This document shows positions 1 through 38,114 of a stretch of DNA of 38,114 bases, one piece after another. Numbering within the stretch: the first letter of the stretch is position 1; each line of letters opens with the position of its first letter. The notes beneath the pieces are model-generated. The model saw only the letters and a list, made by a program, of their open reading frames with translations, did no database searches and was not told where the DNA came from. This DNA is from Gammaproteobacteria bacterium. Its GTDB lineage: Bacteria; Pseudomonadota; Gammaproteobacteria; SZUA-229. The stretch lies in the NCBI GenBank assembly GCA_026195255.1, contig JAPHSS010000057.1:1-38114 (forward strand). Reading direction: 5' to 3'. The translations under genes and the position numbers were made by a program.

Positions 1-43
1 AGGCGGGAGAAAGCAAAACTGTTTGCTTTCTCTATTTCCGCCT
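1..43. repeat. Long hairpin at the left edge
   Basis: Positions 7-17 and 22-32 form a perfect 11-bp inverted repeat with a 4-nt loop. An outer 6-bp arm (AGGCGG at 1-6, CCGCCT at 38-43) extends it with a small bulge. No U-run follows within the visible sequence, so it may be a repeat-element end or part of a terminator for the convergent gene to the left. It is cut by the window edge. Confidence 0.5.
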
Positions 44-47
44 TCAC

Positions 48-102
48 CCCTGCGGGTCGTTAATCGAGCTGCGATTGCACATTGAGTGCAATCGATCTCG
101 AT
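48..102. repeat. 55-bp direct repeat, copy 1
   Basis: This 55-bp sequence recurs identically at 189-243. It is itself a hairpin: GATTGCAC / GTGCAATC around a 5-nt loop, with outer arms ATCGAG / CTCGAT. No gene lies here. The 86 bp between the two copies show nothing recognisable. Confidence 0.85.
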
Positions 103-188
103 AGCTTTAATAGGAATGGATTAGAAATTACTTCGTCAGGTTTTTTACTGCGTATAAACCGTCCCTGGTGCAGACGCCGGCCCCGCAT

Positions 189-243
189 CCCTGCGGGTCG
201 TTAATCGAGCTGCGATTGCACATTGAGTGCAATCGATCTCGAT
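189..243. repeat. 55-bp direct repeat, copy 2, touching the rho stop codon
   Basis: Identical to 48-102. The inner stem pairs 214-221 with 227-234; the outer arms are 204-209 and 238-243. Its last base is the first base of the reverse-strand TAA stop of rho, so the hairpin sits immediately 3' of the rho reading frame and may stabilise or terminate the rho mRNA. There is no clear U-tract, so termination is inference. Confidence 0.85.
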
Positions 244-1502
244 TAACCCTTTTTCATTAGGTCGAAGAATTCGTTGTTGGTTTTGGTGCTTGACAGGCGT
301 TCTAACATAAATTCTATAGCCGCTGTTTCATTCATTGGGTGTAATACTTTACGTAACACCCACATCATTTGTAGCTCTTCAGGATCTGTTAATTTTTCTT
401 CACGACGCGTACCGGAACGGTTGATATTAATACCCGGGTAAATACGTTTTTCTGTGATTTTACGATCAAGGTGTATCTCTGAGTTACCTGTACCTTTGAA
501 TTCTTCGTAAATAACTTCATCCATCTTAGAACCCGTATCAACTAATGCTGTTGCCATAATAGTGATACTGCCACCTTCTTCAATATTTCGTGCAGCGCCA
601 AAGAAACGTTTTGGACGATGTAATGCATGAGCATCTACACCACCGGTTAGTACTTTACCTGATGAAGGAATTACCGTGTTATATGCTCGAGCTAAACGGG
701 TAATTGAATCAAGCAATATAACCACATCTTTTTTATGCTCAGCTAGACGTTTGGCTTTTTCAATTACCATTTCAGCAACCTGAACGTGACGACTTGCAGG
801 CTCATCAAACGTAGATGATACAACTTCTCCACGTACCATTCGTTGCATCTCGGTGACTTCTTCCGGGCGTTCATCAATTAATAAAACGATGAGGTAACAC
901 TCTGGATGATTCGCGGCTATTGATTGAGCAAGGTTACTCATCAACATCGTTTTACCTGCTTTAGGTGGCGATACAATTAATCCACGCTGACCTTTACCAA
1001 TGGGTGATACAAGATCAATAATACGTCCGGTAATGTCTTCCGAACTACCATTACCACGTTCAAGTGTTAAACGCTCTTCTGGATGTAACGGCGTCAGATT
1101 TTCAAACGCTATTTTATTTTTTGCCTGCTCCGGTGGATCAAAATTAATTGTATCCACTTTCAACATAGCAAAATATCGCTCGCTATCTTTTGGTGGTCTT
1201 ATCTTGCCCGCCAGGGTGTCACCTGTTCTTAACCCAAAACGCCTAATCTGGCTGGGGGACACATAAATATCGTCCGGGCCTGCCAGATATGAACCTTCTG
1301 CCGATCTTAAAAAGCCGAAGCCATCCTGCAATATTTCCAGTACGCCATCGCCAAATATATCTTCACCACTTTTGGCGTGAGCTTTTAATATGGCAAAAAT
1401 TATGTCCTGTTTTTTTGCTCGGGCTAAATTTTCCAGTTTCATGGATTGAGCAATTTCAACAAGGTCGGCTGGTGCTTTTTTCTTTAATTCAGATAAATTC
1501 AT
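243..1502 (-). CDS. rho: Transcription termination factor Rho
   Basis: Rho is the hexameric RNA-dependent ATPase/translocase that releases RNA polymerase at factor-dependent terminators. At 419 residues it matches the E. coli protein in length. Visible in order: the N-terminal Rho helical domain (about 1-45), the cold-shock-like RNA-binding domain (about 50-118, with DGFGFLR and DDIYVS), the Walker A loop SPPKAGKT (about 178-185), the Walker B region ending [10 protein letters not shown] (about 207-216), and the Q/R-loop region with [15 protein letters not shown]. It lies about 280 bp downstream of trxA on the same strand, as in E. coli. The Shine-Dalgarno sequence is weak. A 55-bp hairpin repeat abuts the stop codon. 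Confidence 0.98.
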
Positions 1503-1723
1503 AGTAGGAAAGTTTTTTGAAAGGTTGTGATTAGACGGAATATGCCTTAAATAGATTTAAATTAGTAAAATGTATTTATGGTTTTATTAACTTGGGCTTT
1601 ATTTTAATTGGTTTTTATACAGACTGACTTAAATTATTAAGGCCTGTTTTTTTAGATCGCATTTAGGTCGGCTAAGAGTTTGCCGGCTACGATTTATTTA
1701 CGAAACGAACTGTAACACACAAG

Positions 1724-1758
1724 TTTCAGAACGTCTACTTTTAGTACACGCTCTGAAA
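1724..1758. terminator. Possible weak terminator hairpin after trxA
   Basis: TTTCAGA (1724-1730) and TCTGAAA (1752-1758) are inverted repeats about 20 bp beyond the trxA stop on the minus strand. The stem is short, the loop is long and there is no strong U-tract, so read-through towards rho is likely. Otherwise the 278 bp between rho and trxA hold no gene that I recognise. Confidence 0.3.
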
Positions 1759-1780
1759 TACATGTCAAATCACATACAAT

Positions 1781-2104
1781 TTATATATTGCTGTCTAAAA
1801 ATGCTGTTAACTGTGATTTTGATAAAGCACCCACTTTAGTTGCTTCAACCTCACCGTTTTTAAACAACATTAATGTAGGTATACCGCGAATTCCGAACTT
1901 GGGCGGTGTACCTGGATTTTCATCAATGTTCAGCTTGGTGATTTTCACCTTGCCGTCATAAGAGCCTGCAATTTCTTCAAGAATGGGCGCAATCATTTTA
2001 CATGGGCCACACCACTCTGCCCAATAATCAACTAATACAGGCACATCAGAATTTAGTACGTCATTTTCAAAACTGTCATCAGATACATGAACGATCTCAC
2101 TCAC
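1781..2104 (-). CDS. trxA: Thioredoxin 1
   Basis: A 107-residue cytoplasmic thioredoxin, the general dithiol reductant for ribonucleotide reductase, methionine sulfoxide reductases and other targets. The active site WCGPC is at residues 31-35, and the cis-proline is in [11 protein letters not shown]. Length and sequence pattern are those of classical TrxA. The start codon is GTG at 2104, supported by a GGAGG ribosome binding site (complement of 2114-2118) nine bases upstream. It lies upstream of rho on the same strand and is divergent from the rhlB-type helicase, the order seen in E. coli. Confidence 0.97.
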
Positions 2105-2275
2105 AGTGGTTAACCTCCGGGTTAGGATATACCTACATTCTATAGCTTTTTTGAATTATTCTCATACAAATTTAGCGCTATATTCAGGGTAGTTTGTTAT
2201 ATATTTTCGATAGAAGCCATATTAGCTATTTTTACAGATTTGTACAGTCCGCCTGCATACTATATGCTTAGATAT

Positions 2276-3622
2276 ATGAGCACACACTTAACTGATCAAA
2301 GATTCGACCAATATAAATTACCTGACTCTCTTCTGCAAGGCTTGAATCAGGCTGGATTTCAACAATGCACTCCTATTCAGGCGGATAGCCTTAGCATCTC
2401 CCTCAAGGGACAGGATGTCGCAGGGGAAGCACAGACAGGCACGGGTAAAACCATCGCTTTCCTGGTGGCAGTTTATAATAAACTGTTAACAGAACCTGCT
2501 CCAGAACATAGAAAACCTAACCAGCCCCGCGCATTAATACTGGCTCCCACCCGTGAACTTGCCATACAGATTCACAAGGATGCGGAGCTCATCGGAAAAA
2601 ATACGGGGCTAAAACTGGCTTTAATATACGGCGGCACGGGTTATGAACAGCAACAAAAATCAATTACCGATGGTGTAGATATTCTGATAGGTACACCTGG
2701 ACGGTTAATCGACTTTCTTAAACAAAATATTTATAACCTGAAAATGGTGCAATCACTGGTTTTAGATGAAGCTGACCGTATGTTCGATTTAGGCTTTATA
2801 AACGATATTCGTTATTTGATTCGTCGCTGCCCCGAACCTAAGCAACGTTTGAGCATGCTTTTTTCTGCCACTCTATCTTTCCGAGTGCAAGAGCTCGCAT
2901 ACGACCAGATGAATGCCCCGAAACACATTAAGATTAAATCTGAAAATCGAACCGCCGATAAAATAGAAGAACGGGTTTATTATCCGGCCAATGACGAAAA
3001 AATACCTCTATTAATTGGCTTACTACGTAAAGAAAACCCAACCCGTAGTATCGTTTTTGTTAATACAAAACGCGTAGCCGATAACATTAATGCCTGGTTA
3101 ACGGGTAATGGCATGCCACCGGCGATTCTTTCTGGTGACGTGCCTCAGAAAAAACGTCAAAGCTTACTCAAGCAATTTCAGGACGGTGAAAACACTATTT
3201 TAGTTGCAACAGACGTCGCTGCCCGTGGTTTACACATTCCCGAAGTTAGTCATGTATTTAACTTTGATCTACCTCAACAGGCAGAGGATTATGTGCACCG
3301 TATCGGGCGAACAGCCCGTGCCGGCGCCTCTGGCATAGCGATTAGTTTTGCTTGTGAAGATTACGCTCATTTTTTACCAGAAATTGAAGAGTATATTAAA
3401 CACTCAATACCGAACGAGAGCGTGACTAGCGAACTGCTCGTTGAACTGAAACCAAAGGCCCGAGTAGAGCGTTATGGAGGCCAGAAGAAGAAACATGGTC
3501 ATAGGCCTGGTGATCGATCCGGCAACCGTAACCAACAGGGCACAAGACACCACAATAGAAATCACAGCCACCACAAGTCGCATAATTCACATCAGTCTAA
3601 AAAGGCTACATCGGATAGTTAA
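2276..3622 (+). CDS. rhlB: DEAD-box ATP-dependent RNA helicase, RhlB type
   Basis: RhlB unwinds structured RNA and in enterobacteria is part of the RNA degradosome. From the start at 2276 (448 residues) the motifs are: Q motif CTPIQ, motif I AQTGTGKT (52-59), Ia PTRELA (91-96), DEAD (164-167), SAT (187-189), VATDVAARG (about 325) and HRIGRTAR (about 350). The beginning, MSTHLTDQRF, matches the usual RhlB N-terminus, so I prefer it to an in-frame ATG at 2240; no strong ribosome binding site decides the matter. The last 40 residues are a disordered His/Asn/Lys-rich tail, probably RNA-binding. The position divergent from trxA-rho supports RhlB over RhlE or SrmB. Confidence 0.93.
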   Translation: MSTHLTDQRFDQYKLPDSLLQGLNQAGFQQCTPIQADSLSISLKGQDVAGEAQTGTGKTIAFLVAVYNKLLTEPAPEHRKPNQPRALILAPTRELAIQIHKDAELIGKNTGLKLALIYGGTGYEQQQKSITDGVDILIGTPGRLIDFLKQNIYNLKMVQSLVLDEADRMFDLGFINDIRYLIRRCPEPKQRLSMLFSATLSFRVQELAYDQMNAPKHIKIKSENRTADKIEERVYYPANDEKIPLLIGLLRKENPTRSIVFVNTKRVADNINAWLTGNGMPPAILSGDVPQKKRQSLLKQFQDGENTILVATDVAARGLHIPEVSHVFNFDLPQQAEDYVHRIGRTARAGASGIAISFACEDYAHFLPEIEEYIKHSIPNESVTSELLVELKPKARVERYGGQKKKHGHRPGDRSGNRNQQGTRHHNRNHSHHKSHNSHQSKKATSDS

Positions 3623-3644
3623 GCCCTAATTATTATCAACTTGC

Positions 3645-3674
3645 TAATCTAACGCGATTTAACGCGTTAGATTA
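3645..3674. terminator. 12-bp perfect hairpin after rhlB
   Basis: TAATCTAACGCG (3645-3656) and CGCGTTAGATTA (3663-3674) pair perfectly around a 6-nt loop, 22 bp after the helicase stop. The trailing sequence is T-rich but has no clean U-run, so it may be a weak terminator or an mRNA 3'-end stabiliser. Confidence 0.5.
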
Positions 3675-3692
3675 ATTTAAGTCAGCATCATT

Positions 3693-4484
3693 ATGATAAT
3701 CGAAACCTTACTCTATCTTTTACTTGGTGCTTTTGTCGGTTTACTGGCTGGATTATTAGGCGTAGGTGGCGGATTAATTATTGTGCCCATACTAGCAGCC
3801 ATGTTTGTTTATAACGGCCTGCCATATGAAATAATAATGCACCTCGCACTCGGCACTTCATTAGCAAGCATCCTCTTTACATCCATTTCATCTGTTTACA
3901 GCCATCACAAACATCAGGCTGTTAACTGGAGTCGTGTTAGCAAGCTTAGCCCTGGGGTTCTACTTGGTGCCTGGCTGGGGGGTTTATTCGCAAGCACGTT
4001 AAGCACTGATATATTAAAACCCGTATTTGCAACTTTTGAGTTACTGGTCGCCGCTTATTTACTCTGGGGTGTAAAAACTCAAACCCATGAAAACACACCC
4101 GCATTATTAAATTTCACCATCAGTGGCGGCATTATCGGTTATATTTCTTCGATCGTAGGCATAGGTGGTGGTACGTTGACCGTACCCTGGCTTATGTGGC
4201 ACGGCAGCAGTATTCACAAGGCCATAGCCACCTCAGCTGCAGTTGGTTTTCCTATTGCTGCAGGCGGAGCTGTGAGTTATTTGTACGCGGGTTGGGGGCA
4301 TGACTTATTACCTCAACACAGTATGGGGTTTATATATCTTCCTGCGCTTATCAGCATCATTGTTAGCAGTATAATGTTCGCACCTTTAGGGGCCAATCTG
4401 GCACATAAACTCGATGTGAAAAAGTTAAAACGAATCTTTGCTTTTCTGTTAATTGGTTTAGCGGTTTATTTGTTTTTGAGCTAG
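3693..4484 (+). CDS. TauE/SafE family membrane permease
   Basis: A 263-residue inner-membrane protein of the TauE/SafE (formerly DUF81) family, whose characterised members export sulfite, sulfoacetate or related small anions. It shows about eight hydrophobic segments arranged as two similar halves. Each half carries the family glycine motif: LLGVGGGLIIVPIL near residue 22 and IVGIGGGTLTVPWL near residue 155. Length is normal. It follows rhlB at 70 bp after a hairpin and is probably transcribed separately. The substrate cannot be read from the sequence; no sulfur-metabolism genes sit next to it. Confidence 0.9.
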   Translation: MIIETLLYLLLGAFVGLLAGLLGVGGGLIIVPILAAMFVYNGLPYEIIMHLALGTSLASILFTSISSVYSHHKHQAVNWSRVSKLSPGVLLGAWLGGLFASTLSTDILKPVFATFELLVAAYLLWGVKTQTHENTPALLNFTISGGIIGYISSIVGIGGGTLTVPWLMWHGSSIHKAIATSAAVGFPIAAGGAVSYLYAGWGHDLLPQHSMGFIYLPALISIIVSSIMFAPLGANLAHKLDVKKLKRIFAFLLIGLAVYLFLS

Positions 4485-4518
4485 ATTGATGATTTCACTG
4501 TTTAGGCTCATCTCCCAC

Positions 4519-4657
4519 GGGGAAAGGTCGCAGCTTTTTGCGCCCTGTCCCCTTAAGCCGTACCACCAAGAGCTGTTAGTGTAGTGAGCCGACTCCGTAA
4601 AACTTTTGATGGCATCACAACAGGGGACAGGGCGCCAAAAACCGGCGTCCTTTCCCC
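4519..4657. repeat. MITE-like element with about 36-bp inverted ends
   Basis: The ends 4519-4553 and 4622-4657 are near-perfect inverted repeats starting GGGGAAAGG and ending GCGCCCTGTCCCCT. About 70 bp of unique sequence lies between them. A partial third copy of one arm occurs at 12941-12987. No transposase is encoded and I find no obvious target-site duplication. A 71-codon reading frame across it is explained by the repeat and is not a gene. Confidence 0.75.
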
Positions 4658-4686
4658 AATCATGATTCGACATACGTTATGACGTT

Positions 4687-5094
4687 CTATTTTACTGCCT
4701 TGCCTACGTCCTTTAGCTGGGCGGCTGGTTTCTTCATGCCTGATTGATAACGTAGCGGATACAACACCTCAGTTAACTTAATCAGGGCGTTTATATAAAG
4801 CTGCTTTGGGTACCGATTACAATGACGCTGCAGCCAGCCCTGAGTTTCTGCAAACTCAGACTCACCCAGAATATTATAGGTATTAGGCATAATGACATTA
4901 AACGCGGTTAAATAACCGATTGTCCAGTCAATAAAATAATCCTGCTGACGCCCACCCGCTTTCATTGAATCCAGGTACGCCTTACAACTATCAGCCCCGG
5001 CACCATACACTGCGTAACCACCCTCGAAATCTCTGGCAAAAACCTGCTGGTTAAACATAATTAGTATAAAACAGCCAATAATTAAGCGCTTCAT
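4687..5094 (-). CDS. Small secreted protein, possibly Rap1a/Tai-like
   Basis: A 135-residue protein with a clear signal peptide (MKRLIIGCFILIMF, cleavage after about residue 20, VFA-RDF), so probably periplasmic. The mature part has two cysteines (in DSCKAYL and QRHCNRYP) likely to form a disulfide, and a central YFIDWTIGYLTAFN segment. The spacing of GAGADSC, the aromatic GYLTAFN segment and the C-terminal HCNRYP segment recalls the Rap1a/Tai and HdeA-like small secreted helical family. That resemblance is from memory and not certain. It stands alone on the minus strand between a MITE-like element and a DsbA-type gene; no T6SS effector is nearby. Confidence 0.7.
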   Translation of the reverse strand: MKRLIIGCFILIMFNQQVFARDFEGGYAVYGAGADSCKAYLDSMKAGGRQQDYFIDWTIGYLTAFNVIMPNTYNILGESEFAETQGWLQRHCNRYPKQLYINALIKLTEVLYPLRYQSGMKKPAAQLKDVGKAVK

Positions 5095-5214
5095 AACATT
5101 CCCATAAGTTAGATGAATAGATTAAGCATAACCCGTGAAAAGAAATTCTTCGAGTTTGATTTATAATTAAAATCAGACTATTGTCTTATTCATAGTACTT
5201 TCACAGGCATAACG

Positions 5215-5877
5215 ATGAAGAAACCAGAATTAAAAATCTCGATTCTTACAGATTATATTTGCCCTTTCTGCTTCATAGGGCATTTGCGCCTTGATGCTCT
5301 TCGTGAACTTTATGACTTAAAAATTAACTGGTGCTTTATTGAGATTCACCCGGAAACCCCTCAGCAGGGACACTCAGTAAAAATGCTGAATTATGATAAT
5401 GATGCCTGGGACGAAATGACAAAAAATCTCATGCAGCTTGCAGATGAAGAAGGTATAAATATTTGTGAACAAACAATAATCACTAATTCACGTAAAGCAT
5501 TATTACTCAGCGAAGCGACTAAACCACTTGGAGCCGATGTATTTTACCCCCTGCATGAACAATTATTTAGCGCTTATTTCATTGAAGGTAAAAATATTGG
5601 TGATGAAAACATTCTTAGAGATATCGCCAAACAAAACAATATTCCTGAAAACCTTATAAATCAGGCATGGAGTGATAAATACGCAAATGGCCCAGCCGAT
5701 TCGGTGCCCTCCAGCCTGTTACCCTACCTGCAATATGCAGGTGCCATACAAGCAAAAAGCGTACCCACCTTTATTATTGGCAAAGAAATACTGAATGGTG
5801 TCGTTACCCGGGAAAAACTGCTACAAGCCGCAAAAAAGGCGACACATAATGATGAAAACAAGGAAAAACTGAACTAG
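5215..5877 (+). CDS. DsbA-family oxidoreductase, FrnE-like
   Basis: A 220-residue thioredoxin-fold protein with an inserted helical domain. The redox motif CPFC is at residues 16-19, in the context TDYICPFCFIG typical of the FrnE / 2-hydroxychromene-2-carboxylate isomerase-like group. The cis-proline is in SVPTF (Pro184). There is no signal peptide, so it is probably cytoplasmic, unlike DsbA itself. Family members act as disulfide oxidoreductases or isomerases; the substrate is unknown. The gene stands about 120 bp from the divergent secreted-protein gene and 44 bp before the next plus-strand gene, with which it may be co-transcribed. Confidence 0.88.
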   Translation: MKKPELKISILTDYICPFCFIGHLRLDALRELYDLKINWCFIEIHPETPQQGHSVKMLNYDNDAWDEMTKNLMQLADEEGINICEQTIITNSRKALLLSEATKPLGADVFYPLHEQLFSAYFIEGKNIGDENILRDIAKQNNIPENLINQAWSDKYANGPADSVPSSLLPYLQYAGAIQAKSVPTFIIGKEILNGVVTREKLLQAAKKATHNDENKEKLN

Positions 5878-5921
5878 GCTTAAAGCACAATAAACTAAAG
5901 TCTGAATTTAAAAACATCATT

Positions 5922-6470
5922 ATGGATTTCCCAACAAGCGAACTCTGGAACTATTCCACACAAGTCTGGACACTACCTGAAGTAGAAACAATTTGCCTGA
6001 TTTTACAGGATGACTATGATGCAAATGTAAATATTCTACTCTACTGCTGCTGGATAGGTGACAAAAATCTGAGTTTAAATGATGACGATTTACAGGCCTT
6101 AATAGATACGGTGCAGCCCTGGCAAACTATTATCAAACCCTTACGCGATTCTCGTAAAATGATGAAGCAGCAGCTAATTGCCCTGCCCGCCAGTTTGATA
6201 GAACAGACAGTTTGTAATATAAGTGAAATGGAAATCAATGCCGAACACATGACGCAACTGGCATTAGAAAAAGTTTTGTTACCAGAAAGCTTTTCAACTT
6301 GCGGCGAGCAAAACAGCATAAAATGCAGTCTTAACAATATAAAAGCTTATCTAAATTCACTCGACAGTATTTCATCAGCTGATGAAATACTGCCGCAAAT
6401 CAGTCAGTTACTAAGCGCCATCTTTCAAGATGAAGAAGCCGTACAGATGGCCATGATGAGTGAGACATAA
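5922..6470 (+). CDS. TIGR02444 (DUF2390) family protein
   Basis: A 182-residue soluble protein of a gammaproteobacterial family with no established function. The N-terminal half has the family pattern LWNYSTQVWTLPEVETICLILQDD (about 6-30), then an aromatic/Cys LLYCCWIG segment and W-Q-T-I-I-K-P-L-R around residue 70. The C-terminal 90 residues are helical and acidic. There is no signal peptide or membrane segment. It lies 44 bp after the FrnE-like gene. I recognise the family only, not a role. Confidence 0.75.
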   Translation: MDFPTSELWNYSTQVWTLPEVETICLILQDDYDANVNILLYCCWIGDKNLSLNDDDLQALIDTVQPWQTIIKPLRDSRKMMKQQLIALPASLIEQTVCNISEMEINAEHMTQLALEKVLLPESFSTCGEQNSIKCSLNNIKAYLNSLDSISSADEILPQISQLLSAIFQDEEAVQMAMMSET

Positions 6471-6525
6471 AACACTGGTAAATCTAATTTTTATGTAAAA
6501 GAGTCAGCTCAATTAACCTTTAACT

Positions 6526-7122
6526 TTATTCATCTTCTTCTACGCCCAACATCGCATCCTTCAGCTCTTCAGTTACAGGCTCTTTACCCAACCACACAGA
6601 TAATAAAGCCTGATTGAAATCCGCACCATTAATAACGCCTTTCTGCTCGCCTTTGATTGTCACCCGTGTACCCTGTTCGGGAATGTAATCAAGTAACACA
6701 ACATCACCCTTATGTAGATTTAAAAACATAGCATTAAATTTATCAAGCCTGTCTTTTAACGCTATAAAAACAGCGCTTTCTACATTTTCTTCAAAACCTT
6801 CTAACCAGGCATTTACCAGCTTTTCCTTTTCTACTTCATCATAAAGAAAATGCATCACCACTCGATTGGCTTGTGGCGTCTTTAGTACTGCATCCGCACT
6901 GCTCTGTTTAGCTGGCAAATATAATGCCCCGGCATATATTTTGAAAAAGAACTTATAACGAATCCCTGCGCCATTTAGTACCAGTTGTTTTTCAATACCA
7001 TCTACAGATACCTGCTCACTAAAACTAATACCTGCTACGTCACGTGCCACTAAACTTGAATTAAATAACAATCCAAAAGAAAGCCCTAAAACAGCTTGAA
7101 ATATACGCCCTGAAAGTTTCAT
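6526..7122 (-). CDS. Chalcone isomerase-like secreted protein
   Basis: A 198-residue protein with an N-terminal signal sequence (residues 1-25, SSLVA-RDVAG) followed by the bacterial chalcone-isomerase-like domain: AGISFSEQV..LVLNGAGIRYKFFFKIYAGALYLP, then VVMHFLYDEVEKEKLVNAWLEG, and a late G-IGADFN-like segment (NGADFNQALLSVWLG). In plants the fold hosts chalcone isomerase, but bacterial secreted homologues have no proven isomerase activity; lipid binding has been suggested for the fold. It probably resides in the periplasm or outer envelope. It is a single gene facing the GGDEF gene. Confidence 0.85.
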   Translation of the reverse strand: MKLSGRIFQAVLGLSFGLLFNSSLVARDVAGISFSEQVSVDGIEKQLVLNGAGIRYKFFFKIYAGALYLPAKQSSADAVLKTPQANRVVMHFLYDEVEKEKLVNAWLEGFEENVESAVFIALKDRLDKFNAMFLNLHKGDVVLLDYIPEQGTRVTIKGEQKGVINGADFNQALLSVWLGKEPVTEELKDAMLGVEEDE

Positions 7123-7201
7123 ATATAATATCCTGTGAATTGATTTAAAAACACTATACTCCAGAGTAACAATTTATCAAATTCATAGCTAATAATTAAT
7201 C

Positions 7202-7897
7202 ATGCTTACATCAAAAGATAAAAAGAATACGAGTATATTCGTTTATTACTTATTAGCATCAACACTCGTATTCAGCATACTGACTTTAATTCATTCCTGG
7301 ATTACATTTAACCAGGTGCAAATTATTCATTTTCTAATTCCAGTATTTGCCAGTACAGTAGTGGGATACCTTTTAGCGCATAACAAAATACTACAGCTGG
7401 AATTAATACAACTGGCAAATACTGATAAATTAACAGGCGCCTGCAATCGCCTTTACTTTGATGAAAGACTAAAACAGGAAATTGACAGGGCCAGACGATA
7501 TAAGCAATTTTTTTCAATTATTTATCTGGATATTGACCACTTTAAACGGGTTAACGACAAATTTGGTCACGGCACTGGAGATGAGGTACTTAAAAGCTTT
7601 TCAAAAATAGTTAAAAGCCAGAATCGTGAATCTGATATTTTTGCAAGATTTGGTGGCGAGGAATTTATTATTCTTACCCAGATGGCTGACAAAGCATCTG
7701 CATATAACTTATATGAACGCATAAAAAAAGCCGTCAAAGATTATGAATATAAACCATCGGAAAAAATCACCTTTAGCGCCGGCATAGCTGAATTTGATAT
7801 AGAAGAAGACAGTATTCAAAGCATTCTGGAACGTGCAGACAAGGCCCTCTACAAGGCTAAAGAAGAGGGTAGAAACCGTGCAGTTATTGCTGACTAA
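7202..7897 (+). CDS. Membrane-anchored diguanylate cyclase (GGDEF)
   Basis: A 231-residue protein: two transmembrane helices (about 11-32 and 40-59), a short linker, then a GGDEF domain (about 70-228). The active site is GGEEF at 151-155, a functional variant, preceded by the inhibitory I-site RESD at 142-145 with the standard five-residue spacing. The metal/GTP region YLDIDHFKRVNDKFGH is intact. It should make cyclic di-GMP with product inhibition. The sensing part is only two helices with about 7 exposed residues, so the input signal is probably membrane state or a partner protein. Confidence 0.93.
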   Translation: MLTSKDKKNTSIFVYYLLASTLVFSILTLIHSWITFNQVQIIHFLIPVFASTVVGYLLAHNKILQLELIQLANTDKLTGACNRLYFDERLKQEIDRARRYKQFFSIIYLDIDHFKRVNDKFGHGTGDEVLKSFSKIVKSQNRESDIFARFGGEEFIILTQMADKASAYNLYERIKKAVKDYEYKPSEKITFSAGIAEFDIEEDSIQSILERADKALYKAKEEGRNRAVIAD

Positions 7898-7906
7898 ATT
7901 ATTGCC

Positions 7907-7945
7907 CTGCTATGCCACATCACCAATGGAGATGAGGCATAGCAG
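7907..7945. terminator. Convergent hairpin between the GGDEF gene and gcvPB
   Basis: CTGCTATGCC (7907-7916) pairs with GGCATAGCAG (7936-7945). Inside it CATC pairs with GATG, giving a 14-bp stem with one A-A mismatch and a 9-nt loop. It lies between two converging stop codons. Neither side has a good U-tract, so it is a plausible but non-canonical bidirectional 3'-end structure. Confidence 0.45.
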
Positions 7946-7954
7946 TATAACCAT

Positions 7955-9412
7955 CTAGGCCTTACTTTCAGCCGTCCAGGCAAGATCCAGCTGTTTAGCT
8001 GCACGCACTTCATCCAGCCTGTTTACCGGCATAGTATAGGGGGCGTTATGTAACATATCTGCATCTGTTTCTGCTTCCTGCTGAACTTGTACCAGCGCCT
8101 CTATAAACCCATCTAACGTTTCTTTTGCTTCTGACTCTGTAGGTTCAATTAATAAACATTCAGGAACTAACAGGGGAAAATAAGTTGTAGGCGCATGATA
8201 ACCTAAATCTAATAGTCGCTTAGCAAAATCCATTGCACTGACGTTAAGTTCTTTTGCCTGCTTTTTAAGGGTAATAATAAACTCGTGTGAAGCATAACGA
8301 TCCGGTATTGCGGCTTCAAAACCTCGCGCTTTTAACTGCGTCAGCATATAGTTTGCATTAAGCGTTGCGAACTCACCCACTCGCTGCATACCTTCAGCAC
8401 CCAACAAACGCATATAAATATAAGCGCGTAACAAAACACCTGGATTACCAAAAAATGCCGACATACGACCAATACTATGCGGGCAATCTTCTTCTGTTAA
8501 CCACTGAAATTCATCACCGACTTTTTTCACACCTGGCATTGGCATAAAAGGTTTTAGTCGTTCTGCCACACCAATTGCACCAGAACCTGGCCCCCCACCG
8601 CCATGCGGTGTTGAGAATGTTTTATGCAAGTTTGAGTGAATAACATCAAAACCCATATCACCCGGACGAATTTTGCCCAGAATTGCATTTAAATTTGCAC
8701 CATCGTAATAAAGCAAACCACCTACATCATGAATAATTTTAGCAATCTCTTCAATGCGACGCTCAAACACACCTAATGTAGATGGGTTGGTTAACATTAA
8801 ACCGGCTGTTTGAGGGCCCACCGCTTCTTTTAAGACGTCAATATCAACATCACCATTAGCCAATGTTGAAATTTCTTTAACGGTGTAACCACACATAGTC
8901 GCAGTAGCAGGGTTCGTTCCGTGCGCGGCATCTGGAACTAAAATTTCTTTACGTTCAGTATCGCCATTGGCATCGTGATAAGCACGAATCATTGCAATAC
9001 CTGCGAACTCACCCTGTGCACCGGCCATTGGCGCTAATGAAAAACCTGCCATACCTGTTACGTCACATAACATTTCCTGTAATTCGTACATGCATTCCAT
9101 AAAACCCTGAGAGAGTTTTTCCGGGGCTAATGGATGACGCGATAAAAAGCCCGGTAACATTGCCAATGAATTACACACACGAGGATTGTGCTTCATGGTG
9201 CACGAGCCTAATGGGTAAAAATGTGTATCGATAGAAAAGTTTTTCTGCGACAAAGACGTGTAATGACGCACTGCCTGCATTTCTGAAACTTCTGGTAAAC
9301 CTGGCTTTTCTTCACGTAACAAAGACGCGGGAATATCCGTGGGCATTTCATTGCCAGAAGTTGATTGAATTTTCGTTTTACGGCCTTTAGCTGAGTGTTC
9401 AAAAATTAACAT
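7955..9412 (-). CDS. gcvPB: Glycine dehydrogenase (decarboxylating), P protein subunit 2
   Basis: The C-terminal half of the two-subunit P protein. With GcvPA it decarboxylates glycine using pyridoxal phosphate and passes aminomethyl to the lipoyl arm of GcvH. At 485 residues it is of normal length. The PLP-binding lysine is Lys264 in NLHKTFSTPHGGGGPG; the conserved YPLGSCTMKHNPR and DAAHGTNPA segments are present. It starts 13 bp after gcvPA and is the last gene of the gcvT-H-PA-PB operon. The split P protein differs from the single-chain form of E. coli. Confidence 0.97.
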   Translation of the reverse strand: MLIFEHSAKGRKTKIQSTSGNEMPTDIPASLLREEKPGLPEVSEMQAVRHYTSLSQKNFSIDTHFYPLGSCTMKHNPRVCNSLAMLPGFLSRHPLAPEKLSQGFMECMYELQEMLCDVTGMAGFSLAPMAGAQGEFAGIAMIRAYHDANGDTERKEILVPDAAHGTNPATATMCGYTVKEISTLANGDVDIDVLKEAVGPQTAGLMLTNPSTLGVFERRIEEIAKIIHDVGGLLYYDGANLNAILGKIRPGDMGFDVIHSNLHKTFSTPHGGGGPGSGAIGVAERLKPFMPMPGVKKVGDEFQWLTEEDCPHSIGRMSAFFGNPGVLLRAYIYMRLLGAEGMQRVGEFATLNANYMLTQLKARGFEAAIPDRYASHEFIITLKKQAKELNVSAMDFAKRLLDLGYHAPTTYFPLLVPECLLIEPTESEAKETLDGFIEALVQVQQEAETDADMLHNAPYTMPVNRLDEVRAAKQLDLAWTAESKA

Positions 9413-9425
9413 GATCTAATACCGC

Positions 9426-10784
9426 CTATTTCAATGCAGCAGCTAAGGCTGTAGCAAATGTTTCAATATCTTCTGCGATACGTAACTCTGTCGCACAAAC
9501 TAAAATACAATCTTTCATTTCAGGATAATCTGCAGATAAATCCAGACCACCTAAAATATTTTGTTCGGCTAATTTAGCTAACACATCAGCTGCCGATTTA
9601 TTTACTTTAATTACAGCTTCATGAAAACGAGGTTGATCAAAGACAATTTCTACACCGTCAATTGTTGATAATTTTTCAACCAGTTGCTGTGTATTCGCAT
9701 GACAGCTTAATGCAGTTTGTTTTAAACCTTCAGGGCCTAACAAGCTCATATGAATTGTTGATGCAGTAACAACCAAACCCTGATTGGTGCAAATATTTGA
9801 AGTCGCCTTAGAGCGACGTATATGTTGCTCACGTGCCTGCAACGTTAAAACAAAACCTTCGCGACCTTCCTGGTCAACCGTACGGCCAACAATACGACCT
9901 GGCATTTGACGAACAAAAGCTTTCTTACAGGTCATGATTCCATAATACGGGCCACCAGATGACATTGGCGCACCTAATGGCTGACCATCACCCACTGCAA
10001 TATCTGCACCGCTATCGCCCCAAACTCCTGGTGGCTTCAAAATAGCTAAACTCAAAGGGTTAACTACCGCAATAACAACAATATCATTTTCATGCGCCCA
10101 TGTAGTAATTGCATCTACATCTTCCAGTGTACCGAAAAAGTTAGGCTGCGAAATAACCACCGCAGTAATATCTTCACCGCTAAATGCCTTAAGCGCATCC
10201 ATTGATGTTTTACTGGTTGTGTTATCAATTTCTACATCCACCAATTCAATATTCTGGTGTTTAACTATTGTTTCAGTAACGTGTTTATAGGTTGGATTAA
10301 CCGAACGCGGAACTAAAATTTTACGCGACCTGGATTTACGATTAGAACGAACCGCCATCAACACCGCTTCGGCCATTGCCGTCGCGCCATCGTATAAAGA
10401 AGCATTAGACGCATCCATACCGGTTAATGCTGTCATCATACTTTGGAATTCGTAGGTTAACTGCAAGGTGCCTTGTGATGCTTCTGCCTGATAAGGAGTA
10501 TACGCAGTATAATATTCACCACGCGTGGTAATTTGCCATACCGCAGCAGGAATATGATGATCGTATGAACCTGCGCCAATAAAGCATAGTGGCTGACCAT
10601 CTTTCGCAGCACGTTGCTGCATTAAACGATTAATGCTCATTTCATTTAAACCAGCAGGCACTTTTTCAAGCCCCTTAATTTTTAAATGAGCAGGGATTTC
10701 ATCAAATAAATTTTCAATGCTGTCGATGCCAATGACAGACAACATTTCATTAATTTCTTCTTCGGTATGAGGTACAAATGGCAT
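9426..10784 (-). CDS. gcvPA: Glycine dehydrogenase (decarboxylating), P protein subunit 1
   Basis: The N-terminal half of the split P protein, 452 residues. It has the family opening [15 protein letters not shown], then [30 protein letters not shown] and the [12 protein letters not shown] segment. It forms the heterotetrameric P protein with GcvPB. An AT-rich, repeat-bearing gap of about 130 bp separates it from gcvH upstream. Confidence 0.96.
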
Positions 10785-10814
10785 GTTAATTCACTACTTA
10801 AATTAGTTTACTTT

Positions 10815-10914
10815 TTTGCCACAGAGGCACAGATTCCGCAGAGAAGACTTATGTTTATATTTCGCGTAGCGAAAAAACTCTGTGCTCTCAGTGCCTCTGA
10901 GGCAAATCTTCTTT
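10815..10914. repeat. Inverted-repeat element between gcvH and gcvPA
   Basis: The 29-bp ends (10815-10843 and 10886-10914) are imperfect inverted repeats matching at 23 of 29 positions, both built on TTTGCC-CAGAGGCAC. A second small palindrome, TTCGC-gta-GCGAA, lies in the middle (10861-10873). The element sits inside the operon just after the gcvH stop. It looks like a REP/MITE-type insertion and could attenuate or stabilise the gcv transcript. Confidence 0.65.
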
Positions 10915-10916
10915 CT

Positions 10917-11306
10917 TTACTCGTCTTCGCACTCAGTTTCGTAAGTACTGGCATCCATTAATTGCTCAATATCATCTTCATCAGCTGGTTTAATTTTAAA
11001 TATCCAGCCATCGTCGTATGGCGATGAGTTAATCATTTCAGGCTCATCAACTAATGCTTGATTAGTGTCTACAACTACACCTGTAATTGGCATGTAGATA
11101 TCAGATGCTGCTTTTACTGATTCAACAACACAACTTGCGTCACCTTGCGACAATTCAGCATCAACTTCTGGTAACTCAACAAATACAATATCACCCAATG
11201 CTTCTTGTGCATGGCCACTAATACCAATAGTTATCGTTCCATCATCGTTTAAACGTGCCCACTCATGTGATGCTGTATAACGTAAATCTGTAGGTATTTC
11301 ACTCAT
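10917..11306 (-). CDS. gcvH: Glycine cleavage system H protein
   Basis: The lipoyl carrier that shuttles the aminomethyl group between the P, T and L proteins. I start it at the ATG at 11306 (129 residues, the normal length), because MSEIPTDLRYTASHEWA is the family N-terminus and a GAGG ribosome binding site lies just upstream; an 18-codon in-frame extension is unlikely. The lipoylated lysine is Lys65 in VVESVKAASD. It is second in the operon, 87 bp after gcvT. Confidence 0.96.
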   Translation of the reverse strand: MSEIPTDLRYTASHEWARLNDDGTITIGISGHAQEALGDIVFVELPEVDAELSQGDASCVVESVKAASDIYMPITGVVVDTNQALVDEPEMINSSPYDDGWIFKIKPADEDDIEQLMDASTYETECEDE

Positions 11307-11393
11307 CTTAATATCCTCTTTATTACAATTTTTAAACTGAAGCCTTAGCTTCATTATCAATAATTAAACTATTCGTTTTTTATATCAATCTAG

Positions 11394-12476
11394 TTATAAA
11401 CAAGATTTACCTTCACGGAAGAATGCGGGCTTAACAACTTTTGCTTTTAATAATTTACCACGCACTTCTACATCACAATAGTCACCAATTGCTACTGGCA
11501 CCCTGGCGATAGCAATTGCCTGTTTCAGGCTAGGTGAGAAAGTACCTGAAGTAATTTCACCTTCACCAGCCTCGCATAAAACTTTCATGTGACCACGCAA
11601 AACACCTTTACCTTCTAAGACAAGGCCAACCAGTTTTTGCTTCACACCCGCAGCTTTTTCAGCAACAATTTTATCACGACCAATAAAGTTTCTATCCTCA
11701 GGCTCCCATGCAATGGTCCAACCTAAGTTGGAAATTAAGGGTGATGTACTTTCATCCATATCCGTGCCGTAAAGATTCATACCCGCTTCTAAACGTAATG
11801 TATCTCTAGCACCTAAACCAATTGGTTTAACACCTGCTTCAGCCAGTGCCTCCCAGAAAGCAGGTGCCTCAGACTCGGGTAACATAATTTCAAAACCGTC
11901 TTCACCGGTATAGCCTGTGCGAGCAACAAACCAGTCGCCTGATGCGACACCGACAAAACGTTTTAAATCAGCTGACGCCTGACTCACATCAAGGGGTAAT
12001 ACTGATAAGGCCTTTTTGCGGGCATTGGGCCCCTGAACGGCAATCATCGCTAACTCAGGGTGCTCGGTTACTGAAACATCAAAATCAGCTGACTGTTTTC
12101 TGATCCAGGCCAGGTCTTTGTCACGCGTTCCCGCATTAACCACCATACGGAACCATTGATCGTTCATATAATAAACAATCAAATCATCAATAACGCCGCC
12201 TTGTTCATCAAGCATGGCGCTATATAAGGCTTTTCCTTCGCTTTTTAATTTTGCCACATCATTGGCCAGCAGGTATCGCAGAAAGTTAATAACCTCCTCA
12301 CCTTCAAGGTCAACAACTGTCATATGAGACACATCAAACATACCGGCGTCAGTACGCACCTGATGATGCTCATCAACTTGTGAGCCATAATTAATAGGCA
12401 TTTCCCAGCCAGCGAAATCAACGATTTTACCACCATGATTCTGGTGGTTTTCAAATAGACAGGTTCTTTGACTCAT
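11394..12476 (-). CDS. gcvT: Aminomethyltransferase (glycine cleavage T protein)
   Basis: Transfers the methylene group from aminomethyl-GcvH to tetrahydrofolate, releasing ammonia. A 360-residue protein with the folate-binding GcvT domain (about 5-255: [58 protein letters not shown]) and the C-terminal barrel (about 270-355, [17 protein letters not shown]). A GGAGAA ribosome binding site precedes the ATG. It is first in the operon and lies directly downstream of a glycine riboswitch. Confidence 0.97.
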
Positions 12477-12504
12477 TACAAAAGGTTCTCCAGTTAAAAG
12501 AAAA

Positions 12505-12710
12505 CCCCTCTGTCCGGTTACCTGAGAGATTGACGCAACTCTTAGATAGAATAAGTGTTAACGCGTCCCCTTCGGTGGGCTTTTAGCCGCTCTCCAGAGT
12601 CAATTGCCAGTATTCTGACGCGAAGCTGTAGTCCTTCTACCTGAGCGTTTGCGGGTGGTTGCGCCTTCGGTGCCTTTCCATATATCGATACAGAAAGATC
12701 TCTCCCACAG
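12505..12710 (-). promoter_or_regulatory. Tandem glycine riboswitch upstream of gcvT
   Basis: Read on the minus strand, two glycine aptamers follow each other. Aptamer 1 (about 12622-12710) has GGGAGAG, then GCACCGAAGGCGCAA, then CAAACGCTCAGGTAGAAGGAC. Aptamer 2 (about 12505-12602) has TCTGGAGAGC, then CCCACCGAAGGGG, then CAATCTCTCAGGTAACCGGACAG. These are the conserved core blocks of the glycine riboswitch class. Aptamer 2 ends 28 bp before the gcvT start and its G-rich tail leads into TTTTC, so control could act on termination or on ribosome access. In this class glycine usually turns gcv expression on. A possible -10 box (TATAGT, complement of 12754-12759) lies upstream, but I see no convincing -35 box. 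Confidence 0.93.
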
Positions 12711-13048
12711 CCTCAAGCCATACCGGTTAAAGTACAGCCTAAATTGAGCGCGTACTATAAACCAGATAAGGCTGAATTACCAGATACTGCTTCTGCATCA
12801 ACCTCTAAAGCTCTTAATGCCGTGCTGGTTGATATCCCGCAGATTATTCATTAGCCGGCTTACCGTAAGTAACTGCCTTATAGAGGAATTACCGGAAAGA
12901 TAATCTGAAAGAGCTCTCTCTGTTGAGTAACTTCTCCATCGGGGAAAGGTTACCAATTTTTGGCGCCCTGAGCTTCACCCTGCCCCCTACAGCTTATGTG
13001 TTTATTATTTACATCTGACAGTTTTATTAGATGCATTTTATTTATAAA
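12711..13048. other. Gene-free leader and spacer between the gcv riboswitch and ubiI
   Basis: About 340 bp without a credible gene. It should hold the promoter of the gcv operon near its left side. At 12941-12987 it carries a partial copy of the GGGGAAAGG...GCGCCCTG repeat found at 4519-4657. No other structure stands out. Confidence 0.6.
12941..12987. repeat. Partial third copy of the GGGGAAAGG/GCGCCCTG repeat
   Basis: The segment begins GGGGAAAGGT, continues TTTTTGGCGCCCTG and ends near TGCCCCCT. It matches one arm of the MITE-like element at 4519-4657 with an internal change after GCGCCCTG. No inverted partner is visible nearby, so this is a solo or decayed end. Confidence 0.6.
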
Positions 13049-14266
13049 CTACCAACCAATTGATTTTGCCATTTCGGGCAGATCACCCTCAAGCCCTAAT
13101 GCATGTCGCATTAGTTTATTTTTTACCGGCCCCATGTTATTTACAATATTCAAGCCCGCATTACGCAGCAAAGACAATTCTGATTGCTCATTACTAAATA
13201 GATTTTTAAAGCCACTCATACTTGCCATCATCAGGCTATTGTCTGCCCTGCGCCAACGCTCATAACGCCTTAATGTAGTCAGTGAAGAAATGCTTTTACC
13301 CTGCGACCTGGCTTTTATAATCACTTCAGCTAGTGCGGCAGCATCTAGCAACCCCAGATTTACACCCTGCCCCGCCAGGGGATGAATAGTGTGTGCAGCA
13401 TCGCCAAGCAGTGCCAGGCCCTGTTTTACATATTCATTGGCATGGCGTCTAATCAACGGGAACGCAGCGCGGCGGCTCACCGACTCTACTTTACCCAAGG
13501 TATTTTCAAACGCGCTTTGTAACTCGGTTATAAATAACTCTTCATCCATTTCAATTAATTCATCTGCACGTTTATTTTCTGCAGACCATACAATGGAACA
13601 CGAGCCATCACTTAACGGTAAAAATGCCAGTGGCCCAGTAGGTAAAAAGCGTTGCCATGCTGTATTTTTATGATGTAATGAACTCTTAACTATAGCAACA
13701 ATCGCTTTTTGTTCGTATGCCGATTTATCTATTTCAATAGCGGCTGCTTCTCGTACTTTTGAGTTTGCTCCGTCGGCGCCAATTAATAATTTAGCATTTA
13801 ATGTATCACCGCTTTCTAAAAGCACTTGCTGAGAAGTTTCAGAAAAGTTAATTTCTGTTACCTTTTGGGGACACAACCAGTCGATATCAGGAAGTTTTAA
13901 ACATTGTTCCAGCAAGGAAAACTGTATAACTTTATTTTCAATTATATGGCCAATTGAATCCAGCCCTAAATCAGCCGCATCAAAATGTATGCTTCCATCA
14001 CCGGTCGCATCCCAAACATGCATATGCTGATAAGAACAGACGCGGCGCTTTAACATAGCCTGCCAGGCATTTACATTTTGCAATATCTGTTGTGACGACT
14101 TACTTATTGCCGATACACGCAACTCATAATCATCATTTGTTTTAATATCTTCAGGCGCATACGCTTCAACAACAGCCACTTTAAATTGTTGCTGCCCTAA
14201 AGCGCAGGCAAGCGTTAAGCCGACCATACCACCGCCAATAATAATAATATCGTACTGATCTTTCAT
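13049..14266 (-). CDS. ubiI: Ubiquinone biosynthesis FAD hydroxylase, UbiI (VisC) type
   Basis: A flavin monooxygenase of the UbiH/UbiF/VisC/COQ6 family that hydroxylates the ubiquinone precursor ring, C5 for UbiI. Start at 14266 gives 405 residues beginning MKDQYDIIIIGGGMVG, the FAD-binding GxGxxG. The longer frame begins inside a repeat and is rejected. The second FAD motif, GDAAHTIHPLAGQGVNLG, with GD and VNLG rather than GN and NLAL, favours UbiI over UbiH. A DG motif (GADGANSKVR) is near residue 165. It follows ubiH on the same strand, as in E. coli. The regiospecificity is inferred from motif and synteny. Confidence 0.9.
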   Translation of the reverse strand: MKDQYDIIIIGGGMVGLTLACALGQQQFKVAVVEAYAPEDIKTNDDYELRVSAISKSSQQILQNVNAWQAMLKRRVCSYQHMHVWDATGDGSIHFDAADLGLDSIGHIIENKVIQFSLLEQCLKLPDIDWLCPQKVTEINFSETSQQVLLESGDTLNAKLLIGADGANSKVREAAAIEIDKSAYEQKAIVAIVKSSLHHKNTAWQRFLPTGPLAFLPLSDGSCSIVWSAENKRADELIEMDEELFITELQSAFENTLGKVESVSRRAAFPLIRRHANEYVKQGLALLGDAAHTIHPLAGQGVNLGLLDAAALAEVIIKARSQGKSISSLTTLRRYERWRRADNSLMMASMSGFKNLFSNEQSELSLLRNAGLNIVNNMGPVKNKLMRHALGLEGDLPEMAKSIGW

Positions 14267-14277
14267 TTGATAAAAAC

Positions 14278-14424
14278 AAAACGCGAATGAACGCAAATAA
14301 ACGCGAATAAAAACATATTTATAACTCTTTTGTTTTCAGGCAATAATCTCGAATTTATCCACAACCTATACAGCATAGCGACTTCAAAACAACATTTGTG
14401 TTTATTTGCGTTCATTTGCGTTTT
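14278..14424. repeat. MITE-like element between ubiH and ubiI
   Basis: The ends are inverted copies of a tandem decamer-like motif: AAAACGCGAATGAACGC, then AAATAAACG at 14278 onwards, and the complement at 14399-14424. About 90 bp of unrelated sequence lies between them. The left end is only 11 bp from the ubiI start codon, so it replaces the normal upstream region. The same termini occur in a larger element at 15685-15928. No transposase is present. Confidence 0.75.
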
Positions 14425-14449
14425 CTCTTTGCTTGCATTTAAAGAACTT

Positions 14450-15664
14450 TCACAATGATAATCGACGCTGCAATTTATTCATGCGCCCTAACAGGCCCAT
14501 ACTCTGTCTTGCCATAAGTGAGCGCAGGGGTGATATTAAATTTACAGCAATTAATCCTGACGCCCTTAAATGGCCGAGCGCTGCATAATCATTTGAAAAA
14601 ATCTTCACCATTGAATCTGTAATCTTATACACACGGCGCATATCTTTGAGTCGTTTTGCATTGTATTCGGATAATAACAACGAATAACCAGGGTCATCAT
14701 TTTCTACAATTGTCTCGGCAATTTCTGCCACGTCACGTAACGCCAGATTATAACCCTGACCAGAAACCGGGTGTAATGTATGGGCCGCATTACCTATAAC
14801 CACCACTCGACCTTTAGTTATCTGTTCACTTTCTGTGTAAGCCAGTGGATATGAAAAGCGCTCGCCGGTTTTTTCAATATTACCCGCACGAAATCCGAAA
14901 CGTTGCTGCAATTCATTTATAAACTCAACATCCGTTAACTGCATTATTCGCGCTGTATCCTTCTGCTCACATGTCCATACTACTGAATAGCGGTTTTCCG
15001 TCATGGGTAAAAAAGCAAGTGGCCCACTATCTGTAAAGCGTTCATATGCAATACCATTATGAGACTGATCTGTTTTTACATTGGCAACAATAGCCGACTG
15101 TTTATAATCTTCTCGTTTAACATCTAATCCAGCCAAACGCCTTGTAACGGATGACACACCATCTGCAGCCACCAATAACTTTGCCTGCAGCAGCGTTTTT
15201 TCACCCTGCTGAGTTTTTATTTGAATAGAGACCTGATCTTTTTTATTTTCAAGCGACTCTATCGTTGCCGGAGAAAACCAGTCAACATGATTTAATGAAG
15301 TTACTTCACTTATTAAAAGTTGCCCCATCACCCGGTTTTCCACGACATAACCTAATGCTTCTACTTTTTCTTCTGTATGATTTATACGTGTAACACCAAG
15401 GTGACCGCGATCAGAAACATGAATAGACTTTATGGCTTCTATTTCGGGCTCTAACTTTTCCCACAACCCCATAGACTCCCATATCCTGCGTGAGCCATAA
15501 GAGAGCGCAATAGAACGATCATCAAAACTGGCTTGCGAACCTGAATTAAATTCATGCGCTTCAACCACAGCAATTTTCTTATCACTGTGGTTTTTTAAAG
15601 CCGCAACGAGACTGGCACCTACCATGCCACCACCGATTATTATTATGTCGTATTGATTGATCAT
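14450..15664 (-). CDS. ubiH: Ubiquinone biosynthesis FAD hydroxylase, UbiH type
   Basis: A second UbiH/COQ6-family flavin monooxygenase, 404 residues from the ATG at 15664 (MINQYDIIIIGGGMVGASL). UbiH hydroxylates C1 of the ubiquinone ring. Motifs: the N-terminal GGGMVG dinucleotide fold, VAADGVSSVTRRLAG near 165, and GNAAHTLHPVSGQGYNLALRD near 285. The GNAAHTLHP and NLALRD forms are UbiH-like. A longer frame runs back into the repeat at 15685 and is rejected. It lies between pepP and ubiI, the E. coli order. Repeat elements separate it from both neighbours. Confidence 0.92.
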   Translation of the reverse strand: MINQYDIIIIGGGMVGASLVAALKNHSDKKIAVVEAHEFNSGSQASFDDRSIALSYGSRRIWESMGLWEKLEPEIEAIKSIHVSDRGHLGVTRINHTEEKVEALGYVVENRVMGQLLISEVTSLNHVDWFSPATIESLENKKDQVSIQIKTQQGEKTLLQAKLLVAADGVSSVTRRLAGLDVKREDYKQSAIVANVKTDQSHNGIAYERFTDSGPLAFLPMTENRYSVVWTCEQKDTARIMQLTDVEFINELQQRFGFRAGNIEKTGERFSYPLAYTESEQITKGRVVVIGNAAHTLHPVSGQGYNLALRDVAEIAETIVENDDPGYSLLLSEYNAKRLKDMRRVYKITDSMVKIFSNDYAALGHLRASGLIAVNLISPLRSLMARQSMGLLGRMNKLQRRLSL

Positions 15665-15684
15665 AAGCAGAAAAAACAAAAGAA

Positions 15685-15928
15685 AAAGAAAACGCAAATG
15701 CACGCAAATAAACGCCAATAACCGCTATATGAAATTGCTTTATCTTGTTGAATAAACAAACAGACACTTGCTAAATTAAAAATTATATTCGAACACCTAT
15801 CGTAGTGACACATCTGTCTTGTTATTATATTACCCGCACACACGAAAACAGGCCCTTCGAACTCTCTCAGGGTAACATCACAACTTTGCGTACATTTGCG
15901 TTTATTTGCGTGCATTTGCGTTTTCTTT
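15685..15928. repeat. MITE-like element between pepP and ubiH
   Basis: The ends, about 34 bp each, are near-identical inverted repeats starting AAAGAAAACGCAAATGCACG and continuing with CGCAAATAAACGC units (15685-15720 and 15886-15928). The interior, about 165 bp, includes CCCTTCGAACTCTCTCAGGG, which resembles another common intergenic palindrome. It lies 20 bp from the ubiH start. It belongs to the same family as 14278-14424 but is about 100 bp longer. Confidence 0.75.
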
Positions 15929-15950
15929 TATACCCTCTAAAAAGATACAG

Positions 15951-17255
15951 CTAACCTTCAGCCATAATCGCTTCAATCTCATGTGTTGTTTTTGGCAAGC
16001 CAGCAGTCAACACTTCACAACCGTCTTTTGTTACTACCACGTCGTCTTCAATGCGCACACCAGTATTCCACCAGCGTTTTGCACCTCTACTTCCATGTGG
16101 AATATATAAACCCGGCTCAATCGTTAATACCATACCCGGCTCTAACAGACGCCACTCATCATCAACCTTATAATCACCCACATCATGCACGTCCATACCC
16201 AGCCAGTGTCCGGTTCGGTGCATATAATATTTCTTATAAGCTTCTTCTTTAATGAGTTTACTCAAGGTGCCTTTTAATAAACCTAATTCGATCATGCCTT
16301 TTGTCAGCCTTTTTACCGCAGCAATATGCGGATCATTCCAGTGATTACCCGGTTTCACCTGTTTGATAGCATCTAAATTTGCCTGCACAACTAAATCAAA
16401 AATTTCTTTTTGTGCATCGGTGTATTTACCATTGACTGGAAATGAACGGGTAATATCAGCGTCATAACCACCGAATTCACAGCCCGCATCAATCAGAACC
16501 AGCTCACCATCATTAAGCGGCATATTGTTTTCGGTATAATGCAAAATACAACTATTGGCTCCGCCGCCCACAATACTAGGGTAAGCCCAGGTTGCACCGT
16601 TACGCTGAAACTCATACATGATTACCGCATCAAGCTCATATTCATTAATACCGGGTTTACACATTCGCATCGCACATTTATGTGCCTCGACTGAAATCCT
16701 GGCGGCTTTTTTCATTAAGCGCAATTCATCACGACTTTTAAATAAACGCATGTCATGTAGCAAATAATCCAGTGACACAAATTCATACGGCACATGCCCG
16801 CCAGAACGAGACTGTTTACGTAATGAATTAACCCAGTCCATTACACGTTTATCAAACAGGGGATCTAGACCCATGGTGTGATAAACACGCTCACAATGTT
16901 CCATTAACCCTGGCAGAATATCGTCTATATCATCTATTGGAAATGCGTCATCGGCAGCATAAAATTCTCTGGCTCCATCGGGCCCACAACGGCGACCATG
17001 CCAAATTTCCTGCTCTTCATCTTTGTCCCTGCAAAATAATATGTATTCCCCATTTTTACGCCCGGGCACTAATACAATGACTGCTTCAGGTTCAGGAAAA
17101 CCACTTAGGTAAAAGAAATCACTATCTTGACGGTAGGGATAATCCACATCTCGATTTCTACAGCGAACGGGAGCCGCTGGTAAAATGGCTATGCCATCTT
17201 CACCAATCATTCGCAGAAGCTGCTTTCTATGTCGTGCGTGTATTTTCTGATCCAT
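15951..17255 (-). CDS. pepP: Xaa-Pro aminopeptidase P
   Basis: A 434-residue cytoplasmic metallopeptidase that removes an N-terminal residue preceding proline. It has the N-terminal AMP_N domain (about 5-135, with RNRDVDYPYRQDSDFFYLSGFPEP) and the C-terminal pita-bread M24 domain. The metal ligands are visible: Asp pair in IDAGCEFGGYDADITRSFP, His in HRTGHWLGMDVHDVG, Glu in TIEPGLYIP and Glu in VRIEDDVVV. An AAAGG ribosome binding site precedes the ATG at 17255. It lies downstream of ygfB and upstream of ubiH, as in E. coli. A run of eight C residues on its coding strand lies just upstream. Confidence 0.97.
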   Translation of the reverse strand: MDQKIHARHRKQLLRMIGEDGIAILPAAPVRCRNRDVDYPYRQDSDFFYLSGFPEPEAVIVLVPGRKNGEYILFCRDKDEEQEIWHGRRCGPDGAREFYAADDAFPIDDIDDILPGLMEHCERVYHTMGLDPLFDKRVMDWVNSLRKQSRSGGHVPYEFVSLDYLLHDMRLFKSRDELRLMKKAARISVEAHKCAMRMCKPGINEYELDAVIMYEFQRNGATWAYPSIVGGGANSCILHYTENNMPLNDGELVLIDAGCEFGGYDADITRSFPVNGKYTDAQKEIFDLVVQANLDAIKQVKPGNHWNDPHIAAVKRLTKGMIELGLLKGTLSKLIKEEAYKKYYMHRTGHWLGMDVHDVGDYKVDDEWRLLEPGMVLTIEPGLYIPHGSRGAKRWWNTGVRIEDDVVVTKDGCEVLTAGLPKTTHEIEAIMAEG

Positions 17256-17318
17256 GTAAAACCTTTAATCTTTCGTCTCTTAATTCCAGTGGAATATGGG
17301 GGGGGTGCTAACGTATAT

Positions 17319-17879
17319 TTACTGCAATACTTCCGGTGGCTTGTGTGACGGCTGCAACTCTTCATTTATTAATAAGACACCCATGCGAACATATTCATAA
17401 ATCTGCATAAATGAATCTTCATCTTCATCGCTATCATCGCCCAGATCGTGACCTGCGCGGGCTATTTCCACCATGTCGCGAATAAGCTCAGCGGTATCGT
17501 TCGGTAACTTGCGGTCTTTTTTCAATCCACCTGCGGCTAAACCAAATGTAAAACCCTGGCACCAGGAAGCAAGTGCTTCTGTACGCTGTGCCAGAGATTC
17601 CCTGTCATCCGGCAAAAATAGCTGAAAATTAACATCAGAGTCATTTAATTGTTCTCGGGTGTCATTATATAGTCCCACTAACAGCTGACTCGCTTCTTTA
17701 ATCAACATATTATTGACGTCAAATTCCTCAAAAATATGATCCAGCCATAAATTTAATTCTGGTTTACCAGCCGCGCAGAGCATACCGCACAGGGCCCCAT
17801 GGGATTCAGATGCAACTAATTCTGCGTCGGCCTTGCCTAATGCATCGGTTAAGCTGTTATAATCCGGTCTAGAGATCAT
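17319..17879 (-). CDS. ygfB: YgfB/YecA-type UPF0149 family protein
   Basis: A 186-residue helical acidic protein. The start at 17879 (MISRPDYNSLTDAL) is preferred because an AGGA ribosome binding site lies 7 bp upstream and the longer frame adds a poorly conserved stretch. The family pattern ESHGALCGMLCAAG is near residue 29, and the late WCQGFTFGLAAGG near 115 is typical of UPF0149. In Pseudomonas aeruginosa the homologue has been linked to regulation of the ampDh3 amidase; here the role is open. It heads the ygfB-pepP-ubiH-ubiI set, divergent from the zapA region. Confidence 0.93.
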   Translation of the reverse strand: MISRPDYNSLTDALGKADAELVASESHGALCGMLCAAGKPELNLWLDHIFEEFDVNNMLIKEASQLLVGLYNDTREQLNDSDVNFQLFLPDDRESLAQRTEALASWCQGFTFGLAAGGLKKDRKLPNDTAELIRDMVEIARAGHDLGDDSDEDEDSFMQIYEYVRMGVLLINEELQPSHKPPEVLQ

Positions 17880-18102
17880 ATATTTTCCTGTCAGTTTTAT
17901 TGTCAGTAATTTGCCACCCACATAAGCCGAGTCTTTAGTTTTACTCAGTTATTAAATGGCAACTTATTGAAATATAATGAAATAACATAAACACTACAGT
18001 GATTTTGCATTATATAATACTTTAAATGACATCATTCTAACACGCGGTGGTCAGAGCCCAAATAATTTGACCTATTGCCAATGACTAACTATATTTAGCA
18101 CT

Positions 18103-18318
18103 ATGAGTAATAAAACCCAAAGCAATATCGAAGCACTGGAAAACAAAGTAGAAGAACTACTGGCGTTATCTAAAAAGCTATCGACTGAAAACACCGAGCT
18201 GAAACAGCAATTAAAAGATATTCGCGGTGATCGCGCACATCTGGTTGAGCAAAGAGAAACCGTGCGTACCCAGGTTGAAGGCATGATTACTCGCCTTAAA
18301 ACGATCGAAACGGCTTAG
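18103..18318 (+). CDS. TIGR02449 family coiled-coil protein (ZapB-like)
   Basis: A 71-residue protein that is almost entirely one coiled coil with heptads (IEALENKVEELLALSKKLSTE, then ENTELKQQLKDIRGDRAHLV). The family is widely found immediately upstream of zapA in gammaproteobacteria and resembles ZapB in length and form, which suggests a role at the Z ring together with ZapA. That role is inference. It is 98 bp upstream of zapA on the same strand. Confidence 0.85.
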   Translation: MSNKTQSNIEALENKVEELLALSKKLSTENTELKQQLKDIRGDRAHLVEQRETVRTQVEGMITRLKTIETA

Positions 18319-18416
18319 ATAAGTTGCATGTTTCTCTATGTTTTACATTATCTCCGCCAGAACTCAGCCTTAAGGCTTTGCGGGTCTCGTCATTTTTGTG
18401 TTAATGGATATTTTTA

Positions 18417-18719
18417 ATGAGTGATAATGCTGGTCTTAATATTAAGATAATGGACAAGGACTATCGTGTCGCTTGCCCTGCGGATCAACAAGCCACATTA
18501 AGAGATTCTGCCGACTTTCTAAATGACCGATTAAACGATATCAAGAACAAAGGTTCGATAATTGGTACAGAGCGTATTGCTATAATGGCCGCATTAAATT
18601 TAGCACACGAATTACTCGGCAGTAAGGGCTCAATAGACACCTTAAGTGATGTTGATGAGCGCATGCTGAATTTACAGAAAAAAATAGATATTGCACTTCG
18701 CGATATAGAAGTAGCATAA
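18417..18719 (+). CDS. zapA: Cell division protein ZapA
   Basis: A 100-residue FtsZ-associated protein that bundles FtsZ filaments. It has an N-terminal globular domain with the family core VNIKIMDKDYRVACPADQQ-like sequence (here LNIKIMDKDYRVACP), DSADFLNDRL and IMAALNLAHELL, followed by a C-terminal coiled coil (about 70-100). It precedes the 6S RNA gene, as in E. coli. Confidence 0.95.
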   Translation: MSDNAGLNIKIMDKDYRVACPADQQATLRDSADFLNDRLNDIKNKGSIIGTERIAIMAALNLAHELLGSKGSIDTLSDVDERMLNLQKKIDIALRDIEVA

Positions 18720-18769
18720 TAACCTTAATTAAAGTTTAGTTGCTGTTCCATTAAGCAGCGTACAAGTTT

Positions 18770-18961
18770 GGGTGCTTCTGTGGTGTTTGTAAGCTTACTT
18801 ATAAAACCCTTGAGCCTTACTCATCGACCCCGGGAATGTGTCTGCCGGTGCTGTGTGCATTACCGCTTTATGCGGGAAGCCTTATACACCGACGCTAGCT
18901 CCCACCTGAACTTCTGGTTCAAGGTTCGTGAGATATAGCTACGGCATTTATGGTTGCACCC
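18770..18961 (+). ncRNA. ssrS: 6S RNA (SsrS)
   Basis: 6S RNA mimics an open promoter and binds sigma70 RNA polymerase, mainly in stationary phase. It lies in the canonical zapA-ssrS-fthC position and is about 192 nt long. The termini pair (GGGTGC at 18770 with GCACCC at 18956-18961). Bases 18901-18945 carry the conserved 3' part, a CTTCTGG-type loop hairpin CCTGAACTTCTGGTTCAAGG followed by GCTACGGCAT, which parallels E. coli CTTGAACCAAGGGTTCAAGG and GCGGCGGCAT. The ends are inferred from pairing and could be a few bases off. The promoter is weakly visible only (TTGCTG at 18740). Confidence 0.9.
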
Positions 18962-18972
18962 TCCTAACACCG

Positions 18973-18995
18973 GCCTCGCTTTGCGAGGCTTTTTT
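18973..18995 (+). terminator. Intrinsic terminator after 6S RNA, immediately before fthC
   Basis: GCCTCGC (18973-18979), loop TTT, GCGAGGC (18983-18989), then six T. It ends only 3 bp before the fthC start codon at 18999. So either fthC depends on read-through from ssrS, as in the ssrS-ygfA transcript of E. coli, or the hairpin masks its ribosome binding site. Confidence 0.9.
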
Positions 18996-18998
18996 ATT

Positions 18999-19613
18999 AT
19001 GAATAACCCAAAAAATATTAACTCCAACAAGCAAAGACAGGCCTTACGTAAACAATTACGACAGCAACGTAACGCCCTTGATAGCCATACTCAGGAGAGC
19101 CACGCACTGGGCCTGGAAAAACAGCTTGGTCGCAGCCAGCTGTTTAAACGCAGCAAACGCATTGCCCTGTACCTCGCTGCAGACGGAGAAATTGATCCCG
19201 GCTTTCTAATTGAGAGCGCATGGTCGTCTAATAAAAAAGTTTACTTACCCGTGCTCTCGCCTTTTGCAGATCGTTTGTACTTTGCCCCTTACACTGAAAA
19301 TAGCAAAATGAAACTCAATCGTTACAATATTGCTGAACCCGATGTTCACCCTGGTCTCTGGCTTAAACCACAGCAGCTCGATTTAATTTTAATGCCCCTG
19401 GTGGGTTTTGATCTGGCGGGTAATCGCCTGGGTATGGGGGGTGGTTACTATGATCGAAGCCTGAACTTCAAGCATTTCAGAAAAGTCTCTTACCGACCCT
19501 ACCTGATCGGCCTGGCGCATCAGTTACAACACATTAAAGAACTCCCACAGCAGCCCCACGATGTACCTCTGTTTATGATTGCAACAGAACAACAGTTACA
19601 TATCTGCAAATGA
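18999..19613 (+). CDS. fthC: 5-formyltetrahydrofolate cyclo-ligase
   Basis: Converts 5-formyl-THF to 5,10-methenyl-THF with ATP, recycling a storage or inhibitory folate (ygfA in E. coli). From the ATG at 18999 it has 204 residues, the normal length; a 15-codon upstream extension would run through the 6S 3' end and terminator and is rejected. Motifs: N-terminal basic QRQALRKQLRQQRNAL, KRIALYLAADGEID near 55, and the signature GNRLGMGGGYYDRSL near 143. Its stop overlaps the start of the next gene by 4 bp. No separate ribosome binding site is visible because the terminator occupies that place. Confidence 0.95.
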   Translation: MNNPKNINSNKQRQALRKQLRQQRNALDSHTQESHALGLEKQLGRSQLFKRSKRIALYLAADGEIDPGFLIESAWSSNKKVYLPVLSPFADRLYFAPYTENSKMKLNRYNIAEPDVHPGLWLKPQQLDLILMPLVGFDLAGNRLGMGGGYYDRSLNFKHFRKVSYRPYLIGLAHQLQHIKELPQQPHDVPLFMIATEQQLHICK

Positions 19614-20485
19614 AATTTTTTCTATTTAAATCTGTATTAATTTTTACCGCTTTACTGCCTCTACGGTATATTCATTTTATGGGTAAAATTGTTGGCAAAC
19701 TAACCTGGCTCAGCAATAGCCGCATTCGACGTATTGCAGAAAAAAACATTAATGCGTGTTTCCCTGAGCTAAACCAGCAACAGCGCACATTGCTGATTCG
19801 AAATATACTAAATGAAACAGGCAAGGTTATTTTAGAAACGGGAAAAATGTGGCAACAGGATTCAGCAAAAACATTAAAGCTGATACAGGAGTGTGAAAAC
19901 GAACATTTAATTAAGCAGGCTCAGGATCAGGGTAGAGGTGTTATTTTAGCCATACCACATTATGGCTCATGGGAACTGGTCGGCCTGTATTGTGCAGAAC
20001 ATTATGCTATGACATCTATGTACGCCCCACAAAGTGATCCCCGGCTTGATAACTTAATTAAACAGGCCAGACAACGCACCGGCGCCAAATTAGTACCGAC
20101 TGATATCAAAGGTATTCGCGCCATGAGTAAGGCACTTAAAAACACAGAGCTTGTCGCGATACTGCCTGATCAGTCACCTAATGAAAACGGCATATTTGCA
20201 CCCTTCTTTAAACTGCCCTGTTACACAATGACACTATTGCCAAAGCTTGCCAAAAAAACCAACGCTGTTGTGTTGTTTACTTATGCGCAGCGCCTGGAAA
20301 ACAGCCGTGGTTTTAAACTTATTTTCAGACAGGCCAGTCAGGATCTCGCCGCTCTAGATATAGAACAGGCGACACAACAGATGAATTTAGATGTTGAGAT
20401 GCTGATACGTGAAAACCCGCATCAATACCAATGGACTTATAAACGTTTTAAAAAACAGCCAGAGGGCTGTAAATCAATATATTGA
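19610..20485 (+). CDS. LpxL/HtrB-family lysophospholipid acyltransferase
   Basis: A 291-residue inner-membrane acyltransferase of the lipid A late acyltransferase family, which adds a secondary acyl chain to Kdo-lipid A or acts on a related glycolipid. An N-terminal membrane anchor spans about 4-22. The catalytic HxxxxE motif is His117-Glu122 in IPHYGSWELVG, followed by the family PDQSPNENGIFAPFF segment near 183 and the late RENPHQYQWTYKRFK near 270. The last segment is typical of LpxL. It overlaps fthC by ATGA, so the two genes are co-translated. Whether it is LpxL or LpxM cannot be decided. Confidence 0.88.
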   Translation: MKFFLFKSVLIFTALLPLRYIHFMGKIVGKLTWLSNSRIRRIAEKNINACFPELNQQQRTLLIRNILNETGKVILETGKMWQQDSAKTLKLIQECENEHLIKQAQDQGRGVILAIPHYGSWELVGLYCAEHYAMTSMYAPQSDPRLDNLIKQARQRTGAKLVPTDIKGIRAMSKALKNTELVAILPDQSPNENGIFAPFFKLPCYTMTLLPKLAKKTNAVVLFTYAQRLENSRGFKLIFRQASQDLAALDIEQATQQMNLDVEMLIRENPHQYQWTYKRFKKQPEGCKSIY

Positions 20486-20604
20486 TTTTGTCTCAATATA
20501 AATCATAAGCATTTATCACTAACGCACTGATTTCTGCGCCTACGATGCACAACACCAACATTTCTCTTTTTCGCGTTCACTTGCAATAAATGCCCACTAA
20601 GCTG

Positions 20605-22137
20605 TTAATTATCCGTTTCCGATGGCCCTAAAAACATTTGATAAGCTTCATTTTCACTTTCATCCCACCAGTTATAACCCAGCTCATCCAGAAACTCTTT
20701 TACGTCTTTACGTTCAGCCACTGGTACCTGCAAACCAACCAGAACCCGACCAAATGCAGCGCCATGGTTCCGATAATGAAACAGGCTGATATTCCAGCGT
20801 TTACCAATATGCGCAAGAAAATCTAACAAGGCACCGGGACGCTCTGGAAATTGAAAACGATATAACACTTCATTTTCTATTTTATTAGCATGCCCGCCCA
20901 CCATATGTCGAACATGCAGCTTCGCCATTTCGTTATCACTCATGCAGAGCACGGGGTAACCTTTATCACGTAATTTGTGCACCAGCACTTCCAGCTCAGG
21001 CAAACCATCCGCCAGCTGAATACCCGCAAAAACATGGGCATTACTCGTATCTGAATAACGATAGTTAAATTCGGTAATACCTTTTTTACCAATCAGCCGA
21101 CAAAAACGCAAAAAGCTACCTGGCTCTTCGGCTATGGTCACACCAATAAGACCTTCTCTATGCTCACCTAATTCAGCCCGCTCCGAAACATGTCGCAAGC
21201 GATCAAAATTCATATTAGCGCCACTGTTTATCGCTATTAAGGTTTGTTTCGTTACTTTGTTTTTTTCTACGTATTTTTTAATACCCGCAACAGCCAGCGC
21301 ACCGGCCGGTTCTGTAATAGAACGGGTATCATCAAATATATCTTTTATAGCCGCACAGATTTCATCTGTATTAACCGTAATAACTTCATCGACTACCTGC
21401 CGTGCAATGCGCCAGGTTTCACGTCCAATCTGCTTAACAGCCACACCATCGGCAAACAGCCCCACATGACTTAAGATAACGCGACGTTTTTTCTCCATAG
21501 CAGCAGCTAGACAGGCCGCATCTGCAGGCTCTACACCAATAACTCTTACCTCGGGACGTAAATACTTAATAAACGCAGCCATGCCCGCGATTAAGCCTCC
21601 ACCACCAACAGGAATGAATATCGCGTCAATATGATCTGTATACTGGCGTAATATCTCAACCGCGACCGTGCCCTGACCCGCAATAACATCCGGGTCATCG
21701 TAGGGATGGATATAAGCCAGGCCCTTTTTTTCAGCTAACTCATGCGCATAAACAGATGCTTCGTCATAAGTATCGCCAATCAGTACAGCTTTAGCGCCAT
21801 AAGAGCGCACAGAATCAATTTTAATCTGCGGCGTTGTTTTGGGCATGACAATCGTTGCCTTTATACCCAGCTTATTCGCTGCTAACGCCAGACCCTGCGC
21901 ATGATTACCCGCTGATGCGGCCACCACACCGTTCGGTTTCGTGGTTCGGCTCAATTGATATAGTTTGTTATAAGCACCGCGTAATTTGAAAGAAAATACC
22001 GGCTGGAGGTCTTCTCTTTTAAGTAAAATTTCATTATCTAACCTCACACTAAGGCGGCGGGCTGGTTCCAATGGAGATTCGATTGCCACATCGTAGACAC
22101 GGGCACTAAGAATTTTTTCAATGTATTTTTGAGTCAT
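20605..22137 (-). CDS. ilvA: Threonine ammonia-lyase, biosynthetic
   Basis: PLP enzyme converting threonine to 2-oxobutanoate, the first step of isoleucine synthesis. From the ATG at 22137 it has 510 residues, like E. coli IlvA. Lys51 in SFKLRGAYNKL forms the PLP Schiff base; the glycine loop is VGGGGLIAGMAAF and the asparagine loop is ASAGNHAQG. Two C-terminal ACT-like regulatory domains (about 330-400 and 425-500) are complete, so isoleucine feedback inhibition is expected. It is divergent from rpiA. Confidence 0.96.
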   Translation of the reverse strand: MTQKYIEKILSARVYDVAIESPLEPARRLSVRLDNEILLKREDLQPVFSFKLRGAYNKLYQLSRTTKPNGVVAASAGNHAQGLALAANKLGIKATIVMPKTTPQIKIDSVRSYGAKAVLIGDTYDEASVYAHELAEKKGLAYIHPYDDPDVIAGQGTVAVEILRQYTDHIDAIFIPVGGGGLIAGMAAFIKYLRPEVRVIGVEPADAACLAAAMEKKRRVILSHVGLFADGVAVKQIGRETWRIARQVVDEVITVNTDEICAAIKDIFDDTRSITEPAGALAVAGIKKYVEKNKVTKQTLIAINSGANMNFDRLRHVSERAELGEHREGLIGVTIAEEPGSFLRFCRLIGKKGITEFNYRYSDTSNAHVFAGIQLADGLPELEVLVHKLRDKGYPVLCMSDNEMAKLHVRHMVGGHANKIENEVLYRFQFPERPGALLDFLAHIGKRWNISLFHYRNHGAAFGRVLVGLQVPVAERKDVKEFLDELGYNWWDESENEAYQMFLGPSETDN

Positions 22138-22284
22138 GGGGCCTAACAGGTTAGAATTAACGGTTCCGATCAATAGCAAAGAATACTATGAGCCGGATTG
22201 AAATGAAATGGGCTGAAAAGAAATGAGCTAAAAGAAATGCTCATCCACAGTAGTTTGCAAAGCAAAAGAATAGGACAAAATACG

Positions 22285-22947
22285 ATGACACAAGATGAAA
22301 TGAAACGAAAAGCTGCTGAAGCTGCAATGGAATATGTAATTTATGATGAAATCATTGGTGTGGGTACAGGCTCAACAGTAAATCACTTTATCGACTGCCT
22401 GGCAGAAGTTAAAGACAAAATCAAAGGCGCCGTATCCAGCTCTGAAGCCTCAACTAAATTAATGCAAGAGCGCGGCATTACTGTATACGATTTAAATGAC
22501 GTAGATTACATTCCTGTTTACGTTGATGGTGCTGATGAATCTAATAGCGGTCTGGCATTAATCAAAGGTGGTGGTGGCGCGCTTACACGCGAGAAAATCA
22601 TTGCCGGTGCCAGCAAAAAGTTCGTTTGCATTGCAGATGAAAGCAAACTGGTTGATGTTATGGGTAAGTTTCCACTCCCCGTTGAAGTAATTCCCATGGC
22701 CAGAAGTTATATCGCACGCAAACTGGTTGCTCTTGGTGGACGCCCGGTTTGGCGCGAAAATTTCGTTACCGATAATGGCAATATAATTTTAGATGTTCAC
22801 GATATGGATATTATGGAACCCATAAAAATGGAAGATGAAATTAATAGCTGGGCTGGTGTTGTGACTTGTGGTTTGTTTGCGAGAAAGGGTGCCGATGTTC
22901 TTATTCTTGGCACGCCAGATGGTGCTAAGACGGTAATGCCTAAATAA
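22285..22947 (+). CDS. rpiA: Ribose-5-phosphate isomerase A
   Basis: Interconverts ribose-5-phosphate and ribulose-5-phosphate in the pentose phosphate pathway. From the ATG at 22285 it has 220 residues, standard for RpiA; an AGGA ribosome binding site is close upstream and the 16-codon extension has no family match. Motifs: [40 protein letters not shown] and [13 protein letters not shown]. It is divergent from ilvA, an arrangement often seen in gammaproteobacteria. Confidence 0.96.
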
Positions 22948-22949
22948 AA

Positions 22950-23060
22950 AGTCGGAAGTCTTTAGTCAGAAGTCTTTAGTCAAAAATAAAAAGCAATCTC
23001 TCCCTGCGGGAGAGTAACACGTTTACTGGACTTCCGACTTAAGACTTCTGACTTACGACT
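22950..23060. repeat. Inverted AGTCGGAAGTC-type repeat between rpiA and the FAD/Fe-S gene
   Basis: The arms 22950-22981 and 23029-23060 are inverted copies made of short tandem units (AGTCGGAAGTCTT, AGTCAGAAGTCTT). They enclose a small hairpin that serves as a terminator. The pattern resembles a MITE or REP-like element inserted between converging genes. Confidence 0.7.
22981..23014 (-). terminator. Intrinsic terminator for the FAD/Fe-S oxidoreductase gene
   Basis: CTCTCCC (22998-23004), loop TGC, GGGAGAG (23008-23014). On the minus strand the stem is followed by ATTGCTTTTTATTTTTG, a reasonable U-rich tail. It lies inside a larger inverted repeat, so the element may have carried it in. On the plus strand the U-tract is missing. 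Confidence 0.6.
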
Positions 23061-23065
23061 GTTTT

Positions 23066-26000
23066 TTAAAGCAGAACCCGCTCAATACCGCCCTGTTTAA
23101 CTTTTTCGTAATAGCCCTTCTGCCATTTTTCACCCAGTTTAAACTTTGCCAGTTCCACCAGAATATAATCTACCTGCATATCTGTATCATCTCGATAACG
23201 TTCAAGGCCTTGCTGGCAAGCCGGGCAGGATGTAAGCATTTTTACATTATTATTTAACACTTTTTCATGACCGCTTAATTTTTTAATATCGGCCTTTAAT
23301 TCTTCAAGTTTTCTATGTTTTACCTGCGCCGCTATATCTGGTCGGGCAACAGCGAAAGTTCCAGACTCACCACAGCACCTATCAGACAACACAACCTCTT
23401 TACCAATTAACGCCGAAGCCACATCCGTTCCTTTATGATTTTTCATCGGATCATGACAGGGTTCATGGTACAAGTATTTTGTGCCGCCTACGCCATCCAT
23501 AGTGACACCTTTTTCCATAAGGTACTCATGCACATCAACTAATCGACAACCAGGAAAAATATGTTCAAACTGATACTTAAGCAACTGATCAATACAGGTA
23601 CCACATGACACCACCACGGTTTTAATATCTAGATAATTTAAAGTGTTTGCCATTCGGTGAAAAAGCACTCGATTACTGGTGGTGATCTGTTTGCCTTTTT
23701 CTATATCACCAGAAGCCGTTTGTGGATAACCACAACACAAGTACCCCGGCGGTAAAACAGTTTGTATGCCTAACTCATACAACCACGCTAATGTTGCCAC
23801 ACCAATCTGACTAAACAACCGTTCAGAGCCGCACCCAGGAAAATAAAATACCGCCTCGCTGTTTACATCTGTTTTATTCGGGTCGCGTAAAATAGGAATC
23901 GTTTTATCATCCTCTATCCCCAGCACCGAACGCATAGTACCAGTGGGAACATTAGCCGGCATAGGTTTGCTAAAAAACTGTATCACCTGTTCTTTTAATA
24001 CCGGTTTACCCGTTGTTGCTTTCGGGCGAACTGATTTTTTACCTGACGACTTTGGCAAAACACCCGGTATTAATTTAAGCGTATTAAACACCAGCCGCTG
24101 ACCTATATAACCCGCCTGAATCAAACCCGCACGCATTAATTTTATTTTTCCGGGTGACGTCATATTTAAATACGCCATAGACATTTTTGTAGCCAGGTTC
24201 TCTCTACGTTGCCCCTGTTTTTTAAGTACGTGGCGCATTTTGATGGTCACTTCACCAAAATCGATATTTACAGGGCAAGGGTTTAAACAGCGATGGCAAA
24301 TAGTACAGTGGTCTGCCACATCGTTCATTTCGTCAAAATGCCGAATTGATACTCCACGTCGAGTCTGCTCTTCATACAAAAATGCTTCGGTAATTAAGCC
24401 TGTTGCCAGAATTTTATTTCGTGGGCTATATAATAAATTTGCAGACGGCACATGGGTTGTGCATTCAGGTTTACATTTACCACAACGTAAACAATGGGCG
24501 ATATCATCGTTTATTTCACCCAGTTCACTTTCTTCTAAAATTAACGCTTCCTGTTTTAACAATCTCAATGAAGGCGTGTAAGCAGACTCTAATCCACCTG
24601 TCTCACGTTGTAGCTTGCCTTTATTGAAATAATCATCTGGATCAACTTTATCCTTATAACTTGCAAATGCATCTATTATTGAGTCATCAAGATACTGCAT
24701 CTTGGTCAAGCCAATACCATGCTCACCGGAAATCACGCCATCAAGCTCACCCGCAAGCTCCATTATCTGATCTACAACACGCTCTGCTTCCTGCATCATA
24801 TTGTAATCATTAGAATTAACCGGGATATTGGTATGCACATTACCATCACCAGCGTGCATATGCAGTGCTACAAAAATTCGGCTGGATAAAACCTGTTCAT
24901 GAATTTTTTCAAATGCTGAATAAATATAATTAAATTCATGACCACTAAACAAACTTTTTAAAGGCTCGTCTATTTCCTTTTTATATGAGATACGAACATC
25001 TGCATTTAACACTGAATGAATAACACTCGCTTCATCACTAAATGAAGGCGATGAAATTTCGTTTTCAAATAAATATTCTTTTAATGTCTGAATATTGCTG
25101 GAAAAATGATTAAGTATCGCTGTCCATCGTAAACGCGTCTGTTCTATTAAATCTAATGCTTTTGCAAAACGCGGTGTTAAATATGGTAAAGATTTTGCTG
25201 ATTTTTCATTTAAAGATAACTGCTCATCACTGATATATTTTGTTAAACCATCTAACATAGCCAGTTTATTACTTATAGACTGATGCACATTAATGGTTTC
25301 TATACCCAGAGTATAATCAGCCAGCCTGTCTAGCGGAATAACAACATCTTCATTGATTTTAAATGCATTAGTATGCGCCGCGATCGCCGCCGTTCTACTG
25401 CGTTCAGACCAGAAACTTTTTCTGGCCTCAGCACTAACCGCAATAAAACCTTCTGCATCACGGGCATTAGCCAGGCGTACAACCCGGGAAGCCGCTTCGC
25501 TAACCGCCGACTCATTTTCTCCAACGATATCTGCAACCAGTAACATTTTTGGCAGACAGCCCCTTGATGCTTTCGGGCTGTAATTTACAGCTCGAATATA
25601 ACGGTCATCTAAATGCTCAAGTCCGGATAGTAAAACACCGGGGTTATTATCCAGATAATCTTTTATTTCAACAATTGCGGGCACTGAGCGCTGAAGATCC
25701 TGGCCATAAAACTCAAGCGCAACCGTACGCGCATGTTGCGGCATTGTGTGTAATATAAAATGAGCCGATGTGATAATGCCATCACAGCCCTCTTTTTGAA
25801 CCCCCGGTAAGCCACCCAGAAATTTATCTGTAACATCTTTACCCAGGCCTTCTTTACGTAATGAGGCACCCGCAAATACCAGCACATCTGGCTCGCCTAT
25901 CAACTGCTGGGTTTTAGCATCAAAACAACTTACTCTAAATTTAACTTCTTCCTGCAGGTGAATTTTACCCAGATTGTGATTAATTCTTTCAACATCTAAC

Positions 26001-26926
26001 CAGTTACCATCAGCGGTCACCATTCTCCATGAAACCAGATTATCCAGTGTTGTGCCCCACATCACGGCTTTTTTACCGCCGGCATTCATGGCGATATTTC
26101 CACCAATGGTTGAGGCATCCTGAGAGGTTGGATCAACTGCAAAAACATGGCCATTTTGCTCGGCAAGGTCAGACACCCTGCGTGTAACAACGCCGGCTTC
26201 TGTTCTCACAACCGGCACCGGATCATTAACACCGGCTATTAATTTATGTTCTAACTTACCAATAGCCTGTAATTTTTCCGTATTGATAATAGCCGTATTT
26301 TCATATAGCGGCACTGCACCTCCGGTATAACCCGTGCCACCTCCTCTAGCGATTAACGTTAAACCCAGCTCAATACAGCGTCGCACCAGCTGAGGCACCT
26401 CTTCCTCTGTATCAGGCGTTAACACAACAAAAGGAAACTCCACACGCCAGTCAGTGGCATCAGTTACATGACTTACCCTGGCCATACCACTAAAGTCGAT
26501 ATTATCTTTACTGGTGATTTTTGACAGGGACTTAAGCGCTTTAACACGCAAGGCATTTTGAGTTTCAAACCAGTTTGAGAAAGTTGATACTGCACCGCGA
26601 GCGGCTGCAGCCAGCTCTATGGCTTTCTGATTTCCATTCGCACGTTGCTCAATTTGCTCTATACGATGATTTAACGCCGATATCAGCTGTTTACGTCGAC
26701 GACGATTTTCTAATAAGTCATCCTGTAAAAACGGGTTTCTCTGCACCACCCACATATCACCCAGCACTTCAAATAACATTCGCGCCGAGTAACCCGTTTG
26801 ACGCTCACTCCTTAACTCATTAATGAGCAGCCAAACAGGCTCACCAAGAAAACGGATGATAATTTCACGGTCTGAGAACGATGTATAGTTATAAGGTATT
26901 TCGCGAATTCGGGTATTAGAACTCAT
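23066..26926 (-). CDS. FAD/Fe-S oxidoreductase fusion (DUF3683; D-2-hydroxyacid dehydrogenase-like)
   Basis: A 1286-residue fusion. Order: N-terminal DUF3683 region (about 1-130, [21 protein letters not shown]), FAD-binding PCMH domain (about 155-400, with [13 protein letters not shown] near 197 and [20 protein letters not shown]), FAD-oxidase C-terminal domain ending in [15 protein letters not shown] and [13 protein letters not shown], two 4Fe-4S clusters ([11 protein letters not shown] near 815, [12 protein letters not shown] near 875), and two cysteine-rich CCG domains (CCGYP near 1064, [15 protein letters not shown] near 1184). This combines GlcD-like and GlcF-like halves, as in E. coli YdiJ, and predicts oxidation of a D-2-hydroxyacid (D-lactate, glycolate or D-2-hydroxyglutarate) with electrons passed to quinone. 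The substrate is not known. It faces rpiA and stands alone. Confidence 0.9.
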
Positions 26927-27055
26927 TCAGGGAGGACTGCCAGATATTTATTAATGGAAAAAGATTCTAGCATAAAAGACGCCTGCTTTAATCTGTAAAT
27001 AACGACCAACTAATATGGCTTTTGATATAGAGATATTAAAACTTTTATTCAGGCA

Positions 27056-27086
27056 TAAAAAAACAGGGCCGAAGCCCTGTTTTTTC
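27056..27086 (-). terminator. Strong intrinsic terminator after the porin gene
   Basis: ACAGGGC (27063-27069), loop CGAA, GCCCTGT (27074-27080), with A-tract to the left and T-tract to the right. On the minus strand this reads stem, TTCG tetraloop, stem, then seven U. It is effectively bidirectional and lies about 24 bp after the porin stop. Confidence 0.93.
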
Positions 27087-27109
27087 TCAAATTAAAATCG
27101 ACTGATCGA

Positions 27110-28063
27110 TTAGAACTTGTGACGGATACCAAAAGTAAGATCAGTTACATCTGTATCGTTGTCATCGATGTCACTTGTTAGGTAACCAGCATAAACGTTA
27201 GTACGCTTGCTCATTTTATGGTTATACATTAAAGCAAATGCAGAACCGTCGTTACCAGAACCAGCTGTATCTTCTGAAGCACTACCAAATGTGAATGCAA
27301 TGTTGTCATTCTCATTCATCTGGTAATTAGCACTGAAGAAAAGGTTATCTTCACCTAGAAGATCGCCTGTCGCTTCATACTGAAGACCCAAAGTGATTGC
27401 GTCCAGCTTATATGAACCACCAACTTTCATTGCAGATTCTGTGCTAGTACCAGCAGCCATGTCGATGTAATCGAAGTAAGCTAGAATAGATTTAGTGCTA
27501 TAACGCACACCTAAACCCATAGTTTCATCATCAACACCTTCAAAAGTAGTGTTAACAACTACAGATACGCCACCCATTTTAGGAGATGTGTATTGTAATG
27601 TGTCTGTACTACGACCGCGATTGATGCCAGAACCACTGTGAAGATTAGACTGACCAGCATAGTCACCACTACGACCTTCTAAAGCAGTACGGTACATTGG
27701 GTCAATCTTGCCACCCATTTGCTTGTAGTTAGAAGACATAGTACCGAATTTAACTGTACCCATTGCGCCTTTCAAACCAACCCACTGATCACGAGTAGAG
27801 ATAGTAGAAGCAGTTGTATCAGGATTAATACCAAATTCAACTTTATACAGTGCAGTCATGCCACCGCCTAAATCTTCTTTACCTTTAACACCTAAAGCAG
27901 ATGTTCGGTTATTCATTTCGAGCTCTTCATTGGTTGCTGAAACATCATCATCGTAATCATCGATGCTTAAATGTACGTTACCGTACACAGTTGCATCAGC
28001 GTATGCTGCAATTGGAGAGATCATTGTTGCTGCAATTGCAGCTACTAGGAAACGTTTTTTCAT
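27110..28063 (-). CDS. Gram-negative general porin
   Basis: A trimeric beta-barrel outer-membrane porin. Start at 28063 (317 residues) because MKKRFLVAAIAATMISPIAAYA is a clean signal peptide and an AGGAG ribosome binding site precedes it. The mature start ADATVYGNVHLSIDDYDDD, the GVKGKEDLGGGMTALYKVEFG segment and the final Phe in FGIRHKF are typical of the Gram-negative porin family. The protein is acidic with many Asp, which would suit a salty habitat (inference). It has its own promoter and terminator, so it is a single-gene unit. Confidence 0.93.
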   Translation of the reverse strand: MKKRFLVAAIAATMISPIAAYADATVYGNVHLSIDDYDDDVSATNEELEMNNRTSALGVKGKEDLGGGMTALYKVEFGINPDTTASTISTRDQWVGLKGAMGTVKFGTMSSNYKQMGGKIDPMYRTALEGRSGDYAGQSNLHSGSGINRGRSTDTLQYTSPKMGGVSVVVNTTFEGVDDETMGLGVRYSTKSILAYFDYIDMAAGTSTESAMKVGGSYKLDAITLGLQYEATGDLLGEDNLFFSANYQMNENDNIAFTFGSASEDTAGSGNDGSAFALMYNHKMSKRTNVYAGYLTSDIDDNDTDVTDLTFGIRHKF

Positions 28064-28139
28064 TATGCAAGACTCCTGCATTTATTGTTAATTGTCATAG
28101 CTATAACTTTCTGTGTGGTCAAACAAAAAATCTAGTGTA

Positions 28140-28167
28140 TTTATATACATTTATGAGATTTAGTCAA
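28140..28167 (-). promoter_or_regulatory. Sigma70-type promoter of the porin gene
   Basis: On the minus strand, TTGACT (complement of 28162-28167), 16-bp spacer, TATAAA (complement of 28140-28145). It lies about 80 bp upstream of the porin start. A second, weaker candidate (TTGACC) lies closer to the gene. Confidence 0.6.
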
Positions 28168-28733
28168 CCCCCTTAACTAAAATAAATAGATAAATAGTCC
28201 TATAAAAATAGGCCTTTAACGTTCAGTTCAAATTCAGTTCAAAAAAAATTAATTTCAATAATAAAATTAAAACCGCTTTTTAAAGCTTCTTTTTAAGTTT
28301 TTATTTTAGTAATTTTATTGTGCTGCAAGGTACATCTTTAAAATTAAAGATGAAGTATCTAGTTCACAAATTGACACATTATCTCTAAAACAGGGAATTT
28401 TTCCTGCCTGATACGAAACCTGTACACGCACTTAAATTTTTTATTTAACTGACATCAATAATCACCAAACCTCATGATCATAGCGTTACTTTTCTGGAAT
28501 TTACCCGCACTTTTAGAGCTATAATGTTTTTATCCTGGATTTTAGCTGCAATGTAACTAAATTATTAAGTACTAATACTTACCAGATTGCCCCGCTTCTT
28601 ATTACAACTAATTTTTCTTATTTTTTCTTTACACCTGAACTACACACCTATCATTAGAAACACACTACAGCAAACATACACCTTGAATCATTAATATAAA
28701 TCAAATATATCTGCCTCTACTTAAATTCAGGCA
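28168..28733. other. Very AT-rich gene-free region upstream of the porin gene
   Basis: About 565 bp with no open reading frame of credible coding character. It contains a duplicated TTCAGTTCAAA (near 28220), a CATCTTTAA/TTAAAGATG palindrome at 28333-28352 and CCTAT-AAAA-ATAGG at 28199-28212. It may hold upstream regulator sites for the porin, such as OmpR-like sites, but I cannot assign any. Confidence 0.5.
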
Positions 28734-28734
28734 T

Positions 28735-28764
28735 AAAAAAAGCCGGTCAATGACCGGCTTTTTT
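28735..28764 (-). terminator. Bidirectional terminator after rpsI
   Basis: GCCGGTCA (28742-28749) and TGACCGGC (28751-28758) form a GC-rich stem, flanked by seven A on the left and six T on the right. It ends the rplM-rpsI transcript and would stop transcription from either side. Confidence 0.9.
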
Positions 28765-28801
28765 ACATTAAACTTGCTCTGGCCGAAGCCATAACAGAAT
28801 A

Positions 28802-29194
28802 TTAACGTTTAGAGAACTGAGTAGCGCGACGTGCTTTACGCAGACCCACTTTCTTACGTTCAACTTCACGTGCATCACGTGTAACAAAACCTGCTTTACG
28901 CAGTGCGGGACGTAAACTTTCGTCATACTTCATCAGTGCACGTGTAATACCATGACGAATTGCACCAGACTGACCAGTATCGCCACCACCTTTAACTGTA
29001 ATATTGAAATCAAACTTGTTGTCCATTTCAACTATGCCTAAAGGCTGTTTAACAATCATTATTGAAGTTTGACGACCAAAGAATTTTTCAATTGGAAGAC
29101 CATTAACTTTAAAATCACCACTGCCTGCAGTCATGAATACTCGAGCGCTTGAAGATTTGCGTCGACCTGTTGCGTAATATTGAGTTTCTGCCAT
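28802..29194 (-). CDS. rpsI: 30S ribosomal protein S9
   Basis: A 130-residue ribosomal protein, E. coli length. It has the N-terminal [15 protein letters not shown], the central [20 protein letters not shown] and the basic tail ending [12 protein letters not shown], whose terminal Lys-Arg contacts P-site tRNA in the 30S subunit. It follows rplM by 14 bp, the conserved L13-S9 operon. Confidence 0.98.
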
Positions 29195-29208
29195 GAGATA
29201 TCTCTACT

Positions 29209-29637
29209 TTAAATGTCCAGCACTTGAGGCTGCTGGGCTGTATGTTGGTGTTCCGGGCCGGCATAAACTTTTAGCTTACGATACATAGCGCGTCCCAGTG
29301 GATTCTTAGGTAGCATGCCTTTAACTGCTTTCTCGATTACCATTTCAGGTTTCTTATCGATCAGCTTATCAAAAGAGATTTCTTTAATACCACCTGGAAA
29401 ACCAGTGTGATGATAATACATCTTATCCGTACTTTTACGGCCTGTTACTGCTACTTTTTCTGCATTTATAACTACTATGTAGTCCCCTGTATCAACGTGT
29501 GGTGTATATACAGGCTTATGCTTACCGCGTAGGCGGCGAGCAATTTCAGACGCCAATCGACCCAGAGTTTTACCATCTGCGTCTACTACGTACCAGTCAC
29601 GCTTAACCGTTTCGGGCTTGGCACTGAATGTTTTCAT
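29209..29637 (-). CDS. rplM: 50S ribosomal protein L13
   Basis: A 142-residue protein of the large subunit, full length: [83 protein letters not shown]. It is first in the rplM-rpsI operon, with a good promoter 37 bp upstream. In E. coli L13 represses its own operon; no such site can be recognised by eye here. Confidence 0.98.
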
Positions 29638-29680
29638 GTTGTTAAATCCTAAAATGTTCGTACTCTACGAAAGGCGGCAC

Positions 29681-29709
29681 ATAATACAGAATTAGCCGGC
29701 TTGATTCAA
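29681..29709 (-). promoter_or_regulatory. Sigma70 promoter of rplM-rpsI
   Basis: On the minus strand TTGAAT (complement of 29704-29709), 17-bp spacer, TATTAT (complement of 29681-29686). Predicted transcription start near 29674 gives a leader of about 37 nt before the rplM ATG. Confidence 0.75.
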
Positions 29710-29784
29710 GCACTAATCAGCAATAAAGTTAACCTATAATACGCGATACCAGACTGACAAGCCAATTTTAGCTTTATTACAGAC

Positions 29785-29815
29785 AAAAAAAAGCGTGACA
29801 GGGGAGGTCACGCTT
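29785..29815 (-). terminator. Intrinsic terminator of the candidate small RNA
   Basis: GCGTGAC (29793-29799) and GTCACGC (29807-29813), extended by two A-T pairs, with 7-nt loop. On the minus strand it is followed by eight U (complement of 29785-29792). The plus strand lacks a U-tract, so it works leftwards only. It could also serve the ferredoxin gene further upstream. Confidence 0.85.
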
Positions 29816-29884
29816 AAAAATTCTCTCATTGAGAATGGAGGAGTCACTAAATATGAAAAACTATAACTTAGGAATTCATAAGAT
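29785..29884 (-). ncRNA. Candidate small RNA with anti-Shine-Dalgarno loops
   Basis: A free-standing transcript unit is visible on the minus strand between the ferredoxin gene and rplM. A promoter (complement of 29891-29918) is followed by about 100 nt ending in an intrinsic terminator. Predicted structure from 5' to 3': a weak AT stem near the start, a single-stranded part containing GACTCCTCC, a hairpin ATTCTC/GAGAAT with loop AATGA (29821-29837), and the terminator stem GCGTGAC/GTCACGC (29793-29813) whose 7-nt loop is CTCCCCT, followed by eight U. CTCCTCC and CTCCCC could pair with ribosome binding sites, as in trans-acting small RNAs that mimic the 16S 3' end. No known family is recognised. 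Ends are approximate. Confidence 0.5.
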
Positions 29885-29890
29885 AAGTAT

Positions 29891-29918
29891 ATTCTAATAT
29901 AATATTTAGCCAATGCAA
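29891..29918 (-). promoter_or_regulatory. Promoter of the candidate small RNA
   Basis: On the minus strand TTGCAT (complement of 29913-29918), 16-bp spacer, TAGAAT (complement of 29891-29896), in a very AT-rich context. Predicted start near 29884. The remaining gap up to the ferredoxin gene (29919-30102) shows nothing else. Confidence 0.5.
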
Positions 29919-30102
29919 GCTTTTTGTGAATCTTTTCACATTAGCCCTGCCCGAAAAACCAATAAAAACCACCATCAATACAACTAAAAGCCCGTTGTAC
30001 TGTACTTTAGCGATGTAAACCCTAACCCAGAGTGCATTCAAAGCAATTTCTTCTAGCCACTAAATACCCCACTGATAACAGCCTGGCGGCATCCTGATTT
30101 TT

Positions 30103-30420
30103 TTATTTATCAATAAGCAATCGACTAACTATTTCATTTTTAATCAGGTGCCGCTCAATAATCTCATCTATATCCGCCTGATTTTCATAGCTGTACCAGG
30201 TTTCGTTCGGATACACCACGATAACGGGGCCCTGCCCACAGCGATCCAGGCAACCTGCTGTATTTACTCTGACCTTGCCTTTGCCAGATAAACCCAGCGA
30301 TTTTATTCTGGCTTTGGCATATGCCCTTAACTCGCTAGCCCCTGCTTTCTCACAACACCGTCGCCCGTCGTTTCGTTGATTGGTACAGAAAAATACATGC
30401 TGCTGGTAATAACTCATCAT
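30103..30420 (-). CDS. Thioredoxin-like [2Fe-2S] ferredoxin
   Basis: A 105-residue protein of the thioredoxin-like 2Fe-2S ferredoxin family (Shethna/NuoE-like fold). Cluster cysteines: Cys12 in HVFFCTNQR, Cys22 or 23 in GRRCCEKAG, then Cys57 and Cys61 in NTAGCLDRCGQGP. The GPVIVVYPNETWY segment completes the family pattern. It is a cytoplasmic electron carrier with unknown partner. Either of the two adjacent ATGs (30420 or 30417) may be the start. It is divergent from a GlcF-like Fe-S gene, with a 78-bp shared promoter region. Confidence 0.92.
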   Translation of the reverse strand: MMSYYQQHVFFCTNQRNDGRRCCEKAGASELRAYAKARIKSLGLSGKGKVRVNTAGCLDRCGQGPVIVVYPNETWYSYENQADIDEIIERHLIKNEIVSRLLIDK

Positions 30421-30498
30421 TAAATACTCTGAAATTTCTAACTATTTTAAACATTATACAATGATAATATTGCTCACAATGCGCTAAGATTAACCGCC

Positions 30499-31725
30499 AT
30501 GAAAAATTCAAGCAAATCATCAGACACTGACCTGTGCGTAATGTGCGGCATGTGCCTGCCCAACTGCCCGACATACCAGCTCTACCAGAGCGAAACGGAG
30601 TCACCAAGAGGCAGAATTGCACTCATTCAAGCGATAAACCAACAGCAGATAAAAGCAGATGCCACGGCATTACTTCATATTGACCATTGCCTTAGCTGTC
30701 TGAATTGTGAAACCATTTGCCCCTCCAAGGTTCCCTATGGAAAAATAATTGATGATTTTCGAAATCAGTTTAATTCGTCTATAAAAAAATCTTACTTAAG
30801 CCGGGCGATACTAAAACAGTCTACAAAACCCAATGGCCTTGAAACATTATTTCATATTGCTAACAAACCCGTTATTAAACAGATTCTCCGCCTCGGCCCT
30901 TCAAGTTTAAAAACGACTGCATTACAGACCACGCAAAACAGAGCAGAAATTAAAGCATTTTATGCTGGCTCATATTCCGCAGCAGAGAATCGTCGCGGTG
31001 AAGTCACCCTGTTTACCGGCTGCATTGGGAAATCGTCCGATCACGACACCATTAAGGATGCTGTTGTAATACTAAACAGTCTTGGTTTTGATGTTAATAT
31101 TCCCCCGCAACAATATTGTTGCGGGGCACTTCATCAACATAACGGGCAACAGCAACAGGCCAGTCAATTACTAAAAGAAAACCAGCTCCAGCTTGAAAAA
31201 CTAAAATCAGATTTTATATTATTTTTCAGCCCGGCCTGCGGTGAAAACCTGCAACAGCTTGAAAACCTGGCCGTGTTAGATGTTCGCTCATTCATCCTGA
31301 GTGAACTGCAGCAACAACATTTATCATTTAAAAAGCCAGATCAGCCTGTTGCACTACACGAAAGCTGCAGTCACAGAAACAGACTTAAACTCAAAACACT
31401 AAACTATGACTTAATAAACTGTGTGCCAGATGTGCACATATTAGACTCTAACAACCCCTCACTCTGCTGTGGTGCTAGCGGCATCCAGTCAATTGATTAC
31501 CCTGAGCAATCTCAGGCTTTATTGCAGGCAAAATTAACTAGTTTTGACTTTACACAAACGAATATACTCATTAGCGACAATATTGGTTGCAGCCTGCATA
31601 TGAAATCATCCATATCCGGGTATAATCCCAATATTGAAATAATACACCCTGTGAGTTTTCTGGCCCGCCAGTTAAACATTAAAAACCAACCTGACACCGA
31701 AGTTACCCATAAATGCGACACCTGA
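30499..31725 (+). CDS. GlcF-like (Fe-S)-binding oxidoreductase subunit
   Basis: A 408-residue protein with two N-terminal 4Fe-4S clusters (Cys13-16-19-23 in CVMCGMCLPNCP and Cys64-67-70-74 in CLSCLNCETICPS) and two CCG domains (TGCIGK...YCCGALHQHNG and ESCSHR...LCCGASG). This is the glycolate oxidase iron-sulfur subunit / heterodisulfide-reductase D family. No GlcD or GlcE gene is adjacent, so its flavoprotein partner is unknown. It overlaps coq7 by 13 bp, implying translational coupling. Confidence 0.88.
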   Translation: MKNSSKSSDTDLCVMCGMCLPNCPTYQLYQSETESPRGRIALIQAINQQQIKADATALLHIDHCLSCLNCETICPSKVPYGKIIDDFRNQFNSSIKKSYLSRAILKQSTKPNGLETLFHIANKPVIKQILRLGPSSLKTTALQTTQNRAEIKAFYAGSYSAAENRRGEVTLFTGCIGKSSDHDTIKDAVVILNSLGFDVNIPPQQYCCGALHQHNGQQQQASQLLKENQLQLEKLKSDFILFFSPACGENLQQLENLAVLDVRSFILSELQQQHLSFKKPDQPVALHESCSHRNRLKLKTLNYDLINCVPDVHILDSNNPSLCCGASGIQSIDYPEQSQALLQAKLTSFDFTQTNILISDNIGCSLHMKSSISGYNPNIEIIHPVSFLARQLNIKNQPDTEVTHKCDT

Positions 31726-32351
31726 CCCCTATTGATCAGTTAATTGTGCAGTCTGATCACGCTCTACGCACAATATTTGGCAAACCTGTCACGACGGAGA
31801 GAGCAAACCCCTCTCAAGATACCGCTGAAAGCAAGCTCAATGAAACTGAACGCAAGTTATCCTCCCGTTTGATGAGAGTAAATCATTCTGGTGAAGTATC
31901 GGCTCAGGCCCTCTACCAGGGGCAGGCGTTAACGGCACGTCTCGATACTGTAAGAGAAGGCATGCAACGAGCGGCGTTAGAAGAAAACGATCACCTGGCG
32001 TGGACCGAACAGCGCCTGACCGAGTTATCGAGCCAGAAGAGCCTGTTAAACCCTGTCTGGTATGGCGGCTCATTTGCTATCGGCGCCATTGCCGGATTAT
32101 TAGGTGATAAATGGAGTCTGGGTTTTGTTGCCGAGACCGAACATCAGGTAATAAGGCATCTAGATGAACACCTTGAAAAACTACCTGAAAACGACGCTCG
32201 TAGCGAAGCTGTTCTTAAACAAATGAAAACAGATGAAGCGCATCATGCAACGGTCGCTCTAGAGGGAGGTGGTGCAGATTTGCCATGGCCAGTTAAAAAA
32301 CTGATGTCGGCGATGTCAAAGGTAATGACGACATCGGCGTATTATATTTAA
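31713..32351 (+). CDS. coq7: Coq7-type 3-demethoxyubiquinone 6-hydroxylase
   Basis: A 212-residue di-iron membrane-associated monooxygenase that adds the C6 hydroxyl in ubiquinone synthesis, replacing the flavoprotein UbiF. Di-iron ligands are visible: Glu61 in NHSGEVSAQ, Glu91 and His94 in EENDHL, Glu143 in AETEHQV, Glu175 and His178 in DEAHH. The hydrophobic segment YGGSFAIGAIAGLLGD (about 117-132) lies between them, as in the family. Length is normal. It overlaps the Fe-S gene upstream. With UbiI and UbiH it completes the three ring hydroxylases in this window. Confidence 0.96.
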   Translation: MRHLTPIDQLIVQSDHALRTIFGKPVTTERANPSQDTAESKLNETERKLSSRLMRVNHSGEVSAQALYQGQALTARLDTVREGMQRAALEENDHLAWTEQRLTELSSQKSLLNPVWYGGSFAIGAIAGLLGDKWSLGFVAETEHQVIRHLDEHLEKLPENDARSEAVLKQMKTDEAHHATVALEGGGADLPWPVKKLMSAMSKVMTTSAYYI

Positions 32352-32380
32352 AAGACTTTTACAGACTGGATTTAAAGAGA

Positions 32381-32890
32381 CTAACCAGCCTCAACCCAGT
32401 GATCATGATCTTCATTTGGAAGTTTAGCAGGCTGTATATTTTCACCACCCACCTCCGCTGTCCACTGGCTAATTTTTTTCAATAATACATTTTTATCCAC
32501 TGGTTTTTGCAAATAGTCTTTAGCGCCCAGTTTTAAACCCCAGGTTTTGTCAGACTCCTGATTTGAACCACTGATAATAATAATAGGTATATGCCCAGTA
32601 TCTGCCTGACGGCTTAAGTAACGGGTAGCCTGAAAACCATTAATCTCAGGCATCACTATATCCATCAACACTAAATCAGGTTTAACATGGCGCGCCATTA
32701 AGATACCCTGCTTGCCGTTTTCCGCTGTATAGGTTTTTACACCTTCGGCTTTAAGCATTTTTTCCAGGGCAAAAAGTTGAGTGCGTGAATCATCAACAAT
32801 GAGAATAGATAAACCATCACGAAGTGTTATCTGCGATGAGTTAGTGGTTCTTTCGTGACCAAACCACCGGTTTAGAAGTTTGCTTTTCAT
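32381..32890 (-). CDS. Single-domain response regulator (PilG/PilH/CheY-like)
   Basis: A 169-residue protein: about 27 residues of unusual N-terminal sequence, a receiver domain (about 28-145) and a short polar tail. The acidic pair is Asp33-Asp34, the phosphoacceptor is Asp77 in LVLMDIVMPEINGF, the switch Ser is in IIISGSN and the lysine is Lys129 in YLQKPVDK. There is no output domain. The sequence is closest by eye to twitching-motility PilH/PilG receivers. No histidine kinase or pil genes are adjacent. It lies downstream of two tandem paralogous genes on the same strand. Confidence 0.88.
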   Translation of the reverse strand: MKSKLLNRWFGHERTTNSSQITLRDGLSILIVDDSRTQLFALEKMLKAEGVKTYTAENGKQGILMARHVKPDLVLMDIVMPEINGFQATRYLSRQADTGHIPIIIISGSNQESDKTWGLKLGAKDYLQKPVDKNVLLKKISQWTAEVGGENIQPAKLPNEDHDHWVEAG

Positions 32891-32914
32891 TTTAGTGACA
32901 ACCCATTTACATTT

Positions 32915-32936
32915 TACTCTTAAGTTTTTAAGAGTA
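32915..32936. repeat. 9-bp palindrome upstream of the response regulator
   Basis: TACTCTTAA (32915-32923), loop GTTT, TTAAGAGTA (32928-32936). It lies 25 bp upstream of the response-regulator start codon and 36 bp after the stop of the previous gene. It could be an operator or a 3'-end hairpin; on the minus strand there is no U-tract. Confidence 0.45.
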
Positions 32937-32972
32937 GATTTTTACATTTTAACGACTAAAGACTGAGATAAA

Positions 32973-33356
32973 TTATACTACAGGAAAGCCAATAGTAATA
33001 ACCGGTCGGTTATGTTCATCTTTATGAGCACTAAGATGTAAATTTACAGGTTCTGGCTGACGCTGACCATGCAGTGCATCATTTGATACACGATAAACCC
33101 GGAAGTCATACTCCAGATCTTCAAGCCGACCATGCAAGGCACTCGCTGCCATAAACAGCACGTGTCTCAGACGTTGTAATACAGCCAGTTCGTCATAAGC
33201 ACGACCTTCTTGCGCTATTAACTCAACACAATCTACCCATACTTCAGTAGACATGAAGACAGGCCGCCTGAAATTAAACAGACGAGCTGTGCTAGTAACG
33301 TCTCGAAGATCAGCACTCTGATCGTAATTTAGTTGTATATTTTCGTCTGTAAACAT
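32973..33356 (-). CDS. Hypothetical protein, tandem paralogue 2 (DUF6573-like?)
   Basis: A 127-residue soluble protein, start chosen at ATG 33356 by comparison with its upstream paralogue; a GTG three codons earlier is possible. The core is RDVTSTARLFNFRRPVFMSTEVW, then VDCVELI, DELAVLQRLRHVLFMAASALHGR and a late FRVYRVSND...PVITIGFP beta segment. Some features (VTSTAR..F..PVFM...W.DCV, then a V-P/S-N-D turn, then PVITI at the end) recall DUF6573 proteins, usually found on plasmids and integrative elements, but this is a memory-based resemblance. There is no signal peptide. It is 15 bp after its paralogue. Function unknown. Confidence 0.75.
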   Translation of the reverse strand: MFTDENIQLNYDQSADLRDVTSTARLFNFRRPVFMSTEVWVDCVELIAQEGRAYDELAVLQRLRHVLFMAASALHGRLEDLEYDFRVYRVSNDALHGQRQPEPVNLHLSAHKDEHNRPVITIGFPVV

Positions 33357-33371
33357 AGCTACCACGTTCGT

Positions 33372-33740
33372 CTACTCACCTGGATGCTTGATTGTTACCT
33401 GAGGTTTATTTTCTTCACTGGTACTCGCTACGAGCTTCAGTGTTGTTTTCTCAGGCCTACATGTTTCACCATCGTTAGGGACACGGTGAATACTAAATTC
33501 ACACTCTAAATCAGCGACACGCCCATGCAATGCACTAGAGGCCATAAACAGCACATGTCTGAGACGCTGCAATACAGCTAACTCATCTATATTTCTGCCA
33601 TTTGCCCCTGTTAATTCGACACAGTCTTTCCAGACACGCTCTGACATAAAAACAGAACGATTAAAACTAAAAAGCTTTGCCGTGCTACTCACGTCCCGTT
33701 GATATAAAAGCTCTTCCTGAAACTGTGCATTACTCTGCAT
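33372..33740 (-). CDS. Hypothetical protein, tandem paralogue 1 (DUF6573-like?)
   Basis: A 122-residue protein beginning MQSNAQFQEELLYQ at ATG 33740, chosen because a GGTGG ribosome binding site lies 8 bp upstream and the length matches the paralogue. The core RDVSSTAKLFSFNRSVFMSERVW, VLQRLRHVLFMASSALHGRV and DLECEFSIHRVPND is about 60-65 percent identical by eye to the downstream copy, so the pair arose by tandem duplication. The C-terminus reads TTLKLVASTSEENKPQVTIKHPGE. Function unknown; one copy has had time to diverge, so both are probably used. Confidence 0.75.
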   Translation of the reverse strand: MQSNAQFQEELLYQRDVSSTAKLFSFNRSVFMSERVWKDCVELTGANGRNIDELAVLQRLRHVLFMASSALHGRVADLECEFSIHRVPNDGETCRPEKTTLKLVASTSEENKPQVTIKHPGE

Positions 33741-33910
33741 GTGAAATTCCACCAAATACCTCAATCGTGAATATAGTCTATTACTTAGTTCTAATAATCA
33801 CTGTTAATCGGGTCACAAAAACAAGTCTAAATCAATTACCCTGACAAGTATGTAGGTATTTTTCCTAACTTAATCAAGGACTTTGAGTACTAAGCCAGAT
33901 TTTATCTGAT

Positions 33911-33964
33911 AAACGGTCACATTTCGCCTGATTTGAGGCTCATTAACTTGAAAATAGACCGTTT
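33911..33964. repeat. AAACGGTC inverted repeat after the degenerate ATPase gene
   Basis: AAACGGTC (33911-33918) and GACCGTTT (33957-33964) are perfect inverted repeats, 38 nt apart. The loop holds a second small stem (GCCT/AGGC). It begins 8 bp after the stop of the minus-strand gene at 33973 and may be a structured 3' end. The rest of the 230-bp gap to 33740 shows nothing else. Confidence 0.4.
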
Positions 33965-33972
33965 GTTATAGC

Positions 33973-34833
33973 TTAACTTGAAATCTCAATTTCTTCATGA
34001 ACTTCTTTACCGAGAAGAATTTCCTGCAATACATTATCAAGTGATGACTGCAAATCTTCGCTATCTAGCAATGACCGATTGATGTTCTCAACCCAGCCAA
34101 ACAGTGACACTTTTAACTGCTGCTTATTATGCACGTGCTGCTCAATATCATATGCCAGGCGTTGATATTCCTCTACTGTCGGGGTCAGCTTCAAGTCATC
34201 AAACAAAATCTGAAGTGCCGTAAGCCAGTTACAATTTTGCTCATCCAACCCCAGCTCTAACGCTGTCACTTTAGCAACTGCGCGATTACTTTCGCTAATC
34301 CACAATCTGAAAGAAGCGCTCTGTAGTGAATGATACAGAGGTTCATCTGAAATTAAAAAAATATTTAAATTTAATAAGTTAGCCTGATATTGAACATCGC
34401 TATAACGCCATATGCCTGATTGCAGAAACTCATATAAACGAATATGATTTAAAAACTGCGTGTGTTGCAACTGATCCAGAATGAGAACGGTTTGCTCAGC
34501 TTCGCTCTGCGCACAGGCTTCTGTTAGAATTCGATCAAGAGGCTCTACCGGGGGCTCTTCAATTATTTCTTCACCTTCCTGTATGCGAATAATCTGCGGC
34601 ACGGGTTTGTCTTTACCAAACTCATGATAGAGCACCTGTGAAGCCCCTAATGCATTTGCCAAAGCATGAGCAAAAGCCGTACGTCTTCGACCACAATCAC
34701 CATCAACATGCAAACAACGAATATGCTCGGTCGGGTTACTTAAATAACACTGCACGGCATGATCATAGCTTTCACTGGATGTGAATCCATGTTGAGATAA
34801 ACAGGATTTAAGACCACCTTTAAATAGATCCAT
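33973..34833 (-). CDS. AAA/ExeA-like ATPase with degenerate P-loop
   Basis: A 286-residue protein with the layout of an AAA/ExeA-type NTPase, but the nucleotide site is damaged. The Walker A position reads GDCGRRRT (45-52), where the normal final GK is RR. The Walker B strand reads TVLILDQ (115-121), with Gln in place of the catalytic Glu. Sensor-like LNIFLISDE follows near 173. There is no membrane segment. It is probably a pseudo-ATPase or regulator. It is divergent from an intact AAA+ ATPase with a 115-bp shared upstream region, suggesting a pair. The family is not recognised with certainty. Confidence 0.7.
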   Translation of the reverse strand: MDLFKGGLKSCLSQHGFTSSESYDHAVQCYLSNPTEHIRCLHVDGDCGRRRTAFAHALANALGASQVLYHEFGKDKPVPQIIRIQEGEEIIEEPPVEPLDRILTEACAQSEAEQTVLILDQLQHTQFLNHIRLYEFLQSGIWRYSDVQYQANLLNLNIFLISDEPLYHSLQSASFRLWISESNRAVAKVTALELGLDEQNCNWLTALQILFDDLKLTPTVEEYQRLAYDIEQHVHNKQQLKVSLFGWVENINRSLLDSEDLQSSLDNVLQEILLGKEVHEEIEISS

Positions 34834-34948
34834 AATAAAAAATTTTCTGTCGATATGTTATGTTTACAACATTGCCGCACAAGTTAACTACATGCAACCC
34901 AAATTACTATAACTTGCAGATTAATAAACAATTATAACGGATAACATT

Positions 34949-36421
34949 ATGCCGGATAGCCGCGACCTGGAACTTTTAATTCACGGACATGTGCCAATTA
35001 TTACCATCGAAACCCACGAAGAAAACCGCGCCCTGGAACTAATCACTAATGCTTCACGTAAAAAGTTTCTGCCTACCTTCAAATGGACAGTAACTGATGG
35101 TTTACAGCGTCTGGATTTAAGTCTCGACCCTCAGCGCCATGTATCAGACCCACAGGATGGCCTGAAACATATCAAATCCTCTGCCTTACAGGGCATTTAT
35201 ATATTGCTCGATTTTAACCCATATTTAAAAGACCCGGTTAACATACGTCTTTTAAAAGAAATAGCGATGATCTTTGATGGTAACAAGGGCAAAATTATTT
35301 TACTCAGCCATCTGCTAAATTTACCAGACAATTTACAATCCATGTCCTGCAATTTCTCTCTAAATCTGCCCTCTGCAAAAGTACTTGAAAAAATAATTAG
35401 AGACGAGGCCCAGAAATGGCAAGCATCAGAAAACCAGCGAGTACGCACGGATCGGGAGACTCTTGACAGACTTATTCAGAACCTTTCAGGTTTAACCCAC
35501 AGAGACTCTAAACGTTTGATTAGAAACGCCATTATTGATGACGGAGCTATTACCGAATCTGATTTACCTGATGTTATGCAGGCAAAATACAAATTACTTA
35601 ACCGCGATGACGTGCTTTCATTTGAGTTTGAAACCGCACATTTTTCTGAACTGGCCGGTATGAAAAAATTAAAAAACTGGCTTAAACAACGCCAGTCTAT
35701 TTTTACTCAGGATACAGAAACAAAGCTGGACGTACCGAAAGGAATTTTATTGTTAGGGGTTCAGGGTTGTGGCAAAAGCCTTGCAGCTAAAACCGTTGCC
35801 GGCATCTGGGGTGTGCCTTTACTACGCCTTGATTTCGGCCGCCTGTATGATAAATACGTTGGTGAAACAGAAAAAAACTTACGCCAGGCATTACACACTG
35901 CCGAGGTTATGTCACCTTGCGTTCTGTGGATTGATGAACTGGAAAAAGGCATTGCATCCGGCAATGACGATCAGGGCACATCAAAACGTTTACTAGGCAC
36001 ATTATTAACCTGGATGGCGGAGAAGTCAGCAAGGGTATTTATTGTAGCCACAGCTAACCAGATTGACGCTCTACCGCCAGAATTAATTCGCAAAGGACGC
36101 CTGGATGAAATATTTTTCGTTGATTTACCTGACACTCTAAACCGTTCACAAATTTTTAAAATTCATTTTGATAAACGTGAAATCAATTATTCTGAAATAG
36201 ATTTTAATCGGGTGGCCGAAGCCAGTAAGGGTTTTTCAGGGTCTGAAATTGAGCAGGCAGTGGTATCGGCAATTTACAGCTGTCGCGCGACAGATGCTCA
36301 AATTAACACTGAAATCATTTTGCAGGAAATAAATAATACTCGCCCTCTTTCAGTTGTGATGGCGGAACAAATTCAAAACTTACGCGCCTGGGCGAATGAA
36401 AGAACAGTACCTGTTGATTAA
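34949..36421 (+). CDS. AAA+ ATPase, Ycf46-like
   Basis: A 490-residue protein. The N-terminal half (1-215) is the Ycf46-type region: IHGHVPIITIETHEENRALEL, then a RecA-like strand arrangement (IYILLDFNPYL; KIILLSHLLNLP). The C-terminal half (about 230-410) is a complete AAA+ module: Walker A GVQGCGKS (270-277), Walker B VLWIDE (325-330), sensor 1 ATAN (367-370), arginine finger in IRKGRLDEIFFVDLP (Arg384), then an alpha-helical lid. The plastid and cyanobacterial homologue (Ycf46) has been connected with carbon utilisation; the role in gammaproteobacteria is not established. It is probably a hexameric cytoplasmic remodeller. It is divergent from a degenerate ATPase. Confidence 0.88.
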   Translation: MPDSRDLELLIHGHVPIITIETHEENRALELITNASRKKFLPTFKWTVTDGLQRLDLSLDPQRHVSDPQDGLKHIKSSALQGIYILLDFNPYLKDPVNIRLLKEIAMIFDGNKGKIILLSHLLNLPDNLQSMSCNFSLNLPSAKVLEKIIRDEAQKWQASENQRVRTDRETLDRLIQNLSGLTHRDSKRLIRNAIIDDGAITESDLPDVMQAKYKLLNRDDVLSFEFETAHFSELAGMKKLKNWLKQRQSIFTQDTETKLDVPKGILLLGVQGCGKSLAAKTVAGIWGVPLLRLDFGRLYDKYVGETEKNLRQALHTAEVMSPCVLWIDELEKGIASGNDDQGTSKRLLGTLLTWMAEKSARVFIVATANQIDALPPELIRKGRLDEIFFVDLPDTLNRSQIFKIHFDKREINYSEIDFNRVAEASKGFSGSEIEQAVVSAIYSCRATDAQINTEIILQEINNTRPLSVVMAEQIQNLRAWANERTVPVD

Positions 36422-36447
36422 CTTTTTTAGAAACCCGTTGTAGAAGA

Positions 36448-36939
36448 TCAAAAGTGGCTGGACACCGCAAATCGTCTTCGCAAATCTCTTAATACAATAA
36501 ATAACCAGGGCCAGAGAATGGCCCCCGTTAGCGCGGGTAAAAAATACAGGCCAATGTCGGGTGCCTGGCCAACTATACCGCTCACCCATAACACCATAAC
36601 CTGCTTAACAATCAACAACAGCATCACAACCAACGCCTGTTGCGCTAGTGAAAACACACGAATGCGTTGATACTGAGTATTAATAACAAACACTATAAGT
36701 ACCAGGCCTAATGCATGCTGACCTATAATAGCGCCCTGAGTTACATCAAGTATAAGCCCTACAACCCAGGCTACGGTGACACCAATGCGCTCTGGCATTG
36801 CCAGAGCCCAGTACATAAGCACCAGAACAACCCATTCTGGCCCCGCATGTTCTAACCAGTCAGGAAGCGGCCACATGCCGAGCATCAAGGCAACTAGAAG
36901 AGTTGGAATTACAATTCGAAAACAATTCTGAGAGCGCAT
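36448..36939 (-). CDS. mreD: Rod shape-determining protein MreD
   Basis: A 163-residue polytopic inner-membrane protein of the elongasome. It shows five or six hydrophobic helices over its length and a family pattern WVVLVLMYWALAMPERIGVTVAWVVGLILDVTQGAIIGQHAL. It overlaps the mreC stop by one base (TAATG), so the genes are translationally coupled. It faces the Ycf46-like ATPase gene across a 26-bp gap. Confidence 0.93.
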   Translation of the reverse strand: MRSQNCFRIVIPTLLVALMLGMWPLPDWLEHAGPEWVVLVLMYWALAMPERIGVTVAWVVGLILDVTQGAIIGQHALGLVLIVFVINTQYQRIRVFSLAQQALVVMLLLIVKQVMVLWVSGIVGQAPDIGLYFLPALTGAILWPWLFIVLRDLRRRFAVSSHF

Positions 36940-37823
36940 TACTTTTTCTCACCCTCAGATTCATCGTCAACTGCTTCGCTAACCACAACATCTTTAACCT
37001 GCATTTTATGCCACACCAGTAAAACCTCTCGACTCCTGTCCAGGTGTGCAACCGGCTCGGCTAAAACAGTTGCAAAAGACTCACCTGCCGCCCTCTCAAT
37101 TGAGGTTATACGCCCCACAGGGTAATTCGGCGGAAAACGCCCACCCAGGCCGGAGGTAGTAATGACATCACCAATTTCAAGATCGGCATTATGAGGAATA
37201 TAACGCAACTCCAGCGATTGGGAATTACCTGTACCAAACGCAGTACTGCGTAAACCACTACGACTTACCTGCACCGGTATTGCATGACTCGGATCTGAGA
37301 TTAACAAAGCGGTAGAAGAAAAAAGCCCTAGATGAACAACCTGCCCCATAACACCCCAGGCATCAATAATAGGTTGTCCGATATAGACATCTTTATTACG
37401 GCCCTTATTTAAAATAACCTGTTGTTTATAGGGATCTAAATCAATCGCGAGAATTTCAGCCACTAAAACCAGCTCACCAACTTTTGGTTGAGCACTTAAC
37501 ATCTTTCGCAATCGATCGTTTTCTTTTTCAAGCACACTCAATTTTTGCAAACTAACCTGTGCCCGTAATTGCTGTTCCTGTAACTTTCGATTCTCATCAA
37601 GCAACTGCTGGTGTGAACTTAGTAACTCATCACCCCAGTCAACCAGTTGTGATGGCACATTTATGGTATATCGAAGCGGGTAAACAACATAACTTTCAAT
37701 AGCGTCACGCACTGTTTCCAGTGCATGCCAACGATGATCGGCAACCATAACAACGATAGAGGCTATCACCAATAAAATGGTGCGCAATGTAACTGATGGA
37801 CCCTGTAAAAATAATGACTGCAT
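36939..37823 (-). CDS. mreC: Rod shape-determining protein MreC
   Basis: A 294-residue bitopic membrane protein linking cytoplasmic MreB to periplasmic cell-wall synthases. An N-terminal transmembrane helix (about 13-28) is followed by a coiled coil (about 65-110, LDENRKLQEQQLRAQVSLQK and on) and a beta-barrel periplasmic domain (GRNKDVYIGQPIIDAWGVMGQV, LLISDPSHAIPVQVSRSGLRS, ITTSGLGGRFPPNYPVGRI). Length is usual and the acidic C-tail is disordered. mreB is expected on the minus strand beyond the right edge; a terminator-like hairpin and repeats intervene. Confidence 0.96.
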   Translation of the reverse strand: MQSLFLQGPSVTLRTILLVIASIVVMVADHRWHALETVRDAIESYVVYPLRYTINVPSQLVDWGDELLSSHQQLLDENRKLQEQQLRAQVSLQKLSVLEKENDRLRKMLSAQPKVGELVLVAEILAIDLDPYKQQVILNKGRNKDVYIGQPIIDAWGVMGQVVHLGLFSSTALLISDPSHAIPVQVSRSGLRSTAFGTGNSQSLELRYIPHNADLEIGDVITTSGLGGRFPPNYPVGRITSIERAAGESFATVLAEPVAHLDRSREVLLVWHKMQVKDVVVSEAVDDESEGEKK

Positions 37824-37865
37824 AAAACGACATTAAGCCCAATGTTTAAAAATGATTATTCACTT

Positions 37866-37892
37866 AAAAAAAACGAATTATAAATTCGTTTT
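37866..37892 (-). terminator. Intrinsic terminator upstream of mreC
   Basis: AAAACGAATT (37870-37879) and AATTCGTTTT (37883-37892) with a 3-nt loop. On the minus strand the stem continues into a U-run (complement of 37866-37873). It would end a leftward transcript, presumably the gene to the right such as mreB, before mreC, implying that mreC-mreD has its own promoter or depends on read-through. Confidence 0.7.
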
Positions 37893-37940
37893 CATTTTGT
37901 AATCAGTAAAGTAGCCGAAACAGGCTGATCATGCCCCGGG

Positions 37941-38111
37941 TTGCCTCTGTGGGACTCCAGATCAAGGCGATAAATGTGAGCTTACAAATGTAAGTGAGCA
38001 TTTATCAACGAAGAGCTGGGAGCTCACACCAGAACAATACTAATTATTGTCCTGCTTGCCTCTGTGGGTTTCCAGATCAAGGCAGAAAATGTGAGTTTAC
38101 AAATGTAAATG
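37941..38111. repeat. About 115-bp tandem repeat at the right edge (two copies seen)
   Basis: A block starting TTGCCTCTGTGGG at 37941 recurs at 38056, a period of 115 bp. The shared core is about 56 bp, with TCCAGATCAAGGC and TTACAAATGTAA kept and few substitutions. In copy 1 the core extends into a hairpin (ATAAATG...CATTTAT around CTTAC-AAAT-GTAAG). The second copy is cut by the window edge. No gene lies here. Confidence 0.8.
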
Positions 38112-38114
38112 TCC

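Follow-up and report, generated by a model that had tools for sequence, protein, structure and literature searches.

The analysed stretch of DNA, referred to as the window, comprises 38,114 nucleotides from a gammaproteobacterium. On its minus strand, between a (2Fe-2S) ferredoxin-like gene (fdx) and the rplM-rpsI genes, lies a candidate small RNA (sRNA) gene, whose features and neighbours are given below. The window proteins encoded by rplM, rpsI, fdx, coq7 and glcF were named by eye from their translations.

29785..29884, minus strand: candidate sRNA gene of about 100 nt, its 5′ end placed from the promoter and its 3′ end from the terminator
29209..29637, minus strand: rplM, downstream neighbour, on the same strand as the sRNA
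28802..29194, minus strand: rpsI, downstream of rplM
30103..30420, minus strand: gene for a (2Fe-2S) ferredoxin-like protein (fdx), next upstream of the sRNA and on its strand
31713..32351, plus strand: coq7-like gene, in the wider neighbourhood of the sRNA
29913..29918, minus strand: -35 element TTGCAT, often TTGACA in relatives
29891..29901, minus strand: -10 region inside the conserved box TATATTAGAAT, for which the consensus of the aligned relatives is TATTAGAAAAT
29852..29880, minus strand: hairpin H1 at the 5′ end, judged from individual folds and their z-scores; the window's own H1 is weak (z = -0.3)
29837..29845, minus strand: anti-Shine-Dalgarno (anti-SD) stretch 1, GACTCCTCC, left unpaired by the fold prediction
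29820..29836, minus strand: hairpin H2 of the predicted fold, ATTCTC-AATGA-GAGAAT
29791..29815, minus strand: terminator hairpin H3 with the loop CTCCCCT; the loop is CATCCCCTG in many relatives of the family
29785..29792, minus strand: run of eight T (the U tail, presumably for termination and contact with Hfq)

The initial annotation had proposed a minus-strand promoter, a middle hairpin, a terminator and two C-rich stretches, and all four are present. TTGCAT (29918-29913) and TAGAAT (29896-29891) are separated by 16 nt, this promoter agreeing with the consensus at only 8 of 12 positions by our own count and being absent from the list of the promoter scan. Both H2 and the terminator are part of the fold of lowest energy predicted for 29784-29885 (-21.3 kcal/mol; z = -4.0; equalled by 0 of 200 shuffles). 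H2 has a stem of 6 bp (AUUCUC/GAGAAU, loop AAUGA, 29836-29820), and the terminator a perfect stem of 9 pairs (29815-29791, loop CTCCCCT), which merges into the T run, the first two of the eight T being located within the stem and the other six after it. The C-rich places are the loop of this terminator and the anti-SD stretch at 29845-29837, written GACUCCUCC on the minus strand. When simply counted, such terminators are unexceptional in this region, with four found vs. 3.1 expected in 4 kb; since they are no rarer than chance, the case for an sRNA gene therefore needs conservation.

A DNA search of 58 genomes, i.e. that of the window and its relatives, found the element in 12 of them, the window's own included. 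Among the 13 nearest loci, rplM is in the expected place in 12 and fdx in 11, and the missing neighbours (fdx in L005 and L012, rplM in L013) all fall at contig ends. The conserved blocks in the alignment of 12 intergenic regions are the TATATTAGAAT box with the 5′ end that follows it, GACTCCTCCAT and the terminator. A covariance-model search of relatives, the check put forward in the initial annotation, detected the element (model R2, 38 sequences) in 44 of the 54 genomes of the window's order, including 20 of the 22 good-quality ones, and in 13 of its 14 genera, the locus having been checked in part of these genomes. The same annotation held that a lack of conservation beyond the terminator would speak against the proposal; conservation was found to extend to the promoter box, the CU-rich block and the locus. 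As for named organisms, the closest fdx relative belongs to MAG N1D-Bin_4, and 22 named loci were gathered through the fdx protein. Model R1, for which 11 sequences from the family of the window were used, detects the RNA in three of these loci (L021, L022 and L024), which are MAGs titled Gammaproteobacteria and in which rplM follows fdx, while in the other 19 fdx is not beside rplM. Because the element is conserved, it makes a credible sRNA gene, and from the sequences compared a real one is very probably present at 29785-29884.

At curated thresholds, Rfam gives no match at the place of the sRNA. Elsewhere in the window, it identifies a 6S RNA (RF00013, 66.8 bits) at 18772-18960 on the plus strand and a tandem pair of glycine riboswitch aptamers (RF00504, 56.6 and 48.1 bits) at 12500-12717 on the minus strand. 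A permissive search matched the whole of the RF02278 model ('Betaproteobacteria toxic sRNA', positions 1-64 of 64), with 28.3 bits (E 8e-4 in 401 bases) against a gathering score of 50 bits, followed by the weaker Aar (25.8 bits) and ncS54 (23.3 bits). Four relatives obtained 27.9-34.2 bits with RF02278, also below this cut-off. When 15 loci were searched in the same permissive manner, the listing of RF02278 was confined to L006, L007 and L008, ncS54 alone was given for L001 and L003, and the named loci tried among L027-L038 gave neither of the two.

The RF02278 model was also compared to 274 genomes of the class, of which 82 match at E <= 0.001, two of them above the cut-off, vs. 0 of 14 controls. 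Among the 30 best loci found in this way, 23 are directly upstream of rplM on the same strand. The two above the cut-off (L043 and L044) have coq7 nearby instead of rplM, and none of the five query genes was seen at L054, L058, L059, L063 and L071. Model R1 recovers 30 of the 30 loci, with E no worse than 6e-4 in 199 kb; the base pairs of R1 being those of the terminator only, these scores alone are weak evidence, while the shared locus is independent of them. L054 and L059 hold, as well as the main sRNA, a second and shorter C-rich RNA-like element (2482-2531 and 234-283, respectively), made of ATCCTCCTGTCCCC and a terminator with an AACCCC-type loop.

In its layout, the window element has the CU-rich anti-SD stretch of RF02278, located 5′ of two hairpins of which the second is the terminator, and it resembles the double-hairpin RNAs ncS03, ncS05, ncS27 (bdhR1) and ncS62 of Burkholderia cenocepacia by a CUCCUCC-type stretch, a small hairpin and a terminator. 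It differs from RF02278 by a longer 5′ part, by a middle hairpin with the loop AAUGA in place of a CU-rich one and by its score below the cut-off; moreover, RF02278 was described for Betaproteobacteria, whereas the present element is gammaproteobacterial. Kimelman 2012 is reportedly the founding paper. According to one paper, the toxic sRNA occurs essentially in Betaproteobacteria, and no account of it outside this group was found in the open-licence literature. The initial annotation had recognised no Rfam family, a view that has to be revised, the element being a diverged relative of RF02278, S17 and ncS27 that scores below the Rfam cut-off.

At the level of the class, model R2 matches 146 of 369 genomes (E <= 0.001) from 79 families, 30 of these genomes having supplied training rows and matching by construction. 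Loci were examined in 106 of these genomes, for the most part those with higher scores. The sRNA is followed by rplM on its own strand, at no more than 900 nt, in 80 of the 106 and preceded by a same-strand fdx in 58; 88 have rplM or fdx, and 16 have none of rplM, fdx and coq7 in the stretch at hand. By family, the rplM link is present in 47 of the 58 families examined. The other 40 genomes give mostly weaker matches and may include lookalikes. A total of 173 matches were placed on loci, 111 of them linked to rplM at a distance of 90-792 nt (median 154), L003 and L100 being one place that is counted twice in both totals. Tandem copies occur in L160 (three, 2180-2458), L055 (two, 1370-1559) and L166 (two, 1129-1336), which recalls the sibling pair of NmsR RNAs in Neisseria.

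Concerning the limits of this distribution, a sample of the phylum gave 34 R2 matches out of 299: 30 in the class, nine of which are lookalikes from family f160, and four weak ones outside. The weak f160 matches (L134-L140 and L142), set aside as looking like a different RNA, carry CTCCTCATCAGGCTAATCACGG or a sequence near it (one variant in L138) before a terminator, with two copies in L137, L139 and L140, and they seem to belong to another family that begins with a similar anti-SD stretch. In the order of genome G259, presumably the Burkholderiales, 119 of 200 genomes match. Since f108 is the only family of the 146 genomes found among the matches listed for that order (61 further matches are not among these), most of the spread of R2 seems to lie outside it.

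The structure was then compared among the 106 distinct cores linked to rplM. Each of them forms two or more hairpins when folded, 102 finish in at least five T, 88 have CTCCTCC within their first 16 nt, 78 have CTCC in the loop preceding the terminator and 77 have CC within the terminator loop. The two anti-SD places of the initial annotation stand in part: the CU-rich single-stranded stretch is conserved, but the second CUCC of the relatives is in the loop of H2, where the window has AAUGA and lacks the motif, retaining its C-rich terminator loop. Compared to the rest of the family, the window's genus has a shifted H2 register with loss of the CUCC loop, and a weaker -35 element. Upstream of the RNA, TTGAC-13nt-TATTAG was found in 34 of 110 rplM-linked loci, or 39 with a spacing of 12-14, vs. 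a mean of 0.045 in mononucleotide shuffles (n = 200), and TATTAG by itself, at any position within the 110 nt upstream, occurs in 54 of the 110 loci vs. 6.1 in shuffles.

Automatic consensus folding recovered the terminator and no other element, and H1 was judged instead by single folds and z-scores. The alignment used (A7) holds 31 of 45 sequences: the 110 loci were cut to the 44 with a TATTAG-like box at 45-85 nt, the window was added and 14 were dropped. The single folds of these 31 sequences show a 5′ hairpin, with z < -1 in 27 of 31 (mean -3.5) vs. -0.3 in the window. Covariation was analysed on a 38-row alignment (A3), drawn from 41 candidates after omission of L047, L052 and L063 for their likeness to others, L012 and L013 also not being included. 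With the structure that we supplied, 96.1% of the cells are paired and 10 of 13 pairs show double changes, eight of them in the terminator. The covariation score is 0.452 vs. 0.207 in shuffles, 0 of 500 being as high, and vs. 0.06-0.17 for slid versions, over which the tested structure is favoured, having been read from the same 38 sequences. H2, with two of its five pairs doubly changed, is kept mainly as sequence.

The gene order connects the element to RNAs already studied. In family f108, all seven fetched loci have the RNA 588-754 nt downstream of coq7. Elsewhere in the same order, that of RF02278, the arrangement coq7-RNA-rplM-rpsI is found on a single strand in L238 and L243; of the nine loci inspected there, three have rplM and six have none of the query genes, and a ATATTAGATAAT box is present upstream of the RNA in five by our own count. 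BCAL3348 of B. cenocepacia is presumably rplM. According to the respective papers, ncS27 lies between BCAL3348a and BCAL3349, BCAL3348 appears among ribosomal protein genes, and the S17 gene of Bordetella pertussis lies between a glycosyltransferase gene and coq7. With the places of S17 and ncS27 taken from these papers, the neighbourhood is shared. Because coq7, sRNA and rplM follow each other in L238 and L243, because the f108 RNA and S17 are both beside coq7, and because of the place of ncS27, the most plausible reading is that the window element is an ortholog of S17/ncS27, all of them stemming from a single ancestral locus.

Further likenesses concern the RNAs themselves. As described in its report, S17 has coq7 nearby, two anti-SD sites (Sites 1 and 2), a promoter and a terminator to itself, and a primary form that extends beyond the conserved core. 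It differs by a primary transcript of 190 nt and by a demonstrated Hfq dependence and RNase E processing, which in the window would hold by analogy; it is also reported that S17S does not impair the exponential growth of E. coli. The Neisseria meningitidis RNAs NmsRA and NmsRB have three stem-loops: anti-SD 1 occupies the single-stranded part that separates SL1 from SL2 and, as in most family relatives but not in the window, anti-SD 2 is in the SL2 loop. They form a tandem pair at dsbB-lrp and are likened to the window element by layout. The three-stem-loop layout was found in the 31 single folds and their z-scores, SL1 being weak in the window. In CyaR of E. coli, a CCUCC stretch and a C-rich terminator loop act against ribosome binding sites; CyaR differs in that it is not among the Rfam matches at the window place.

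Taken together, the locus likely carries a gene for a trans-acting sRNA, the window's ortholog in an old family that comprises RF02278, with ncS27/bdhR1 of Burkholderia and S17 of Bordetella, and resembles NmsR in layout. The comparison supports this reading by an own promoter, a single-stranded ACUCCUCC, a second hairpin, a terminator that often has a C-rich loop, and the position upstream of rplM. That the sRNA gene is independent, with a promoter and a terminator to itself, as initially proposed, is supported by the conserved promoter, locus and CU-rich block.

An unrelated sRNA could resemble RF02278 through convergence on an anti-SD motif and a generic terminator, as might be suspected from a window score under the cut-off, a short conserved core and weak matches to other CU-rich Rfam families. 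This is nevertheless improbable, since the locus is common to both groups (coq7-sRNA-rplM in L238 and L243 of the RF02278 order), the upstream box recurs in that order in five of the nine inspected loci, and there are graded intermediates.

It is distinctly improbable that the region is a cis-acting leader or attenuator of rplM-rpsI, in which the terminator would halt read-through into rplM and the RNA upstream of it would sense a ribosomal protein. The position upstream of rplM is indeed close and conserved, but the distance to rplM ranges from 90 to 792 nt, the f108 copies are beside coq7, copies occur in tandem (e.g. three in L160) and 16 of the 106 examined genomes have a copy without rplM, fdx or coq7 close by. 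Furthermore, the window's relatives show, by eye, a separate conserved promoter-like block and leader for rplM, downstream of the sRNA terminator. Given the copies away from rplM and this separate block, the control by or of rplM that the initial annotation had envisaged is no more than a conjecture; inherited synteny is the simplest explanation of the position next to rplM, and it need not entail regulation of rplM itself.

The region could also belong to the ferredoxin mRNA, as no more than its 3′ untranslated end and terminator or as an sRNA processed from that end, given that fdx precedes it on the same strand in 58 of the 106 examined genomes. In the other 48, however, no fdx is present within 1 kb upstream (some of these stretches finish at contig ends), and 39 of the 110 rplM-linked loci have the promoter-like pair at fixed spacing upstream of the RNA; because the promoter is conserved, we consider this origin very unlikely.

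As for reading frames, the initial annotation saw none on the minus strand, where, strictly, two TTG-start frames of 59 codons (29734-29913) and 57 codons (29868-30041) overlap the sRNA; because of indels in the alignments of relatives, their coding role is unlikely. A conserved plus strand, on which GGAGGAGTCACTAAATATG is found and GGAGGAG would be the Shine-Dalgarno sequence of a short frame (29853-29897), is hardly credible and was rejected, as the length of the frame is not conserved (14 codons in the window, 10 in G002 (L228) and two in G001 (L233)), its start does not, by eye, recur in the wider family, and the T run suits the minus strand.

With the trans-acting sRNA as the preferred reading, its mode of action can be outlined by analogy. 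In the published work on the known RNAs, S17 binds to Hfq, is a substrate of RNase E and represses BP2158 via pairing with the 5′ UTR of that gene, overexpression of ncS27 slows growth and its silencing speeds growth, and the NmsRs repress TCA-cycle genes via two anti-SD stretches and are under stringent control. The sRNA and its relatives probably act, likewise, by blocking the ribosome binding sites of mRNAs. The window sRNA would be transcribed as about 100 nt from its own promoter, its U tail would be bound by Hfq, the gene of which is present in the window genome, and its 5′ side would perhaps be trimmed by RNase E, as in S17. Its CU-rich stretches would pair with the Shine-Dalgarno sequences of many mRNAs, such that ribosomes could not load, and the targets would be, as for S17, ncS27 and NmsR, transporters and carbon-metabolism genes.

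No excess of target sites was detected in the searches made. With one mismatch allowed, the 12-base site ATGGAGGAGTCA has nine matches in the window's own genome, the sRNA itself included, vs. nine for the reversed control, and five vs. eight in G004, while the 8-base GGAGGAGT before ATG occurs three vs. two times in the own genome and 16 vs. 14 times in five genomes. Three of these 16 matches are the sRNA locus itself, and the frames behind the motif, named by eye, include CBS-domain-like (L227), UspA-like (L224), partial GGDEF-like (L230) and short ones. These counts are compatible with either a short Hfq-assisted pairing, as at Site 1 of S17, or a small target repertoire.

The element is thus no new class of RNA; it is a widespread, syntenic and previously unrecognised extension of the RF02278/S17 family, of which the window holds a diverged form. 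More tentatively, RF02278, S17, ncS27 and perhaps NmsR might be branches of a core sRNA that stood beside rplM in the ancestor of the Gammaproteobacteria in the broad sense (Betaproteobacteria included) and was kept there by selection, because it couples nutrient uptake and carbon metabolism to the supply of ribosomes by braking translation initiation in general. To our knowledge, few bacterial trans-acting sRNAs hold one locus over so many families. The alignments would support an improved Rfam model. If the proposed family relationship is right, the separate reports on Burkholderia, Bordetella and possibly Neisseria concern one old regulator, whose range far exceeds its Rfam name and whose function would be open to study in harmless gammaproteobacteria.
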